From an uncultured Saprospiraceae bacterium (GTDB taxonomy: Bacteria; Bacteroidota; Bacteroidia; Chitinophagales; Saprospiraceae), in NCBI GenBank assembly GCA_937950315.1, contig CALFDU010000001.1:62001-126000 (forward strand): a stretch of DNA of 64,000 bases. The letters run 5' to 3'. Both the position numbers and the translations under genes were made by a program. Below the pieces are notes generated by a model. It made no database searches, was not told where the DNA came from, and saw only the letters and a list, made by a program, of their open reading frames with translations. Of this stretch, positions 1 through 64,000 are shown piece by piece. The first letter of the stretch is position 1. Each line of letters opens with the position of its first letter.

Positions 1-2
1 AG

Positions 3-443
3 ATTGATACTTTCACTGATTCTCATCCTATTGTAAGTGAATCCCTTCAGCTTATTTATCCTACTCAAGGCAAATATGCCCCAGTTGTTTTGGATATACT
101 CTGGGATTACTTTTTATCGCGGAATTGGTCACATTTTAGTGCCGAAGCAATGGAGGCATTTAGTCAAAACATTTATTTTTTGCTTGAGAAAAATTCAGAC
201 CGGCTACAAGCTAAAATTGTTACACGATTTGAAAAAATGATCCAAGCAGATTGGCTACAGTCATGTTTGACCAGAGAGCGATTGCGTAAGACGTTTGCAC
301 ATTTGCATAAGCGTACTAAATTCAATTCAAATTTTGATAAAGTAGATGATATCTTAGATGAACATGAAGAGGAACTAAGTCTTGCCTTCATGAAATTGTT
401 TCCCGAAATGATCAGCTACGTTGATGCAAATTGCCGAAAATAA
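3..443 (+). CDS. Acyl carrier protein phosphodiesterase-like (DUF479), 5'-truncated
   Basis: The reading frame is already open at the first bases of the window, so the N-terminus lies upstream; it stays open from position 3 to a TAA at 441-443. The first visible residues, IDTFTDSHP, followed by a Y-A-P-V-V-L-D-I segment and then F-L-S-R-N-W, resemble the helical DUF479/AcpH family, whose founding member removes the phosphopantetheine arm from ACP. The aspartates and histidine of the TDSHP stretch fall where the HD-like metal site is expected. Only about 146 residues are visible against about 195 in full-length members. An internal ATG at 90 would cut into the conserved region and is not the start. 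Family assignment is fairly secure; that the substrate is ACP is family knowledge, not shown here. Confidence 0.72.
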   Translation: MDTFTDSHPIVSESLQLIYPTQGKYAPVVLDILWDYFLSRNWSHFSAEAMEAFSQNIYFLLEKNSDRLQAKIVTRFEKMIQADWLQSCLTRERLRKTFAHLHKRTKFNSNFDKVDDILDEHEEELSLAFMKLFPEMISYVDANCRK

Positions 444-507
444 CAGCGAAGGAAACTCGTGATTACAAAACAATTATTGTAGAAAAGTTTGTTTAAACTA
501 GCTGCTT

Positions 508-1230
508 TTATCCTTCAAAATTAAAGCTTATGGATACCATTCTAGAAAGGACATTGTCCAATATGCTTGATTCTAATAATTCGTCTTTGAAGATGTGAAC
601 ATTCCCGATCCCTTGGGAGAATTTTATCTCTGGAGAGAAGATGAAGTAAGGGAAAAAGAACTGAACACCTGCGCCTACTTCAACACTAAAATCATGCGGC
701 GAGACTTGAACCAAAAACCGAGCTTTATCTCTTTGGGCTCTAGAATTGGAAGCAACATCGATGTCATATTTTACGCCTGCGAGCAAGAACATTCTTTTGT
801 CTTTGTAGGGTTCTGACTTAAATCGCAAAAGGAAGGGTAGTTCTACAAAGACAGATTCAATGGACTTGAACGTAATATCAGAACTGTTGGCCAATGTATA
901 TTCAAATCTTCTTTCTGTAAATGAAAAACCTGGGATGAATCTAAAATCAAAATTGTCTCCAATTTTCAGGTTTGTGATGATATGTAAATTGAATCCCGGG
1001 CGATAAACACCATTGACTACGCTGATGCTGTCATTGGCGATGAAATTGCTTGATCTACTTGGTTGATAGCTAGAGGTATTCAAGCCCAAACTAATACCGA
1101 AGTAATAATTCTTTTTTTGAAAATCGAGGTAATTGTAATTATCCTTTGCTCTTACTTGGGAGAAGGCTTGCGTTGCGATGAAACACACGGCAAGCACAGG
1201 TATTATTTTTCTCCATTGTATATTGTACAT
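508..1230 (-). CDS. porT: PorT-family outer-membrane protein, T9SS component
   Basis: A 240-residue protein with a signal peptide (hydrophobic segment ending at TQAFSQ, about residue 25) followed by alternating beta-strand sequence typical of an eight-strand outer-membrane barrel. The length, the GISLGLNTSSY segment and the position immediately downstream of and overlapping ubiE match PorT/SprT, a protein required for T9SS export and gliding in Bacteroidota. The ATG at 1230 lies 28 bases inside the end of ubiE, so the two are probably co-transcribed. The many T9SS-tailed proteins in this window fit a working secretion system. Other PorT-like barrels without a T9SS role exist; the ubiE linkage is the main reason for preferring PorT proper. 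Confidence 0.75.
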   Translation of the reverse strand: MYNIQWRKIIPVLAVCFIATQAFSQVRAKDNYNYLDFQKKNYYFGISLGLNTSSYQPSRSSNFIANDSISVVNGVYRPGFNLHIITNLKIGDNFDFRFIPGFSFTERRFEYTLANSSDITFKSIESVFVELPFLLRFKSEPYKDKRMFLLAGVKYDIDVASNSRAQRDKARFLVQVSPHDFSVEVGAGVQFFFPYFIFSPEIKFSQGIGNVHIFKDELLESSILDNVLSRMVSISFNFEG

Positions 1231-1973
1231 ATTCCTAAAGTTAGAGGGGTATATTTTACATTTTTAAACCCCGACTTTCTAATGATATCTGCCATGTCTT
1301 CATAATCAGGGAAAGCCTGAACAGATTCATATAGATATTTGTATGCTTTTGGGTCCTTTGAGGTCAATCTACCGATCGTAGGTAGAATGTACTTAAAGTA
1401 CACATTAAACAGCTGTTTAAACGGAAATATTGTTGGTTTTGAGAACTCTAATATCATTAATTTTCCATCATTGTCCAAAACACGATATATTTCATCCAAG
1501 CCCTTCTGCAGATTGGCAAAATTACGCACTCCGAAAGAGGCTGTTGCTGCCTGAAAATGATTGGATTCAAAGCGCAAATTCTCTGAATCGCCTACCTCCA
1601 ATGATACTTTATCTTCTAGCTTGTATTTTTCTATTTTTTTGACACCCAATTCAACCATCCCAGGTGAAATATCCAAACCAGTTATATGGTCAACATCTAG
1701 TCTTTTGTTCATCATGACTGGCATATCTGCTGTTCCAGTCGCGATATCCAATACTTTTGTGAATTTTTTTGAACCTAGAGAGTCGATCGCCTTCTTTCGC
1801 CATCGCTGGTCAATCCCTAAGGTTAAGGTTCTGTTTAGGATGTCATAATAGGGAGCAATTTTGTCAAACATGGACGTGACTTGGGTCTTTTTATCCTGTT
1901 CTTCAGAGCTATAAGGGACGACTTTATTGTGCTTCAATTTGTTGATTTTTAATCGAAAATGACTTCTTACCAC
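1203..1973 (-). CDS. ubiE: Demethylmenaquinone methyltransferase UbiE/MenG
   Basis: SAM-dependent C-methyltransferase for the last step of menaquinone synthesis. The UbiE signature is visible: MFDKIAPYYDILNRTLTLG near the N-terminus, the glycine-rich SAM loop VLDIATGTAD, then ATASFGVRNF and KLMILEFSKP, ending with GICTIYNGEK. There is no ATG upstream of the conserved region. The longest frame opens with GTG at 1973; a TTG at 1937 would give M-K-H-N-K-V-V-P-Y, closer to the usual N-terminus, so the first 12 residues are doubtful. The 3' end overlaps porT by 28 bases. Menaquinone use is expected in Bacteroidota, hence MenG rather than ubiquinone function. Confidence 0.93.
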   Translation of the reverse strand: MVRSHFRLKINKLKHNKVVPYSSEEQDKKTQVTSMFDKIAPYYDILNRTLTLGIDQRWRKKAIDSLGSKKFTKVLDIATGTADMPVMMNKRLDVDHITGLDISPGMVELGVKKIEKYKLEDKVSLEVGDSENLRFESNHFQAATASFGVRNFANLQKGLDEIYRVLDNDGKLMILEFSKPTIFPFKQLFNVYFKYILPTIGRLTSKDPKAYKYLYESVQAFPDYEDMADIIRKSGFKNVKYTPLTLGICTIYNGEK

Positions 1974-2056
1974 AAATTAACAGAAATATCGCCTCAGCTG
2001 TTTAAAAATAGCCCCATTTTAATTAGAAAAAGTGCTAAAAATCGATTCAATTTTTT

Positions 2057-2064
2057 TAAATTTG
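2057..2064 (+). promoter_or_regulatory. Probable gyrA promoter, -7 element
   Basis: TAAATTTG matches the Bacteroidota -7 consensus TAnnTTTG exactly. It lies 33 bases before the gyrA ATG, giving a predicted leader of about 27 bases. No good TTTG -33 element is seen at the expected distance, so this is only a candidate. Confidence 0.4.
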
Positions 2065-2097
2065 AGCTTCATTTTAGATAAATTATTAAATATATAA

Positions 2098-4719
2098 ATG
2101 GCAGATAATCAAAGAATTATACCGATCAATATTGAGAATGAGATGAAGTCAGCATACATCGATTATTCGATGTCTGTAATTGTGTCTCGGGCCTTGCCAG
2201 ATGTAAGGGATGGATTGAAGCCAGTTCACCGTAGAGTTCTCTATGGAATGAACGATTTGGGGTTAAAATTTAATAAAGCACATAAGAAGTCAGCTAGAAT
2301 TGTTGGAGAGGTTCTGGGAAAGTATCACCCGCATGGTGATACCTCCGTTTATGACTCGATGGTAAGGATGGCCCAGTACTGGTCCTTGAGATATCCATTG
2401 GTCGACGGACAAGGAAACTTTGGTTCGATGGATGGTGATAGTCCAGCGGCAATGAGATACACTGAAGCAAGGCTTCAAAAGATCTCGGATTTGATTCTTG
2501 CTGATATTGGAAAGGAAACAGTTGACTTTAGATTGAATTTTGATGATTCTCTTGAAGAGCCAACAGTACTTCCTACTAAATTGCCAAATCTTTTGATCAA
2601 TGGTGCCTCTGGTATCGCTGTAGGTATGGCTACCAACATGCTGCCGCATAATTTGACGGAAGTCATAAACGGCACGGTTGCTATGGTAGACAATCCAGAT
2701 ATAGAACTGGAAGAATTGATGACCCACATCAAAGCTCCAGATTTCCCAACAGGTGGAATTATCTATGGAACAGAAGGTGTAAAAGAAGCATTTGCTACAG
2801 GTCGTGGTAAAGTTGTATTGAGAGGTAGAGCCAATATTGAAACAAAGAATAATGGAAAGGAAACCATCATTATTACAGAAATTCCTTATCAAGTAAATAA
2901 GGCGAATCTTGTAATGAAGATTGCAGATCTTGTCAATACAGAAAGAATCGTTGGTATCAGTGACATCAGAGATGAGTCAGATAGAAACGGTCTTAGAATT
3001 GTTGTTGAGGTCAAGAAAGATGCAATGGCCAACGTCATTCTCAGTAAGCTGTATAAGTATACACCACTTCAGACCTCTTATGGTGTAAATAATATTGCCT
3101 TGGTCAATGGTAGACCAAAACAGTTAACACTTAAGGAGATTATTGAAGAATTTATCAAGTTTAGACTTGAGGTAATTACAAGAAGAACTCAATACGACTT
3201 AAGAAAGGCAGAAGAAAGAGCACACATCCTCGAAGGGTTAATAATTGCCATTGATAATCTTGACGAGGTGATCAGAATCATCAGAAGCTCCAAGACAGTT
3301 GAAGATGCGAAAAATGGCTTGATGAGTTCGCTTGGACTCTCTGAAATCCAAGCAAAAGCAGTACTCGAAATGAGATTGCAGAAGTTGGTAAGCCTGGAAA
3401 TGCTGAAGTTGAGGGAGGAATATGAAGAATTACAAAAAACCATCGCAGACTTAAAAGATATTCTTTCTAGTGAATCTAGGAAAAGATCGATCATCAAAGA
3501 AGAACTTGGAGAAATCAAAGAAAACTTTGGAGATGAAAGAAGAACTGAAATCACCTATGCTGATGGTGATATCAGTGTAGAAGATATGATCCCTAATGAT
3601 GAAGTAGTTATCAGCATCTCGAATCTCGGTTATATCAAAAGAACCAAGACGGAAGAGTACAAACAACAAAGCAGAGGAGGGAGAGGATCGCGAGGAAGTA
3701 AGACCAGAGACCAAGATTATATCGAACATTTATTTATAGCGCATAATCACAACTATCTGTTGCTGTTCACCGAACAAGGAAGATGTTTCTGGATACGTGC
3801 TTATGAAATTCCGGAAGCGACCAAAACGGCGACAGGAAGAGTGATGCAAAACTTGATTGCTATCCCTAAAGAGGATAAGGTGAAGGCTTACATCATGATT
3901 AAAGACCTTACAGATCAAGAGTTCTTAAACAACAACCATCTTGTATTCTGCACCAGAAAAGGAATTATTAAGAAGACCTTGGTGGAAGCATTTTCAAGAC
4001 CTAGAGTGAATGGTATCAATGCGATTACCATTCATGAAGGAGATTCTCTGCTTGAAGTATTATTGACCGACGGTACTGGAGAAATCATGGTGGCAAACAA
4101 AGGTGGAAAAGCAATCAGGTTCCCAGAATCGAAAGTAAGATCAATGGGTCGATCAGCTGCTGGAGTGAAAGCGATGAATATTGATAAAGAAGCTGGAGAC
4201 GAAATTGTTGGAATGCTGGTAGCAAAATCCACAGATGAAGAATCATCCATCTTTACAGTATCTGAAAATGGAATGGGTAAGAGAACTCTTATTGATGAAT
4301 ATAGATTGACCAATAGAGGAGGAAAAGGAGTAACCAATCTTTTGGTTACTGATAAAACGGGTTCGGTATTTGCGGTGAAGAAAGTGACTGAATTGGATCA
4401 TATCATGATAACAACCAAAGGGGGAATCATGATAAGAATGAAAGTTTCAGACATTAGAAACATGGGAAGAGCTACGCAAGGTGTGAAACTTATCAATGTA
4501 GGGAAAAACGATAGCATTGCTGATGTAGCCATCATTAAAAGAGATGAAAACTCTCCTGATGATGAATTGGATGAAGCAATGAATGATATCGACGCTGCAT
4601 TTGAAGAAGGAACAACAAATGAAGAGCCAACAACAGGAGATGAAACTACTCCAGGAGAAGATTCAGACGCACCTTCTGAAAATGAATCATCAGATTCTGA
4701 TCAAAATGCTGATGAATAA
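2098..4719 (+). CDS. gyrA: DNA gyrase subunit A
   Basis: The 873-residue gyrase breakage-reunion subunit, which introduces negative supercoils together with GyrB. The catalytic tyrosine is Tyr121 in [10 protein letters not shown]. The quinolone-determining segment [10 protein letters not shown] spans residues 77-86, with Thr82 and Asp86 at the positions of E. coli Ser83 and Asp87. The GyrA box ([11 protein letters not shown], near residue 525) distinguishes it from ParC, and beta-pinwheel blades follow it. The last 60 or so residues form a very acidic low-complexity tail ([23 protein letters not shown]), which in other GyrA proteins can tune supercoiling. The next gene follows after 134 bases with no clear terminator. 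Confidence 0.97.
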
Positions 4720-4853
4720 TTGATAGAAATGAACGGAATTGGGGCCTTTAGTGGCAATTTAACAATAGAAAACATTAATTTAACACGCTATAACACTTAA
4801 AAACAAGTCTAATCTTGTTAGAAAGGTATACTTAAAACAAATAATAAAAAAAA

Positions 4854-6146
4854 ATGAAGAAATCTGTATTTATTCTAATAGTAGCATTTCTCTCTACGGC
4901 AACTATGTTTGGCCAAGCAGAGAAAGATCTAAAAAGTGCTTCAAAGTCATTGAGTAAATATTTCCTTGATCCATCTGGTAACGCTGATCTTTTGCCAGAA
5001 GCGGTTGACATGATGAACAAGGCTTTTGAATCTGACGAAATCAAGAAAATGGCTAGTTCATGGATTACAAGAGGAAAAATCTACAATGAAGTAGCTAATA
5101 GCGAATTCAAACAAAAAACCATTGATCCGGAATACAAGATAATTTCTGTTGATGCAGCAAACTTGGCATATGAAGCTTTTGCTGAAGCAGGGAAATTAGC
5201 GGAAAAGAAAGCGGAGAAGAAATCGGTTTCAACCGGCTTGGTTGAAGCAGAAAATCACTTGAACAACTTTGCGATTTTCGCTTACCAAGATCAAGATTAT
5301 GCAGCTGCTTTTGATAATTTCTCAACAACACTTAAGGCCTATGATATGATCAAAGGTATGGGTGGGACTAGTAGACTCGACGAATCAGAAACAGGATATG
5401 CAGATCAATTGTTTTTTGCTGCGCTTAGTGGATACTATGGCGATAGAAGACAAGAGTCAAAGCCGATGTTTGAAAAATTGTTTGAAATGAAATCAAATGA
5501 GGCTGTAGTTTATGAGGCTTTGTACACACTTAATAAAGAAGAAGGTGCCACAGATGCAGTTAAATATCTTGAAGAAGGAAGAAAACTTTTCCCTGATGAT
5601 ACTTCGATTTTGTTTGCTGAAATTAATCACTACTTGACGGAAGGAAAACTTGAGCAATTAATCGATAAGTTGAAAACAGCCATTTCAAAAGAGCCAGACA
5701 ATGTTTCTGTATACACGACTTTAGGTAGTGTTTACGAACAATTGCAAGCACAATCAACGGAAGCGGGAGATGAAGCAAAGGCAACTGAATATTTTGATAG
5801 TGCAAAAGATTACTACAATCAAGCGATGGAAAAGGATGAAGCAAATTTTGAGGCAACATATTCAATGGGTGCATTGTACTACAACAAAGCAGCTTCATAT
5901 GTGGATAGGCTGAATGAATTTGCAGCGGATCTTACTCCTGCTGGAATGAAGAATTACGATGCAACAAAACTTGAAATGGATGCATTGTTTGAAAAAGCAC
6001 TTCCTTTCTTTACCAAGGCAGAAGGCATCAATGGGAAAGATGGAAATACATTGATTGCATTGAAAGAAATTTACGCTAGACTTAATAATCTTGAAAAATC
6101 AAATGAATACAAAGAAAAATTTGATGCATTGAGTGGCGGCGAATAA
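4854..6146 (+). CDS. Exported tetratricopeptide-repeat protein
   Basis: A 430-residue protein with a signal peptide ending around ATMFGQ (residue 21). The mature part is almost wholly helical and contains TPR-like pairs, for example YTTLGSVYEQL and ATYSMGALYYNKA in the C-terminal half, and YAAAFDNFSTTLKAYD in the middle. Such proteins act as periplasmic or outer-membrane scaffolds; no enzymatic motif is visible. It follows gyrA in the same direction and ends in a strong hairpin terminator at 6213. A TPR gene after gyrA is frequent in Bacteroidota (general recollection). Specific function unknown. Confidence 0.85.
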   Translation: MKKSVFILIVAFLSTATMFGQAEKDLKSASKSLSKYFLDPSGNADLLPEAVDMMNKAFESDEIKKMASSWITRGKIYNEVANSEFKQKTIDPEYKIISVDAANLAYEAFAEAGKLAEKKAEKKSVSTGLVEAENHLNNFAIFAYQDQDYAAAFDNFSTTLKAYDMIKGMGGTSRLDESETGYADQLFFAALSGYYGDRRQESKPMFEKLFEMKSNEAVVYEALYTLNKEEGATDAVKYLEEGRKLFPDDTSILFAEINHYLTEGKLEQLIDKLKTAISKEPDNVSVYTTLGSVYEQLQAQSTEAGDEAKATEYFDSAKDYYNQAMEKDEANFEATYSMGALYYNKAASYVDRLNEFAADLTPAGMKNYDATKLEMDALFEKALPFFTKAEGINGKDGNTLIALKEIYARLNNLEKSNEYKEKFDALSGGE

Positions 6147-6212
6147 GATGATAAAATTCACTTAATCAATAATGAGTCTTCTATAAAGAAGATTGATTTA
6201 GCATTAAGCTAT

Positions 6213-6251
6213 AAAATAGCCTTGTAGATATTCTACAAGGCTATTTTTTTT
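6213..6251 (+). terminator. Rho-independent terminator after TPR gene
   Basis: A perfect 16-bp stem (AAAATAGCCTTGTAGA pairing with its complement) with a 3-base loop, followed by a run of T residues. Confidence 0.9.
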
Positions 6252-6281
6252 TCCGACATTTAAAAGACATAAAAATATCAG

Positions 6282-7616
6282 ATGAAATATTTAAGCTCAT
6301 TGATCTGCCTTTTGCTTTCTTCATTTTCTATTTCAAGTCAAATAGATATGCCAGAAATATTGGGTGAAAAAGAAAGAGCTGCGATCGTAGATGAAATCTT
6401 AGAACAACGGCTAGATGAACTATTGCCTGTCTTGATGAAAAGAGAAGGGATAGATATGTGGATTGTTATTTCGAGAGAATATAACGAAGATCCAGTTTTG
6501 AAGACCATGCTGCCAAGTACCTGGCTTTCAGCAAGAAGAAGAACCATTTTGGTTTTTCATCAAAACAAAGAAAATGAAACTTTAGAAAAAATTGCTATTG
6601 CAAGATATGATGTTGGAAAGTTATTGAAAGGAGAGTGGGATTTAGATGTCTATTCAGATCAATGGGTGGCATTGATGGAAATTGTAAAGGACAGAAATCC
6701 AGACAACATAGGATTAAATATATCTGGAGATTTTGGATTGGCAGATGGCTTAGTACAAACGGAATACACAAGCTTCATGGAATATCTTCCAGTGGAATTT
6801 CACGATCGTGTTGTATCTGCAGAGAATCTAGCCATTGCATGGCTAGAGACGAGATGTGATAAGGAGCTTGAAATCTATCCAACGATATGCAAGATTGGTC
6901 ATCAGATATTGCAAGAGGCTTTTTCTTCAGAAGTAATTGTGCCAGGAGAAACGGCAACGATAGATGTGGTATGGTGGCTTAGAGATCGTGTAAGGTCATT
7001 GGGACTTGATACATGGTTTCATCCGACAGTTTCTCTTCAGAGAAAGGATCCCGAGAACTTTGATCATTTGCGTACATTTTCCAAAAGGCCTACCAGACAA
7101 GTAATCCAAAAAGGAGATCTATTACATGTAGATTTTGGAATCACATATTTAAGATTGAACACAGATCAACAACAACATTTTTATGTTCTCAAGGATGGAG
7201 AAAATGCAGTGCCAGCATCCATCCAGCAAGCTTTTAAAAATTCCAATCGACTTCAAGATATCTTAACTTCAAATTTTAAAGATGGAGCAACTGGTAATCA
7301 GATATTATTGAATTCTCTTGAAACGGCCAAGGACGAAGGTTTGAACCCAAGTATTTATACACACCCCATTGGGACGCATGGTCATGCAGCAGGCCCAACG
7401 ATAGGAATGTGGGATCAACAAGAAGGAGTGAAAGGAAGAGGTGATTACCCACTTTTTAGAAATACGGCTTATTCAATTGAATTGAATACGTCGACTCAGA
7501 TACCTGAATGGAATAAGATCATAAGGATCATGCTTGAAGAAGATGGTGTATGGGGTGAAGAAGGGTTTTATTATATCGATGGAAGGCAAAAAGAAATATT
7601 TACAATACCAAGATAG
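6282..7616 (+). CDS. Exported M24-family metallopeptidase (Xaa-Pro aminopeptidase-like)
   Basis: A 444-residue protein with a signal peptide ending near SISSQ (residue 20), so periplasmic or secreted. The N-terminal creatinase-like domain (about 30-200) is followed by a pita-bread catalytic domain. The five expected metal ligands can be read: Asp284 in HVDFG, Asp295, a histidine of the HPIGTHGHAAGP segment (361-368), Glu400 in IELNT and Glu420 in MLEEDG. The family removes N-terminal residues, often before proline. Exported M24 enzymes are less common than cytosolic PepP; this branch with a leader is known in Bacteroidota. The next gene starts only 6 bases after the stop, suggesting co-translation. 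Confidence 0.88.
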   Translation: MKYLSSLICLLLSSFSISSQIDMPEILGEKERAAIVDEILEQRLDELLPVLMKREGIDMWIVISREYNEDPVLKTMLPSTWLSARRRTILVFHQNKENETLEKIAIARYDVGKLLKGEWDLDVYSDQWVALMEIVKDRNPDNIGLNISGDFGLADGLVQTEYTSFMEYLPVEFHDRVVSAENLAIAWLETRCDKELEIYPTICKIGHQILQEAFSSEVIVPGETATIDVVWWLRDRVRSLGLDTWFHPTVSLQRKDPENFDHLRTFSKRPTRQVIQKGDLLHVDFGITYLRLNTDQQQHFYVLKDGENAVPASIQQAFKNSNRLQDILTSNFKDGATGNQILLNSLETAKDEGLNPSIYTHPIGTHGHAAGPTIGMWDQQEGVKGRGDYPLFRNTAYSIELNTSTQIPEWNKIIRIMLEEDGVWGEEGFYYIDGRQKEIFTIPR

Positions 7617-7622
7617 AAGCAC

Positions 7623-8186
7623 ATGACAGAAGAAGCATTGATGAAATTAAAATTTCCGATTGGAAAATTTCAGCATCCAAAAGAAGTAAATGATACCATG
7701 CGGAACAGTTGGATCGGTATTTTAGAAAAATTTCCTAATCAATTAGAAGAGATAACAATCGGATTGACCGAGGAACAATTGGATTATAGATATCGACCAG
7801 AAGGGTGGACTGTAAAGCAGGTGATACATCACGTTGCTGATAGTCATATGAATGCATTTGTCAGGACTAAAATGGCGCTTACCGAGGAGAATCCAACAAT
7901 CAAAGCTTATAAAGAGAGAAAATTTGCCTTGCTTCCGGATGCCAATAATTATGATGTTGAGACCAGTAGGATGATCATCAAGGGGCTGCATGCAAGATAT
8001 ATCAAATTGTTTAAGGCCATGAAGTCGGAAGATTTTGCGAGGACTTATTTGCATCCAGAAAGTAAATTTACTTATAGGATGGATGGCGTTTTGGCCCAAT
8101 ATGCTTGGCATTCCATGCATCATTATGGGCATATAAAACAGGCAATTGAATCAAAAGGAGCATATAATTCAATAGAAGGGAACTAA
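7623..8186 (+). CDS. DinB/YfiT-type metal-dependent hydrolase or bacillithiol transferase (BstA-like)
   Basis: A 187-residue four-helix DinB-superfamily protein. Recognisable family blocks are LKFPIGKF at the N-terminus, YRPEGWTVKQVIHHVADSHM in the middle, LTEENPTIK, and a C-terminal A-W-H-x-x-H-H segment. The histidines in these blocks form the three-His metal site of YfiT/BstA. Characterised BstA proteins of Firmicutes transfer bacillithiol to electrophiles; the presence of bshC at 60902 in this window makes that role plausible here. It is probably in one transcript with the M24 peptidase. The start could also be the ATG at 7641, directly before the conserved LKFPIG. Confidence 0.82.
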   Translation: MTEEALMKLKFPIGKFQHPKEVNDTMRNSWIGILEKFPNQLEEITIGLTEEQLDYRYRPEGWTVKQVIHHVADSHMNAFVRTKMALTEENPTIKAYKERKFALLPDANNYDVETSRMIIKGLHARYIKLFKAMKSEDFARTYLHPESKFTYRMDGVLAQYAWHSMHHYGHIKQAIESKGAYNSIEGN

Positions 8187-8403
8187 TCGTGAGGATTATA
8201 AGTTGAACCATATGAGTATAAGTGCTTCGACTTCAAATTTATTTGTATATTTAAAACGAACAGTCGGTGTAAATTGTAAATGAAACATTGATTCACTTAA
8301 GCTCTTATTATTTTTTTTTTATTCAATGAGGATGAAAGAGTGTAATGTTGAACTTTTATTGTTCAATTATTTTCAAAAATTCTCATTACTTAATTATTTA
8401 TAG

Positions 8404-8688
8404 ATGAATATTTTTGTTGCAAAGCTGTCATACAATACTCAAGAAGATACGCTTAGACAGTCATTCGAAGCTTTTGGAGAAGTTGAGAGTGTTAAAATCA
8501 TTTTTGACAAATACGAAGGCCGTTCAAAAGGATTTGGTTTCGTTGAGATGCCAAACGATGCTGAAGCATTGGTTGCCATTGATGAACTAAACGATTCTGA
8601 ATTAGACGGAAGAACAATCGTTGTAAAAAAGGCTAGACCTAAAACAGACAATGATCGAAGAGACGGCGGAGGCAGAGGACGATATTAG
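8404..8688 (+). CDS. RRM-domain RNA-binding protein
   Basis: A 94-residue protein made of one RNA recognition motif: RNP2 is IFVAKL (residues 3-8) and RNP1 is KGFGFVEM (42-49). A short basic, glycine- and arginine-rich tail (DRRDGGGRGRY) follows. Small RRM proteins of this kind in cyanobacteria and Bacteroidota bind RNA and often respond to cold. The upstream 217 bases hold no gene; a small TTGAAC/GTTCAA inverted repeat (8348-8366) lies in the probable leader and could be regulatory, but this is speculative. A strong terminator follows at 8722, so the gene is probably monocistronic. Confidence 0.93.
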   Translation: MNIFVAKLSYNTQEDTLRQSFEAFGEVESVKIIFDKYEGRSKGFGFVEMPNDAEALVAIDELNDSELDGRTIVVKKARPKTDNDRRDGGGRGRY

Positions 8689-8721
8689 TAGAAATTGAAA
8701 TATAGATTTAGATCTGTACAT

Positions 8722-8754
8722 AAAGGTCCATCAGCAATGGTGGACCTTTTTTTT
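8722..8754 (+). terminator. Rho-independent terminator after RRM gene
   Basis: AAAGGTCCA pairs with TGGACCTTT around a 10-base loop, followed by eight or more T residues. Confidence 0.9.
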
Positions 8755-8775
8755 ATTTATATATTCTAGTGTTTA

Positions 8776-8805
8776 TTTGTTTACATTTCTGAGTTTGTAT
8801 CTTCG
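8776..8805 (+). promoter_or_regulatory. Probable promoter of the Rid-lysA operon
   Basis: TTTG at 8776-8779 and TATCTTCG at 8798-8805, 18 bases apart, resemble the Bacteroidota -33/-7 pair. The promoter lies inside the longest open frame of the next gene, which argues that translation begins at 8822. Confidence 0.5.
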
Positions 8806-8821
8806 TACTTTATACTTAATT

Positions 8822-9235
8822 ATGGAAGGAAAAATACTAGAAGACAAAGCGACACCTAGGGGTGCTTATTCCCATATCCGAAAGGCTGGTGATTTTTATT
8901 TCGTTGCTGGAACAAGTTCTAGACGTAATGACAATAGCTTTGCTGGTGTGCATCAGGTAGATGGCATGGGTACAATGACTTTAGATATCAGAGAGCAGAC
9001 CAAAGCGGTGATTGAAAATATAAGAGATATCCTAAAATCCGAAGGGTTGGGATTGGAAAATGTTGTTGATGTGACAAGTTATTTGGTAAACATGAATGAC
9101 TTTGGTGGTTACAATGAAGTATTTAAATCTTTCTTCCAAGATATTAAGCCCACAAGAACTACGGTAGCAGTTCATCAATTACCGCATCCCAATTTGGTAG
9201 TAGAAATAAAAGTAACAGCATACAAATCGGCATAA
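8822..9235 (+). CDS. Rid-family protein, 2-aminomuconate deaminase-like
   Basis: A 137-residue YjgF/RidA-superfamily protein. The blocks GTSSRR, a D-x-M-G-T-M-T-L-D-I-R stretch, AVIENIRDIL, SYLVNMNDFGGYNEV and TTVAVHQLPHP are characteristic of the 2-aminomuconate deaminase branch used in the kynurenine/aminophenol routes, rather than of generic RidA enamine deaminases. An upstream ATG at 8777 is in frame, but it lies on top of a promoter-like sequence and precedes the family N-terminus, so 8822 is chosen. The stop overlaps the lysA start (TAATG), so the two are translationally coupled. No other kynurenine-pathway gene is visible nearby, so the physiological substrate stays open. Confidence 0.85.
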   Translation: MEGKILEDKATPRGAYSHIRKAGDFYFVAGTSSRRNDNSFAGVHQVDGMGTMTLDIREQTKAVIENIRDILKSEGLGLENVVDVTSYLVNMNDFGGYNEVFKSFFQDIKPTRTTVAVHQLPHPNLVVEIKVTAYKSA

Positions 9236-10437
9236 TGAATCAAGACCTATTGTTAGAATTGGTGGAGAAGCACGAAGCTCCTCTATATGTATATGATGCA
9301 GATGTTATAGAAGGAAAGTACAATGCATTTAAGAATGCATTTGATGTAGAAAACCTTGAGATACATTATGCATGCAAGGCTTTGACCAACTTGAGTGTTC
9401 TTTCATTGATGAAATCATTGGGTTCAAAACTTGACTGCGTTTCAGTACAAGAATTACAGCTAGGCATCAAGGCAGGATTTGCTCCTGAAGACATCATGTT
9501 TACGCCCAATGGAGTTGGAGAAGAAGAATATGATCAAGCCATTTCTCTTGGTGTAAAAATCAATGTAGACAATGTTCAGATGCTTGAGTATTTAGGAAGT
9601 ACTTATCCCGATTTGGAGTTATGTGTTAGGATCAATCCACACTTAATGGGAGGGGGGAATAGTAAGATTTCCGTAGGCCATATAGATTCTAAGTTTGGTG
9701 TTTCTATTCACCAATTACCATTGGTACACAGAATTGCAAACAAGTACAATATCAAAATCAATGGAATCCATGTACATACCGGTTCGGATATTCATGATGG
9801 TGATATATTCATCAGAGCGGCACATTTGATTTTGACTGCAGGAGAATCATTTAAAGATTTAGAATATATTGATTTTGGTAGTGGATTTAAAGTAGCATAT
9901 AAGCCCAATGATTTTCATACTGACATCAATAAATTTGGCCAAAAATTTAGTGAAGTTTTTAATGCCTTTTGCAAAAAGATGGGGAAGAACTTTACTTTGA
10001 AATTTGAACCTGGTAAGTATTTGGTGAGTGAGTCAGGAAGTCTTTTGACGAAAGTCAACGTAGTAAAACAAACTACTTCTTGCACCTTTGCTCATGTAGA
10101 TTCAGGATTCAATCATTTAATAAGACCTATGTTTTATGACTCATATCATCACATAGATAACTTGAGTAATCCGGAGGGTGATGAGAAGCTGTATAATGTG
10201 GTAGGATATATTTGTGAGTCAGATACCTTTGCCACTGATCGTATAATTACGGAGGTTAGAAAAGGAGACATCTTAAGATTTAGAAATGCAGGTGCTTACT
10301 GCTTTACAATGGCTTCAAATTATAATTCAAGGTATAGACCTGCTGAGGTTTTGGTTAAAGGAGGTGAAGGGTATTTAATAAGAGAGCGAGAAACAATAGA
10401 GGACTTGGTTAAGGGACAAAAATTGATAAAATTTTAA
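9235..10437 (+). CDS. lysA: Diaminopimelate decarboxylase
   Basis: A 400-residue PLP-dependent alanine-racemase-fold decarboxylase that converts meso-diaminopimelate to lysine. The PLP lysine is Lys48 in HYACKAL. The HVHTGSDI block and the glycine-rich DFGSGF phosphate loop are present, and CESDTF supplies the cysteine and acidic residue from the second subunit. It starts one base before the end of the Rid gene (TAATG overlap) and is followed after one base by a DUF983 gene. The dapB gene of the same pathway is at 59134. Related carboxynorspermidine decarboxylases share the fold; the CESDTF and HTGSD motifs fit LysA well. Confidence 0.93.
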   Translation: MNQDLLLELVEKHEAPLYVYDADVIEGKYNAFKNAFDVENLEIHYACKALTNLSVLSLMKSLGSKLDCVSVQELQLGIKAGFAPEDIMFTPNGVGEEEYDQAISLGVKINVDNVQMLEYLGSTYPDLELCVRINPHLMGGGNSKISVGHIDSKFGVSIHQLPLVHRIANKYNIKINGIHVHTGSDIHDGDIFIRAAHLILTAGESFKDLEYIDFGSGFKVAYKPNDFHTDINKFGQKFSEVFNAFCKKMGKNFTLKFEPGKYLVSESGSLLTKVNVVKQTTSCTFAHVDSGFNHLIRPMFYDSYHHIDNLSNPEGDEKLYNVVGYICESDTFATDRIITEVRKGDILRFRNAGAYCFTMASNYNSRYRPAEVLVKGGEGYLIRERETIEDLVKGQKLIKF

Positions 10438-10438
10438 A

Positions 10439-10801
10439 ATGCTAGGATGGTTAGCTAGTTGTTGGACATATAAGTGTCCGCGATGTAGGCAAACGAATAT
10501 GTTTAAAGAACCTTTGGATATGAAGAAGCCTCTTGATATGCATAAAGGCTGTTCTCATTGTTCATTGAACTTTGAACCAGAACCTGGATTCTATTACGGG
10601 GCCATGTTCATTTCCTACATTATTACTGCTTTTCTTTTTCTGGCCATTGCCTTGATTTTGGTTTTCTACTTCAAATGGTCTGTAAATGCCGCCATGGCAA
10701 TCGTTATTATCGTTGGATTACTGATATTTTTGAAGATTCTGCGGGTTTCGAGATCTGTTTACATCCATATGCTCATCAAATTCGATAAATCGAAGGTTTA
10801 G
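10439..10801 (+). CDS. DUF983 membrane protein
   Basis: A 120-residue protein with an N-terminal zinc-ribbon-like pair of cysteine knuckles (CPRC at about 13-16 and CSHC at about 38-41), then F-E-P-E-P-G-F-Y-Y-G-A-M-F, the hallmark of DUF983, and two hydrophobic helices (about 55-80 and 84-105). The family is widespread in Bacteroidota and alphaproteobacteria and has no firm function. It begins one base after the lysA stop and is in the same operon. Confidence 0.87.
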   Translation: MLGWLASCWTYKCPRCRQTNMFKEPLDMKKPLDMHKGCSHCSLNFEPEPGFYYGAMFISYIITAFLFLAIALILVFYFKWSVNAAMAIVIIVGLLIFLKILRVSRSVYIHMLIKFDKSKV

Positions 10802-10935
10802 CTCTATAAATGAAGATTATTGGCTGATTTAACAATAATATGGAACCATTGCATCTGATAATTGTTTTAGATTAGAGGTTGTATTTGCTGACTTCTTCTG
10901 TTTAGATAGTATAATTCCAGTCCTGAATAATATAG

Positions 10936-12351
10936 ATGAGAGAAATTGAACAAATTTACACGAGTTGCCTAGCCCAAGGAGCTTATTTTATTGAGTCAAA
11001 TGGAGAAGCTGCTGTTATTGATCCATTAAGAGAAACAGAGCCATATCTCCGCAGGGCGGAAGAGTTAGGCGTAAAAATCAAGTATATTTTTGAGACGCAT
11101 TTTCATGCAGATTTTGTTTCTGGTCACGTAGACTTGGCTCAGAAAACAGGTGCCACAATTGTTTATGGTCCTAAGGCTGAGACAAACTATGATATCCACA
11201 ATGCAGAGGATGGAGAAGAATTTAAGATCGGAGATATTGTAATCCGTGCTTTACACACTCCTGGCCACACGCCCGAAAGTACCTGTTATCTTTTGTTGGA
11301 TGGAGAAAAAAAGGAGAAGGCAGTTTTTACAGGCGATACACTTTTTATTGGTGATGTAGGAAGACCTGATTTAGCTCAAAAGTCCAACAAACTTACCGTT
11401 GAAGATCTTGCTGGATGGATGTACGATAGTTTGAGAAATAAATTAATGGTTTTACCAGATGAAACCATAGTTTATCCAGCGCATGGTCAAGGTTCTGCAT
11501 GTGGTAAAAATATGAGCAGTGAAACTTGGAGTACATTGGGTGAGCAAAAAGAAAGTAATTACGCGCTCCGTGCGGATATGACCAAGGATGAATTTATTGC
11601 AGAGGTGACAGATGGATTGCAAGCACCTCCCCAATATTTCCCTAAAAATGCTAAACTAAATAAAATAGGATACGATAGTTTTGATGCTGTGATGGAAAGA
11701 GGATCCAAAGCGCTGTCTGTGAAGGAATTTAAAGTTTTGGCTGATCAAGATGACGTGCTTATTTTAGACGTTCGAGACAAAGTAGAATTTGTAAAGGGCT
11801 TTGTTCCTAATGCATGGTTTATAGGATTGGATGGAAGTTTTGCTCCTTGGGTAGGAACTTTGATTTCCGATATAATGCAAAAGATTATACTTGTCTGTCC
11901 TGTAGGAAGAGAAGAAGAAGCCGTGAAGCGATTGGCTCGCGTAGGATACGATAATTGTGTTGGTTATCTAGACGGAGGTTTTAAAAGTTGGCAGGAAGCT
12001 GATGAAAAAGTCCAAGCAATTGAGACAATTGATGCTCAGGAGTTTTTGAAGATATATGAAGATAAAACTGGTGTAGATATTCTTGATGTAAGAAAACCTG
12101 GTGAGTGGGATACAAAGCATATTTCCAGCGCGCAACATTTTGCACTTGACTTTATACATGATAATATGGCGGAATTTAATTCAGACAAGTCTTATTATAT
12201 ACATTGTAGAAGTGGTTATAGGTCAACCGTTGCAGCGAGTGTTTTGATGCAAAAAGGATATTTCAATTTTGTTAATGTACAAGCTGCATTTGATGATTTG
12301 GTTTCAGCCGATCTGGAAATGGCGGGTAGTTGCCCAAGTTTGGTTCAATAA
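10936..12351 (+). CDS. Persulfide dioxygenase-like metallo-beta-lactamase fused to two rhodanese domains
   Basis: 471 residues in three domains. The MBL-fold domain (1-240) has the mononuclear-iron pattern of ETHE1-like persulfide dioxygenases: His55 of HFHADF, His111 of HTPGHT and Asp134 of FTGDT. The last histidine of the usual HxHxDH motif is Phe60, which rules out a normal two-metal site but is compatible with the one-iron ETHE1 site. Rhodanese 1 (about 260-355) has Cys321 in LVCPVGREE; rhodanese 2 (about 362-465) has Cys424 in HCRSGYRS. Both are therefore potentially active. The enzyme would oxidise persulfide sulfur to sulfite and exchange sulfane sulfur. It precedes a two-piece YeeE/YedE transporter in the same direction, forming a sulfide-handling unit. 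Confidence 0.88.
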   Translation: MREIEQIYTSCLAQGAYFIESNGEAAVIDPLRETEPYLRRAEELGVKIKYIFETHFHADFVSGHVDLAQKTGATIVYGPKAETNYDIHNAEDGEEFKIGDIVIRALHTPGHTPESTCYLLLDGEKKEKAVFTGDTLFIGDVGRPDLAQKSNKLTVEDLAGWMYDSLRNKLMVLPDETIVYPAHGQGSACGKNMSSETWSTLGEQKESNYALRADMTKDEFIAEVTDGLQAPPQYFPKNAKLNKIGYDSFDAVMERGSKALSVKEFKVLADQDDVLILDVRDKVEFVKGFVPNAWFIGLDGSFAPWVGTLISDIMQKIILVCPVGREEEAVKRLARVGYDNCVGYLDGGFKSWQEADEKVQAIETIDAQEFLKIYEDKTGVDILDVRKPGEWDTKHISSAQHFALDFIHDNMAEFNSDKSYYIHCRSGYRSTVAASVLMQKGYFNFVNVQAAFDDLVSADLEMAGSCPSLVQ

Positions 12352-12357
12352 TTAGTT

Positions 12358-12924
12358 ATGATAGATTTTATTAGTCAGCCTTGGCATTGGTCTGTGTCTG
12401 GTTTAGGTCTTGTAATCATGATGTTTGTTTTGATTTTTGCTGGAGAACGGTTTGGTATTTCAAGTTCATTCAGAGCAATGTGTTCTGCTGTGGTAGGAAG
12501 AAAGTCCGCAGCTTATTTTGATTATGATTGGAAGCAACAAGCATGGCTTTTTATTTTTATTGCTGGATCAATCATTGGCGGCTATATTGGAAGTACTTTA
12601 CTTGCTGATCCCAATCCGGTTGCGATTTCTGCAGAAACCATAGCAGATCTAGAGGCCATAGGAGTACCGGCACCTGTTAAAGGTATGATGCCTGAATCTA
12701 TTTTTAATTTTGATACCCTCTTTTCATTAAAAGGGTTTTTGTTGTTCATCATTGGTGGATTCTGTATTGGCTTTGGGACTCGTTATGCAGGAGGCTGTAC
12801 CTCTGGTCATGCGATTTCAGGTTTGTCTAATTTGCAATTGCCATCATTGGTTGCTGTGATTGGATTTTTTATTGGAGGTTTATTAACCACATTTATTTTA
12901 TTACCACAAATTCTTACATTGTGA
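12358..12924 (+). CDS. YeeE/YedE-type sulfur transport protein, first half
   Basis: A 188-residue membrane protein with about five hydrophobic helices. The conserved block GFGTRYAGGCTSGHAISGLS (about residues 139-158) carries the family cysteine that guides thiosulfate or related sulfur species through YeeE-type channels. The gene starts 6 bases after the rhodanese fusion and ends in a 4-base overlap (GTGA) with the second half. Split two-gene versions (PmpA/PmpB-like) are often next to persulfide dioxygenases. The transported species is not known from sequence. Confidence 0.88.
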   Translation: MIDFISQPWHWSVSGLGLVIMMFVLIFAGERFGISSSFRAMCSAVVGRKSAAYFDYDWKQQAWLFIFIAGSIIGGYIGSTLLADPNPVAISAETIADLEAIGVPAPVKGMMPESIFNFDTLFSLKGFLLFIIGGFCIGFGTRYAGGCTSGHAISGLSNLQLPSLVAVIGFFIGGLLTTFILLPQILTL

Positions 12925-13334
12925 GAAAGCTACTAATATTGATTGGAGGAATTATCTTCGGAATAATCATGACAAAGTCGGAAGCAATCTCTTGGTTTAG
13001 AATCCAAGAAATGTTCAGATTCCAAAGTATCCATATGTATGGGATTATTGGTGTTGCTGCAGTTGGTGGCGCATTGATGGTTTACTTGATGAAGAAGTTC
13101 AAGTTTAAAAATATTGATGGGGAAGTCATTCAATTTCCAGACAAACCTAAAACATACTATGCTAGTTTACTAGGTGGAAGTTTATTCGGATTGGGTTGGG
13201 CAATGACAGGAGCATGCCCTGGTCCATTGTATGTTTTGATTGGCAATGGTTACCTGGTCATCATTGTTGTTATACTAGCAGCCTTGTTGGGTACCTACAC
13301 CTATGGTAGGCTAAAAAGCAAACTACCACATTAA
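12921..13334 (+). CDS. YeeE/YedE-type sulfur transport protein, second half
   Basis: A 137-residue membrane protein starting with GTG inside the stop of its partner (GTGA overlap), so coupled translation is likely. It has about four hydrophobic segments and the second family motif GLGWAMTGACPGPLYVLIGN (about residues 95-114), with the conserved cysteine in ACPGP. Together with the preceding gene it would make one complete YeeE-like transporter. It is the last gene of the sulfur cassette; the next gene is convergent and overlaps its 3' end by 4 bases. Confidence 0.88.
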   Translation: MRKLLILIGGIIFGIIMTKSEAISWFRIQEMFRFQSIHMYGIIGVAAVGGALMVYLMKKFKFKNIDGEVIQFPDKPKTYYASLLGGSLFGLGWAMTGACPGPLYVLIGNGYLVIIVVILAALLGTYTYGRLKSKLPH

Positions 13335-16300
13335 GGACAACCTTCAATTTCGGCCAAAAAACTTGCTCCTACTTCTATTTCAAATCCCTCTTCCATTGAA
13401 ATGAATGTTACTGCTTTGAGTGTTACATCAGCGCTGTTAACAACTTGTCCATTTGAGTGAATTTCATTAGAAGCATGGTATGTCAAGGGATCAATATCAT
13501 GATTTTCTAGCGTAATGATTTCAACACAATCAATGTCAGCTATGTCACCCTCACAGAATTCTCTGAATCGGATATGGTCAATATAAATGGTTTCATCATC
13601 TTCTCCCACCATCAAGGTAAGTCTAAGATCATCGTCAGAAACAGATGGCTTAAACAAGAATATATATTCTTGTGAAAAATCTAATACTCGGAGCTTCCTT
13701 TCTAAATAGGTGGTGCCATTTGATTTGTTTCTAAGTTTAAGTGTCACATCTCTAGCATCATCTGCTCTTAGATCTACACGGATTTGATATAGTTTGTTGG
13801 CTTCCATAACAAGATCATCTTGCCATAATTGTAAGTCGAAGTCATTAACCCCTGGCGTAGTAATATCCAATACAGCTTTTGTCCAGTTATTGATGGTGCC
13901 TGTCATGGTCGCATTGTTGATTTCACTTACGGTCCAGGAGGGAATGTCATTGCTATTGATATCATTGAATTCACCCTCGATTGTTTTTTCAGTATTGTCA
14001 CACATTTCTGGTAGATTGTCACTATCTCCAAAAATAACTCCTTGTCCACTTACTGAAGCATACAATCTTCCAGCAATATTTCTATCACCTGCAATTATTT
14101 TTGGATCTCCCCAAGATTCATTTTCAGAATGATCATTGACTCGTGTCCAATTGATGCCAATATCATCAGATCTGTATAAGTAATAACTAGATTCACCATC
14201 TAGGTTGCCATAAAAATACAATGCCACATAATCTGAGTTCATGCCTTTTCCAAATGAAAGAGCTTTTACTTTATCTGCGATGTAAAGATCTGAATAATTG
14301 CTCCAAGATGCTCCTGAATCGGTAGAGTGCCATAGTTCCTCATTGATGTTGATCCATAAATGTCCACCATTATTATTGTCTGGGATGCTGATCAACCGAG
14401 TCTTTTGCCAAATGTTGCTTGTTGCTGGCAAGTCAGTATTATTGACAACACACCAGTTGATTCCTCCATCAGTTGTAATGTTAAAAGAACCATCCCAATC
14501 ATAATAGTAAAACACACAATCATAATTTCTATCAGCAGTTATATTTCTAAATGCCGCGAATACATTGTCGTTTATATTCGTCCCGGTAAAATCTGTTGCT
14601 GCGAGGCAGGTGATATTATATGGAGTAGTACAAGTCTGTGATAAGTCGCTTGCTCCTACTGAGTTATTAAAATTGTTTCCATCCAGCGTATACATCATGC
14701 TTTGATTGTTTAGGGCGATGATGTTGTCAGGATTATCTGATGACATGGCAACAATACTTTTGTTATTGGATGCAGCATATCCTGGTTGTAAGGTCCAGCT
14801 TAATCCTCCGTCATCAGAAGTAACAATACCTGCATCACTCGCATGCCATTCTTCTGTTAAGCAAGCCACCAAATGATCCGATTGTTTTTCACAAAAATCT
14901 AGGCTTGCATTTTTTTTCAATGGATTGAAAGGAGATGTTCCTCGATCTGCTATTGTGAATGTGGCAAAACTGTCTTGATTGCTGATGTTACTATCAAACA
15001 AAAAACCGCTATGGTCTCCGCTTCCTGCCATTAAAAATTGACCATCACTATTGGTTGGGAATGCAACGAGATCTGTTGTTACAATTTCTTCATGTCCTTT
15101 GGAGTAATCGTTGTGCCAGCTGTTTGGCCCTGCAAGAACGAAATTATCGCAAGTGTAGGTGCTGAACCAACTTGTGTAATGAATTTTTGAGGCATTACTG
15201 GGGTCAAAGGCTATCTGGGATACATGGGAAGCAAAGGCTTCATTTCTCCACTTAAAATTGTTGTCCTCAGGAGCCACAGATCCCTCAATTTCTGTCCAGG
15301 TATCTCCTGCATCGGTTGTTACTTGGAATTGATCAATGTGGTTCCAATCTGCAACTACCGTAATTGCTACATTGTCATCGTGTGGACTACAATCAACCGT
15401 TAAATAACCTTCATCATCGGCTGAATTGTATCCTGATAAAAGAGTCCAAGACAAGGTTCCAGTGATGTTTGTGGCCTTCATGATACCTTGTGTTTTACAG
15501 GCTACCAAAATGTAGTTGGCATCCTTCGACAAAGAGATATCGATGGCATCTTGCAGTTGCGTATTGTTGGCAGTACCGTATTGGGTGTATACTTGCGTTG
15601 TGGTATTTCCAACATAAACGCCATGTCCTGTATATGCAATATACACCAGATTGTTTGTTGGGTGAAATACAACAGATCTGATACTTTGGTATTGGTTGTT
15701 TTCAGGAATACTAGTATTCGGAACTTGGGTTAATTCATAGGTTGTAAGATCTAGAATGTATAGACCTTTGCTTCGAGTACCTATGTATAGTTCATTTGTG
15801 TTGTGTGGATTGATGGCCAGCGGTGTGCCTTGACGATCTTTGTCTGAGTTGTTCCCACAATCTCTTCCTCCATTGGCAGCGAACCAAAATGGTACTCCGC
15901 CCACAATATCAACGATGCTAAAGTTTGCTCCAGCGTCGGTAGAAATCAAAATCTCATTTTGGTTAGGGTCACAATTTCTCCCAACTGATAGATACACTAT
16001 GTTTTCATTTGTTGGATGCAAAGCAATGCCAGCAACACTGTATAGATTTTTGTTTTCAAGAAAGATCATTTGCTCCATTCTTTGAGTAGAAGTATTCCAT
16101 CGATAAGCTCCGCCGACATCTGTACGGTAGTATCTTTTTTCTCCATTCAAAGGATGGATTTGCATGCCAGTAATATATCCACCACCACCGATTGGCACAT
16201 TTTTCCAAGTGTAAGGGTCGGTAGTTTGAGCATTGGTGTTGGTACTCACAGCAAAGCATAAAAATGTCAGGTAGAATAATATTTGCTCTCTCATTGTCAT
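13331..16300 (-). CDS. Secreted GH74-like xyloglucanase with CBM4/9-like module
   Basis: 989 residues with a signal peptide (cleavage near TNTNAQ, residue 25). The N-terminal 700-odd residues are a tandem seven-blade propeller of the GH74/BNR type: YTWKNVPIGGGG opens the domain, Asp61 in RTDVGGAYRW matches the catalytic base, and Asp429 in GSGDHSGF matches the acid. A CBM4/9-like beta-sandwich follows at about 775-915. The last 65 or so residues (HASNEIHSNGQVV to FLAEIEGCP) form a repeat-like beta domain seen at the ends of secreted Saprospiria proteins; there is no classical type A tail. GH74 enzymes cut xyloglucan, so a plant or algal hemicellulose substrate is likely. ATG at 16294 is an alternative start. 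Confidence 0.82.
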   Translation of the reverse strand: MTMREQILFYLTFLCFAVSTNTNAQTTDPYTWKNVPIGGGGYITGMQIHPLNGEKRYYRTDVGGAYRWNTSTQRMEQMIFLENKNLYSVAGIALHPTNENIVYLSVGRNCDPNQNEILISTDAGANFSIVDIVGGVPFWFAANGGRDCGNNSDKDRQGTPLAINPHNTNELYIGTRSKGLYILDLTTYELTQVPNTSIPENNQYQSIRSVVFHPTNNLVYIAYTGHGVYVGNTTTQVYTQYGTANNTQLQDAIDISLSKDANYILVACKTQGIMKATNITGTLSWTLLSGYNSADDEGYLTVDCSPHDDNVAITVVADWNHIDQFQVTTDAGDTWTEIEGSVAPEDNNFKWRNEAFASHVSQIAFDPSNASKIHYTSWFSTYTCDNFVLAGPNSWHNDYSKGHEEIVTTDLVAFPTNSDGQFLMAGSGDHSGFLFDSNISNQDSFATFTIADRGTSPFNPLKKNASLDFCEKQSDHLVACLTEEWHASDAGIVTSDDGGLSWTLQPGYAASNNKSIVAMSSDNPDNIIALNNQSMMYTLDGNNFNNSVGASDLSQTCTTPYNITCLAATDFTGTNINDNVFAAFRNITADRNYDCVFYYYDWDGSFNITTDGGINWCVVNNTDLPATSNIWQKTRLISIPDNNNGGHLWININEELWHSTDSGASWSNYSDLYIADKVKALSFGKGMNSDYVALYFYGNLDGESSYYLYRSDDIGINWTRVNDHSENESWGDPKIIAGDRNIAGRLYASVSGQGVIFGDSDNLPEMCDNTEKTIEGEFNDINSNDIPSWTVSEINNATMTGTINNWTKAVLDITTPGVNDFDLQLWQDDLVMEANKLYQIRVDLRADDARDVTLKLRNKSNGTTYLERKLRVLDFSQEYIFLFKPSVSDDDLRLTLMVGEDDETIYIDHIRFREFCEGDIADIDCVEIITLENHDIDPLTYHASNEIHSNGQVVNSADVTLKAVTFISMEEGFEIEVGASFLAEIEGCP

Positions 16301-16527
16301 TGTGTTGTTGTAAGGTATAGAAAAACCCTCTTGGTTTTATTGGGGAAAACCATGAAGTATTCATTGTAGCAGCAAATTTCTTTCCGAATAGAATAGAGAG
16401 AATGTCTCTTAAGAATATCAGAATGTGTACTGCTGTCAAATATCCAGCAATTCAAAGGAATTCAAAACACATTGTTTAGTATTGGTCATGTTGGGCTTAA
16501 TTTCAAAAAAAAGTAATACATTGAGAT

Positions 16528-16773
16528 ATGCCAGAATACGACATAAACGATCCCACCGATCTAGACATCATGAAGAGTACATTTGATATGTATTCAGCCG
16601 ATGATTGGGAAGAATATATCAATGCTGCTGAAGCAATGAATATGAATTATAAGAATATAAAGATCTTAAAAACTGCTCAGCGTAAAGCGGGTATATCAAA
16701 GTATTTGAGCCCCAAAGTGATACAATGGGTCCTTAATTTGGTGGAGAAGATTGACAGTGACGAAGAAGAATGA
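16528..16773 (+). CDS. Small acidic protein, unknown function
   Basis: An 81-residue frame with an ATG and a clean stop, divergent from the GH74 gene. The product is acidic at both ends (N-terminal PEYDINDPTDLD, C-terminal DSDEEE) with an amphipathic helical middle; no signal peptide or membrane segment. I do not recognise the family. The composition and intact length look like a real cytosolic protein rather than a chance frame. No partner is obvious; the next gene starts 127 bases later. Confidence 0.55.
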   Translation: MPEYDINDPTDLDIMKSTFDMYSADDWEEYINAAEAMNMNYKNIKILKTAQRKAGISKYLSPKVIQWVLNLVEKIDSDEEE

Positions 16774-16900
16774 TTTAAAATGTTAGGCTTTCGCCAAACG
16801 ACTTGATCTGAAGTAAAATCTTTGATCCTTGTAATTATTTTCTTTTTTACGCTTGCGCAAATGTATTTTCTCATATTTTACAGATTAAAATAATTGAGTT

Positions 16901-18541
16901 ATGCACAAGTCTATGATACTTTCTTTTGTAATTTCTGTTTTGTTGGTTTCCTGTAAAGATGAACCCAGAAATTCTAGCAACTCTTTCGAACCATTTTCAA
17001 TAGAATCCATAGAGGCTCACATGGCTACTTTGGCCAGTGATGAATTTCAAGGACGGATGCCTTGTTCGGAGGGAGAAGACAAAACGGTAGCTTACTTGGT
17101 TGATCAATTGGAAGCCATGGGCTTGCAGGCTGGAAATGGAAGTAGTTTTACCCAGGATGTTCCATTGTTAGAAATTGATGGTACACCTGACGAAAAAATG
17201 GTTTTGGATTATGGAGATGAAAAAGTTGAACTGGATTTTCCCAAAGACTTTGTGGTACATACCCAACGGAAAGCAGATAAAGTAAGTATCAAGGATTCAG
17301 AATTGGTTTTTTGTGGCTATGGCATTGTAGCACCTGAAAGAGGCTGGAATGATTTTAAAGATGTCGACTTAAAAGGAAAGACAGCAGTTGTGTTGGTGAA
17401 TGATCCAGGTTTTGGCGGACAAGATTCTACCTTCTTTAAAGGGAATACGATGACTTATTATGGTAGGTGGACTTACAAATATGAAGAAGCGGATCGCCAA
17501 GGTGCAGATGGACTTTTGATTATACATGAAAAGACTTCAGCGGGATATCCATGGTTTGTAGTTGAAAGTTCTTGGACAGGAGGGCAACAAGGTTTGTCAG
17601 GAATCGATAGGACACAAGATTGTGGCGTGAAAGGATGGATTTCGCTAAATACAGCAAAGGGCTTATTTGATAAGGCTGGTCTCGATATGGCCAAAGAAAT
17701 AAGATCGGCAAGAACTAAGGATTTTCAACCAAAATCACTTAAAGCCAAAGCGAGTGTAAGCATTGAAAATGAATATACGGAGTGCATTAGTAAAAATGTT
17801 GCGGCCATACTTCCTGGGGCAAAAAATCCAGATGAGTTTGTTGTGTATACAGCACATTGGGATCACATTGGAATTGGTCCAGCAGTTGAAGGTGATAGTA
17901 TTTACAATGGAGCACTTGATAATGCATCCGGTACTACGGCAGTCTTGGAAATTGCGAAAGCATTTGCCATGAGCGAGAAAAAACAAGAAAGATCTATTAT
18001 GTTTTTATTTGTCACAGCAGAAGAACAAGGATTACTTGGTTCAGAATATTATGTAAAAAATCCATTGGTGCCCATTGATAAAACGGTTTGTAATCTCAAT
18101 ATGGATGGTGTGAATCCTGCAGGGAAAATGAAAGATTTTACTATTGTAGGAATTGGGCATTCTGAAATGGATGAGTATGCAGAACGTGCAGCGAAAAAAG
18201 AGGGACGTTATATTTTAACTGAACCCGAACCAGAAAAAGGATATTTCTATCGAAGTGATCATTTTAATTTTGCGAAAGCGGGAGTCCCAGCTTTGTATGC
18301 AGAAGGAGGATATGACCACTGGGACAAGGGGAAAGAGTATGCGATGGAATTTAAGGAAGGCTATGTCAAGGATCGATACCATGCGCCAGCAGACGAGTTT
18401 GACGCCGAGCAATGGAATTATGATGGCTTCATTCAAGATGCCTCGATATATTTCAATATCGGAAAGACGATATCCAATTCTGATGATTGGCCTAAATGGT
18501 ACGAAGGAAGTGAATTCCGTCGCGCAACAGGAAACAATTGA
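16901..18541 (+). CDS. M28-family aminopeptidase lipoprotein with PA domain
   Basis: 546 residues with a lipoprotein leader (VLLVSCKDE, lipidated Cys near residue 18), so anchored in the outer membrane or facing the periplasm. A protease-associated insertion (about 120-260) is followed by the M28 zinc domain. Metal ligands can be read in YTAHWDHIG (His), GALDNASGT (Asp), TAEEQGLLG (Glu pair), LNMDGVN (Asp) and YRSDHFNFAKAG (His). The family releases N-terminal amino acids or processes cyclic or modified peptides. The stop is two bases from the stop of the convergent T9SS hydrolase, so the two transcripts meet head-on without room for a terminator. Confidence 0.92.
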   Translation: MHKSMILSFVISVLLVSCKDEPRNSSNSFEPFSIESIEAHMATLASDEFQGRMPCSEGEDKTVAYLVDQLEAMGLQAGNGSSFTQDVPLLEIDGTPDEKMVLDYGDEKVELDFPKDFVVHTQRKADKVSIKDSELVFCGYGIVAPERGWNDFKDVDLKGKTAVVLVNDPGFGGQDSTFFKGNTMTYYGRWTYKYEEADRQGADGLLIIHEKTSAGYPWFVVESSWTGGQQGLSGIDRTQDCGVKGWISLNTAKGLFDKAGLDMAKEIRSARTKDFQPKSLKAKASVSIENEYTECISKNVAAILPGAKNPDEFVVYTAHWDHIGIGPAVEGDSIYNGALDNASGTTAVLEIAKAFAMSEKKQERSIMFLFVTAEEQGLLGSEYYVKNPLVPIDKTVCNLNMDGVNPAGKMKDFTIVGIGHSEMDEYAERAAKKEGRYILTEPEPEKGYFYRSDHFNFAKAGVPALYAEGGYDHWDKGKEYAMEFKEGYVKDRYHAPADEFDAEQWNYDGFIQDASIYFNIGKTISNSDDWPKWYEGSEFRRATGNN

Positions 18542-18543
18542 TG

Positions 18544-19506
18544 TTACGGATTGATGTAGTGTTTTAGTATTTGAATCTGGTTGTTTTGTTCAATTTGAAC
18601 CATGATCAATCCTGAATGGTTGACATCTATCAATACTTGATTTCCTTCTCTCACAAAATTGATGGTTTGGCCATTTGAATTGTAGCATGTAATTCTGGCA
18701 TTGGTGTCTAACTCCTCAATGCTAAATTGGTTGTTTGAAGGATTGGGGGAAGTTTTTAGCCCAAGTTCAGTCGAAGTGTTTTCTGTCGAAGAAAGGCAAT
18801 TTATATCTCTTACGTATTCAAATGCGGTTCTTAGAATTTCATCGCGATTGGGAAAATCGATGGTGTGTCCGATGCCCTGCATCAGGTTTGTTTCCAAACA
18901 AGCTCCAGCTTCTGTGAGTTGCTCAACAGCAGGTGTAAATCTATTGGATACATTGTCATTGGAGCCATGAATGAGATACCAATTTTCATGGGTAGCATTG
19001 TGGGTGAGTGGAGCGATTTCTGAAGCTCCAGAGATTGCAGCGCCTATTGGAATAAATCCAGCAAACTCATCAACCCGCCTTAGGCCATAGCTGTAGACAG
19101 TACTTCCTCCTCTAGAAAAGCCAATCAGATATTTTTGAGATTCATCGATATTAAACCAAAGAGACATAGAGTCGATCAATGAAGAAGTGAATGCAGTGTC
19201 AATTGGGTCATCAATAGAACCATCTATTCCACCATCTGGGCAAGCCAAGATCAATTGATTTTCTTCAGCAAAATTAATCAATGTATCACGCCAAGATTGA
19301 GCATCCCATCTATTGGTATTGAATGGATGAAGACCGACCATCAATGGGTTGGCTTGGGTTTCATCATATGAGGACGGAACATAAATCGAATATTTCTTAT
19401 TGTCATCTGATTGAAAAGCATAATCGCCATCTATACTTTGTTGTGCCACTACCACGCTATTAAACATGAATATCAAGGCAACAAATAATAACTTGTTCAT
19501 CTTCAT
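18544..19506 (-). CDS. Secreted alpha/beta hydrolase with T9SS type A tail
   Basis: 320 residues with a signal peptide (cleavage near VVVAQQ, residue 21). The hydrolase fold resembles the feruloyl-esterase/PHB-depolymerase (LpqC-like) group: nucleophile Ser131 in GFSRGGS, and His214 in GIGHTIDFP as the catalytic His; Asp184 in HGSNDN is the candidate acid. Residues about 245-320 form a T9SS type A sorting domain: SPNPSNNQFSIE, a short strand pair, then a C-terminal ILKHYINP. The protein is therefore expected on the cell surface or released. An esterase acting on hemicellulose side groups would suit the nearby GH74 enzyme, but this is inference. Confidence 0.85.
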   Translation of the reverse strand: MKMNKLLFVALIFMFNSVVVAQQSIDGDYAFQSDDNKKYSIYVPSSYDETQANPLMVGLHPFNTNRWDAQSWRDTLINFAEENQLILACPDGGIDGSIDDPIDTAFTSSLIDSMSLWFNIDESQKYLIGFSRGGSTVYSYGLRRVDEFAGFIPIGAAISGASEIAPLTHNATHENWYLIHGSNDNVSNRFTPAVEQLTEAGACLETNLMQGIGHTIDFPNRDEILRTAFEYVRDINCLSSTENTSTELGLKTSPNPSNNQFSIEELDTNARITCYNSNGQTINFVREGNQVLIDVNHSGLIMVQIEQNNQIQILKHYINP

Positions 19507-19609
19507 TGGTTTGTCACGAAGTTAATGAAACGATCACTATTTTTTAGACTAATTGTCGTTTTGTGAAACTTAATCCAGGAGAGATACTAGCTTTAAATGG
19601 TCATGAATG

Positions 19610-19650
19610 AAAACACCCTTATGCTATGAAAACAAGAATAAGGGTGTTTT
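19610..19650 (-). terminator. Terminator after the dikinase-like gene
   Basis: AAAACACCCTTAT pairs perfectly (13 bp) with ATAAGGGTGTTTT across a 15-base loop. T tracts occur on both sides, so it may work in both directions; it sits 36 bases after the stop of the minus-strand gene at 19687. Confidence 0.75.
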
Positions 19651-19686
19651 TAATGATTGTATTAAAGTAGGCCTTGCTAAACTGTA

Positions 19687-22600
19687 TTACATTTTAATAA
19701 GTTTAAAATATTGTTCAAAGTCTTTGGAGTAACATCTTAAGAAATAGGTTCCAGCTGGATTATCATCGAGAGAAATAGTCGTTCGTTGTTTTGAGGCAGG
19801 AATTTCAGCTAGTTTAATCAGACTACCCAAATTATCGAAAATTTCAATTTGAATGGATTCAGTCCATTGCGTGTTTTCCGTTAATCCAATTATGAATTCA
19901 TCCTGTGTAGGATTTGGGAATATCTCAAACTCATTGCTGAGTACGTGATCTTGATTGCTTGATACTTCAAAATCTACCAAGATTTCTTCTTCATAAATAC
20001 AACTTCCATTTGAATCTGTTACAGCAATTATGTAATTGCCAGCCTCAAGATTGGTGAAGATATTGTCAGAACTAAAATTGGTTCCGTTATCTATAGAATA
20101 AGAGTAGGGTGGTTCTCCACCAGATGATTCAATAGTGATTGTTCCGTTGGGGTCACTTTGACTAGAAGAACTAGTGGTGCTTACTTCTGCACTCACAATG
20201 CAAAACAACTCTGAAGGGCAGAAGTTGATTTCTGTTTGGTCCATAAATTCGCCATTGTCAAATCCAATGAGGTCTCCATCTACATTGTATATAGAGATAT
20301 CTCCGAGACCAAATCCACAACAAATTCCATCTGAATAAGCATCTACTACTGTCAATGTGTAACAAGAATCATAACTCAAACAATAATCTGTATCAAAGAA
20401 AGTTATACCTTGGTTCAATTCTCCAGATTCTAGAATATTGTCGTCATTTTCATACGTCAAAAACCATGAAGTTTCTTGAGGGAAGTTATCTGGATTTATT
20501 TCTAAAGTTATAAATTCTTGCTCATTGTCTAAGTCAGTAGTGAAAGAAGAACTGTTGTTTGTATCAATCGCATCTTGACTATCATTTAGTTTGAGTAAGT
20601 TTAGCGTGATGACATTGTCTGTGGGTTGCAAATTTTGAGTTATATCAATGATAACTTCATCAGAACTCTCAAAAGGTATTCCAATACTTGCAGTTATTAT
20701 ATCTGTGCTGATCCCATTCACAACCACTTCTATTTCAGCACTTGTGAGTAAAGACGCTCCAAAGTTTTCGATGAGGGCTCTTGCCGCTAAGGTTTCTCCA
20801 CAATTTAATCTAAACAATTCACCAGTAATGGATCCTTCAATAGAATGTAGATTTCTGACAACGGTTGTCAAGGTGTCATTGGTGCTGAACCCATCTGTTG
20901 CTTGATCTACAACAACAGTGATGTCATAATCTCCGATAACAGATAAGTCAACAGGTGTTGTAAATTGATATTCTTGGGTGGTTTGTGGGCCTAGATTGTC
21001 GGAGATGCTTTGAGTTTCAATGAATACATCATCGACATAAAGACTAATTTCAAAATCAGACATGTCTCTTAGTCCTTCATTGGAAATGACAGCAGATACC
21101 AATTCATTGGTACCCAATAGGTCAGATGAAGTTGGTTGTGTCAATTCGGTAACCCCTAAATCAAAAGTTGCATTGATTTCTGCCCAAAAAGAAACCCATG
21201 GTCTAGCTTGCTTGATTATCAATTGATCATCAACGGTCACTTTGTATTCTATATCCATACCAAATCCTTCTGCTCCCACTACATCATATAGTTCTGCAAA
21301 TTCATCATGAATGACCCCAAGGTAATCACGCATTTGGTTTAAATATTGCTCGCCCATCACGAGCTGACCATTTGGTACTAGGTTAGAATTTCTTAAAACA
21401 AAGTAGCCTTCTTCTGGATCAATGTGTAAGATTAACTCCTCGGGAATTGAATTTGCATCAGGATTGGTGATCAAAGATTCACCAACTTGTGTATTTAGGT
21501 AAAAAGTATTTTCTGTTCCATAGATCGGGTCGATACTTACACCTACACCATTGGATTTCTCATCTTGGAAATTAGGATGACACAAAACGCCCATTGCCGC
21601 AATAAACTGATCTACCCTGTAAAATTCTCTTTCGTCATAAGCACGGAAATTCCACATACTAGCATATACCTGTTTAATGGATTTGGAAATATGTCCCTCA
21701 TCGAGGTGTTGGGTTTTGGAGGTATATAAACCCGCTCCGCTAAATCCAGGAAGGTCTTCGTTGTTGGTGCTCGATCGGCATCTAACCGCAGTACCTTCCG
21801 GAAATGAATCGTGCATTTCTTGTAAATCATCCAGCATCCATTGAGGCATATCAGCATCCTTGATATCGCGTCTAAAATCTTTTAGCATGTCTATGCGTAC
21901 TTCTAGATCTGCAATAAAATCTGGATCACTTAACATTTCTTCTGCTTCCTCGTAGAAACCATTGTACTTCATGAATTCATCGTAATAGTAAAAAGGTATA
22001 CCAAAACCATTGGGGATTGTTCCTTCTGGAAAACCAAAAGTTCTCATGGTAGCAACATTGGCACATTTAGCACCAAAGGCTGTCGACATCTCAAAGCCAA
22101 TCTCGTCCAATGGAAGAATTTCTGTCTGACTTAAGTCTCGTTCTGGTATTTGAGGTTCTGTAGGACGGATATTGTCGTACCATTCATTCACCTCTTCTTG
22201 AGTAGCTGCCCTAAGCGTATATTCTTGTGCTTCAACTTTGTAGTAAACAAAGCCATCTAACAAACTAGCAATGGCCGGATCGTCTAATGGATCTTTTATG
22301 TAAGCATTGGGCAGATTGTCTTGGATGGCCCTTAAGTTAACATGAGAAAGTGGCGTCTGTACTATAGATGTAATGATTCCTCCAACTCTAGGAAGTGAGT
22401 TGGGTAGAGCATCGTACAACACTATGTCTCTAGATCCTGGGTTTTCGTCTAATTGCATGTGTCGGAAGAATCCATATCCTTCTGATTCATTGAATGGAAT
22501 GTAGTCGATGTCTGCAAAATAAATTGATTCTAACACGACAGGAATTCTTGATCCAATGTAGTCGTTTTTGTATTCGTTTTCGTATATATTTTCTCCTCCA

Positions 22601-23397
22601 GAACCAACAAAGTGTTGCAAATTATTTTCCAGAAAAGGCATATTTGCAGCTAAAAGTTCATGCGTTTTTTGCACACGTGAAAATTCATACGTATCACCAA
22701 ATGAAAAATTGAACGAATAGGTGCCTATGACTCCGTTGTAGAAAATTTCATTTGGGTTGTAAACAACTTCACCGGTAACGACATCGTCCTGATATAAATT
22801 TAATCCTATTGTTGCCAAAAAAGAGTTATGGATAGCATGTGTAACACTGTTAATAAAAAATATTTCTGGCGTTGCAGAATCAATATTGACAATCGCAAAT
22901 TTTGCAAATTCTTGGTTGTTTAAGAATGGAGCCCATGGGATATCGGCTGTTACAACAGACATCTGTGAAAATGTTTCTGGAGAATCAATTACTGGTACTC
23001 CATCTATAATTGGAATTTGTCGCGCAAAATTCAACGGAGCATTTGTTGGCATACTGTTAAGCTCGGTGATGTCATCAATTCCATCATTGTCAAAATCTCC
23101 AGGGTTGTCAACAGGGTAAGCTGTTATGGTATAATTTTCTTCAGGAAAAGCTGCCAATGGTTCTGAAATAAACATTTTCCCATCTTCGCCCATTGTAATT
23201 GAAGTGATGGACTCATAGGCTTGATCTGGCTCATGCGTCGCAGATAATAGATAGTACATATCTGAACTTCCTTCTATTTCCAGTTGAACTTGGTCAAAGG
23301 GATTCACACTATAGGATAAAATTTCCACTTCTTGTGCCGTTGATAATTGGCTGGTTAGAAAAAATATAACCAATAGAAGTAAAGATGGATGTTTCAT
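19687..23397 (-). CDS. Exported glucan/water-dikinase-like protein: phosphohistidine and PPDK ATP-grasp domains with T9SS tail
   Basis: 1236 residues. Signal peptide to about 21 (STAQE); calcium-type motif DFDNDGIDD at 101-109; unassigned beta-rich region 130-320; a swivel-like segment around 325-395 with His352 in TPLSHVNLRA, similar to the LSHVSVRAR phosphohistidine motif of plant glucan, water dikinases; a PPDK_N/PEP-synthase ATP-grasp domain at about 425-737 with AVRCRSSTNNEDLPGFSGAG (537-556), VYASMWNFRA (577-586), VGESLITNP (638-646) and DIEYKV...IIKQARP (715-732), so the nucleotide and Mg residues seem intact. Then CARDB-like beta sandwiches (740-930), a further beta domain, a SprB-like repeat (GGEPPYSYSIDNG) and a type A tail (FPNPTQDEF onward). 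There is no PEP-utiliser TIM barrel, so it cannot be an ordinary PEP synthase or PPDK. The acceptor is unknown. Confidence 0.8.
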   Translation of the reverse strand: MKHPSLLLLVIFFLTSQLSTAQEVEILSYSVNPFDQVQLEIEGSSDMYYLLSATHEPDQAYESITSITMGEDGKMFISEPLAAFPEENYTITAYPVDNPGDFDNDGIDDITELNSMPTNAPLNFARQIPIIDGVPVIDSPETFSQMSVVTADIPWAPFLNNQEFAKFAIVNIDSATPEIFFINSVTHAIHNSFLATIGLNLYQDDVVTGEVVYNPNEIFYNGVIGTYSFNFSFGDTYEFSRVQKTHELLAANMPFLENNLQHFVGSGGENIYENEYKNDYIGSRIPVVLESIYFADIDYIPFNESEGYGFFRHMQLDENPGSRDIVLYDALPNSLPRVGGIITSIVQTPLSHVNLRAIQDNLPNAYIKDPLDDPAIASLLDGFVYYKVEAQEYTLRAATQEEVNEWYDNIRPTEPQIPERDLSQTEILPLDEIGFEMSTAFGAKCANVATMRTFGFPEGTIPNGFGIPFYYYDEFMKYNGFYEEAEEMLSDPDFIADLEVRIDMLKDFRRDIKDADMPQWMLDDLQEMHDSFPEGTAVRCRSSTNNEDLPGFSGAGLYTSKTQHLDEGHISKSIKQVYASMWNFRAYDEREFYRVDQFIAAMGVLCHPNFQDEKSNGVGVSIDPIYGTENTFYLNTQVGESLITNPDANSIPEELILHIDPEEGYFVLRNSNLVPNGQLVMGEQYLNQMRDYLGVIHDEFAELYDVVGAEGFGMDIEYKVTVDDQLIIKQARPWVSFWAEINATFDLGVTELTQPTSSDLLGTNELVSAVISNEGLRDMSDFEISLYVDDVFIETQSISDNLGPQTTQEYQFTTPVDLSVIGDYDITVVVDQATDGFSTNDTLTTVVRNLHSIEGSITGELFRLNCGETLAARALIENFGASLLTSAEIEVVVNGISTDIITASIGIPFESSDEVIIDITQNLQPTDNVITLNLLKLNDSQDAIDTNNSSSFTTDLDNEQEFITLEINPDNFPQETSWFLTYENDDNILESGELNQGITFFDTDYCLSYDSCYTLTVVDAYSDGICCGFGLGDISIYNVDGDLIGFDNGEFMDQTEINFCPSELFCIVSAEVSTTSSSSQSDPNGTITIESSGGEPPYSYSIDNGTNFSSDNIFTNLEAGNYIIAVTDSNGSCIYEEEILVDFEVSSNQDHVLSNEFEIFPNPTQDEFIIGLTENTQWTESIQIEIFDNLGSLIKLAEIPASKQRTTISLDDNPAGTYFLRCYSKDFEQYFKLIKM

Positions 23398-23948
23398 GCG
23401 GTTTGTTTTAATGCTTAGTTTCTTAATTGCATATACCTAAGATACAAGGCTTTTAGTGCGATTAATTTGAAAATAAAAATACATTTCTTGGGATTAAGAT
23501 TTGCATTTAGCCTTGTTTATATTTGAAGATATATTTCTAACGACTTAGAAATAAAAAAAGAATAAAAAAATATCCTGATTTTTCTAAACTAATGTCAAAA
23601 GATCTAAGAGGTTTGTCCATAAATCTAAAAGAACAATGGTGGCAAGCAGGTAAGTAAATAACAGCGAATGAAAGCCATATTGGACTGCTCAAATGTTATT
23701 AATTGAAATAGGTGGATTTGTCGACCATACAACATTGAATAAAATCACCAAAAACTTGGTGGTGTTCCAGAAAATCATTGTCGATGGGTTATTTTTTGTT
23801 TGTGAAAATGGATTCGAACCGTTGAAGTTGACTGTCATTCATTTAGTGTTGTATTCTACAAAGATAGAGCAGGTCGAAAATAAAACTGCTAATGGAAATT
23901 GCTTTAAACATGAAGCGCTTATACTTTAAGATATAAAATTATTGGCCC
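23398..23948 (+). other. 551-base stretch without a convincing gene
   Basis: Upstream region of the dikinase-like gene and downstream region of the T9SS type B gene. It is AT-rich near the dikinase start. A 6-bp hairpin CACCAA/TTGGTG lies at 23746-23761. A 78-residue plus-strand frame (23693-23929) has no recognisable family and is not called. The sequence GGATTCGAACC near 23810-23820 looks like the T-arm of a minus-strand tRNA, but the rest of a cloverleaf does not fold. Confidence 0.5.
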
Positions 23949-25547
23949 TTATTTCACCAATGTAATCGATCCAAAAAATGAATTGGAAGTCCCGGCAGCA
24001 AATTCAACGTCAAGGCGATATGTGTAGACGCCAGGTTCTCGATTCCTTCCATCCCATTCTTTACCTTCAAATAGAAGATTGCCCCATCGGTTATAGATAG
24101 ATAAGTGGTAATCAACGATTTCGCCATCTGGTCCAAAGGGGAGGAAAGTGTCGTTGATACCATCGTTGTCTGGGCTAAAAATATTTGGGATGAAAATATT
24201 GAAGTGAGACAATTGAAGAAACAATAAGCTATCGCAACCAATGGATGAAGTCAGCGTCACTGGGTAATCACCTTCCTCGGTAAATTCGAATTCTTCAATT
24301 TGATAAGTTTCTCCTTGTAAGATAGATACAGCCACCGTATCAAATCGAGTTCCGATCACGCTTAACTCTAATGATACAATACTGTCACATCCATTTCCGG
24401 TTTGTATGGTATCTAAGTAGCTTCCGGATTCTGTCAATTGGTTTTCTCCAAGTTGAAAGGCATCTCCTTCACAAATGGATACAATGGGTTGTTGATTAAA
24501 AATCGGTATTTCATATTCGTAATCAACTGAAATTCTACATGTTGATCCATCGATAATTCTTACTTGAAAAATGCCTTCTCCATAGTTCATGAGGAGTTCA
24601 GAATTTGTTTCTCCTGGCAAGGCAATGCCGTTTTGATACCATTGGTATTCAAAATCAGCATTGTTAGGAATTGAAATTGTGAAGTCAGGACTGCATGGGT
24701 GGTTTTCTTCCGAAACGACCAATTCAAAGGACTCAAGGTCTGCGAGTATAAGATTGTCAAAGAAATAGTAAGTACTTACAGGATTGAATACTGGATCGCA
24801 AGCAGGCCCTATTGCAATGGCATAAATATCTTGTTCTGGTGTAATGTTTTCGAAGGTGTTGATCCATACATCCCCATCTATACCGGAGACCAATCGATCA
24901 CCAAGCTTTACCCAATTTAGACTGTTGGTCGGACAACCAAAGGCATTGTTCCCGATTCCAAATGGTAAATTCTCGCAATCGCTTGTGCCATAAAAAGTGA
25001 TATTGATCGGAGGCGATCGCAAATCATCTACAAATCCAACATCAAATTGAAAACGATAGGTTTGATTTGCCAAGAGCGGATTAATAAGACAGGCACCTGC
25101 ATACTCTTTCCAAAATGGTTCTGGTCCATAATTCGTATTGTTGCCTTCTCCGATAATTCTACCATCTCTGAAACCCATAATTCCTTCTCCGTCAGGAAAA
25201 GGCATTGGCGGAGGGAAATTTTGCCACCCCAACCAATTGCATGTGTGTATAAAGTCGGTTGTCGGTTCAGACGCTTGCATCCAATCCGTCGCACAATCTA
25301 ATTGACTTCGATCCACTGGACAACAGTCCATTTCTTCAAATGAAGGATTTGGAATGAAAGAAACGGGTTCGATCAAAGCACAACTACAATCTGGGTCATT
25401 GAGGTCGATAAGATTGTCAAAGTCATCATCGATTCCGTTGTCGCATATCTCTGTTTGACAAAACGCAGTTGATCCTCCCAAAAGGACAATCAAAAAAAAG
25501 AAGCAGCTTTTTAAACAGCTTATACAATAATGATGAACGTGTATCAT
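23949..25547 (-). CDS. Secreted protein with gliding-motility C-terminal domain (T9SS type B)
   Basis: 532 residues from the ATG at 25547; the longer frame to 25559 would need TTG. The leader (hydrophobic FFFLIVLLGGSTAFCQ) is followed by ICDNGIDDDFDNLIDLNDPDC, a MopE-like acidic calcium-type motif, then a lectin-like beta-sandwich with many cysteines, an Ig/PKD-like part (YQWYQNGIALPGETN) and two SICEGDAF.../GCDSI repeats. The C-terminus is the T9SS type B (CHU_C) domain: FIPNIFSPDNDGINDTF, IYNRWGNLLFE, WDGR and PGVYTYRL. A surface adhesin is likely, but the ligand cannot be told from sequence. Confidence 0.88.
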   Translation of the reverse strand: MIHVHHYCISCLKSCFFFLIVLLGGSTAFCQTEICDNGIDDDFDNLIDLNDPDCSCALIEPVSFIPNPSFEEMDCCPVDRSQLDCATDWMQASEPTTDFIHTCNWLGWQNFPPPMPFPDGEGIMGFRDGRIIGEGNNTNYGPEPFWKEYAGACLINPLLANQTYRFQFDVGFVDDLRSPPINITFYGTSDCENLPFGIGNNAFGCPTNSLNWVKLGDRLVSGIDGDVWINTFENITPEQDIYAIAIGPACDPVFNPVSTYYFFDNLILADLESFELVVSEENHPCSPDFTISIPNNADFEYQWYQNGIALPGETNSELLMNYGEGIFQVRIIDGSTCRISVDYEYEIPIFNQQPIVSICEGDAFQLGENQLTESGSYLDTIQTGNGCDSIVSLELSVIGTRFDTVAVSILQGETYQIEEFEFTEEGDYPVTLTSSIGCDSLLFLQLSHFNIFIPNIFSPDNDGINDTFLPFGPDGEIVDYHLSIYNRWGNLLFEGKEWDGRNREPGVYTYRLDVEFAAGTSNSFFGSITLVK

Positions 25548-25694
25548 AGTATTATCCAAATCGGTCTATACTAATTTAGTTTAATTCTTTGAAAAAGATG
25601 GTGTTGGGGCTTATGACAATCAGTAAATATTGGGACTACTGTTATTGCGGACGGATATTTAGCTTTTTACAGTGAAAAGAAAGGGAATTGCTAC

Positions 25695-27152
25695 TTAAAA
25701 AACAATACTTTTTCCATGTCGTCGATCGTCTCCCTTTGCTTCTACATGATTGCCATTTATCAAGATAGAATGCACACCACCAAAATAAATGCCTTCTTCG
25801 TCCCAAAGGTTAGATGGTAAATCAGAATATTTCCATTCAGCCTCCTTTTCAACTTGAAACAATCCATCTTGATAGTGATATCTTGGTTCTTTTATCGCTG
25901 AGCGCAAATGTTTGTTTTCTGCATACACATGATGTATTACTTGTCCAATCGCATATGGGATTCTACTTGCCCCGCCTGATCCTCCGACGAATTCTAATTG
26001 ATGTTCAAGATCTGTTACCATGGTCGGTGTCATCATGGAATGCAATCTGGAATTAGGAGCCCAAGAATGTGCGCCATTTGGTAAGAGAAATATTTCTCCC
26101 AACATATTGTTGAGTTGCATATCCGTGCCTGGAATAAAATATCCACATCCTTCACCTATAGAACTTGTAAGTGCAATGGCGTTTCCTTTATTGTCAACAA
26201 TGTTGAAATGAGACGTACCTTTGTTGGAAGACAAGGAAGGTTGTAGTTTGAAATTGTTGTTGGGGTATAGATCATTTAGATGGGTTTTTATTTCATCCTC
26301 CTTGCTGATTTTAATTTGAGCTTGTTTTATGGCCAATGGCAATGCTTGATTTTTCGCTTCTATTTCTGCTAGCATGATGGCCATGGCAGCGCCTCCTTTA
26401 CTAGGACCATTGGGTAAGTGGATTCGTTTGTTTTTGTAGGGTATCGTGAATGCTTCTCCGATATGTACTTTGTAATTTTCAAAATCTTCTCTTCTTAAGA
26501 ATCCTCCTTTGCTCTTGCTATCTGATGCAATGGTTTTGGCAATTTCACCATGATAGAAACCTCGTTCTCCTTCTATTGCAATGAAATCTAAAAAATCAGC
26601 CATGCCTGGCATTTTCAATACATCACCTTCCTGTATTATTTTTCCATTTTTATAGAAAACATCCTTTACGGATGGATCAAGTTGATAAATAGGTTCCAGT
26701 AGATTGATATCATAAGATTGGAAAGCGTTCATGACAACACCTTCTTTGGCAAGTTGGATAGCCGGTTGAACCAATTCAGATATAGGGATAGAGCCATAGT
26801 CTTTGTGCAAGGCGAAAATTCCTGCAATACTTCCTGGGACTGCAGCGGCTGCCATGCCTACATGAAACTTTTCCGCCTCTCCGCCAAAGTCGATCAGAAC
26901 TGGATAGAAGTCTTTGTCTTTTAGATCTTTGTTGATCGGGGTCTGACAAAAGAAGTCATAAAACCGGACCTTTTCATTTACTGGTTTGGCTAAGGCAAAT
27001 CCATTGCCACCTGCGGAAGCCATGCAAGGCTCTGTAATGAACATCGCCAGGTGCGCTGCAATGGCCGCATCAAATGCATTTCCCTTTGCAAGAAGTATTT
27101 CTTTGGCAACTGACAAAGTAATCTCATGACCAGCACTGATGGCGTTTTTCAT
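25695..27152 (-). CDS. Gamma-glutamyltransferase-family protein without signal peptide
   Basis: 485 residues of the Ntn-hydrolase GGT family, which cleaves gamma-glutamyl bonds. Family blocks are AFDAAIAAHLAM, ASAGGNGFAL, the self-processing site with Thr313 in KGTSHFNIVD, GNAIALTSSIG and the oxyanion GGSGGAS. Thr313 should become the nucleophile after autocleavage. It is shorter than typical exported GGTs (about 550-580) and begins directly with the catalytic domain, with no leader, so it appears cytosolic. In an organism that seems to use bacillithiol, the substrate is probably not glutathione; gamma-glutamyl peptides or acylases of related specificity are alternatives. Confidence 0.85.
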   Translation of the reverse strand: MKNAISAGHEITLSVAKEILLAKGNAFDAAIAAHLAMFITEPCMASAGGNGFALAKPVNEKVRFYDFFCQTPINKDLKDKDFYPVLIDFGGEAEKFHVGMAAAAVPGSIAGIFALHKDYGSIPISELVQPAIQLAKEGVVMNAFQSYDINLLEPIYQLDPSVKDVFYKNGKIIQEGDVLKMPGMADFLDFIAIEGERGFYHGEIAKTIASDSKSKGGFLRREDFENYKVHIGEAFTIPYKNKRIHLPNGPSKGGAAMAIMLAEIEAKNQALPLAIKQAQIKISKEDEIKTHLNDLYPNNNFKLQPSLSSNKGTSHFNIVDNKGNAIALTSSIGEGCGYFIPGTDMQLNNMLGEIFLLPNGAHSWAPNSRLHSMMTPTMVTDLEHQLEFVGGSGGASRIPYAIGQVIHHVYAENKHLRSAIKEPRYHYQDGLFQVEKEAEWKYSDLPSNLWDEEGIYFGGVHSILINGNHVEAKGDDRRHGKSIVF

Positions 27153-27232
27153 TCAATGGCTTTTTGCGGTAAATCTAAATTACAAAACTACAGCAAAGAA
27201 TCTGAGTGGTTACCCAAAAAGTAAAAACTCAT

Positions 27233-27240
27233 TATATTTG
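27233..27240 (+). promoter_or_regulatory. Probable promoter -7 element for YdeI-like gene
   Basis: TATATTTG fits TAnnTTTG exactly and lies 20 bases before the ATG at 27260. No clear -33 element is seen. Confidence 0.4.
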
Positions 27241-27259
27241 ATAAGTAAAATCACAGTTT

Positions 27260-27850
27260 ATGCGTCCACAAAAATCACTTTCCGATTTTTTTGAAAACAC
27301 TGAATGGCCTACGGAGATGGAAACTCTTCGAGAAATCCTTCTTACCACTGAACTTGAAGAAACATTGAAATGGGGGATGCCGACTTATACCATCAATGGA
27401 AAAAATGTGGTAGGCTTGGGAAGTTTTAAGGAGCATTTTGCTTTGTGGTTTCATCAAGGTGTTTTTTTGAAAGATCCCAAAGGATTGTTGATCAATGCAC
27501 AAACGGGCAAAACTGTTGGTTTGCGTCATATGAGATTTACCAGTGGTAAGGAGATCAAAAAAAGAATTGTGAAGCAATACGTCCTGGAAGCAATCCAGAA
27601 CCAGAAAGATGGATTGATGATCAAATCCAAAAAGAAAGTATCCAAAGTTGCCATGCCCAAGGAATTAGAGCAGGCTTTTAAGAAAACCAAAAATTTAAAA
27701 GCTTTTTATGAAGCATTGACTCCAGGCAGGCAGAAAGATGTTTGCGAATATATAGATGGTGCAAAGCGGCAATCTACTAGAGATCAACGCTTAGAAAAAT
27801 CCATCGAATTGATGAAAGAAGGGAAGAGTCCGATGGATATGTATCGGTAG
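27260..27850 (+). CDS. YdeI/DUF1801-family protein
   Basis: 196 residues. The N-terminal part (about 1-110) is a DUF1801 domain: ETLKWGMPTYTINGKNVVGLGSFKEH and the FTSGKEI segment are typical. The C-terminal part (about 125-190) is the OmdA/YdeI bacteriocin-protection-like helical motif: LKAFYEALTPGRQKDVCEYIDGAK. Members are cytosolic and of uncertain function; Bacillus YdeI has been linked to resistance to membrane-active peptides. Monocistronic by position, flanked by minus-strand genes. Confidence 0.88.
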   Translation: MRPQKSLSDFFENTEWPTEMETLREILLTTELEETLKWGMPTYTINGKNVVGLGSFKEHFALWFHQGVFLKDPKGLLINAQTGKTVGLRHMRFTSGKEIKKRIVKQYVLEAIQNQKDGLMIKSKKKVSKVAMPKELEQAFKKTKNLKAFYEALTPGRQKDVCEYIDGAKRQSTRDQRLEKSIELMKEGKSPMDMYR

Positions 27851-27920
27851 CTAGCTTAGTAAATCAACTTGAGCGTAATAAAAATCCAATGCAATACCTT
27901 TGATTCATTGAAACCGAAGC

Positions 27921-30917
27921 CTACAGTCGTACGATTCTATCCGTGATGACAAACTCTTGCTTGCCTCCTTTGATCAAAAGAAAATATACTCCATTAGGAA
28001 TATCCGTCACATCGATTTCATTACTGCCTCCATTCATTTTCTGAGAAAGAATGAGCTTTCCATTTACATCGATAAAGGTGGTAGTAAATGGAATGTTTTC
28101 ATTCACATCAATAAAGATTTTTTCACGAACAGGGTTGGGGTAGATATTAAAAATGAGACCATCGATTTCGTGAATGTCTGATAGGTCTGCTCCATCACAA
28201 TCTTCATCGATATCATTGTCAAGTATTTCTGGTGCACCAGGGAATACCGTGGCAGAAGTATCATCACAATCGCCTCCTTGCGTAATGGATCCTGTTGGTT
28301 GTTCGCAGGCAGAAATGGGATTCATCTCATCGCCAAAACCATCCATATCAACATCTGGATAGTATGTAAGGAAAGACAATCCTTCATCTATGGTTCCATT
28401 GCAATTGTTGTCCAGGTCGTCACATATTTCAGGAGCACCCGGATAAATATTTGCGGAAGCATCATCACAATCTCCACCTTCAGTAACGTAGCCCATCGGT
28501 TGTGAACAAGATGCAATCATCGTATTGTCATCACCGAATCCATCTGCATCATTGTCGAGAAAATAGCTAGTCAATGTAAATCCTTCATCAATCATTCCAT
28601 CGCAATTGTTGTCCACGCCATCGCAAATTTCTGTGGCACTAGGGTTGATGGATGCATCAGTGTCGTTGCAATCCTCAACAGAATTGAAGCCGTCTTGATC
28701 TTCGTCTATGATGGAGTCTACACCATCGCAGTTTTCATCTATTCCATTGTTGGGATTTTCTGGAGCATCAGGATTTATTAGTTCGTTGTTGTCATCACAA
28801 TCTTGGTTGTTGTTGATATAACCAACGGGCATGAGACAAGCAGTGAGGAATATGTCGGGATTACCAAAACCATCGTTGTCAAGGTCTTGGAACCATACAT
28901 CGGTTTCAAGCACGGTGGGGTCTTGGTCGTCAATCAATCCGTCGCAATTGTCATCGATGCCATTGCACAATTCTTGAGCATTTAGGTTTACTTCTGGATT
29001 GGTATCATCACAATCAAAGCTGTCAGATGTATAGCCTTGTGGCATACTACAGGATAGGACTGTAGCAGTTGGATTTCCATAACCATCTCCGTCGTTGTCT
29101 TGATACCAGATCGTGGCATTTTGTAGATCAGGATCATTGTCATCGATCATACCATTACAATTGTCGTCAATACCATTGCACATTTCGTCAGCACCAGGAT
29201 TGATCATTGGGTTACTGTCATCGCAGTCAAGCGCTTCAAGAGAGGTGCCTGGTGGCTGCTGGCAAGCTACTACAAAATTGTTGGGATCCCCAAATCCATC
29301 CATGTCTGAATCTACATAGAATGTAGTCATGGCAATTCCTTCATCGATCATTCCATTGCAATTATTATCTACTTGGTCACACAGCTCAGGTGCTCCTGGA
29401 AATATGCTTGGGTCATTGTCATTGCAATCAACATCAGAAGTAAAAGAATCACCGTCGGCGTCTTCTAATTGTTCCACGCCGAAGGTGAAGTCAATAACAA
29501 CTGGAAGGTGATCGGAAGCAAGGGTAGTTGTGTTGGATGCTAAATTGTAATTGCTTAGTTCTGTAGCAGTGAGATATTCAGTGTCAAGCACAAATCCATT
29601 CCGTGCTTGCATAACAGATCCTGTATAAAAAAGCAGATCTAGTTTGCCAGGATGATAACTTCCATTGGGGTTATTCCAGGTATAATTTCCTGGAAAACCT
29701 GTGACTCCAGGATCGGCGTCTTCCAGAATTGAACCATCCCAGTCAGGAGCAAAATCTTGGCCGTACGTATTGTTGTCGACGATATCTCCGTTGATGAAAC
29801 TGTCGTAGTTCTGTCTTAGTCCGACCATGTTGAAGTCTCCTGTGATGATGGTGGGTGCATCTTCAGGATATGAAAATCCGGTCTGTGGTGAAGCTTCTTT
29901 GTCTCTGAGAACCGAAAGAAGATTGTCGATTTCATCTTGGCGCTGTGCGTCATTGGCGCAGCAAGGTAGGTGGACATTGTACACAATGATGGGTTCATCG
30001 TTTTCGTCGAAGAGCAAAAATACTGCATTGCCATCAATGTTGTCCCAAGCTTCGATTTCGTATCGAGTTGCTACGATGATATCAGGATTAGATTTGGCAA
30101 CATCCCAGTCTTGATTGCTAGGGAGAGGAAGCACATTATTGAGAATATTTCTTACCTCATTAGCCGATGTTCCATTGACCTCTTGCAATGCAATAACGTC
30201 TGGATTCATGGCAACCAATATTTTTTCAAATTCTTCTTGTCGATCGGGGGAAGTGATTCCATCATTGAGAACATTGTAGCTCAAAAATCGAGTGTGGTTT
30301 GGGTCTTTATCTAGATTGTATGCTGATTCAAAGGTAGGATTGTTGCTCATCGTGTATTGAAAGCCTCCGCTAGTATTTGGAACCAGATCACCAGTGCTAT
30401 CATTTTCTACCAAAATAGATATGGTGTTTGCCATCGTAGCAGAAAACCCACCTTCTGCAACAGAACGGTTTAGTGCCATCTCAAATACGGTAGAAGTAAC
30501 CGTAGGAGAACTTAATGCACCGATCGGATTATGGTTGACTTGGATAGAAGAGCCATCGGGATTGTTGATAAAACCCCTTCTTGCGCCATAATAATAGGTG
30601 ATTTCTGCTCCTATTCCACCTCTTGGAAAACCAGTATTGGGGTTGTTGTCTGCATCGATGAATATCGAAATGTCCTCTTCATCTTGCATATCAAATTCAA
30701 AACTAGCCTCAAGCAAAATATAGAGTCTCTCAGCATCATTGGATACCGATACCTTCATGATATCCAACTCTTGCGAATCTCCTGCGTCGTCAATGGAAAA
30801 ATCTGAATTATTCCAATCCGTAAATGTTCCATCAATAGATTTAGGCAATACCTGGCCATTGATTTGCGGTACGAATAAGAATAAACTACTTAGAAATATT
30901 ATTACGGAAGCTTTCAA
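27921..30917 (-). CDS. Secreted endonuclease/exonuclease/phosphatase with seven MopE-type repeats and T9SS tail
   Basis: 998 residues, opening with TTG and a signal peptide (cleavage near INGQV, residue 22). Residues about 27-190 are a CBM9/DOMON-like beta-sandwich. The EEP hydrolase domain (about 208-478) has its catalytic residues: Asn215 in SYNV, Glu246 in ALQEV, His316 in NVHLP, Asp361 and Asn363 in TGDFN, and Asp469/His470 in ASDHLPVV. Seven MopE-like units (about 485-915), each with D-C-D-D...P-G-A-x-E-x-C-D/N...D-N-N-C-x-G, come next; they are expected to bind calcium. A type A sorting domain (IYPNPVREKIFIDV onward) ends the protein. Likely an extracellular nuclease or phosphodiesterase for DNA or phosphate use. 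Confidence 0.88.
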   Translation of the reverse strand: MKASVIIFLSSLFLFVPQINGQVLPKSIDGTFTDWNNSDFSIDDAGDSQELDIMKVSVSNDAERLYILLEASFEFDMQDEEDISIFIDADNNPNTGFPRGGIGAEITYYYGARRGFINNPDGSSIQVNHNPIGALSSPTVTSTVFEMALNRSVAEGGFSATMANTISILVENDSTGDLVPNTSGGFQYTMSNNPTFESAYNLDKDPNHTRFLSYNVLNDGITSPDRQEEFEKILVAMNPDVIALQEVNGTSANEVRNILNNVLPLPSNQDWDVAKSNPDIIVATRYEIEAWDNIDGNAVFLLFDENDEPIIVYNVHLPCCANDAQRQDEIDNLLSVLRDKEASPQTGFSYPEDAPTIITGDFNMVGLRQNYDSFINGDIVDNNTYGQDFAPDWDGSILEDADPGVTGFPGNYTWNNPNGSYHPGKLDLLFYTGSVMQARNGFVLDTEYLTATELSNYNLASNTTTLASDHLPVVIDFTFGVEQLEDADGDSFTSDVDCNDNDPSIFPGAPELCDQVDNNCNGMIDEGIAMTTFYVDSDMDGFGDPNNFVVACQQPPGTSLEALDCDDSNPMINPGADEMCNGIDDNCNGMIDDNDPDLQNATIWYQDNDGDGYGNPTATVLSCSMPQGYTSDSFDCDDTNPEVNLNAQELCNGIDDNCDGLIDDQDPTVLETDVWFQDLDNDGFGNPDIFLTACLMPVGYINNNQDCDDNNELINPDAPENPNNGIDENCDGVDSIIDEDQDGFNSVEDCNDTDASINPSATEICDGVDNNCDGMIDEGFTLTSYFLDNDADGFGDDNTMIASCSQPMGYVTEGGDCDDASANIYPGAPEICDDLDNNCNGTIDEGLSFLTYYPDVDMDGFGDEMNPISACEQPTGSITQGGDCDDTSATVFPGAPEILDNDIDEDCDGADLSDIHEIDGLIFNIYPNPVREKIFIDVNENIPFTTTFIDVNGKLILSQKMNGGSNEIDVTDIPNGVYFLLIKGGKQEFVITDRIVRL

Positions 30918-31058
30918 AATACATGTTTTTGCTATCTACAAGATAGTGTATTTTTTTTAGTTCAACTTTGTTCTAAGAAGACAGTATTTCTAATTTATAC
31001 TAGATGAAAATCCAGATTACGATGGGAAAATTAACTATTTGGATTTTCTAGACGCGAT

Positions 31059-31382
31059 TTATTCTTCTTCTGATCGTCTGATCAATTCTTCTCTTATTTC
31101 ATCTGCCTTTTCTTCAAGATCTTCTTTCACTTCCTCATATTTCTTTTTAACATCCTCTGTGACACTTTCCATGGACATGCCATCCATGGAGTCTTTGGCA
31201 TTTTGGTAAAGCTCGCCTGATTTTTCAACCACTTTGCCAGTGGCTTCTTTGATGTCTTCCACAGCGTTGATGATGTATTCCTTTTCAAGAATGTCGTCCA
31301 TGAATTTCAAGCTACCCTTGGTGGTTTTGGTGGCTGTTTTTCCGACTTTGGTGATGAGTTTGAAAAGGTCTTTAATGATCAT
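31059..31382 (-). CDS. Small helical YtxH-like protein downstream of purB
   Basis: 107 residues from the ATG at 31382; a TTG at 31388 would add two residues. The product is highly charged and almost all helical: a short amphipathic N-terminus (IIKDLFKLITKVGK), then heptad-like acidic and basic repeats (EDVKKKYEEVKEDLEEKADEI) able to form a coiled coil. There is no signal peptide. It starts 7 bases after the purB stop, so it is in the same transcript. Similarity to YtxH/apolipophorin-like stress proteins is compositional only; function unknown. Confidence 0.65.
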   Translation of the reverse strand: MIIKDLFKLITKVGKTATKTTKGSLKFMDDILEKEYIINAVEDIKEATGKVVEKSGELYQNAKDSMDGMSMESVTEDVKKKYEEVKEDLEEKADEIREELIRRSEEE

Positions 31383-31388
31383 GGTCAA

Positions 31389-32723
31389 TTAGTTGTATCC
31401 TGTGTAATTGGAAGGAGTGATGGCTTTAAGTTCGGTCTTTATCGCGTCGCTCACATCCAAGCCATCAATGAAATCATCGATGACCTCTTTAGTAATACGC
31501 GAATTTCCTCTGGTTAGTTCCTTCAATGCCTCATAAGGTTTCGGGAAAGCTTCTCTTCTAAGGACCGTTTGAATCGCTTCAGCAAGCACCGCCATATTGT
31601 TGTTGAGGTCTTCCTCAAGCTTAGCTTGATTGAGATCCAGCTTAGACAATCCTTTCAATAATGACTTAAAGGCAATCAAACTGTGGGCAAAAGGTACCCC
31701 TACATTTCTCAAAACGGTACTGTCTGTCAAGTCTCTTTGTAGTCTTGAAATCGGAAGTTTTCCTGCTAAGAATTGGTACACAGCATTGGCCATGCCAAAG
31801 TTTCCTTCTGCATTTTCAAAATCGATTGGGTTGACCTTGTGTGGCATCGCACTCGAACCAACTTCTCCTTTGACGACTTTCTGCTTGAAGTAATCCATGG
31901 CAATATAGGTCCAGATATCTCGACATAAATCAATGAAAATTGTATTGATTCTTTTCATGACATCAAACAGTCCTGCCAAGTCGTCATAGTGAGCAATCTG
32001 AGTGGTTGTTTGGTATCTCTCAAGTCCCAAGTTCTTCTTTACAAAATTATTGGCAAAGGCAATCCAATCAATATTACCAAGTGCTACTTTGTGTGCATTG
32101 AAATTTCCAGTAGCTCCACCAAATTTGGCGAAAAGCTTGAGGGATTTCAATTGCTCCATTTGTATTTCTATTCGTTCTCTGAAAACGCGGAATTCTTTGC
32201 CTAAGGTAGTAGGACTGGCTGGCTGACCATGCGTACGTGCTAGCATTGGTATCCCATCATACTCCGCTTCCAATTCTTTCATCCGACCCACAATCTGCTC
32301 TAAACCAGGAAGCATCACTTGTGCAATAGAATCCCGTATCATCATCGGGAATGATGTATTGTTTATATCCTGTGAGGTCAAGCCAAAATGGATCCATTCT
32401 TTGGCTTCGTTGATACCAAAGCTGTCCATGTTGTCTTTGATGAAATACTCAACCGCTTTTACATCGTGGTTGGTTACCGCTTCATGCTTTTTAACCGCCA
32501 TGCAATCTTCATCCGTAAGCGCTTGAGCCCAATCCAATAGTTTGGTAGAAGTACTCTCATCTACTGGACTAAAATTTTCAATACCTGACTTACTCAGTGC
32601 AATGAAATATTTTATTTCTACAAGAATACGATACTTAATCAATGCTGCTTCTGAGAAGTATTGCTGAAGTTCGCTGGTTTTCTTGGCGTAACGGCCATCT
32701 ATTGGGCCTATAGATTGTAACAT
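31389..32723 (-). CDS. purB: Adenylosuccinate lyase
   Basis: 444 residues from the ATG at 32723; the longer frame needs TTG at 32747. This fumarase-superfamily enzyme acts twice in purine synthesis, on SAICAR and on adenylosuccinate. Family signatures are SPIDGRY-like (SIGPIDGRYAKKT) at the N-terminus, THGQPASPTTLGKE, and the signature loop GSSAMPHKVNPIDFEN with the catalytic serine. The TSQDINNTSF block is also present. A small helical gene follows 7 bases downstream, and a lipid acyltransferase gene lies upstream on the same strand. Confidence 0.96.
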   Translation of the reverse strand: MLQSIGPIDGRYAKKTSELQQYFSEAALIKYRILVEIKYFIALSKSGIENFSPVDESTSTKLLDWAQALTDEDCMAVKKHEAVTNHDVKAVEYFIKDNMDSFGINEAKEWIHFGLTSQDINNTSFPMMIRDSIAQVMLPGLEQIVGRMKELEAEYDGIPMLARTHGQPASPTTLGKEFRVFRERIEIQMEQLKSLKLFAKFGGATGNFNAHKVALGNIDWIAFANNFVKKNLGLERYQTTTQIAHYDDLAGLFDVMKRINTIFIDLCRDIWTYIAMDYFKQKVVKGEVGSSAMPHKVNPIDFENAEGNFGMANAVYQFLAGKLPISRLQRDLTDSTVLRNVGVPFAHSLIAFKSLLKGLSKLDLNQAKLEEDLNNNMAVLAEAIQTVLRREAFPKPYEALKELTRGNSRITKEVIDDFIDGLDVSDAIKTELKAITPSNYTGYN

Positions 32724-32764
32724 GTTTCTTGATTGATTAAGCTGCAAAGATGCTTAAATTCTGA

Positions 32765-33643
32765 TTAATATTTAATTTGGGCTTTCCATCTTTTGTGAGT
32801 CCAAAGCCAATCACTTGGTTTGGCTTTGATTTGCTTTTCTAACTCATCAAAATATAGTTGCGTGAGCTGTTCTCCAGATTGAATTCCGTGATTTCTGTCT
32901 GCTAGTTTGACCGGTGTCACTATATATCGTCCTCTTGATTCTCGATTGATGCTGTAGAACCAAACGGCCTTCTCAGGAAATTCCAAGGCGAATTCTGAAC
33001 CTCCATGCAAAGCCAGTGTCTCTCTGTCGAAGAATTTTACGCGGTGTGCTCTTTCTTTGTTGCCAGGATTTTGATCTGCGATATAAACAATTGCAGTTGG
33101 TCTGTCATAGGTTCCATAGATGGCCGACTTTGAATCATAGATGCTTACGAGTCCAGTTCCTGTTTTGGATCTGTTTTTGGCTATGAAAGCATTGATGTAT
33201 TTATTTTTAAGCGGTTTTATCAGTCCGATCGTATGGAATGGTGTTTGGGTAGAAATGGTGATGGTTGCCCATTCCCAGTTTCCAAAATGCGAGGAGAAAA
33301 CCACTATGCCATTTTCGACATTTTCTTCTGATTCAAATTCTGGTGGGTTGTTGAATTGGTATCGATCGATGATGGTCTGTGTAGAAGTAAACGAACTTTT
33401 AAATGATTCTAAAATGATGTCGGTAAAGTTGCGGTAGATATTAGGTAGCCAAGTTTGTAATTCTTTGTCTTCTTTTCCTGGAAATGCATGATGTAGGTTT
33501 TTCATGATTACATCAAGGCGATATTTTATAACTGATCGTAAAAGCCAAGCAAGCGCATCTGAAATCAGATAGAGTAATCTGAATGGGATCAGGCTGATGA
33601 ATCTAGAAAAAAATAGGAAAGTAAGGTAACCGATAAACTGCAT
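32765..33643 (-). CDS. LpxL/HtrB-type lipid A acyltransferase
   Basis: 292 residues. The N-terminal hydrophobic anchor (about 1-40) is followed by the acyltransferase block VFSSHFGNWEWA (His with downstream acidic partner), and IVYIADQNPGNKERAHRVKFFDRET and FPEKAVWFYSINRE blocks, all typical of LpxL/HtrB late acyltransferases that add secondary acyl chains to Kdo-lipid A at the inner membrane. The C-terminus W-L-W-T-H-K-R-W is also typical. A Gram-negative outer membrane is thus supported. It starts one base before the neighbouring small gene ends. Confidence 0.9.
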   Translation of the reverse strand: MQFIGYLTFLFFSRFISLIPFRLLYLISDALAWLLRSVIKYRLDVIMKNLHHAFPGKEDKELQTWLPNIYRNFTDIILESFKSSFTSTQTIIDRYQFNNPPEFESEENVENGIVVFSSHFGNWEWATITISTQTPFHTIGLIKPLKNKYINAFIAKNRSKTGTGLVSIYDSKSAIYGTYDRPTAIVYIADQNPGNKERAHRVKFFDRETLALHGGSEFALEFPEKAVWFYSINRESRGRYIVTPVKLADRNHGIQSGEQLTQLYFDELEKQIKAKPSDWLWTHKRWKAQIKY

Positions 33644-33644
33644 C

Positions 33645-33890
33645 TTAAATTATTTCATCAAATTCATCGAATTCGTTTTCAAGCAGATTGCTTTCTATGC
33701 TTCCTCTCAAGGCATGCTGTGCTTCAATCGCCTTTTCGATATGCTGCAATATGTCTGGTGTAAACGAAGATTTCAATTTCTCAATTTCATTCAATGGGCT
33801 TCCGTCTCGTAATTTCAGAATGTGCTCGATAAGGTGTTTTTCAAATTTGATACTGATCTTGCCATTCATCTGGAAGACCGTAATTTTCAT
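33645..33890 (-). CDS. Small conserved-looking protein between DUF2520 and the lipid acyltransferase
   Basis: 81 residues from the ATG at 33890; the frame is open further upstream, but that part only overlaps the DUF2520 gene in another frame. The product starts M-K-I-T-V-F-Q-M-N-G-K-I-S-I-K-F-E-K and ends in an acidic tail (EFDEFDEII). It has alternating beta then helical character, no leader and no motif I recognise. It starts 29 bases after the DUF2520 stop and ends one base before the acyltransferase start, so it looks like a real operon member. Confidence 0.6.
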   Translation of the reverse strand: MKITVFQMNGKISIKFEKHLIEHILKLRDGSPLNEIEKLKSSFTPDILQHIEKAIEAQHALRGSIESNLLENEFDEFDEII

Positions 33891-33919
33891 TCTGGGATGA
33901 GCTATTTCGTCAATGATTC

Positions 33920-34693
33920 TCAAGCGTGTTTGTTTTGTATGCTGCGTGAAAAAACTTTGTAAAGTTGCTGTAATTCTGGGAAGTCCTTTAGTGATTTGGT
34001 GTGGTCGTCGATGACCGCTTGGTCGTTTCGTTTGGCAGGGCCTGTTTGTATGTTGCAGGCATTGCTGCTTTCTGCATTGGAAATGGTCTTGTTTATTAAG
34101 GGTAACAGTAAGCTGAAGTCGGATTTGTTTTTTTCTAACCAATCACTGTTAAGGCAAAATAGATGGTTGATGAAATTGTTCATGATCACGGCTGATAGAT
34201 GCAGCGATTTTCTTTGTTTGTCCGATTTCTGTGTAGCAGTCAAGCCAATGCTTTCTGCAAGCTCTTTCAGTTTCTTTTTATTGGAAGTATTGTTCGCTGT
34301 GATGAGAATGGGGATGTTTTCCCATTCTTCATTTGTGATGTTTACAAAGGTTTGCAGAGGGTAAAAGACTCCATAATTGGGCAGTGCCTTTAAGCTCTTA
34401 CTGCTGACGCTACCAGAAGTATGCGCGATGAGCACCTGCGAGTTTTTAAACCTTTTGTGTAGTTGATTGCCGATGGATTCTATGGCGTCATCGGATACCA
34501 TAATGAGAATCAAATCTACTTTCTTATCTAGTTCATTTAAATCAGAAAGCGCAGATGCTTTTACTTTTTTAGCAAGTTTTCTTGCTTTGGTAATGCCTCG
34601 ATTACAGACTTGATGTATGGTGTGACCTTCACTGAATAATTTAGGAGCTAGTTGATTGGCAACATTGCCGGCTCCAATTATTGAGATTTTCAC
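33920..34693 (-). CDS. Rossmann-fold DUF2520 oxidoreductase-like protein
   Basis: 257 residues. The N-terminal NAD(P)-binding domain begins ISIIGAGNVANQLAPKL (GxGxxA-type loop), and a helical DUF2520 C-terminal half follows (HLSAVIMNNFINHLF; TGPAKRNDQAVIDDH). The architecture recalls ketopantoate reductase and F420-dependent NADP reductase relatives; substrate unknown. It starts with GTG inside the ccmF stop (GTGA, 4-base overlap), so it is co-translated with the cytochrome c maturation genes, although no direct link to haem is known. Confidence 0.87.
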   Translation of the reverse strand: MKISIIGAGNVANQLAPKLFSEGHTIHQVCNRGITKARKLAKKVKASALSDLNELDKKVDLILIMVSDDAIESIGNQLHKRFKNSQVLIAHTSGSVSSKSLKALPNYGVFYPLQTFVNITNEEWENIPILITANNTSNKKKLKELAESIGLTATQKSDKQRKSLHLSAVIMNNFINHLFCLNSDWLEKNKSDFSLLLPLINKTISNAESSNACNIQTGPAKRNDQAVIDDHTKSLKDFPELQQLYKVFSRSIQNKHA

Positions 34694-37491
34694 AGCTTTG
34701 TTTTTAACCGTGAAAAAAAGGCAAAGCCAAATCCGGCCATCATCAAGATGCTACCCAGCCAGAATAAATTGATACCTGGGAATATAACCGCCTCAAGGGT
34801 GATCCAGTCTGATCTTGGTACTTCTTCTGCAATCTGAATTGGTATTGTCTGGTAATCACGTTTGTCTACAGCTGTTCCAAAATAGAATCTAGGCACAGAA
34901 GGATCAATGCTATAAAACTTGATGTGAAGTCCATCAATGGCATTGTATTCTTTTACTACCATAGGCTTATTGCCTCTGATAATATAGAGTGGTTCCATTT
35001 CTTGCCTTTCACCCGTTTTGTTGTTTGTAACAATCAACTGAGCTGAAACTGCAATATCTCCTTCTTCGGCAACATAGTTTTTGTGTGTAGGACTTGTGTT
35101 TATTCCTACCATCTGTACCGTCCAATCTAGATAATCAAAACTTCCGTTGTTTCCTATGTCGAAGTTGGCATATTCAAGTTTGGCTTCTTCTGTGAAATAC
35201 GCTTCAAAGAATGAATCAGGAATCTTTGCTTTTATTTTTAGTTCGTTGATACGATCTGGATAGGTGTATATAAGATTCTTATCTAGACCCAGCGCTGGTT
35301 TCAGTTCGTAGCTGGTATCTTTCTCCATCGCATTGAATTTCAAGTCTACTTGAATTCCAATATCATTGTTTTCTTTTAAGAAGTTTTTATTGTTTGGGTC
35401 GGTACTGATGCCTTGAACGATTCCATAGCAATTGCTTAGGAAGAATGTATCCCCAACCGTCAATTCATAAAGTTCGTACTTCAAGGAATCTTCTACTTCC
35501 TTTGCTAATTCGACGTCGATTTGAGAAGCGGGGAGAGAGGGTACCGTTGTGAATATATCTTTAAATAAGTAGTGCTTGGTATCTGGATTGGATGCCGCTA
35601 CTTTGGTCATGTCATTGCTAAATAAAACATTTGGATGTACCTTAAACTGATCCAAGGTATTTCCTTTTTCATCTACTTCCCTAAAGTCGATGTCAAAAAA
35701 CCTCGTGTTGCCAATGATGGTATCATTTTCATAGGTGATCCAATAATTGTTGCTATAAAATGGCTCCTCTTTTATCAGCGTGATGATCTTGGCCAATGAT
35801 TCATCTTCAACCAAACCTGTGAGTGCAAATGGATTGGAAGAGATTGTTTTTTCATTCAAACCACTGGTGATTGATCCGATAATCATCATGGCAAATCCTA
35901 AGTGCGAACTAGCCGCTGCCAATGACTTTAGTGATTTCCAATTCTTTGGAAACAAAAGGTATAAGTTTACAAGAATCGCAAAAACACAGAAGACGTTTAA
36001 TATGAAATATCTAGCCTCAAAGAAATCTACCAAAAAGGTCATCAAGTAGGTTACAGCAACTGAAGCCAGCATGATGGCAGCGTTGGCTACCATAAATTTG
36101 TGCTTCATCTTATCCCATCCAAAACCTTTGTACCTCATCCAAAGAGCTGCACTAGAGAGCACAGTAACAAAACAAGCAATCCAGATTTGATATTTGTTGT
36201 AGTGAGGAATAGGATCATCGATCACTGCTCCTATGAATTCAGGATTGAAGAAGGTTTGTATTTTATTGTATACAGGAAGTGAGGTAGAAGCCGTAATGAT
36301 TCCTCCTGAAAACAGTAAGACGATGGTTCCTATGTACATCCAGAATTCTCTGGAGTAGATGGATTCTTCTTTTTTAGGAGATGGTATTTGCCTTGAGCGA
36401 TAAAAATAAAATCCTAGTGATAAAGCCAAGAATGTTCCTATCAATGAAACCAATTGCCACTCAAGTCCCATATTGGTAAATGCGTGTGCTGAAGTTTCTC
36501 CCAATACACCTGAGCGCGTCAAGAAAGTAGAGTAAAGAATCAAAATAAACGACAACAAGTACATCAGGTAACTGGTCTTGATGGAGTATCCCGTTGATTT
36601 AGAAATCAGATTGGCGTGGACTCCTCCGACGAGGATGAGCCATGGCACCAAGGACATATTTTCTACCGGATCCCAAGCCCAATATCCACCAAAGGATAAG
36701 GCCACGTAGGCCCAAGCACCTCCCATTAAGATTCCTGTGCCTAGAATACAAGCGGAGAACAATGCCCAACTCAACGCGGGCGTGAGCCATTCTTTGTGCT
36801 TGCCAGACCATAGCCCTGCAATCGCGAAGGCAAAAGGAATGGTGACAGAAGCAAAACCTAAAAATAAGGTAGGAGGGTGGATGGTCATCCAGTAATTCTG
36901 CAACAATGGATTCAGCCCATCTCCTTTTATCAATGATGCATAATCTGGATTGCTGAAGATCGGTGCGTCCATGACTTCTCTCAATAGCAACAATGGATTA
37001 GATCCTATTTTAATCGCTTCTTCTCCTGTTCCAATGTAAAGACCCAAAAGCATAGAAGACAAAAATGTCTGAACCATGAGCAAGGTCGCCATCACATGTG
37101 GGCCTATTTCATATTTTTTTCTTAGGATAAACATACCTAATATGGCATGCCAGAACATCCACAACAAGAAGCTACCTTCCTGTCCTTCCCAGAATGCGGA
37201 GAAGATATATCGCATCGGTAGATCATCAGACACATGTTCAAATACATAGCTGTATTCGTACATTTTGTTGATCATCGCATAGAAAATGATGCCGATTACG
37301 CCAAAAATGGCAATGGATTGAAGGTAGAAACCAACTTTTCCGAGATTGTTCCAGGAGTTTTCGCCGGTATTGGCTGCTTTCGTAAACGTAAAAATGGAAA
37401 ACAGTCCAGCTACAAATGAAAGTAAAATAAGAATATGGCCTATCTGGCCCGGTAGGAGAGATTCTCCATTATATAGTGCTCCTAGAATCAA
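34690..37491 (-). CDS. ccmF: Cytochrome c maturation protein CcmF-like
   Basis: 933 residues, opening with TTG within the ccmE stop (TTGA overlap). It has many transmembrane helices, the tryptophan-rich WWD-type haem-handling loop (GGYWAWDPVENMSLVPWL, near residue 275), and conserved histidines in the MTIHPPTLFLGF and LIL-VGG-VHANL segments. A large periplasmic C-terminal domain (about 560-900) precedes a last helix. CcmF receives haem from CcmE and ligates it to the CxxCH site of apocytochrome c. The length is greater than proteobacterial CcmF (about 650), a pattern seen in Bacteroidota. Confidence 0.93.
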   Translation of the reverse strand: MILGALYNGESLLPGQIGHILILLSFVAGLFSIFTFTKAANTGENSWNNLGKVGFYLQSIAIFGVIGIIFYAMINKMYEYSYVFEHVSDDLPMRYIFSAFWEGQEGSFLLWMFWHAILGMFILRKKYEIGPHVMATLLMVQTFLSSMLLGLYIGTGEEAIKIGSNPLLLLREVMDAPIFSNPDYASLIKGDGLNPLLQNYWMTIHPPTLFLGFASVTIPFAFAIAGLWSGKHKEWLTPALSWALFSACILGTGILMGGAWAYVALSFGGYWAWDPVENMSLVPWLILVGGVHANLISKSTGYSIKTSYLMYLLSFILILYSTFLTRSGVLGETSAHAFTNMGLEWQLVSLIGTFLALSLGFYFYRSRQIPSPKKEESIYSREFWMYIGTIVLLFSGGIITASTSLPVYNKIQTFFNPEFIGAVIDDPIPHYNKYQIWIACFVTVLSSAALWMRYKGFGWDKMKHKFMVANAAIMLASVAVTYLMTFLVDFFEARYFILNVFCVFAILVNLYLLFPKNWKSLKSLAAASSHLGFAMMIIGSITSGLNEKTISSNPFALTGLVEDESLAKIITLIKEEPFYSNNYWITYENDTIIGNTRFFDIDFREVDEKGNTLDQFKVHPNVLFSNDMTKVAASNPDTKHYLFKDIFTTVPSLPASQIDVELAKEVEDSLKYELYELTVGDTFFLSNCYGIVQGISTDPNNKNFLKENNDIGIQVDLKFNAMEKDTSYELKPALGLDKNLIYTYPDRINELKIKAKIPDSFFEAYFTEEAKLEYANFDIGNNGSFDYLDWTVQMVGINTSPTHKNYVAEEGDIAVSAQLIVTNNKTGERQEMEPLYIIRGNKPMVVKEYNAIDGLHIKFYSIDPSVPRFYFGTAVDKRDYQTIPIQIAEEVPRSDWITLEAVIFPGINLFWLGSILMMAGFGFAFFSRLKTKL

Positions 37492-37880
37492 CTTTCAGAT
37501 CTTATGTATAGTTCCTCGTCTTTATATTTGGATGGACACTTGGTCAGAATTTCAGTGGCGATGAACGTATCGTCTTTGAAGTTGCCCGTAACCACTACTT
37601 CCTCTGATCTTTCAAAGTCTTGAGGCATGGCTGCTGTCATGATCACCTTATTGGAATTGCCTTTGCTATCAAGCATGTGAAAACTGAAAAAATTGGCATT
37701 TTCAGCGGGATCGTACTTGATTTCGTACTCAGGATCGAGTGTACCATTGACTTTGACTGCACTGGTTGCCTTATTGGCCATTTCAAATGTGTAATAAGTA
37801 CCAATATCTCCACTCGCGTTGACAAAGATTACGATGGCTGCTACTAGCATTAACATCGCAAGAATATGGTTTCTTTTCAT
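37488..37880 (-). CDS. ccmE: Haem chaperone CcmE, CxxxY type
   Basis: 130 residues with one N-terminal membrane anchor (about 6-22) and an OB-fold domain. The haem-binding position reads TKCPSKYKDE: Cys115 and Tyr119 form a CxxxY motif in place of the classical HxxxY histidine. This variant is known from some bacteria and archaea and still carries haem. CcmE hands haem to CcmF, which is the next gene and overlaps it by 4 bases. No ccmABCD or ccmH is visible in the window, so other parts lie elsewhere. Confidence 0.88.
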   Translation of the reverse strand: MKRNHILAMLMLVAAIVIFVNASGDIGTYYTFEMANKATSAVKVNGTLDPEYEIKYDPAENANFFSFHMLDSKGNSNKVIMTAAMPQDFERSEEVVVTGNFKDDTFIATEILTKCPSKYKDEELYIRSES

Positions 37881-37949
37881 GGTCGGATGCTTTTAAGGAG
37901 GTTGTTAATAAATCATCACAAAGATATGTTATTCGTAGCTATTTTACGG

Positions 37950-40061
37950 TCAACGAGTAATCAATTTCAATGCTTCATCCACATTATTAACGGGTATTTT
38001 ACACACTTTGTTTTGACATACATAGATCATTGTTTCTCCTTCCATGTACTTGTTTTTAAGCAACGGCATGTCACTTTCTTTCGTGTCGCCTAACAAGATG
38101 CTGTTTCCGAGATAATGTTTGCTCATTTCAGCTCTCAGGGCTTTTGCATTTTTTCCAACAATTGCGATTTCGTAGGCTGGTTGGACCATATTTAAGTACA
38201 ATTGTATCCAATTACTGTAAAATGAAGCTGCTCCATCCTGTGTAATCTCGTTTTGCATGCTTCCGAGCATGGCTTTTGATTTCTCCGTCCATTCCTTTTT
38301 GTAGTAAAGACTTCCAAGCTTGTACAGATTGGTTGCCATGGTTGAATTGGAAGACGGGATGACATTATCCGCGTAAACTGTTTGTCGCACAATCAACGGA
38401 GAATCTTTGGCAGAGGTGTAGAAAAGTAACTCTTGATCGGGATTGCTAAAGTTTTCCAGTACATATTCAGTGAGCCCTTTTGCTTCTTCAAGCCACTTGG
38501 CATCAAAGTCATTTTCATACATTTTGATGAGAGCCTGAATCATGAGCGCATAATCATCGAGGAATGCACTGATGGATGCTTTCCCATTTTTAAAGTTTCT
38601 ATACAAGCCACCATCTTTGCTCTTCATTTTTTTTATCATGAAATTCAAAGTGGTTGCTGCTCGGTCATAATATTTCTTATCCCCAAAGGCTTCGTGACAT
38701 CTTAGCAATCCGTCAATCATCAAGGCATTCCATGAACAAAGTACTTTGTCGTCCGTGCCTGGTCTTATTTTTTTTGTCCTTTCGGCAAATATTTTTTCGT
38801 TGGCCCTTGCAATGAATGTCTGTAGTTCGTCGACACTCATTCCATTTTTCTTGGCAATTTTTTCTGGTGATTTTGTAATATGTAGGATGTTGGTGTGTTC
38901 CCAATTACCGTTAGGAGTAACGCTATAATAGTCTTTGTAAAGTTTGGCGTCGTCTCCAAGCAATGAGTCTAGTTCTTCAGTCTGCCACACATAAAACTTT
39001 CCCTCTTCTCCTTCAGAGTCTGCATCGAGCGAAGAATAAAATCCACCTGCTTTGTCCGTCAGTTCTCGATTGCAAAAATCAAATGTTTGTTCGATGACCC
39101 TTTTGTACAATGGGTTTTTGTTTACTTTATAAGCCTCTGCGTACAAGCCTAACAGCTGTCCATTGTCGTACAGCATCTTTTCGAAGTGTGGTACCTTCCA
39201 TACACCATCTGTAGAGTATCTGGCAAAGCCTCCACCCAATTGGTCATAGACGCCACCATAAGCCATTCGTTTCAATGTAATGTCAACTGCCTCTCTTGCT
39301 TTGTCATCTCCTGACAACCAGAGATACTTCAAGGTCATCTCAAAGTTATTGGGCATCATAAATTTAGGTGTACGATTATTGCCACCGTCTTTGTAATCAA
39401 TGTTAGACAAATATCCTTTCATCATATTGTCAAAGGTGCTGCGATCAAATCTCACCTCTTTTGGTAACGCTATGATTTCTGCTTTCTTGATTCCTTCCGT
39501 AATACCTGTTGCTGCTTCTTCGAGACGTTCGGGTTTGTTTGCCTTAATATCAATCATCTGCTCAAGGATTTTAATCCACTGGTCTTTCGGATAATAGGTC
39601 CCGGCAAAAACAGGTCTAGAATCAGGCAAGGTGATGGCGTTCAAAGGCCACCCACCACGACCCGTGACGATATTGCACGCGGCCATATAAACGTCATCTA
39701 TGTCGGGCCTCTCTTCTCGATCGATCTTTACAGGGATGAAATGCGTATTCATTAATTCGGCCACTTCTTCATCTTCAAATGACTCGTGCTCCATTACATG
39801 ACACCAGTGGCAAGCCGCATAACCAATCGAAACAATCATCAATTTGTCCTCTTTTTTTGCCAGCTCTAATGTTTCATCGTTCCATGCTCTCCATTTTACA
39901 GGATTATGAGCATGTTGAAGCAAATATGGGCTTGTTTCATTGATGAGCGCATTGGTGTATTTATGATCTTGGGTGTCTTTCACAGAGTGTGATTTTTGAG
40001 TACACGAAGTAGAAAGTAAGAACAATACGAGCGATAAAAGTATGATGGGTATGTGTCTCAT
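37950..40061 (-). CDS. Thioredoxin-domain DUF255 lipoprotein (YyaL/SPATA20-like)
   Basis: 703 residues with a lipoprotein leader (FLLSTSCTQ, Cys near residue 20). The N-terminal DUF255/thioredoxin domain contains [16 protein letters not shown], then [16 protein letters not shown], where CHWC is the active pair, and [12 protein letters not shown] and GGWPLN. An (alpha/alpha)6-barrel domain resembling N-acylglucosamine epimerase (AGE) folds takes the rest. The family is widespread but poorly characterised. Export as a lipoprotein is unusual relative to cytosolic homologues, but common in this phylum. It is upstream of ccmE on the same strand, 69 bases apart, so a link to extracytoplasmic thiol chemistry is possible. 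Confidence 0.9.
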
Positions 40062-40522
40062 TGGTCTGTGAGTATTATTCTGTTAGTGGTCTTTTTAGTG
40101 CACTGTAAAGGTGGTAAAAAATATTGTAAGCTAAAATAGGCTTATGTCAAGATTAATCTTAATTAATTGCTACAATAAACTACCTGAAAAGCGTACGGAA
40201 CAGTGACTGTCCTAGCTGCAAGAAGATTTGGTTTGAACGATGGCTTTTAAAACTGCTTTGAATCGATTGAAGAGGAGTGAAACCGATAAATCATCAAGAG
40301 GGTTATTTGTATGTTGGATAGATATGCGCTATAGACAGATTTACCATAAAATATTTCCCTTTTGGAGTAATAGAAAAATTCCACTCAACTGGATTTATAT
40401 GAAGCTTTCAATGATGCTCATCAATGAAGAATCATATAAATCCAACTAGGTGGAATGGGGAGTGTTTTATGGTTGTTTGGAATTGATAAAACTAGTGTTT
40501 GCGACTAAGTATGTCACAATAT
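40062..40522. other. 461-base non-coding stretch with palindromes
   Basis: No supported gene. A perfect 12-bp palindrome AAGATTAATCTT lies at 40149-40160 in the upstream region of the DUF255 gene. A long imperfect hairpin at 40378-40456 is listed separately. Short frames at 40240-40449 and 40450-40722 have no leader, family or context and are not called. Confidence 0.6.
40378..40456. repeat. 79-bp imperfect palindrome
   Basis: Outer arms ATTCCAC/GTGGAAT (7 bp), a 5 by 5 internal loop, inner arms TGGATTTATATGA/TCATATAAATCCA (13 bp), then a further near-symmetric core TTCAATGATG/CATCAATGAA with one mismatch. No T run follows, so it is not a simple terminator. It could be a stable RNA fold, a protein-binding cruciform or a short non-autonomous element. 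Confidence 0.7.
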
Positions 40523-41149
40523 CTATTGGACAAAATACTCTTTCAATCTTCTTTCATAATAGAATGACGTATTTCCAAAATAGAATACAGTACTGGAAAT
40601 TAGTCCTATGTCTTCGCTATAATAGTTGTTTAATATTCTTGGAGGATAGTCCTCATTGGGATCTGTGTGTGTTACAAGCCCCTTGTAGTTTAAACAATCG
40701 AAGTCTCCAGCGGGTACGCTGATCATTTGACTCGTTTCGTCCATTTTGTATTCGATTCTTGATGGGCCATTTTCAAGCGCCAATAGTACATCCGTAGAGT
40801 TGCTAGAGGAAAATAAAATGTCGCCTTTTTGATCTATAATATATCCTGATGAATCTCTTTTAAACTTCGTATTCGTATTGAAGATGTAATTTTCATCTTC
40901 TTCTAAATAAAAAGTTTCACCATTGATCGTGGTGTCACGTCCGATGCTGATTTGGTGTGTTTCTCCTATTAATACTTCATTTCCTAAATTGTCAATTTCA
41001 TAGGTTTCATAGATCCAATAATTTCCAGTTTGAAGTGGTAAATAAGAAGCAAACTCTTGGTTTTCTGCGCCTGGAGCATTACGCGGATCTTCTTCTCGGC
41101 AACCAATAATTAAAAGGATCGAGAGAATTAAAATAGCGAAGTTTTTCAT
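40523..41149 (-). CDS. Hypothetical lipoprotein
   Basis: 208 residues with a lipoprotein leader (LLIIGCREED, Cys near 17). The mature part is beta-rich: LPLQTGNYWIYETYE near residue 40, VPAGDFDCLNYKGLVTH near 165, and Y-Y-S-E-D-I-G-L-I. The pattern of a G-x-x-W-x-Y opening, a VPAG-x-F-D/C middle and YSxDIGLI end recurs in exported Bacteroidota lipoproteins of unknown role. It is separated from the ferritin gene by a divergent 292-base region and seems to be monocistronic. No function can be assigned. Confidence 0.8.
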   Translation of the reverse strand: MKNFAILILSILLIIGCREEDPRNAPGAENQEFASYLPLQTGNYWIYETYEIDNLGNEVLIGETHQISIGRDTTINGETFYLEEDENYIFNTNTKFKRDSSGYIIDQKGDILFSSSNSTDVLLALENGPSRIEYKMDETSQMISVPAGDFDCLNYKGLVTHTDPNEDYPPRILNNYYSEDIGLISSTVFYFGNTSFYYERRLKEYFVQ

Positions 41150-41441
41150 TTTTAAATTTGATTTGTTTAGTTAGATAACTGCTTATTTGGACTTTTATTA
41201 TTGGCTTGGTATTTTTTTTGTCCGGAATTATTCATTTTATTTTTAGACCACAACAATGGTTTTGCTTTGAGATTTATTCTTGTCTAGACCAAAGGATAAA
41301 TGAGAACAGGTGAAGTGAATATTGTAGCCTGTTTTTTGTTTGAAAAGAAAGATTGAACAATTAAATTTTTCTCAGAAACGGCATTCAGAACAATTTACTT
41401 TATCTTTCGTTTCATTACTACAAAATTACAATTTATAAATT

Positions 41442-41951
41442 ATGTTATCGAAGATAGTACAAGACGCACTAAACGAACAAATTAGAATAGAGGCAGAATC
41501 ATCACAAGTTTATCTAGCGATGGCTTGTTGGGCAGAAATCCAACCAGGGATCGATAATGTAACAGCTTTTTTCTATCAACATAGCGATGAAGAAAGAGAA
41601 CATATGTTGAAACTGATTCATTTTGTAAATGAAAGAGGTGGTTTTGCAACCGTGCCAGCACTTCCTCAGCCTCCGTTGACTTTCCCAAGCATCAAACATG
41701 CATTTCAAGCGCTGCTAAAACATGAAATTTTTGTTTCAGAAAGCATCAATAATTGTGTTGATATAGCACTACAGGAAAAAGACTATGCTACACATAATTT
41801 CTTACAATGGTATGTTGCAGAACAAATTGAAGAAGAAGCTTTAGCGAGGACCATGAATGACAAGTTGGAATTGATCGGGGATGATAAAGGGGGACTTTAT
41901 TTGTTTGATAAAGACATTTTGACAATCAGTGTCGGGCATGAGAAAAAATAA
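41442..41951 (+). CDS. ftnA: Ferritin
   Basis: 169 residues of the classical bacterial non-haem ferritin, which oxidises Fe(II) and stores it in a 24-mer cage. Ferroxidase ligands can be read: Glu17 in IRIEAESSQVYL, Glu51 and His54 in SDEEREHML, the KHEIFVSESI helix and the VAEQIEEEALA helix. The upstream 292 bases are AT-rich; TATCTTTCG at 41401-41409 resembles a -7 element with one mismatch, and no Fur-box-like repeat is clear. A terminator follows at 41978. Confidence 0.95.
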   Translation: MLSKIVQDALNEQIRIEAESSQVYLAMACWAEIQPGIDNVTAFFYQHSDEEREHMLKLIHFVNERGGFATVPALPQPPLTFPSIKHAFQALLKHEIFVSESINNCVDIALQEKDYATHNFLQWYVAEQIEEEALARTMNDKLELIGDDKGGLYLFDKDILTISVGHEKK

Positions 41952-41977
41952 TTGATACAGATCATTTAATAAATCTT

Positions 41978-42014
41978 AAAGGGCTTTTGCAGAGGAATGC
42001 AATGGCCCTTTTTC
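41978..42014 (+). terminator. Terminator after ferritin gene
   Basis: AAAGGGC/GCCCTTT outer stem with an inner TTGCA/TGCAA helix, then a T-rich run. Confidence 0.85.
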
Positions 42015-42712
42015 TTTTTTCCTATCCATAATATGTACGTCTATTCATATTTTTTAGAATTCATGTCCTCATTTTCTACTAGTGTTTTCAATTAGTGAAG
42101 ACTACCAATGTTTTCTGCTAGTAGAATTCTTTTTGGTTTTTTTAGGTCACAAAATTTTTAGCTAGAACACTAATTGTTACTTTAGTTTTGAACAGAGAAA
42201 AAATATCTTGGTTGCAAACTTCACATATTAATTAATTGGATTTTCAGAGTTCTAATAAATTATTTATGGCAATCAAAATGTATCTTTTCTCCTAAAAAAA
42301 TATTGAGCTAGCAAAGGCCGGCTCAATATTTTTTCTTTCGTTTGACCACGTTGTGATTGAGTGGGTTGGATCTTAATTTTTTGAATTTGCTATGATAACT
42401 GTTGGAACCGAATCGCTCTTTGAATACTGATCAATTAGAGTATTAAAGCCAGAATCACCTGGCGTGATCTTTTGAAATTCTTTTCTCCATTAAAGAATTT
42501 CAATTTCAATTTTGTATTAATTTATCCCAAGTATTCCTATGTTTTTACTAGCTGTCATGGTCTTGATAGTCCATAATAAACATATATTGCTCGTTGAGGA
42601 GGTATGCCATTAACTATGCACCACTAATAGAGTTATACTCCACAAAGTCCAATTTGAAAATGAAATTGTAGTTATTGATTAAAGCTTATTCTAAAAACGG
42701 AAAACGTGGTGC
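42015..42712. other. About 700-base non-coding stretch with several hairpins
   Basis: No protein gene is supported. Three structures stand out: an inverted repeat TTCTACTAG/CTAGTAGAA at 42074-42126 with further pairing inside; a strong AT-flanked hairpin at 42295-42334; and a perfect 12-bp stem TTGAAATTCTTT/AAAGAATTTCAA at 42472-42503 with an 8-base loop. The region separates plus-strand ferritin from the end of minus-strand arsS. A candidate small RNA within it is listed separately. Confidence 0.6.
42197..42334 (+). ncRNA. Candidate small RNA of about 140 nt
   Basis: TAGTTTTG at 42183-42190 matches the Bacteroidota -7 consensus; TTTTTAG 21 bases upstream is a weak -33 element. The transcript would end at a hairpin (TATTGAGC/GCTCAATA extended by A6/T6, loop of 12) at 42295-42334. 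A 9-codon frame starting at 42266 ends exactly at the hairpin base, so a leader peptide or tiny protein is an alternative. The hairpin could also serve the minus-strand arsS transcript, 380 bases from its stop. Not supported by homology. Confidence 0.3.
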
Positions 42713-43783
42713 TTAATTTATCTCTCCACCGCAACTACTACCTGCTCCAGCTGTACATCCATAGCAATGCTGGCTTACAAGAATTTCTCTTTTCATCAAT
42801 GCCTCCACATCAAACTCATCTATGTGTTTTGAATTTGCAGCCACTTTCATGTCAAGCATTTGGTTGAAATCACAATCATACACATATCCATCCCAACTTA
42901 CAGAAATTGTGTTGGTACACATGAGACCACTGACAGTCATTGGATTAAAAGCATTGATGAGTTTTTCCATGTATTCTTCGTAATTACCTGTCTCTAACAA
43001 GTAATCCAAAAACCTACTTACAGGCAAGTTCGTAATAGCATAAAGTTCATTGAACACAATGTCAAATTTTCTCTTCAATTGCCTTTTGAACTCGCTTTGT
43101 AATTGCTCTTGTGAAGAGGGCAGAAAAGCACCATTTGGATTGTACACTAGATCGAGAATTAATCCTGATCCTTCGACTCCATAACCTACTTCATTCAACA
43201 TTTGAAGTGCTTTAATAGAATCTTCAAATACGCCATCTCCTCTTTGATTGTCTGTACGAGATTTTGAAAAATAAGGCAATGAAGAAACGACATGTACCTT
43301 ATTCTTTTTAAAGAACTCAGGAAGGTCGTGGTATTTTTTATTGGCTCTTATGATGGTAAGGTTGCATCGGTTCATCACCTTGATTCCAAGGGCGCTTACT
43401 TCTTCCACAAACCATCTAAAGTGCGCATTCATTTCTGGTGCTCCACCTGTGATGTCAACCGTATGAATGCTTGGTATTGTTTTTATAATGGCAAGGCATT
43501 TTTCAAGTGTAGCCTTATCCATGTTTTCTTCTTTTCGATCGGGTCCAGCATCAACATGGCAATGAGCACATGTTTGATTGCAAAGTTTACCGATATTGAT
43601 CTGAAAGATCTCAATCGATGTAGGCTTGATCTTACCTAAATCATGTTGCTGTAACATTTTGGAAAAGGTAATCTGGTCTTTGCCCAGAAGATCTTTATCT
43701 GCCAAAACATTTAATTGCATAAAGGAATCAGATAATTCTTTTCCTCTTGCTTTTAGCGATTTTGTTTTTTGCTTAATTGCCAT
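42713..43783 (-). CDS. arsS: Radical SAM protein ArsS-like (DUF3641 C-terminus)
   Basis: 356 residues. The radical SAM cluster motif CxxxCxxC is CNQTCAHC (Cys68, Cys72, Cys75), followed by VDITGGAPEMN, the usual glycine-rich SAM segment. The C-terminal DUF3641 part ends with a cysteine cluster, HCYGCTAGAGSSCGG, which is the hallmark of ArsS-type proteins in arsenosugar synthesis; some homologues carry selenocysteine in this tail, whereas here all are Cys. ArsS adds a 5'-deoxyadenosyl group to methylated arsenic. The ATG follows directly on the stop of the AhpD-like gene, so the pair is co-translated. ArsM is not in the window. Confidence 0.88.
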   Translation of the reverse strand: MAIKQKTKSLKARGKELSDSFMQLNVLADKDLLGKDQITFSKMLQQHDLGKIKPTSIEIFQINIGKLCNQTCAHCHVDAGPDRKEENMDKATLEKCLAIIKTIPSIHTVDITGGAPEMNAHFRWFVEEVSALGIKVMNRCNLTIIRANKKYHDLPEFFKKNKVHVVSSLPYFSKSRTDNQRGDGVFEDSIKALQMLNEVGYGVEGSGLILDLVYNPNGAFLPSSQEQLQSEFKRQLKRKFDIVFNELYAITNLPVSRFLDYLLETGNYEEYMEKLINAFNPMTVSGLMCTNTISVSWDGYVYDCDFNQMLDMKVAANSKHIDEFDVEALMKREILVSQHCYGCTAGAGSSCGGEIN

Positions 43784-44122
43784 TTACATTGATAGTTTTT
43801 TGACGTGATTCATCATCTGTACTCCATAGACCAAGCTTGATCCACTCTTAATTGCTGCAGCCACGTGCACTGCTTCCATCATTTGTTCTTCATCTGCTCC
43901 TTTCTCCATACATGAAGAAGTATAGGCATCTATACAATAAGGACATTGAACCGTGTGAGAAACAGCCAAAGCTATGAGGCATTTTTCTCTTTCAGTCAAT
44001 GCCGTATCTCCTTTAAAAACAGTATTGTACCATTTAAAAAATTCGCCACCCATTTCCTCTTGTAATTCAGTGATTTTACCAAATTTCTTGAGATCTTCTG
44101 CTTTAAAGTATGAATCGGACAT
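43784..44122 (-). CDS. AhpD-like carboxymuconolactone-decarboxylase-family protein, ArsS partner
   Basis: 112 residues of the AhpD/CMD fold. The redox pair is CPYC in SHTVQCPYCIDAYTSSC, followed by an AVHVAAAIKSGSSLVYG helix with the conserved histidine. This subfamily is regularly found next to arsS and is annotated as an arsenosugar-associated peroxidase-like protein. Its stop abuts the arsS start. A role in reducing arsenic or protecting the radical enzyme is inference; no biochemical role is shown by the sequence. Confidence 0.87.
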   Translation of the reverse strand: MSDSYFKAEDLKKFGKITELQEEMGGEFFKWYNTVFKGDTALTEREKCLIALAVSHTVQCPYCIDAYTSSCMEKGADEEQMMEAVHVAAAIKSGSSLVYGVQMMNHVKKLSM

Positions 44123-44288
44123 AGATTTACTTGATTAACTTGTTAAAACTAAATAAGTTATCAAATCTAGCTCATAATTGTCAATATTTTGGTTCTGGTA
44201 AAGACATATTAAATTTAATCGTTGCATAATTTAACCTTGATCTCGACTTATCTCAAGTTTTTATTTATCTTAAGACAAACATAAAACC

Positions 44289-44774
44289 ATGGATATCAGT
44301 CATTTAAGGTGGAGGAGGCTGAATGGTGACAGAATTGAAGAGCCGATCAAAGAGCGCGTTGAAAAGATCCTTCTTCACGAGCAATCAATTGGAAATAAGA
44401 TCAAAGTCTGTATTGGGACAGATTCTCAACGCAAAGGGAAAATCACAGAATTTGCCACTGTCATCGTCTTCTTGCGTGAGAAAAAAGGAGGTTTTATGCT
44501 CATCTCAAATTTCAAAAGACCCAACATCACCTCACTCAAAGAACGGATGATTCTCGAGGTGTCTAAAAGCGTTGAAGTGGCCTATCATTTATGCGACATG
44601 TTTGACGCCTACGATGTTGAATTGGAGGTGCATGCTGACATCAATACAGATCCGCACTTTAAATCGCATTTAGCTTTAAAAGAGGCGATGGGTTATATAC
44701 TAGGAATGGGCTTTGGATTTAAGGCCAAGCCAGATGCGTTTGCAAGTAGCAGCTGCGCCGACAAGGTTATTTAG
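44289..44774 (+). CDS. RNase H-like YkuK-family protein (DUF458)
   Basis: 161 residues with an RNase H-like fold: IKVCIGTDSQR near residue 40 carries the first acidic residue, FATVIVFLREKKGG forms the paired strands, and LEVHADINTDPHFKS carries further acidic residues. It ends with K-P-D-A-F-A-S-S-S-C-A-D-K-V-I, typical of the family. Bacillus YkuK is uncharacterised; nuclease activity is plausible but unproven. It is divergent from the ArsS pair. The stop codon overlaps the first copy of the direct repeat below. Confidence 0.87.
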   Translation: MDISHLRWRRLNGDRIEEPIKERVEKILLHEQSIGNKIKVCIGTDSQRKGKITEFATVIVFLREKKGGFMLISNFKRPNITSLKERMILEVSKSVEVAYHLCDMFDAYDVELEVHADINTDPHFKSHLALKEAMGYILGMGFGFKAKPDAFASSSCADKVI

Positions 44775-44884
44775 CCTTTCGGCAAATGTTGGTTTGGACT
44801 TCATTTCTCACTGCCAATTTATTGTAATTAATTCCACTTTTGTTAAGCATTTGAAGTTAATTACTCAGCCTTTCGGCAAATGTT
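44773..44884. repeat. Two 18-bp direct repeats, 94 bases apart
   Basis: AGCCTTTCGGCAAATGTT occurs exactly at 44773-44790 and 44867-44884, the first overlapping the stop of the DUF458 gene. Each copy contains a tiny GCC-TTTC-GGC hairpin. The interval holds no gene. Confidence 0.75.
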
Positions 44885-45146
44885 TTCATGGCTGTTTTCC
44901 AATGAGATTTCTTCAAGTAATGACACCAATCAAGCAGTTGCTTTACCTCTATACTGAGATTAAAACAAACCAAGCAATTGGTTAACAAGTATCCCTGAAT
45001 GTGACGATTGGCTCTGCATTTAATAAAATAACTCTAAAAATCTTTAAATACTATGGTTTTCAAGTCAATTTGATCCTTTAAATTGATAATAAAATCACTA
45101 GTCTTTCGTCAATTTCCTTACTTTTGAGCAAATTAAAACAACCAGA
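44775..45146 (+). other. 372-base intergenic region before the M16 operon
   Basis: Apart from the direct repeats, it holds a small palindrome AACCAAGCAATTGGTT near 44968-44983 and the M16 promoter candidate. A frame at 44713-44985 overlaps the DUF458 gene in another register and is not called. Confidence 0.6.
45119..45126 (+). promoter_or_regulatory. Probable promoter -7 element of the M16 operon
   Basis: TACTTTTG matches TAnnTTTG exactly, 28 bases before the ATG at 45147. The -33 element is weak. Confidence 0.45.
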
Positions 45147-46472
45147 ATGAGAATTTTATTCACACTTATGTTTGTTTGTGTTGCTCTGTTTTCGCAAGCA
45201 CAAATGAACGCTATTCAATTTGAAGAATACGATCTTGACAATGGATTGCACGTTATTCTTCATGAAGATCACTCTACACCAATCGTAGCTGTATCCATCA
45301 TGTATCATGTAGGATCTAAAAATGAACAACCAGACAAGACGGGTTTTGCACACTTCTTTGAGCACCTTTTATTTGAAGGCTCTGAAAATATCGAAAGAGG
45401 AGAGTACGATAGTTATGTCGAAAAAGCTGGAGGTACATTGAATGCCAACACTACCTACGATAGAACTTTCTACTTTGAAATCCTGCCTTCCAATCAACTG
45501 GAACTAGGACTATGGCTTGAGTCAGAAAGACTATTGCATGCCAAGGTCGAGAATAAAGGTATTGAAACGCAACGTGAAGTTGTAAAAGAAGAAAGAAGAC
45601 AAAGAGTTGACAACCAACCCTATGGTTCATTATTACAAGAAACAATGAAAAGAGCATTCAGTGTTCATCCATATCAATACACCGTGATTGGTTCGATGGA
45701 GCATCTTGATGCAGCAGTGGAGTCAGATTACATAAATTTCTACAAAGACTTTTATGTTCCAAATAATGCAGTGCTTTCTATCGCTGGAGATATTGATCCT
45801 GCCCAAGCAAAGGTTTGGATTGAAAAATATTTTGCTGGAATCCCAAGAGGGAACGGAGAGATTTATAGACCGACTGTGGTTGAGCCACCTTTGGGCGGAG
45901 AGGTAAGAGATACTGTTTATGATAACATTCAGTTACCAGCAGTCGTTCAAGCATATAGAAGTCCAGCCCAAGGGACTGACGATGCTTATGCTATGGAGAT
46001 GCTATCTACTTTGCTTTCACAAGGAGAAAGTTCTAGATTGAATAAGAGATTGGTTGATGAAGAACAAAAATCTTTGTTCATTGGAAATTTCATGTTGAAT
46101 CTTGAAGATCCAGGAGTTTCATTGGTATTTAGTATTTGTAACAATGGCATTGAACCTGCCGATGTAGAAGCTAGCATGGATAATGTAATCAATGAAGTCA
46201 AGACAGATTTGATCGATGATAAAGAATTTCAAAAGTTAAGAAATCAAATCGAAAGTAATTTTATTAGCTCAAATAGTAGAGTAGCAGGTATTGCAGAAAG
46301 TTTGGCCAACTACCATATGTACTTTGGAGATACAAATCTTATCAATACAGAGATTGATAAATATTTGGCCGTGACCAGAGAAGACATACAAAGAGTTGCG
46401 AATAAATATTTTGCAAAGGACAATAGAGTAGTACTATACTATCTGCCTAAGGTTGAAGAAATGAAGCCATAA
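45147..46472 (+). CDS. Exported M16 metallopeptidase (active partner)
   Basis: 441 residues with a signal peptide (cleavage near LFSQAQ, residue 18). The inverted zinc motif is HFFEH in FAHFFEHLLFEGS (about residues 68-72), and the third ligand Glu lies in REVVKEERR. The second half is the inactive M16 C-domain with YRSPAQGTDDAYAMEML. M16 proteases digest small peptides, and many act as a pair of one active and one inactive chain. The next gene, 26 bases downstream, encodes a matching partner. Located in the periplasm. Confidence 0.94.
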   Translation: MRILFTLMFVCVALFSQAQMNAIQFEEYDLDNGLHVILHEDHSTPIVAVSIMYHVGSKNEQPDKTGFAHFFEHLLFEGSENIERGEYDSYVEKAGGTLNANTTYDRTFYFEILPSNQLELGLWLESERLLHAKVENKGIETQREVVKEERRQRVDNQPYGSLLQETMKRAFSVHPYQYTVIGSMEHLDAAVESDYINFYKDFYVPNNAVLSIAGDIDPAQAKVWIEKYFAGIPRGNGEIYRPTVVEPPLGGEVRDTVYDNIQLPAVVQAYRSPAQGTDDAYAMEMLSTLLSQGESSRLNKRLVDEEQKSLFIGNFMLNLEDPGVSLVFSICNNGIEPADVEASMDNVINEVKTDLIDDKEFQKLRNQIESNFISSNSRVAGIAESLANYHMYFGDTNLINTEIDKYLAVTREDIQRVANKYFAKDNRVVLYYLPKVEEMKP

Positions 46473-46498
46473 TCTATAAATCAAAGAAAATAATAAAG

Positions 46499-48664
46499 AT
46501 GAAAACATATAAAATTATATTACTTGCTTTGGTTTCAGCTTTCACATTGACGATGTGTACGCCGAAAACGACTGAGTCTGTAACGATGGTCAAGGAGGAA
46601 ATGAGCGAAGTAAAAGAAATGGTCAAAGAAGTTGATCCAGCCTTGTTATGGAGATCGGAGGCACCAAGTGCTGGGGCTGCAAGAAAAATCCAATTAGGTA
46701 ACTACAATACATTTACACTTGCCAACGGACTTGAAGTAATCGTTGTTGAAAACAATAAACTACCAAGAGTGTCTTATTCAATGTCATTGAAAAACAATCC
46801 ATTGATTGAAGGAGCACAAGCCGGATACGTATCGATAGCAGGGGATATGTTGAGTAGAGGAACAAAGTCTAGAACAAAATCAGAAATTGATGCTGAGGTT
46901 GATTTTATCGGAGCACAATTAAGCTCCTATTCAGGAGGCGTATTTGCTGCCTCATTGACAAAGCACAAGGAAGCATTACTTGAATTGGCGACGGACGTAT
47001 TATACAATCCTGTATTTGACGAGACTGAATTTGAGAAGCTAAGAACGCAATACATATCTGGTTTGCAGACCCAAAAGTCAGATCCTAACAGCATGGCATC
47101 CAATGTTGCCAATATCGTTAACTATGGCCGCAATCACCCATACGGGGAAGTGCAGACTGAGTCTTCTCTTCAAAATATCAAATTGAAAAGCTGCAAGCAA
47201 TACTATACAGATTTTTTCAAACCCAATAACGCTTACTTAACGATCGTAGGTGATGTGACATTAGAAGAAGCGAAAGCGGATGCAGAAAAATATTTTGGAT
47301 CATGGGAAAAAGGCGATGTGCCAAGCAATGAATATGGAATGCCTCCTGCACCTGTAGAAACCAATGTGGCATTTGTAAACAAAGAAGCTGCGGTACAATC
47401 TGTAATCAATATAACTTATCCGGTAGATTTAAAGCCAGGTAGTGATGATGCTATTGCTGCTGGATTGATGAATTCAATCTTAGGTGGAGGTATTTTCTCT
47501 GGAAGATTGATGCAGAACCTAAGAGAAGACAAAGCATACACGTATGGAGCAAGATCAAGATTAGGAACTGATAACTTGGTAGGAGAATTTGTCGCTTTCG
47601 CTAGTGTGAGAAATGAAGTTACAGATAGTTCAGTTACTGAATTTATCTACGAATTAGAAAGAATGATCACGGAACCAGTTTCAAAAGAAGATCTACAATT
47701 GGCCAAGAATTCAAATGCAGGAGCATTTGCAAGATCATTGGAAAGCCCACAGACATTGGCTAGATATGCGCTGAATATTGTAAAATTTGATCTGCCAACA
47801 GATTATTATGAGACATATTTAGAAAAACTTGAAGCAGTATCTGTTGCAGATATCACCTCAATGGCTAAGAAATATATCAGACCAGGTAATGCAAATATTG
47901 TCGTGGTAGGAAATAAGGATGAAGTTGCAGATAAGTTGAAAAAATTTGATGCAAATGGAGAAATTGATTTTTATGACGCTTTTGGAAAGAAGCTAGAAAT
48001 TGTAGAAACAATTCCTACTGACATCACCACTACACAGATTATTGGTAATTACATTGCAGCAATAAGCCCATCCGCTAAAATGGAAGATATTAAGTCGTTG
48101 CACCAAGTATACTCAATGTCCATTCAAGGTCAACCAATCGAAGTAAACATGTTCATCAAGGACAATACTAAGTTGGCGATGCAGATGAAGATGATGGGTA
48201 ATGTCATGTCAGAACAGAGATTTGATGGAATGAAAGCACAGGTGTCAGGCATGGGTCAAGAGACTCAAGTAATGACAGAAGGTGCGATGTATGATCAATT
48301 GAAGTCTCAAGTAAAAATCATCGAGCAAAGATTTTATGAAGAAGATGGTTATGATCTTGAGCTAAAAGGAATCGAAGAAATAGAAGGACAACAAGTATAT
48401 AAGGTAGGTGTAACTTCTCCCAATGGAGTAAAGTCAACAGAATTTTACAGTGTTGAAAATGGATACTTAGTAAGAACTGTAAAAGTTGATACAGAAACTG
48501 GAAAAGCTACGATGGTTACGTTATCAGACTATCAAGAACAGGGTGGATATATGTTCCCGATGAAAATCACAACAGAAGGTGCTGCACCTTTCGTATTAGA
48601 GATGATCGGAAAAGAAACGAATATCAATCCAGAACTCTCAGATGATCTTTTCTCAATAGAATAA
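46499..48664 (+). CDS. M16-family inactive partner lipoprotein with C-terminal LolA-like domain
   Basis: 721 residues with a lipoprotein leader (FTLTMCTPK, Cys near 20). Residues about 70-480 are two M16 domains, but the HxxEH site is replaced by AGDML in VSIAGDMLSRGTKS, so it cannot bind zinc in the normal way; the Y-T-Y-G-A-R-S-R-L segment and GGGIFSGRLMQNLRE loop are typical of the substrate-binding partner. Residues about 505-721 form a LolA/LppX-like beta domain (YSMSIQGQPIEVNMFIKDN; FEL-like end VLEMIGKETN). The pair would make a membrane-tethered heterodimer with the preceding peptidase. The operon ends in a terminator at 48698. Confidence 0.9.
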   Translation: MKTYKIILLALVSAFTLTMCTPKTTESVTMVKEEMSEVKEMVKEVDPALLWRSEAPSAGAARKIQLGNYNTFTLANGLEVIVVENNKLPRVSYSMSLKNNPLIEGAQAGYVSIAGDMLSRGTKSRTKSEIDAEVDFIGAQLSSYSGGVFAASLTKHKEALLELATDVLYNPVFDETEFEKLRTQYISGLQTQKSDPNSMASNVANIVNYGRNHPYGEVQTESSLQNIKLKSCKQYYTDFFKPNNAYLTIVGDVTLEEAKADAEKYFGSWEKGDVPSNEYGMPPAPVETNVAFVNKEAAVQSVINITYPVDLKPGSDDAIAAGLMNSILGGGIFSGRLMQNLREDKAYTYGARSRLGTDNLVGEFVAFASVRNEVTDSSVTEFIYELERMITEPVSKEDLQLAKNSNAGAFARSLESPQTLARYALNIVKFDLPTDYYETYLEKLEAVSVADITSMAKKYIRPGNANIVVVGNKDEVADKLKKFDANGEIDFYDAFGKKLEIVETIPTDITTTQIIGNYIAAISPSAKMEDIKSLHQVYSMSIQGQPIEVNMFIKDNTKLAMQMKMMGNVMSEQRFDGMKAQVSGMGQETQVMTEGAMYDQLKSQVKIIEQRFYEEDGYDLELKGIEEIEGQQVYKVGVTSPNGVKSTEFYSVENGYLVRTVKVDTETGKATMVTLSDYQEQGGYMFPMKITTEGAAPFVLEMIGKETNINPELSDDLFSIE

Positions 48665-48697
48665 GGTTATTATGAACGTTGGAAATTTTTAAATTTC

Positions 48698-48730
48698 AAG
48701 GGCACTCATTACCATGGGTGCCCTTTTTTT
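48698..48730 (+). terminator. Terminator after the M16 operon
   Basis: AAGGGCAC pairs with GTGCCCTT around a 12-base loop, followed by a run of seven T. Confidence 0.88.
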
Positions 48731-48829
48731 GTTTCTTGTGTAGCCATTCATCAAATGTGCTTTAGCAAAAAAGTAGTGAAGTTTCTAAAGCTTATAAATG
48801 ATAGTTGGTAGAAAGGATTGTAAAAGCCC

Positions 48830-49735
48830 TTAGTAATTCAATCTATAAATACATTCGTATTCATAAGGCTCTTGCTCAGTTACCAAAGTAGAAGGAAATG
48901 TATTGTGGTTGGGTGAGTCAGGAAAGTGTTGCGTTTCAAAAGCAAAAAACTGCTTCTTACCAGTAAAAAACTGCATGCCTGGCTGATTTGTAAATACCTC
49001 CAAGGTCAAGTCTGTGGTCGGGCAATAAGCTGCTGCCGCTAAGTCCATTAGATTGGGATTGGACAATATAAAGTTATGGTCAAAAACCCTGTTTTTGAGT
49101 CGTTGAAATATGGACATATTGAAATCTCCAATGGGTGAGATGATGCTCCCAGTTGGAATGTTCTCGTCGTTTAATTCAAGTGCTCCTTTGGAATCAATCA
49201 TGAAAAAATGATTGTCGAGATTGGCTTGATGGTCAAGGTTGAAGTAGCTATGGTTGGTCATACTCATATAGGTATCTTGATCCGTCGTACCGTAAAATTG
49301 TATTGAAAGATCATCTTCATTGAGTGTGTAAGTGCATCGAAAGGTTCTATTTCCTGGAAAGCCATCTGCAAGATGATCGGTCTTGGTTTCAAATATGACT
49401 TCATTCATAGATTGATTGATCACTGACCATGTTGCTAGATGCAATCCCTTAGGGCCTGAATGAAGGCTATTGTTTCCTTCTGTTTTCTCCAAGTTATAAT
49501 GGATGCCATTTAGCGGAAAACTTGCTCCGGCGATTCTGTTGGCATAAGGACCTACAGTAGCACCACCATATCTAGAGTTTTCAATAAAACCATTGATATT
49601 TGGAAAGGTCTGTACGATTTGCTTATCTCCTAATGGTAATGGAATGATGAACGAGATTATTCTTGCACCAATGGGGTGTAGTTTAAGTCTTATGCCCGAA
49701 AGCGAGGTAAGTTCTATGGCACCAGATGGTGTCAT
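48830..49735 (-). CDS. galM: Aldose 1-epimerase (galactose mutarotase)
   Basis: 301 residues of the galactose-mutarotase fold that interconverts alpha and beta anomers. The block VGPYANRIAGASFPLNG, the histidine in TNHSYFNLDHQ and the FAFETQHFPDSPNHNTFPS stretch are family signatures; the active-site Glu lies in the last block region (T-E-x-E or FETQ). No signal peptide, so cytosolic. The ATG overlaps the stop of the upstream gene (ATGA), so the two are co-translated. Confidence 0.93.
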   Translation of the reverse strand: MTPSGAIELTSLSGIRLKLHPIGARIISFIIPLPLGDKQIVQTFPNINGFIENSRYGGATVGPYANRIAGASFPLNGIHYNLEKTEGNNSLHSGPKGLHLATWSVINQSMNEVIFETKTDHLADGFPGNRTFRCTYTLNEDDLSIQFYGTTDQDTYMSMTNHSYFNLDHQANLDNHFFMIDSKGALELNDENIPTGSIISPIGDFNMSIFQRLKNRVFDHNFILSNPNLMDLAAAAYCPTTDLTLEVFTNQPGMQFFTGKKQFFAFETQHFPDSPNHNTFPSTLVTEQEPYEYECIYRLNY

Positions 49736-50280
49736 TGGGAAGATCTACAAAAGTCTGCAACTTCTTCAAACAAAACATTGATTTGGTCAGCATATAGGTC
49801 TGATCCAGCTATATCAATTTCGTTTGTCTTAAGTACACGGGTTACTTCATTCTCCTGAATAACATTTACTTCAACGCTTTCTTCATAGTCAAATTCCAGT
49901 CTTATCAAGTTTCCATTTTTTCTTTTGGTGGTTTCTATCCCGTAGAATTCCGCTAGATTAAATGAGTACAAAATGTCGCGACTATCAAAATCTGACCTTT
50001 TAACAGCAGATTCTCCGATGAGCATAGCACACTCGCACCTGTTGTCTTCAGAAAATTCAATTTCCTTATTAATTACATTGAATGGGTAAGTATTAGACTC
50101 CGCATTGGTAAGAATATCAATGATATCATCTACCATTTCGTCAAAATCCTCAACATTTACATCCGAAGTCTTTTCTTTTGACTTACGAAGTTTCCAAAGG
50201 ATTTTGTCTTTTGCTGACTGCTGACCACTGCAAACAGTAGCGAAAAGACTAAGCGTTAATATGAAGAATAATTGTTTCAA
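49732..50280 (-). CDS. Exported protein of unknown function
   Basis: 182 residues, opening with TTG (no earlier ATG) and a leader ending near ATVCSGQQ (residue 20). The mature part is charged, with helical stretch VEDFDEMVDDIIDILTNA and beta-rich C-terminal half (RLEFDYEESVEVNVIQ). A CEC motif (RCECAMLI) lies in the middle. I do not recognise a family. It overlaps galM by 4 bases in the same transcript, but nothing links it to sugar metabolism. Confidence 0.7.
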   Translation of the reverse strand: MKQLFFILTLSLFATVCSGQQSAKDKILWKLRKSKEKTSDVNVEDFDEMVDDIIDILTNAESNTYPFNVINKEIEFSEDNRCECAMLIGESAVKRSDFDSRDILYSFNLAEFYGIETTKRKNGNLIRLEFDYEESVEVNVIQENEVTRVLKTNEIDIAGSDLYADQINVLFEEVADFCRSSQ

Positions 50281-50367
50281 GAGTTATAGTAATATAAATT
50301 TAAACTGTTATTTTTGTTTTCAAATCAAATTATAAATTTTTAACATATATTATAATTCTAATTTATT

Positions 50368-51213
50368 ATGAAAAAATACATTTTAAGCCTGATAATGTGT
50401 CTTGGTTTACTTACCACTCAAGCACAGGTGAAAACTCCTGCCCCGAGCCCGCTAAGTAAAGTTGAACAGAGTGTTGGGTTGACTGACTTTACATTAGAAT
50501 ATTCAAGACCAGGTGTCAAGAATAGGACTATTTTCGGAGATTTGGTTCCTTACGGAAAGAAATGGCGTACTGGTGCTAATCGTGCGACAAAAATTGGCTT
50601 CAATAATGACGTAAAGTTAGCAGGTGTTGATGTTGTTGCTGGTCAGTATGCTATCTACTCAACTCCGGGTGAAGATATGTGGACAATCTACTTGTATACA
50701 GATACAAGCGGTGGTGGAGTTCCAAAAGAATGGGATGATTCTAAAGTAGCTGCTCAATTTGACATTAAGCCGACAAAATTGAGTCAAAAAGTAGAAACAA
50801 TGACCATCGGGTTCAACGATATCACTACTGGTGGTGCTTCTCTTGATTTGATGTGGCATGCAACAAAAGTTTCGATTCCTGTCGATGTAAGATCAGACGA
50901 AATGGTAATGTCATCCATTGAGAAAACAATGGCTGGTCCTTCTGCTGGAGATTATTACAATGCTGCTAGATACTACAGAGAGTCTGGAAAAAACCTAGAA
51001 ACTGCCAAAGAATGGATGGATAAAGCAATGGCTGTAAATGGTAATTCAGAGAAATTCTGGATGGTTAGACAACAAGCTTTATTATTGGCTGACATGGGCG
51101 ATAAAAAGGGCGCTATAGAATTAGCGAAGAAATCAATGGAACTTGCCAAAGCTGCAGGAAACGATGATTACGTTAAAAATAACGAGAAGTCTATCACTGA
51201 ATGGATGAAATAA
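50368..51213 (+). CDS. Exported DUF2911 protein with TPR-like C-terminus
   Basis: 281 residues with a signal peptide (cleavage near LLTTQAQ, residue 20). The DUF2911 domain (about 25-180) shows PSPLSKVEQSVGLTDF, EYSRPGVKNR, IFGDLVPYGKKWRTGANRAT and a F-D-I-K-P-T-K-L-S-Q segment. The last 90 residues (EWMDKAMAVNG, AIELAKKSMELAKAAG) form TPR-like helices. The family is common in Bacteroidota periplasm and has no known activity. It ends in a strong terminator. Confidence 0.9.
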   Translation: MKKYILSLIMCLGLLTTQAQVKTPAPSPLSKVEQSVGLTDFTLEYSRPGVKNRTIFGDLVPYGKKWRTGANRATKIGFNNDVKLAGVDVVAGQYAIYSTPGEDMWTIYLYTDTSGGGVPKEWDDSKVAAQFDIKPTKLSQKVETMTIGFNDITTGGASLDLMWHATKVSIPVDVRSDEMVMSSIEKTMAGPSAGDYYNAARYYRESGKNLETAKEWMDKAMAVNGNSEKFWMVRQQALLLADMGDKKGAIELAKKSMELAKAAGNDDYVKNNEKSITEWMK

Positions 51214-51234
51214 AAAATAGTAAATACAACTATC

Positions 51235-51265
51235 AAGGGCTAGATGCACATCTAGCCCTTTTTTT
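51235..51265 (+). terminator. Terminator after DUF2911 gene
   Basis: A perfect 11-bp stem AAGGGCTAGAT/ATCTAGCCCTT with a GCAC loop, then a T run. Confidence 0.92.
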
Positions 51266-51312
51266 ATGCCTTTTTATCATCAATCTTTACCGCATAATAC
51301 GATCTTTGCAAC

Positions 51313-53715
51313 ATGCTTTTGTATCCCGATGACATATTTGAAAAATTAGAGTTTGATAAAATTATCGAACTCACCAAAACCTATTGCAAAGGTGAACGTG
51401 CAAAGGAAATTTTAAACAAACCCGCCTTGTTCAATCAGAAGGACAGGGTAGAACGCATGTTGTCTGAAGTGCAAGAGCTCAAGAAGATGATTGAAGACGG
51501 GAATCGTATTCCTCTGCGTGCTTATCAAAGTATAGATCAACCTCTATTCTGGTTGCGTAAAATTGACTTCGTTTTAGAGATCGAAAATATATTAATGATC
51601 TATGACCACATCTGGTCGGTGTATGAGCTATGTGAAATTTTTAAAGATCCACTGAATAAAAAGAAATATCCGCACATGACTGTGATTATGGATCAAGTGG
51701 ATTTTGACGAGCAATTAATAAAACAGTACAGCAAAATTTTCAATGAAGAAGCGGATATAAAACCGACAGCTTCCCCCGAATTGAACGCAGTTGTTAAAAT
51801 GATCAATTCTAAGCAAAAAGAATTGAATAAAACTTTTGATAGATTGTCCAATGAGTTTGCCTCTCAAGGATTATTAAATGACAACAAAGAAACTTTAAGA
51901 GGAGGTAGGAGAGTGATGAGTGTTCCTGCCGAGAATAAGCGAAAAATCAAAGGTATTATCCATGACGAATCCTCAACGGGCCGGACTGTATTCATAGAAC
52001 CAGAAGAAGTTCTATATATAAACAATCACTTGTTGGAACTTGAGGCGCAAAAGCGTCATGAGATTAGAAAAATATTGAAAGAACTATGTGGAATGTTGCG
52101 GCCTTTTGCCGACGACTTTGAGATCTGGCAGAAGATCATCGTACGATTGGATTTGATAAACGCAAAAGCAAATCTGGCGATTCAATACGATGGTCATAAA
52201 CCTGAAATTTCTGACCAACACATTCTAGAATTTAAAAAAGCCTACCATCCACTTCTTTTTCTGCTTCATGAAAAGCAAAACAAAAAAGTGATTCCATTTA
52301 ACATGAATCTCGATAGAGAAAAACGTGTATTGGTGATCAGTGGACCCAATGCAGGTGGGAAGTCAGTAACCATGAAGGCAGTAGGACTTATGTGCATGAT
52401 GGTCCAAAGCGGAATGCTGATTCCTGCCTTGCCTGAAAGTAAGTTGGGACTCTTTAGTCATATATTGGTAGATATAGGTGATCAGCAATCATTGGAAGAT
52501 GATCTGAGTACTTATAGTTCAAGATTGAAGAACATGGAAGTCTTCCTAAAACGAGCAAGTTCCAAAAGCTTGTTTTTAATCGATGAATTTGGAAGTGGTA
52601 CCGATCCAAAGCTTGGTGGAGCAATAGCTGAAGCAATACTGGATGAGCTGAATCGAAAGAAATCACTCGGATTGATAACCACACACTATTCCAATATCAA
52701 AATGTATGCTTATAATAGTCCCAATTTGATCAATGGTGCAATGGAATTCAATAAAGAAGAATTGTTTCCAACCTATAAGTTGATATTAGGGAAGCCAGGC
52801 AGCTCATTCGCTTACGAAATAGCCAAGAGCGTTGGACTATCTGAGAAGATATTGAATAAAGCCAAAAACAATGCTGGCGAAGGTGCAAAAGAAATTGATG
52901 ATTTATTAAATGATCTGCAAGAAGAAAAGCGGATGTACGAAAAACGCCTTGCTGAAAACGAAAAGGAAAAACAAAAACTTCAGCGGCTGATAAATTCATA
53001 TGAAAATGCATACGGAGATCTCGAGTTCAAGAAGAAAAAATTAAAACTAGAAAAGAAAGAAGTAAAGTTGAATGAGCTGAATGTCAATGAGACTGAATTA
53101 AATAAACTGATCAAAGAACTCAAGGAAGAAAGGAAAAAAGAAAAAGCCGAGGTCTTGGTCCAAAAGGCAGAAGCTCTTTCCAAGAAAATCAAAGAACAAA
53201 AGGAAGAGGTTTATGAAAATCTCGATGGACTGAAAGAAGAAATATATTATAACGACGATTTTGATCCTTCTACATTGAAAGTAGGCGATTTTGTAAAGCT
53301 GCGTACTGGCGGTGATCCTGCAGCCATACTATCCATTAAAAAAGGAGTAGCTTCTTTGTCAATGGGCTACATGAAATTAAATGTCCCAATAAGAGATTTG
53401 GTTCCTGCCAAAACCCCAATGCAAATCAATGCCCGCAAGTCTGTTCAAACCACAACGGTAAAAAATCCAATGGCTTTAGAAAGTAAATTGGATGTGAGAG
53501 GTTATACAATGAAAGAGGCTGTAGACAATGTTCAAGAATTTGTAGACAATGCTTTGATGAGCAATATACCTAGCCTTAGAATCATTCACGGAAAAGGGAC
53601 AGGCGTACTAAGGAAAGCAATCTTAGAAAAACTTAAGGAATACAAAGACATTAAAGAAGTTTGGCACCCATCTGATGAATCAGGAGGAAATGGAGTGACC
53701 ATTGTCGATTTTTAA
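51313..53715 (+). CDS. mutS2: MutS2 endonuclease
   Basis: 800 residues. The Walker A motif is GPNAGGKS (344-351), Walker B is FLIDEFGSGTDP, and ITTHYSNIK is the H-loop region; there is no mismatch-binding N-domain, which separates MutS2 from MutS1. A long coiled-coil/KOW-like region (about 520-700) is followed by a C-terminal Smr nuclease domain (about 722-800: LDVRGYTMKEA and IIHGKGTGVLR). MutS2 acts on branched DNA and on stalled ribosomes in different bacteria. Its 3' end overlaps the convergent DUF5683 gene by 4 bases. Confidence 0.95.
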   Translation: MLLYPDDIFEKLEFDKIIELTKTYCKGERAKEILNKPALFNQKDRVERMLSEVQELKKMIEDGNRIPLRAYQSIDQPLFWLRKIDFVLEIENILMIYDHIWSVYELCEIFKDPLNKKKYPHMTVIMDQVDFDEQLIKQYSKIFNEEADIKPTASPELNAVVKMINSKQKELNKTFDRLSNEFASQGLLNDNKETLRGGRRVMSVPAENKRKIKGIIHDESSTGRTVFIEPEEVLYINNHLLELEAQKRHEIRKILKELCGMLRPFADDFEIWQKIIVRLDLINAKANLAIQYDGHKPEISDQHILEFKKAYHPLLFLLHEKQNKKVIPFNMNLDREKRVLVISGPNAGGKSVTMKAVGLMCMMVQSGMLIPALPESKLGLFSHILVDIGDQQSLEDDLSTYSSRLKNMEVFLKRASSKSLFLIDEFGSGTDPKLGGAIAEAILDELNRKKSLGLITTHYSNIKMYAYNSPNLINGAMEFNKEELFPTYKLILGKPGSSFAYEIAKSVGLSEKILNKAKNNAGEGAKEIDDLLNDLQEEKRMYEKRLAENEKEKQKLQRLINSYENAYGDLEFKKKKLKLEKKEVKLNELNVNETELNKLIKELKEERKKEKAEVLVQKAEALSKKIKEQKEEVYENLDGLKEEIYYNDDFDPSTLKVGDFVKLRTGGDPAAILSIKKGVASLSMGYMKLNVPIRDLVPAKTPMQINARKSVQTTTVKNPMALESKLDVRGYTMKEAVDNVQEFVDNALMSNIPSLRIIHGKGTGVLRKAILEKLKEYKDIKEVWHPSDESGGNGVTIVDF

Positions 53716-54305
53716 AATGACATACTTAAACCTACACCATGAGTTGTAGGTCCAAGATGAAAAGAAATATCCTCGTCCACATCAAACTCCATCAAATGCC
53801 TGTCGACAAAAGCATCTGCGATATTTAAAACATGAGCAACAGCCAAAGCAATGATAGAATAATCCCGGTATTGCTTAATGGTATCCCTCCTTTGTTTTAG
53901 ACCCGCTACATTGGCCGGTGTGTACCCACCAAATTGATCGATTTCTCCTCTTACCAATCCTTTAAATCCTAAATCCAATGTTTTATGGAAATCATTAAAG
54001 AATACGATAAAACCGATAGCAGTTCCTTCAAGTCCTAATACAATTGGAACCTTAATCCACTTCTTATTGTAAACTTGGCCACCTCCAGGAATAATAGCTG
54101 AATATAAAGCTGCACGTCCTGGATTTCCTTCAAACATACTAAAGAATCCATTTTCGTTTCTAGGAACATTGTCAGCATATTCTATATTGCTGCCAATAAG
54201 CGTTGAATCTTGACTTAAGCCAGTTTCTTCAATCTGAGAATAAGCTGCAGATATGCTCAAACTGAATACAAAAAGGAAATAATATTTGACGTGCTTAATC
54301 TTCAT
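53712..54305 (-). CDS. DUF5683 membrane protein
   Basis: 197 residues from the ATG at 54305 (a longer frame to 54350 overlaps ppk1). A signal peptide ends near SAAYSQ. The family block NPGRAALYSAIIPGGGQVYNKKWIKVP is present, followed by hydrophobic GLEGTAIGFIVFF and a YRDYSIIALAVAHVLNIADAFVD segment. The protein is usual in Bacteroidota and probably sits in the envelope; function unknown. It starts 19 bases after the ppk1 stop in the same direction. Confidence 0.85.
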   Translation of the reverse strand: MKIKHVKYYFLFVFSLSISAAYSQIEETGLSQDSTLIGSNIEYADNVPRNENGFFSMFEGNPGRAALYSAIIPGGGQVYNKKWIKVPIVLGLEGTAIGFIVFFNDFHKTLDLGFKGLVRGEIDQFGGYTPANVAGLKQRRDTIKQYRDYSIIALAVAHVLNIADAFVDRHLMEFDVDEDISFHLGPTTHGVGLSMSF

Positions 54306-54324
54306 TATTAGTTGTAACGCAGAC

Positions 54325-56400
54325 CTATTGACCAGAATTTTGTTTTTCAATGGCTTTTTTAAGATAATAGTACGTATCCATTTGTGAGCGAACCGGAATA
54401 TCAGAACCAGACTTACGGTAGTTGTTGTTCTTTTTGTAATGTATTCTTCTTGATTTTACATTGTCGTCAATCTGAATCTGAATGATATCTTTTATTTGCT
54501 TTTTGATTTTTTTGTCAAAAATTGGAATCATCGTTTCAATTCTATGGTGAAGATTTCTAACCATCCAATCAGCAGAGGATAAAAATATTTTTTCATCACC
54601 CCCATTTGAAAATATAAATACTCTTGAGTGTTCAAGGAATCGATCTATCACTCCAAATGCTGTGATATTATCACTCACTCCAGGAATCCCTGGAACGATG
54701 CAGCATATCCCTCTGATGATCAATGTAATTTTAACCCCTTTGCGATTGGCATCGTAAAGAAGATTAATCATCTCACTATCTTCTAAACTATTCATCTTTA
54801 GTACAATAGATGACTCAATGCCTTTATCTGCATTTTTCATTTCTTGTTTTACCAAGTTGATTAGCTTCTTTTTTAGTGAAAAAGTTCCTACAGCTAAGTG
54901 CTCAAATGCTTTCTTTGGGCGTTTCTTGGTTTCTAGATAATTGAAAATGGCAATACATTCTTTAAGAAGTTTTTTATTAGATGTAAACAGACCAAGATCT
55001 GAATATACTTTGGCAGTACCTTCGTGAAAGTTGCCTGTTGAGAAATAGGCATAATGTTCATCAACTCCTTGTACACATCTTTTAATCAAAGCCATTTTTG
55101 AGTGTACTTTTAGACCAGGCATGCTGTAAAAAACCTTAACGCCGCCTGCTTCTAATTTTTCACCCCATTCGAGATTGGCTGCCTCATCAAATCTTGCTTT
55201 TATTTCTATAAATGCAGTCACTTGTTTTCCATTTTCAACAGCCTTAATCAATGCGTTCATTATTTTTGACTTCTTAGCCACACGATATTGAATGATTTTG
55301 ATATGCGTAACATAAGGGTCAATAGCTGCTTGTTCAAAGAAATTGACAACGGGCTTGTAAGAATGAAAAGGAACATGGAGCAAGAAATCTTTCTCTTGCA
55401 TGTTGGCAAATATTCGTCCATTGTTTAATTCCTCAATTTGTAAAGGTGCAAGTGATTTTTCAGACAAACTTTCAAGACCAAAATTTGGAAATTTGAAAAA
55501 ATCGGAGTTGTTGTGATATCGACCTTCCGGTAAAACATCAAAATTATCCAACTCAAATACATCTTTTAATACTTCTAAAACATCCACGGGCATTTCTCGA
55601 TCATACACCAATCTAGATGCTGGACCTACGTTTCTTTTGGTTAAATTTTTCTTGATTTTAGCAACCAAGTCACCTTCAAATTCATCGTCAATATACAACT
55701 CTGCATCTCTGGTTAATTTGATACTAAAGCTATCAATGATGGTGAAACCTGGGAAAATGAAACGCTGGCAATGTCTAATAACATCATCCAATAAAATGAT
55801 GTTGTTTCTATCTTTTTTATCTGAAGGCAAAATGATAAACCTTTTTTGAAACTCTGATGGTACTTTTACAATCCCATATCGTTCTTCGCCTTTTGGTTTT
55901 TCTTCATCGCTTAGTTGAAGTACCAAATACAAAGCTCCATTATTTAGAAAAGGACGAATTTTCTTTTCCATCAACACCAATGGTTGGACATATGGGATCA
56001 GGTTCTCATTGAAATAATCTTCGACAAAATCAATTTGATTCTTTTTTAAATCCTTCATTCGCAGGATCCGGATATCATGAGACTTGAGTTCTGGTGTGAT
56101 CAGAGATTCAAGAATGTATGAAAACTCCTCTTGCTGGGCGTTTACGGTAGAAAGTACTTCATTCAGAAGCTCTTTCGGTTCAAAATCTAAGATTTTTTGG
56201 GTTTTTTTACCCACTTTGATAAGATTCTTGAGATTTGCCACTCGTACTCTAAAGAATTCGTCCAAATTTGCTGAATAGATGGCGAGAAACTTGATCCTCT
56301 CGTAAAGGGGTACTGTTTTATCGCTTGCTTCTTGTAAAAGCCTGTAATTGAACGATAACCAGCTTAAATCTCGATGTATATATGGGTAGTTTTTGCTCAA
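54325..56400 (-). CDS. ppk1: Polyphosphate kinase 1
   Basis: 691 residues of the two-phospholipase-D-domain kinase that builds polyphosphate from ATP. The N-terminus YIHRDLSWLSFNYRLLQEA and SANLDEFFRVRV are signatures. The phosphorylated histidine is His433 in PGLKVHSKMALIK (E. coli His435). The second catalytic histidine lies in the downstream NLHHRIET region. There is no ATG; TTG at 56400, directly before the conserved start, is the best codon. The likely transcript includes the DUF5683 gene. Confidence 0.95.
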   Translation of the reverse strand: MSKNYPYIHRDLSWLSFNYRLLQEASDKTVPLYERIKFLAIYSANLDEFFRVRVANLKNLIKVGKKTQKILDFEPKELLNEVLSTVNAQQEEFSYILESLITPELKSHDIRILRMKDLKKNQIDFVEDYFNENLIPYVQPLVLMEKKIRPFLNNGALYLVLQLSDEEKPKGEERYGIVKVPSEFQKRFIILPSDKKDRNNIILLDDVIRHCQRFIFPGFTIIDSFSIKLTRDAELYIDDEFEGDLVAKIKKNLTKRNVGPASRLVYDREMPVDVLEVLKDVFELDNFDVLPEGRYHNNSDFFKFPNFGLESLSEKSLAPLQIEELNNGRIFANMQEKDFLLHVPFHSYKPVVNFFEQAAIDPYVTHIKIIQYRVAKKSKIMNALIKAVENGKQVTAFIEIKARFDEAANLEWGEKLEAGGVKVFYSMPGLKVHSKMALIKRCVQGVDEHYAYFSTGNFHEGTAKVYSDLGLFTSNKKLLKECIAIFNYLETKKRPKKAFEHLAVGTFSLKKKLINLVKQEMKNADKGIESSIVLKMNSLEDSEMINLLYDANRKGVKITLIIRGICCIVPGIPGVSDNITAFGVIDRFLEHSRVFIFSNGGDEKIFLSSADWMVRNLHHRIETMIPIFDKKIKKQIKDIIQIQIDDNVKSRRIHYKKNNNYRKSGSDIPVRSQMDTYYYLKKAIEKQNSGQ

Positions 56401-56514
56401 AATTGCTTTTGTCCTAGATTCTCATATTTATCAATTCGAATATTAGACTTTTATGAGGATATTACCATATTTTCGATCTCATTATTCGATAAAAAATTAA
56501 AATTAAACAATTCC

Positions 56515-57258
56515 ATGAGAAAGAATATTGCAGCAGGAAACTGGAAGATGAATACTGATTTGAGTTTCGGACAAGATTTTGTCAAGAAAATCAATGATTT
56601 TGAGCTTCCTTCAGATGTCACAGTAATTATTGGAGTTCCTTTCCTTTCAATTGCTGGATTGGTTCCTGTCTCTGGAAAAATATCAATTGCTGCGCAAAAT
56701 TGCCATCAAGAGGAGTCAGGAGCATATACTGGTGAAATATCCGCTAGCATGTTAAAAAGCGTCGACTGTAAATATGTCATTTTGGGACACTCTGAAAGAA
56801 GGCAATATTTTAGCGAAACAGATGAACTGATCCTTGCCAAAATGCACAAGGTGATGGAGCATGGAATGAAAGTAATTTACTGTTGTGGAGAACCTCTTCA
56901 TGTAAGAGAGAAGGAAGAGCAGGCTGTATTTGTTGAAAACCAATTGAAAGACAGTATTTGCAAACTGACCAAAGAGCAGATGGAAAATGTAATCATTGCT
57001 TACGAACCAATCTGGGCCATCGGAACTGGTAAAACAGCAAGTCCTGATCAAGCACAATCCATGCACAAACACATAAGAGGAATTCTACTAAATACTTTCG
57101 GAGAAAACACAGCAGCTGAAACATCAATTCTATATGGCGGATCTGTAAAACCAGCCAACGCCAAAGAGATATTTTCTAAAGCAGATGTTGATGGAGGCTT
57201 AGTGGGTGGTGCTTCTTTGAAACCAGATTCGTTTCTTGATATTATACAGTCATTTTAG
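56515..57258 (+). CDS. tpiA: Triosephosphate isomerase
   Basis: 247 residues from the ATG at 56515; an in-frame ATG at 56374 would overlap ppk1 and add 47 non-conserved residues. The catalytic residues are Lys11 in GNWKMN, His92 in ILGHSERR and Glu164 in AYEPIWAIGTG, and LYGGSVKP is the phosphate loop. It interconverts dihydroxyacetone phosphate and glyceraldehyde 3-phosphate in glycolysis and gluconeogenesis. The 3' end overlaps the convergent SRPBCC gene by 17 bases. Confidence 0.97.
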   Translation: MRKNIAAGNWKMNTDLSFGQDFVKKINDFELPSDVTVIIGVPFLSIAGLVPVSGKISIAAQNCHQEESGAYTGEISASMLKSVDCKYVILGHSERRQYFSETDELILAKMHKVMEHGMKVIYCCGEPLHVREKEEQAVFVENQLKDSICKLTKEQMENVIIAYEPIWAIGTGKTASPDQAQSMHKHIRGILLNTFGENTAAETSILYGGSVKPANAKEIFSKADVDGGLVGGASLKPDSFLDIIQSF

Positions 57259-57733
57259 CGTTTACACTTTTTTCTTTCTGGTTGAACATTTTTTCTATTT
57301 GCTCATAGCGAAAATCAAAAATCTGTTCAAGCTGTCTTCTTACAAACAACTTGTCAGCGATGCCTCCAAGAAGAAAAGGGGAGATACTGTAATGTACAAT
57401 GTCAGTCATCAAAGTACCTTCTGGAACTGTTTCAAAATAATGTTGATGGTGCCATAATTTATATGGTCCAATCAATTGGTTGTCCACAAATCGATAAGGA
57501 GCTTTTACATTTGTGATTTCTGTCATCCATTTCATAGGAATACCTAGCATAGGGCTCACCTTGTAGGTGATGATCTGGCCTTCGTATGCTTTTTCAGGAA
57601 TCTCACTGGTGATGACAAAGTTCATCGATTTTGGTGTGATCTTGGTTAGATTCTTGGGACTTGAGAAAAACTCCCAAGCCTCATCAATACTTACCTTTAT
57701 TAACTGCTTCCTCTTTAATGAATTATAGTGCAT
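57242..57733 (-). CDS. SRPBCC/START-like ligand-binding protein
   Basis: 163 residues. The N-terminal Y-N-S-L-K-R-K-Q-L-I-K-V-S-I-D-E-A-W-E-F-F-S-S-P-K-N-L-T-K-I-T-P pattern, FVITSEIPEKAYEGQIITYKV and the D-Q-L-I-G-P-Y-K-L-W-H-H-Q-H-Y-F region are typical of SRPBCC cyclase/dehydrase-like proteins that hold a hydrophobic ligand in a helix-grip fold. There is no leader; cytosolic. Ligand unknown. Overlaps tpiA tail to tail by 17 bases. Confidence 0.88.
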   Translation of the reverse strand: MHYNSLKRKQLIKVSIDEAWEFFSSPKNLTKITPKSMNFVITSEIPEKAYEGQIITYKVSPMLGIPMKWMTEITNVKAPYRFVDNQLIGPYKLWHHQHYFETVPEGTLMTDIVHYSISPFLLGGIADKLFVRRQLEQIFDFRYEQIEKMFNQKEKSVNAKMTV

Positions 57734-57765
57734 GAAGGTTTAACACCAATAAACCAAAGTTGTTC

Positions 57766-57805
57766 AAAAAAAATAGGGTCAAGTAATATTAATTACCGAC
57801 CCTAT
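57766..57805 (-). terminator. Terminator of the beta-barrel gene
   Basis: On the minus strand ATAGGGTC pairs with GACCCTAT, with additional GGTAAT/ATTACT pairing inside, followed by a run of eight T. It lies 25 bases after the stop of the gene at 57830. Confidence 0.85.
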
Positions 57806-57829
57806 CTATAAATCCGTGTTTGTTTGTCT

Positions 57830-58546
57830 CTATAAGAAAATGAATTTACCTCTGGCTCCGCAACTCGCTTTTCCGTAGTATCCAATCCCCCAATTCATCT
57901 CAAAAACAATTCCCGCAAAGAAAGGCACTGTCTGGGTATATCCATTGTCATATAAACCGTCCTGGAGTACAGGTAATCCAATCGGTTCTCCATCCGCTTG
58001 TGTAAGCATGTCCGTAATTCCATATTCAAATCTTAATCCGAAGATTCCACTAAATCTACCATCTGTCCCAATAAGGTAAGTCCCAAATCCTAGAACACCA
58101 GAGTATACTTGATCTTCATAGAACGATGCAAAATCACTCGTTGTTCCATCAGCATTTCTGTTGTCTACATTTCTTATGAAACTTGCTTTTGGCCCAATCT
58201 CTAAATATCCTCTGTATCTGCTTAGTCTGTAAAGTAAATATAAATCTGTGCTTGACCACTCTGTTATTAAGTTTGGACCAACACCACCATCATTTTCAAA
58301 ACTTGATTCTGCTTGTCCAAAAAGAACATCAACGGTTATTCCATGATCTTCAAAATTGAATCCAACCTTTCCACCAAATGAAAATCCAGTTGAAATATCA
58401 TACGTCCACAATGGGTGATCACTTACTGCTTGATTAAGCAACGAGGTTGCTCCCGTCTGTGCTTTAATACCAGCATCAATGTAAAAACTTTGAGCTGATA
58501 ATGTTCCGGCAAATAAGACCGATATTAATATAGTAAAGTACTTCAT
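57830..58546 (-). CDS. Outer-membrane beta-barrel protein
   Basis: 238 residues with a signal peptide (cleavage near GTLSAQ, residue 19). The rest alternates strands typical of an OmpA/PorT-like eight-strand barrel: GGKVGFNFEDHGITVDVLFGQAE, YLEIGPKASFIRNV, GVLGFGTYLIG and VFEMNWGIGYYGKA. It lacks a T9SS tail and a canonical C-terminal barrel Phe. Function unknown. It ends in its own terminator and is probably monocistronic. Confidence 0.82.
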   Translation of the reverse strand: MKYFTILISVLFAGTLSAQSFYIDAGIKAQTGATSLLNQAVSDHPLWTYDISTGFSFGGKVGFNFEDHGITVDVLFGQAESSFENDGGVGPNLITEWSSTDLYLLYRLSRYRGYLEIGPKASFIRNVDNRNADGTTSDFASFYEDQVYSGVLGFGTYLIGTDGRFSGIFGLRFEYGITDMLTQADGEPIGLPVLQDGLYDNGYTQTVPFFAGIVFEMNWGIGYYGKASCGARGKFIFL

Positions 58547-58598
58547 AAGTATTATTTGATTACAAGATATTATAAAATTTTTAAATATTTAAAAAAGG

Positions 58599-59093
58599 CT
58601 ACTTTTTACTAGCCTTTGTGAATCCTTTGTATCCTTCTGTCATGTTGTATGAATTCATAAAACCCAGTTCTCTCATCTTAGAGACAGCTTTTCCGCTTCT
58701 TCCCCCTGACTTACAATAGACAATATAAGTACCTTTTTTATCCAGCTTGTCTATTTCAGATTCAAAAGATGGTTTGTTTACATCAATATGCATCGCATTT
58801 GGATAAATTCCTTTCGATACCTCTTTTTCGGTTCTTACGTCTAGGATCTTAAGATTGGGATTTGATTTAATCATAACAAGTGCTGTCTTGGCATTGATAT
58901 CCATATTTTGGTTGCCACCAACAGTTACTTTTTGTCTGATCACATTTCCGTCTCTTACGGCTGGTCCAGTTTTTACATTCTTGTTAGATGACGTCTGTTC
59001 AGTCTTTGCTTTTGAATCAGTTTTTGCCGCTGTATCTTGTTTGCAAGAAGACAGTAACCCGATTGCAAAGATCACCAATAATAGTTTTTTCAT
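58599..59093 (-). CDS. Rhodanese-like lipoprotein
   Basis: 164 residues from the ATG at 59093; the longer frame from 59144 runs into dapB. A lipoprotein leader (IGLLSSCKQD, Cys near 17) is followed by a low-complexity linker rich in Ser, Thr and Lys, then one rhodanese domain (about 70-160). Its active loop is VYCKSGGRSGKA, with the catalytic Cys. It would transfer sulfane sulfur in the periplasm. The gene is separated from dapB by 40 bases on the same strand, so they may be co-transcribed. Confidence 0.88.
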   Translation of the reverse strand: MKKLLLVIFAIGLLSSCKQDTAAKTDSKAKTEQTSSNKNVKTGPAVRDGNVIRQKVTVGGNQNMDINAKTALVMIKSNPNLKILDVRTEKEVSKGIYPNAMHIDVNKPSFESEIDKLDKKGTYIVYCKSGGRSGKAVSKMRELGFMNSYNMTEGYKGFTKASKK

Positions 59094-59133
59094 GTTATAT
59101 ATTTTATATCCTTTAATTGCTCGTTTTGTTGCA

Positions 59134-59853
59134 CTACAAACCAATCACATCGTTCATGGAATAAATGCCATTCTTTCCGTTAATCCATTTGGCTGCTGTC
59201 ACGGCGCCTTGCGCAAAAACAACACGATCAGTTGCAGAGTGAAACATGCTGAGTGTTTCATATTCAGACTCATAGGTGACAGTATGGTCTCCATTTACTT
59301 CTCCTTCTCTGATTGCATTGATCGGAAGCTCAACAGGTCTGGGGCCATCTTCACTTAATTTCCAACCATCATATCCTTTATGGTTCCGGATGATTCCATT
59401 TGCGATGGTCAACGAAGTGCCACTGGGTTTATCTATTTTATGCATGTGATGTACCTCATCTATTTTTACTTTAAAGTCTTGACGCTCCATCAATTTGGCA
59501 AGTCGCTTGTTCATTTCAAAAAAGATATTCATCCCTAGGCTGAAATTACTTGCATATAGAAAGCCAGTGTCATTTTTTGTAAAAAGTGCTTTGGCCTCTG
59601 TTAATAAGGAGGTCCAACCAGTTGATCCACATACAGTAGGGATTTTGAACTCAGCCAATTTACTTAGATTACCAAACGCAAAATTTGGACCCGAAATCTC
59701 AATAGCAACATCAATATCTTTGAAATTTTCAGCAGTCATATCCGCTACATTATTAGAGTTGATGGTCAAGCCCAAATGTAATTGATTGTCTTGCTCTATC
59801 AAGCCTGCAATCTTTTTACCCAGTTTGCCAAATCCAATTATGGCTATATTCAT
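59134..59853 (-). CDS. dapB: 4-hydroxy-tetrahydrodipicolinate reductase
   Basis: 239 residues. The NAD(P) loop is IIGFGKLGKKIA at the N-terminus, and CGSTGW and the EVHHMHKIDKPSGTS catalytic block (His pair and Lys) are present. DapB reduces the dihydrodipicolinate precursor on the way to diaminopimelate and lysine; lysA of the same pathway is at 9235. The proteins are slightly shorter than E. coli DapB (273), as usual for this phylum. A short AT-rich divergent region separates it from accD. Confidence 0.95.
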   Translation of the reverse strand: MNIAIIGFGKLGKKIAGLIEQDNQLHLGLTINSNNVADMTAENFKDIDVAIEISGPNFAFGNLSKLAEFKIPTVCGSTGWTSLLTEAKALFTKNDTGFLYASNFSLGMNIFFEMNKRLAKLMERQDFKVKIDEVHHMHKIDKPSGTSLTIANGIIRNHKGYDGWKLSEDGPRPVELPINAIREGEVNGDHTVTYESEYETLSMFHSATDRVVFAQGAVTAAKWINGKNGIYSMNDVIGL

Positions 59854-60042
59854 GTTATATCTTCCTTTTTATACATAAAATATCAGCGAAAGTAATAATA
59901 TAATTTTGATATATATATCTAGTTAGTACATTGATTATAAGCTATATGTGTATGGTGATAATCTTGTATATATAAATATGTTTAATAGGATTGAGTAATT
60001 TGTTAAGATTCGACTAATTTTATTATTCAAATTATAATTCCT

Positions 60043-60945
60043 ATGTCTGAAAAAGACGGTGAAAAGAACGAAAGCAAAGGTTGGTTTAGGCGTTTTAAAG
60101 ATGGTATCCAAACGGCTACCAAATTTAAAAAAGATACCCCAGACGGGCTTTGGCATAAGTGCAAAGGCTGTGGTGAGACAGTAACAATAAAAGAACTTAG
60201 AGAGAATTTTTATTTATGTCCTAAATGTGATCACCATACGCGTATCGGCAGTTATGATTACTTCGACATTTTGTTTGATGGAAAGTTTACGACTTACTTT
60301 GATGAAATCGTATCCAAAGATTTCCTAGAATTTAAAGATCTCAAACCATACGCAGCCAGGTTAGAAAAAGCTCGCGCCAATACCAATTTGACGGATGCAA
60401 TTACAGTGGCTCATGGCAAAATAAATAAAAAAGAAATTATCATCGCAGCGATGGACTTTAGTTTTATCGGAGGATCAATGGGGTCTGTTGTGGGTGAAAA
60501 AATTTCAAAAGGAATAGACCTTGCCATTGAAATGAGAGTACCCTTTATGATTATTTCAAAATCGGGTGGTGCGAGGATGATGGAATCTGCTTTTTCGCTT
60601 ATGCAAATGGCAAAGACCTCTGCCAAACTGGCTTTGTTGTCCAGGCATAAAATCCCATTTTTTAGTTTCTTGACGGATCCAACAACAGGAGGAGTTACCG
60701 CTTCTTTTGCTATGTTGGGAGACATAAATTTTTCGGAACCAGGTGCCTTGATTGGTTTTGCAGGACCAAGGGTTATCAAAGAAACAATCAAAAGAGATTT
60801 GCCAGAAGGCTTTCAAAGTTCCGAGTTCTTACTAGAGCATGGATTCCTAGACTTTATCGTAAATAGAAAAGAATTGAAAGAAAAGATATCAGACTTGCTA
60901 TTTATTTTTTCTGTTCCTGATTCGATTGATGAGGAGATGGCATAA
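60043..60945 (+). CDS. accD: Acetyl-CoA carboxylase carboxyltransferase subunit beta
   Basis: 300 residues. The N-terminal zinc ribbon uses Cys40, Cys43, Cys59 and Cys62 (CKGC and CPKC). The crotonase-fold domain shows ISKSGGARMMESAFSLMQM, FLTDPTTGGVTASFAMLGD and GFAGPRVI blocks. With AccA it transfers the carboxyl group to acetyl-CoA for fatty-acid synthesis. The 3' end overlaps bshC on the other strand by 44 bases. Confidence 0.96.
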   Translation: MSEKDGEKNESKGWFRRFKDGIQTATKFKKDTPDGLWHKCKGCGETVTIKELRENFYLCPKCDHHTRIGSYDYFDILFDGKFTTYFDEIVSKDFLEFKDLKPYAARLEKARANTNLTDAITVAHGKINKKEIIIAAMDFSFIGGSMGSVVGEKISKGIDLAIEMRVPFMIISKSGGARMMESAFSLMQMAKTSAKLALLSRHKIPFFSFLTDPTTGGVTASFAMLGDINFSEPGALIGFAGPRVIKETIKRDLPEGFQSSEFLLEHGFLDFIVNRKELKEKISDLLFIFSVPDSIDEEMA

Positions 60946-62536
60946 AGAAAGCAGTAAATTGCTTTTCTAGAGGGTCCAATGTTTCAATCATTTGGTCTAG
61001 TATACCGAATCCATACTCATTTACAATCTGAAAGAAGTTTTGTTTTCTTTCCTGTAAACCATTATTCGGAAATAAATTTTGTTGGATTTTCGACATCCTA
61101 TTTAGTTCTACTTCTTCCTTCCTTTTAATGGCCTTGCTTATCTTCTTTTCTATGGTGTCAATGCCTTTTTCCATTTTACTAACCTCAGCCAATGCTAATT
61201 TTTCCAGTGTCGGATCTGCAGTCTTAGCTTTATCGACTGCCACAGACATAAGCTCTCTTAGTCCTTTTTTTTGTTCTTCCAGAGAATACGCAGATTCATT
61301 GTTTGATTTCATATAAAGTTTAATGAGATCATCCGGTTGCTGAAAATAATTTTCAAAGGCCATTTTACTTTTTGATAATTGCTTGCTAGCGGCAGAATTG
61401 ACAAACATGGCAGAACTTCTCCTGATCAACATCGGCAAAGGAATTTCAAAATGTTCAAATTGACTTTTCCTTTCAAGCCAATAAGCAATCTCTCCACCTC
61501 CGCCAATATAGGCTAGGTTTGGTAGTATGCTTTCTTGATATAAAGGCCGCATAACGACATTAGGAGAAAATGCCTGTGGATTACTATTGATTTCTTTTTC
61601 TAATTCAGACTTGGTCCAACTCTTTGATCCGTTAACAGTAGCATATTCATTTTCTTCAAAAGTTATTCTTGTTCTCTGATCTTCAGTCCTATAGAAAAAA
61701 TTGATGTTGCGGGCATGTGCTTGTGGCTTCCACCCCAAGGATTGTAATTCCTTTTGCGTCTGCTCAATCAACGCTACACTTGGTTGTTCAAAAATCTCTT
61801 TTTTAATAATAGGACCAAATTGATCTTTTAGTCTTTGGTCGTCCATAGACAAAATGACAAGCCCATGTTGTCCAAAAATTTTGTGTGTAAGTGCTCGAGC
61901 AAACTCACCGTAATTTTTGCTTCTACTGATGAGAGGTTCTATCTCTTTACGTAACCATTCGGCACCAAAAGAATTGTTGCCCAATTTTGCAGAAACCTCA
62001 TCGATCACTTGAGACAATCCTTCTGTGGTTAATTGCCCAACAGAACCTCCTTTCCATGAGTCATTGTTCCAACTTATTTCGGTGTCAAATAATTGTATGT
62101 GATTAATTTCTTCAAAATCATGATCTTCTCCTCCAGTAATAAAAATGGGAATAAAGTCATATTCAGGATACTTCGTTTTTAGGTTTTTACTAAGATTGAT
62201 CACAGAAGCGATCTTGAAGATGTAGTAGAGGGGTCCAGTTAAAAGAGATGGCTGGTGTGCCGTTGTAACCGTAAATGTAGTGTCCTTATTGAGCAATTCG
62301 ATTTTCTCAATCTGCGTATCAACATTTGCGAAAGCGGCGTATTGCTCCTTCAATACTTCAACCAACAATGGTCGATTAATCTTGTGCTCCTTTTTAGTTT
62401 TTATTATCTCACCAAAGGAAGAAATGTCTGCATCCCAAGCAAAGAAATTTTTTAGTTTCTGGGGCTCCTTAATGTAAAGCTCGTCCTTGAATGAAAGTTG
62501 AGTGAGAAGATCGTAAGAATATTTTTTAATTTCCAT
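60902..62536 (-). CDS. bshC: Bacillithiol biosynthesis cysteine-adding enzyme BshC
   Basis: 544 residues. The VTTAHQPSLLTGPLYYIFK segment, FITGGEDHDFEEINHI, the H-A-R-N-I-N-F-F-Y block and VVMRPLYQESILPNLAYIGGGGE are characteristic of BshC, a Rossmann-fold protein with a C-terminal coiled coil (about 390-500) that joins cysteine to glucosaminyl-malate. This indicates that the organism makes bacillithiol. A BstA-like DinB protein lies at 7623. A TAAATTTG promoter element sits 27 bases upstream. The tail overlaps accD by 44 bases. Confidence 0.94.
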   Translation of the reverse strand: MEIKKYSYDLLTQLSFKDELYIKEPQKLKNFFAWDADISSFGEIIKTKKEHKINRPLLVEVLKEQYAAFANVDTQIEKIELLNKDTTFTVTTAHQPSLLTGPLYYIFKIASVINLSKNLKTKYPEYDFIPIFITGGEDHDFEEINHIQLFDTEISWNNDSWKGGSVGQLTTEGLSQVIDEVSAKLGNNSFGAEWLRKEIEPLISRSKNYGEFARALTHKIFGQHGLVILSMDDQRLKDQFGPIIKKEIFEQPSVALIEQTQKELQSLGWKPQAHARNINFFYRTEDQRTRITFEENEYATVNGSKSWTKSELEKEINSNPQAFSPNVVMRPLYQESILPNLAYIGGGGEIAYWLERKSQFEHFEIPLPMLIRRSSAMFVNSAASKQLSKSKMAFENYFQQPDDLIKLYMKSNNESAYSLEEQKKGLRELMSVAVDKAKTADPTLEKLALAEVSKMEKGIDTIEKKISKAIKRKEEVELNRMSKIQQNLFPNNGLQERKQNFFQIVNEYGFGILDQMIETLDPLEKQFTAFFMPSPHQSNQEQKK

Positions 62537-62562
62537 TTGACGGAATACTGATATTATTTACG

Positions 62563-62596
62563 CAAATTTAATTTTTATTTCATGAGAATTATCAAA
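62563..62596 (-). promoter_or_regulatory. Probable bshC promoter
   Basis: On the minus strand TAAATTTG (62563-62570) fits the -7 consensus and TTTG (62593-62596) the -33 element, 22 bases apart, slightly long. It overlaps the start codon of the divergent ABC permease gene. Confidence 0.45.
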
Positions 62597-63657
62597 TGTT
62601 ACAATTCATAAGGCAAAGATTTGTTTCAGGATTGATGTCCTTAGTTTTTATTGTGGTATTAATCACAGGAATTATTTATGTAGCTCCTGTAGACCCAGCG
62701 ACCTTAAGTTTTGGCCAACAGATGAGTGAAAAAGCACTCGCACTTAAACAAAAAGAGCTAGGATTGGATAAATCTATCGGGAATCAGATACTTTTGTATC
62801 TCAATGATCTGTCTCCATTGTCAATGTATAAGGTCGATTCTCCCAAGCTTAAAGAAATAAAGTACACCTCGCTCATTTCGGGTAAAACCAATAAACTAGT
62901 AGCCAAGCGGCCATACTTTAGGGAATCTTACCAAACAGGTGATAGAATCTGGTTGATGATTAAAACAGCCATGCCCAATACCATGCTCTTGGCTTTGTGC
63001 GCCATCATATTAGCAACAATTTTAGGATTGATCTTAGGAATGGTTGCGGCATTGAACAAGAATACTTGGTTGGATGGATTTATTGTGGCAGTCTCCACTC
63101 TGGGATATTCAGTGCCGAGTTACGTAAGTGCCATCATCCTCAGTTTGATTTTTGGATTCTATCTTAAGGAATGGACGCATCTAAACATGCAAGGGTCTTT
63201 AATAACACTCAATGATATCGGAGATACTGTAACCCAATGGAAAAACCTGATTTTGCCCTCTATCGCGCTTGGTGTGCGGCCCGTAGCTGTGATTACACAG
63301 ATTGCTCGCAATGCGATGCTTGATGTCCTGAGTAAGCCTTATGTGCTTACTGCAAGAGCAAAAGGGATGGGCTTAGCTTCAATGATCAAAAAACATGTAT
63401 TTAAAAATATGATGAATCCCGTGGTAACGACCATCAGCGGTTGGTTTGCTTCTTTATTGGCGGGCGCATTTTTTGTAGAGAGTATCTTTAATTATAATGG
63501 AATGGGCTTATTGACTGTAAATGCCCTAATCAATTACGATACGCCCTTATTGCTGGGTTGTATAGTCGTAATTGCAGCGATTTTCATAATTCTGAATCTC
63601 TTGGTAGACTTTATTTATCTCTATTTAGATCCAAAGGTCAGATTGAATGAGGCATAA
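62596..63657 (+). CDS. Oligopeptide/dipeptide-type ABC transporter permease (DppB/OppB-like)
   Basis: 353 residues with an N-terminal helix (SGLMSLVFIVVLITGIIYVAPVDPAT), a periplasmic insert (about 35-115) and five further helices of the binding-protein-dependent permease fold. The EAA loop that contacts the ATPase reads A-R-N-A-M-L-D-V-L...Y-V-L-T-A-R-A-K-G-M-G, and the end NLLVDFIYLYLDPKVRL is typical of DppB/OppB. No partner permease, ATPase or binding protein is next to it; a terminator follows, so it is a lone permease gene here. Substrate is probably a peptide or nickel-like ligand; uncertain. Confidence 0.92.
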   Translation: MLQFIRQRFVSGLMSLVFIVVLITGIIYVAPVDPATLSFGQQMSEKALALKQKELGLDKSIGNQILLYLNDLSPLSMYKVDSPKLKEIKYTSLISGKTNKLVAKRPYFRESYQTGDRIWLMIKTAMPNTMLLALCAIILATILGLILGMVAALNKNTWLDGFIVAVSTLGYSVPSYVSAIILSLIFGFYLKEWTHLNMQGSLITLNDIGDTVTQWKNLILPSIALGVRPVAVITQIARNAMLDVLSKPYVLTARAKGMGLASMIKKHVFKNMMNPVVTTISGWFASLLAGAFFVESIFNYNGMGLLTVNALINYDTPLLLGCIVVIAAIFIILNLLVDFIYLYLDPKVRLNEA

Positions 63658-63658
63658 A

Positions 63659-63688
63659 AAAAGAGCAGAATCGTTATTCTGCTCTTTT
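63659..63688. terminator. Bidirectional terminator between permease and end gene
   Basis: A perfect 13-bp stem AAAAGAGCAGAAT/ATTCTGCTCTTTT with a CGTT loop, with A and T runs on both sides, placed between two convergent genes. Confidence 0.9.
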
Positions 63689-63723
63689 GACTTGTAATTT
63701 AGGCAATTAAAAAACGTCGGAAA

Positions 63724-64000
63724 TTAGAACGATGTTCCAATTGTAAGTTTAATCTCGCTAGGTCTGTTTTTAAAGCTACTCTCATTATTCCCTCCAAAAC
63801 GCATATTGTCTCCAAGAGCTTCAAAAGCATGGATGTATCGTACATCCAATGAAAAGATACCTAGATCGACCCCAAACGCTGCTTGACTGCTAAGATTTAT
63901 TTTAGAATCTTTAGTTTCATAGCCTTGAAGTTCATCAAATTCAGTAATTGTAGCCAAATTGTACCGGATCATTGGACCAAATCCCAATCTAAATCTGTTA
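63724..64000 (-). CDS. Outer-membrane beta-barrel protein, truncated at window end
   Basis: The last 92 codons of a minus-strand gene whose start lies beyond 64000; the frame stays open to the edge, and the TTG at 63987 is not convincing as a start. The visible sequence is barrel-like: RLGFGPMIRYN, AAFGVDLGIFSLDVRYIHAF and a terminal KLTIGTSF ending in an aromatic residue, as expected for the last strand of an outer-membrane barrel. It is similar in style to PorT-like OMPs, but too little is visible for a family. Confidence 0.72.
   Translation of the reverse strand, partial: NRFRLGFGPMIRYNLATITEFDELQGYETKDSKINLSSQAAFGVDLGIFSLDVRYIHAFEALGDNMRFGGNNESSFKNRPSEIKLTIGTSF

Follow-up and report, generated by a model that had tools for sequence, protein, structure and literature searches.

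The window analysed here, a 64,000-nucleotide stretch of DNA from an uncultured Saprospiraceae bacterium, contains a gene that raises the question of whether a phosphohistidine-dependent dikinase can operate on the outside of a cell. To our knowledge, dikinases of this fold are known only from inside cells, and broad searches of open-licence papers returned no exported dikinase of such a kind among the top matches listed. With modest confidence, we favor the reading that the gene product is a catalytically active dikinase, one that acts beyond the cytoplasm and passes phosphate to an acceptor at the cell surface.

Gene, export signals and domain order

The gene occupies positions 19687-23397 on the minus strand, where an open frame of 1236 residues runs from an ATG start to a stop at 19687-19689; the plus strand across the same interval is dense in stops. 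All features given below are on the minus strand. The product starts with a putative signal-peptide-like leader recognised by eye in the sequence (residues 1-21; 23335-23397), directly after which stands Gln22, invariant in all aligned sequences that cover that position. It finishes with a T9SS type A sorting domain (residues 1159-1236; 19690-19923), matched by Por_Secre_tail (PF18962) at 1159-1232 with E=1.1e-12 and by TIGR04183 with E=3.9e-12. All 30 full-length members scanned carry PPDK_N, CARDB and Por_Secre_tail; these were the window protein and 29 of the 58 complete relatives no longer than 1480 aa (a complete frame was present in 67 of the 80 loci discussed below). A preliminary description of the locus had proposed export by a leader and a T9SS tail, and these signals support the assignment of the protein as T9SS cargo; the leader would take it through the inner membrane and the type IX system through the outer membrane.

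Behind the leader, a beta-rich domain is predicted with good confidence (residues 22-126; 23020-23334; block-mean pLDDT about 83-96). It includes an acidic loop, D101-x-D103-x-D105...D109 (23071-23097), which is invariant where covered and which resembles a calcium site. The predicted models then show an alpha/beta region with no family assigned (residues 127-299; 22501-23019), possibly the part that binds the acceptor. Next comes a swivel-like phosphohistidine domain (residues 300-425; 22123-22500), supported by alignments with cousin families and by profile comparisons, in which the motif LSHVNLRA starts at residue 350 and provides the proposed phosphocarrier, His352 (codon at 22342-22344; present in 81 of 81 covering sequences). 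The PPDK-type ATP-grasp domain follows (residues 426-738; 21184-22122), as indicated by Pfam, alignments and structure matches. In addition to Lys444 and Ser560, it contains the motifs AVRCRSS from residue 537 (Arg539, Arg541), DIEYKV from 715 (Glu717) and QARP from 730 (Gln730). After it, where a PEP-utilising barrel might have stood, there is a CARDB domain (Pfam; residues 746-833; 20899-21162; 30 of 30 members scanned), and further on a SprB repeat (Pfam; residues 1082-1107; 20077-20154; 25 of 30).

The preliminary description had pointed to PF01326 and a PEP-utiliser mobile domain as profiles to look for. The first matches at 441-734 (E=1.9e-20; 73.8 bits against a cut-off of 27), while Pfam gave no match to PEP-utilisers, PEP-barrel or GWD (glucan, water dikinase) models in the whole protein at E<=0.1 or in the His segment alone at E<=10. 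The order that it had described, a His segment ahead of the ATP-grasp domain with no barrel, was thus recovered.

A predicted ATP-grasp fold with conserved catalytic positions

Scanning the GTDB species collection with two patterns, so that the same gene may be counted twice, gave at least 580 pattern-matched stretches, of which at least 576 encode relatives; 80 loci were kept. If our reading is right, these Bacteroidota spend ATP extracytoplasmically on a modification of which the literature matches listed gave no description. Scans of viral contigs with the window family and with the p980 cousins (below) found no relatives, and the single match in a plasmid scan was a Halorussus PEP synthase. 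In an alignment of the window protein with 81 frames from the 80 loci (82 sequences), His352, Lys444, Arg539, Arg541, Glu717 and Gln730 are invariant in all covering sequences. Conservation at residues 331-360, which take in part of the His domain and its motif, is among the highest in the protein (block means 0.98 and 0.97), and the His, Arg541, Glu717 and Gln730 are also kept across the aligned cousin subfamilies. The ATP and Mg motifs that had looked intact in the single sequence are therefore also intact in the relatives that cover them, and the loss of His352 or of Mg-binding residues in close homologues, which the preliminary description had named as grounds for abandoning its proposal, did not appear.

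Lys444, Arg541 and Ser560 align with Lys22, Arg117 and Thr136 of rifampin phosphotransferase (RPH). According to the available portions of PMC4844700, RPH activity is abolished by Lys22Ala, drug resistance and drug modification are lost in Arg117Ala and Thr136Val, and Glu297, the counterpart of Glu717, is dispensable for catalysis, so that conservation of Glu717 is a weaker sign of activity. The positions of Lys444, Arg541 and Ser560 (Thr there), and likewise those of Glu717 and Gln730, also align in 22 of the 22 PEP synthases used, which were picked from 41 viral-contig loci.

Structure prediction points the same way. A first model, whose alignment held no PEP synthase rows and left out 5 of 81 frames as too short, matches RPH (Foldseek 1.1e-10). 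As its catalytic core came out with too much uncertainty, we built a second from 52 of 77 usable relatives together with the PEP synthases from 22 of the 41 viral loci (pLDDT 78.6, pTM 0.65). Foldseek matches this second model to RPH (1.4e-12) and PEP synthase (3.1e-12), and its ATP-grasp domain superimposes with Z scores of 26.7 (286 residues) and 25.7 (284 residues), respectively. The predicted fold is therefore that of an ATP-grasp protein; a fold lacking the ATP-grasp cleft, which would have told against the earlier proposal, was not what we obtained. The Pfam match, the ATP and Mg residues and the predicted fold agree in making the protein a member of the PPDK_N (PF01326) family. In a tree of ATP-grasp domains, from which six duplicate or partial rows had been removed beforehand, a branch with values of 100/99 separates the 34 His-first rows from the 16 rows of PEP-synthase type.

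For the His domain, two cousin families bear on the case for swivel homology. The p980 proteins (about 980 aa, Bacteroidota) also have the His domain followed by a C-terminal ATP-grasp domain and a putative signal-like leader, with the His and ATP-grasp residues in common at about 30% identity; they have no T9SS tail because the sequence stops some 30 residues past the ATP-grasp domain. The p625 proteins (about 625-660 aa; 32% identity for locus L013) have the same order with the ATP-grasp domain at the very end, hence neither T9SS tail nor CARDB, and their gene neighbours differ from those of the window family. A pooled profile of secreted His domains aligned His on His with the PEP synthase swivel at a score of 30.9; in 100 column shuffles the score never exceeded 23.5. 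Taken alone, the window type gave no match to that swivel in the profile comparison (probability 0.1) and the p625 type almost none (probability 0.6), and these two types match each other at 99.5% probability. The profiles left out L015, one of 27 sequences, because of a motif filter, as well as 4 of the 48 rows of PEP-synthase type. It would be through the p980 cousins and the pooled profile, then, that the window His domain is related to known swivels. The segment around His352 has low confidence in the model, and the structure-search matches of the second model barely cover the His domain.

That the structure search did not confirm a swivel fold lends something to the idea that the protein is a binding-only or regulatory descendant of a dikinase, whose ATP-grasp and His segments serve a structural or nucleotide-sensing purpose without any transfer of phosphate. 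The adhesion-type CARDB and SprB parts, the cell-surface setting and the lack of a TLC-type ATP/ADP transporter match in 28 genomes (below) would suit such a role. However, the catalytic positions inspected are invariant and are also common to distant subfamilies and PEP synthases, which makes a decayed binding domain less likely, and we regard this explanation as quite improbable.

Comparison with known dikinases

RPH, the best structural match, likewise combines a PPDK-type ATP-grasp domain with a swivel His domain; as described in the accessible part of PMC4844700, it consists of ATP-grasp and rifampin-binding domains with His825 in the C-terminal region. The window protein differs in that its His domain precedes the ATP-grasp domain, in its export signals and in that no rifampin-binding domain was found. 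The rifampin phosphotransferase model NF041857 scored 40.7 bits against a cut-off of 999, over the ATP-grasp part only. PEP synthase and pyruvate phosphate dikinase share PPDK_N and, by way of the cousins and the pooled profile, probably the swivel; in the PEP-synthase-type genes examined, however, the ATP-grasp domain comes first and is followed by at least 386-504 residues (lower bounds, because several loci are cut), whereas in the window family, which has no PEP barrel and falls on the other side of the 100/99 branch, it follows the His domain.

Plant GWD and PWD carry a phosphohistidine domain and then the ATP-grasp domain, and the window family resembles them in this order. The chemistry that we propose is also that of GWD, an autophosphorylated His and transfer of the beta-phosphate, as set out in the available text of PMC7569903. 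The window protein is unlike GWD and PWD in its T9SS tail, in having no starch-binding or other carbohydrate-binding Pfam match at E<=0.1 and in having no match to GWD1_pHisD (PF22973) in its His segment at E<=10. PF22973 was above its cut-off in 0 of 395 genomes, and 6 of its 8 sub-threshold matches, all weak, fall in p625 or p980 genes. The likeness to GWD noted earlier thus holds for domain order, and membership of the GWD family by Pfam was rejected.

Acceptor, neighbouring genes and ATP supply

For the active dikinase that we favor, the ATP-grasp domain would bind Mg-ATP through Lys444, Arg541, Ser560 and Glu717; His352 would swing in on the swivel-like domain and take the beta-phosphate, AMP and Pi being released, and would then swing out to deliver it to an acceptor bound in the N-terminal or middle region. 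The acceptor would most likely be a glycan or other surface polymer. Pfam recognised no acceptor-binding domain in the window protein and the members scanned.

A lead comes from the gene neighbourhood of the relatives. A gene of the histidine phosphatase superfamily lies beside or near the dikinase-like gene in 45 of 80 loci, the next commonest neighbour occurring in 8 of 80; this linkage is a new observation. In the branch where the two genes are linked, the phosphatase, which looks exported, could reverse or limit the modification, and it offers a handle on the acceptor. It is not adjacent to the gene in the window; likewise, 29 of the 69 relatives' loci that extend more than 900 bases upstream do not have it beside the gene. 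Of 60 relatives of the window genome, 26 gave a diverged version (E<=1e-5) in a search with an alignment of 23 of the 45 phosphatases, and G000 has one on another contig. Among the 10 of these relatives that match the kinase strongly (E<=1e-55), 5 had it, as did 21 of the other 50; since the phosphatase does not follow the kinase within this clade, to which the window belongs, we rejected co-occurrence there as evidence.

Two other acceptors have to be weighed. Water could be the final one, the exported enzyme turning scavenged ATP or nucleotides into AMP and phosphate, with no surface polymer phosphorylated and with the relatives' phosphatase aiding phosphate capture. We consider this unlikely, as simpler exported nucleotidases exist and the conservation of the His domain at residues 331-360 seems beyond the need of plain ATP hydrolysis. 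It would nevertheless fit the unrecognised acceptor domain in the members scanned, a phosphatase neighbour is suited to phosphate scavenging and, in the portions of PMC4844700 available, RPH variants unable to transfer to the drug still split ATP.

The kinase could also be active on proteins, such as other T9SS cargo or adhesins, instead of a glycan. The dikinases known to us act on small molecules or glucans, and we think a protein acceptor rather improbable. The neighbour in the relatives is of the PF00300 superfamily (one member scanned), which, from the part of PMC6282199 available, includes the protein phosphohistidine phosphatase SixA. The two phosphatases scanned, however, reach 21.5 and 25.1 bits with the SixA model (TIGR00249; cut-off 74.5) and are far under the cut-offs of the cobC and PspA models.

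The preliminary description had also set the gene among secreted hemicellulose-type enzymes, which is only partly so: its neighbours in the window are a BNR-repeat/F510_1955-like protein, an M28 peptidase, a CHU_C-tailed protein and an esterase-like protein whose T9SS-type tail scores 24.9 bits, slightly under the Pfam cut-off of 27. We dropped a hemicellulose role because, the phosphatase aside, no neighbour cluster recurs in more than 8 of 80 loci.

With regard to ATP supply, which weighs against the reading that we favor, a TLC-type ATP/ADP transporter gave no match in G000 and 27 other genomes of the window's type, and was therefore rejected as the source of ATP in the window organism. The Km of RPH for ATP is 8.4 uM, according to the accessible part of PMC4844700. 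More speculatively, and with considerable doubt on our part, the T9SS dikinase may phosphorylate surface or foreign polysaccharide and the exported phosphatase remove the phosphate, an extracellular cycle that would be the bacterial counterpart of the plant pair of GWD and phosphoglucan phosphatase; the p980 cassette would then be a second system fed by its own ATP/ADP transporter. That cassette comprises a TLC-type transporter and two beta-lactamase2-like proteins beside the p980 gene, and it offers a handle on ATP supply; the search that gave no match in the window's type found the transporter in 4 of the 4 p980 genomes given.

A predicted exported dikinase-like protein and its family

The frame at 19687-23397 that the preliminary description read as a dikinase-like gene is real, but it lies on the minus strand; its product has 1236 residues. 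Pfam models placed a PPDK_N domain at residues 441-734 (E=1.9e-20) and CARDB at residues 746-833. They also recognised a SprB repeat, as well as a tail of the T9SS type A class on which NCBIfam concurs. The NCBIfam models for PEP synthase and rifampin phosphotransferase (RPH) match the protein far under their cut-offs. A position check on the translated protein showed that His352, Arg539, Arg541, Glu717 and Gln730 had been placed correctly. Overall, the export signals, fold, domain order and conserved chemistry of the protein are supported. Directly downstream on the same strand (18544-19506, minus) is a gene for an esterase-like protein with a T9SS-type tail, to which PHA depolymerase models match weakly. 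Another T9SS-tailed protein, encoded at 27921-30917 (minus), combines an Exo_endo_phos domain with seven MopE-type metal-binding repeats.

Scanning the GTDB species collection yielded at least 576 related stretches, and 80 loci, with core identities to the window protein of 72-82%, were retained for family analysis. Two genomes of the window's genus (G002 and G003) agree in phosphatase coordinates and E-values with those of L028 and L034, which are labelled Saprospiraceae, so the window most likely belongs to this family. Their record labels include Saprospiraceae, Chitinophagales, Flavobacteriales, Flavobacteriaceae, Crocinitomicaceae and others. We aligned the window protein with 81 frames from these loci and found that (i) His352, Lys444, Arg539, Arg541, Glu717 and Gln730 are present in every sequence that covers them and (ii) block conservation reaches 0.97-1.00 at residues 331-360 and 541-555. 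Among 30 full-length members scanned, the window protein included, PPDK_N, Por_Secre_tail and CARDB each occur in all 30, SprB in 25 and a lamin tail domain in eight. One locus (L081), whose product clearly belongs to the family and bears a T9SS tail, is labelled Euryarchaeota, probably through a binning or naming error. At another (L049) the dikinase-like gene stands in two tandem copies on one contig.

Predicted fold, His-first cousins and glucan, water dikinase

Genome searches also yielded shorter paralogues of about 830-840 residues, including a second paralogue in the window's own genome but outside the window (contig C83, locus L134:6957-9479; 841 residues, 62% core identity), and two further groups of 625-660 and about 980 residues. 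The aligned cousins carry the His domain ahead of the ATP-grasp domain, have just a short tail after the latter and retain the positions of the His, Arg541, Glu717 and Gln730, whereas ATP-grasp leads in the PEP-synthase-type genes that these searches brought up. In an ATP-grasp tree of 50 rows, a branch with support of 100/99 separates 34 His-first from 16 PEP-synthase-type rows, and the window's T9SS group forms one side of a 100/98 branch; deeper joins are less sure because the program warned of long branches meeting.

A first structural model (residues 23-745, 77 sequences) had a weak core (pLDDT 69.7, pTM 0.47) and already matched RPH (Foldseek 1.1e-10). A second (residues 127-740) reached pLDDT 78.6 and pTM 0.65 with 22 PEP synthase rows added, which may bias it toward the PEP synthase fold; its matches were to RPH, at Foldseek 1.4e-12 with Z 26.7 (286 residues), and to PEP synthase, at 3.1e-12 with Z 25.7 (284 residues). 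In a PDB profile alignment, with numbering transferred by hand, Lys444, Arg541 and Ser560 correspond to RPH Lys22, Arg117 and Thr136. According to excerpts of the RPH study (PMC4844700), Lys22Ala is devoid of activity, Arg117Ala and Thr136Val no longer inactivate the drug but still split ATP, and Glu297Ala remains active.

Profile comparison of the His domains joined the window type to the 625-residue type at 99.5%, and the 980-residue type to the window and 625-residue types at 70.9% and 89.9%, respectively. Against the phosphohistidine (swivel) domain of PEP synthase, the window type alone gave no match (0.1%), the 625-residue type scarcely matched (0.6%) and the 980-residue type scored 50.2% with the global-alignment flag and 88.1% without it. 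When the secreted His domains were pooled, they aligned with the swivel over 69 columns, His on His, with a score of 30.9 (maximum of 100 column shuffles, 23.5); the 980-residue type alone scored 39.1 (shuffle maximum 30.4). A search of 395 genomes with PF22973, the phosphohistidine model of glucan, water dikinase (GWD), gave eight hits (E<=0.01), all below the cut-off; six lie within open frames belonging to the 625- and 980-residue families and two in stop-interrupted frames. The window protein is not hit by this model. A GWD-like mechanism is thus plausible, and we stop short of assigning the window protein to the GWD family.

A gene of the histidine phosphatase superfamily near the dikinase-like gene in relatives

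A gene of the histidine phosphatase superfamily (about 175 residues), in most cases with a leader resembling the signal or lipoprotein type, lies near the dikinase-like gene in 45 of the 80 loci: directly upstream on the same strand in 40, directly downstream on the opposite strand in three and one gene further off in two. The next commonest neighbour family occurs at eight loci, although flank lengths differ. PF00300 matched the one neighbour phosphatase scanned with it (E=4.9e-12), and SixA, cobC and PspA models matched below cut-off in both phosphatases scanned. Where more than 900 bases upstream were available (n=69), the phosphatase was present in 40 and absent in 29. Loci that lack it are mostly labelled Saprospiraceae or Chitinophagales (L053, L085, L087 and L091 are labelled otherwise); L103, labelled Saprospiraceae, does have it. 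The window gene has no phosphatase neighbour.

In 42 genomes of one order (that of genome G490), the kinase occurs in two and a close phosphatase (E about 1e-77) in the same two, which may be near relatives of each other; one further, distant match (7.9e-29) was found there. Across 395 genomes of the phylum the single match at the 1e-35 level (5.5e-36) is in G164, a genome absent from the kinase matches, and the window's own genome has none at that level. A phosphatase match at 1e-5 occurs in 37 of 44 kinase genomes (12 at 1.5e-64 or better, 24 from 8e-41 to 1.4e-22 and one at 4e-6). Of 60 genomes related to the window's, 10 match the kinase strongly; five of these, and 21 of the remaining 50, have a diverged phosphatase. 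From these locus and genome counts, therefore, one branch of relatives shows a firm kinase-phosphatase linkage, which carries no direct information on the window.

ATP transport and the 980-residue cousins

Near the dikinase-like gene in eight of nine 980-residue loci is a gene for a protein of about 940 residues that resembles TLC ATP/ADP transporters and has HEAT repeats; beta-lactamase2-like proteins of about 420 and 300-340 residues occur in eight and seven of the nine, respectively. The TLC model proper matched genes of L144 and L148, and four such places genome-wide; the remaining TLC-like genes, one of them cut by a contig end, were assigned by BLAST to that of L148. TLC was found in all four genomes with the 980-residue kind, and in none of the 28 genomes that carry the T9SS type, among them that of the window. 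ATP transport is therefore a lead for the 980-residue cousin and gives no answer for the window protein. ATP release by bacteria is, going by its title, the subject of a review (PMC7432876).

The cassette of 980-residue dikinase-like protein, TLC-like protein and two beta-lactamase2-like proteins is seen in L144-L149, L152 and L153 (e.g. L148:1457-9542). Its dikinase-like protein bears a signal-like leader, and the genomes that carry it span four family codes.
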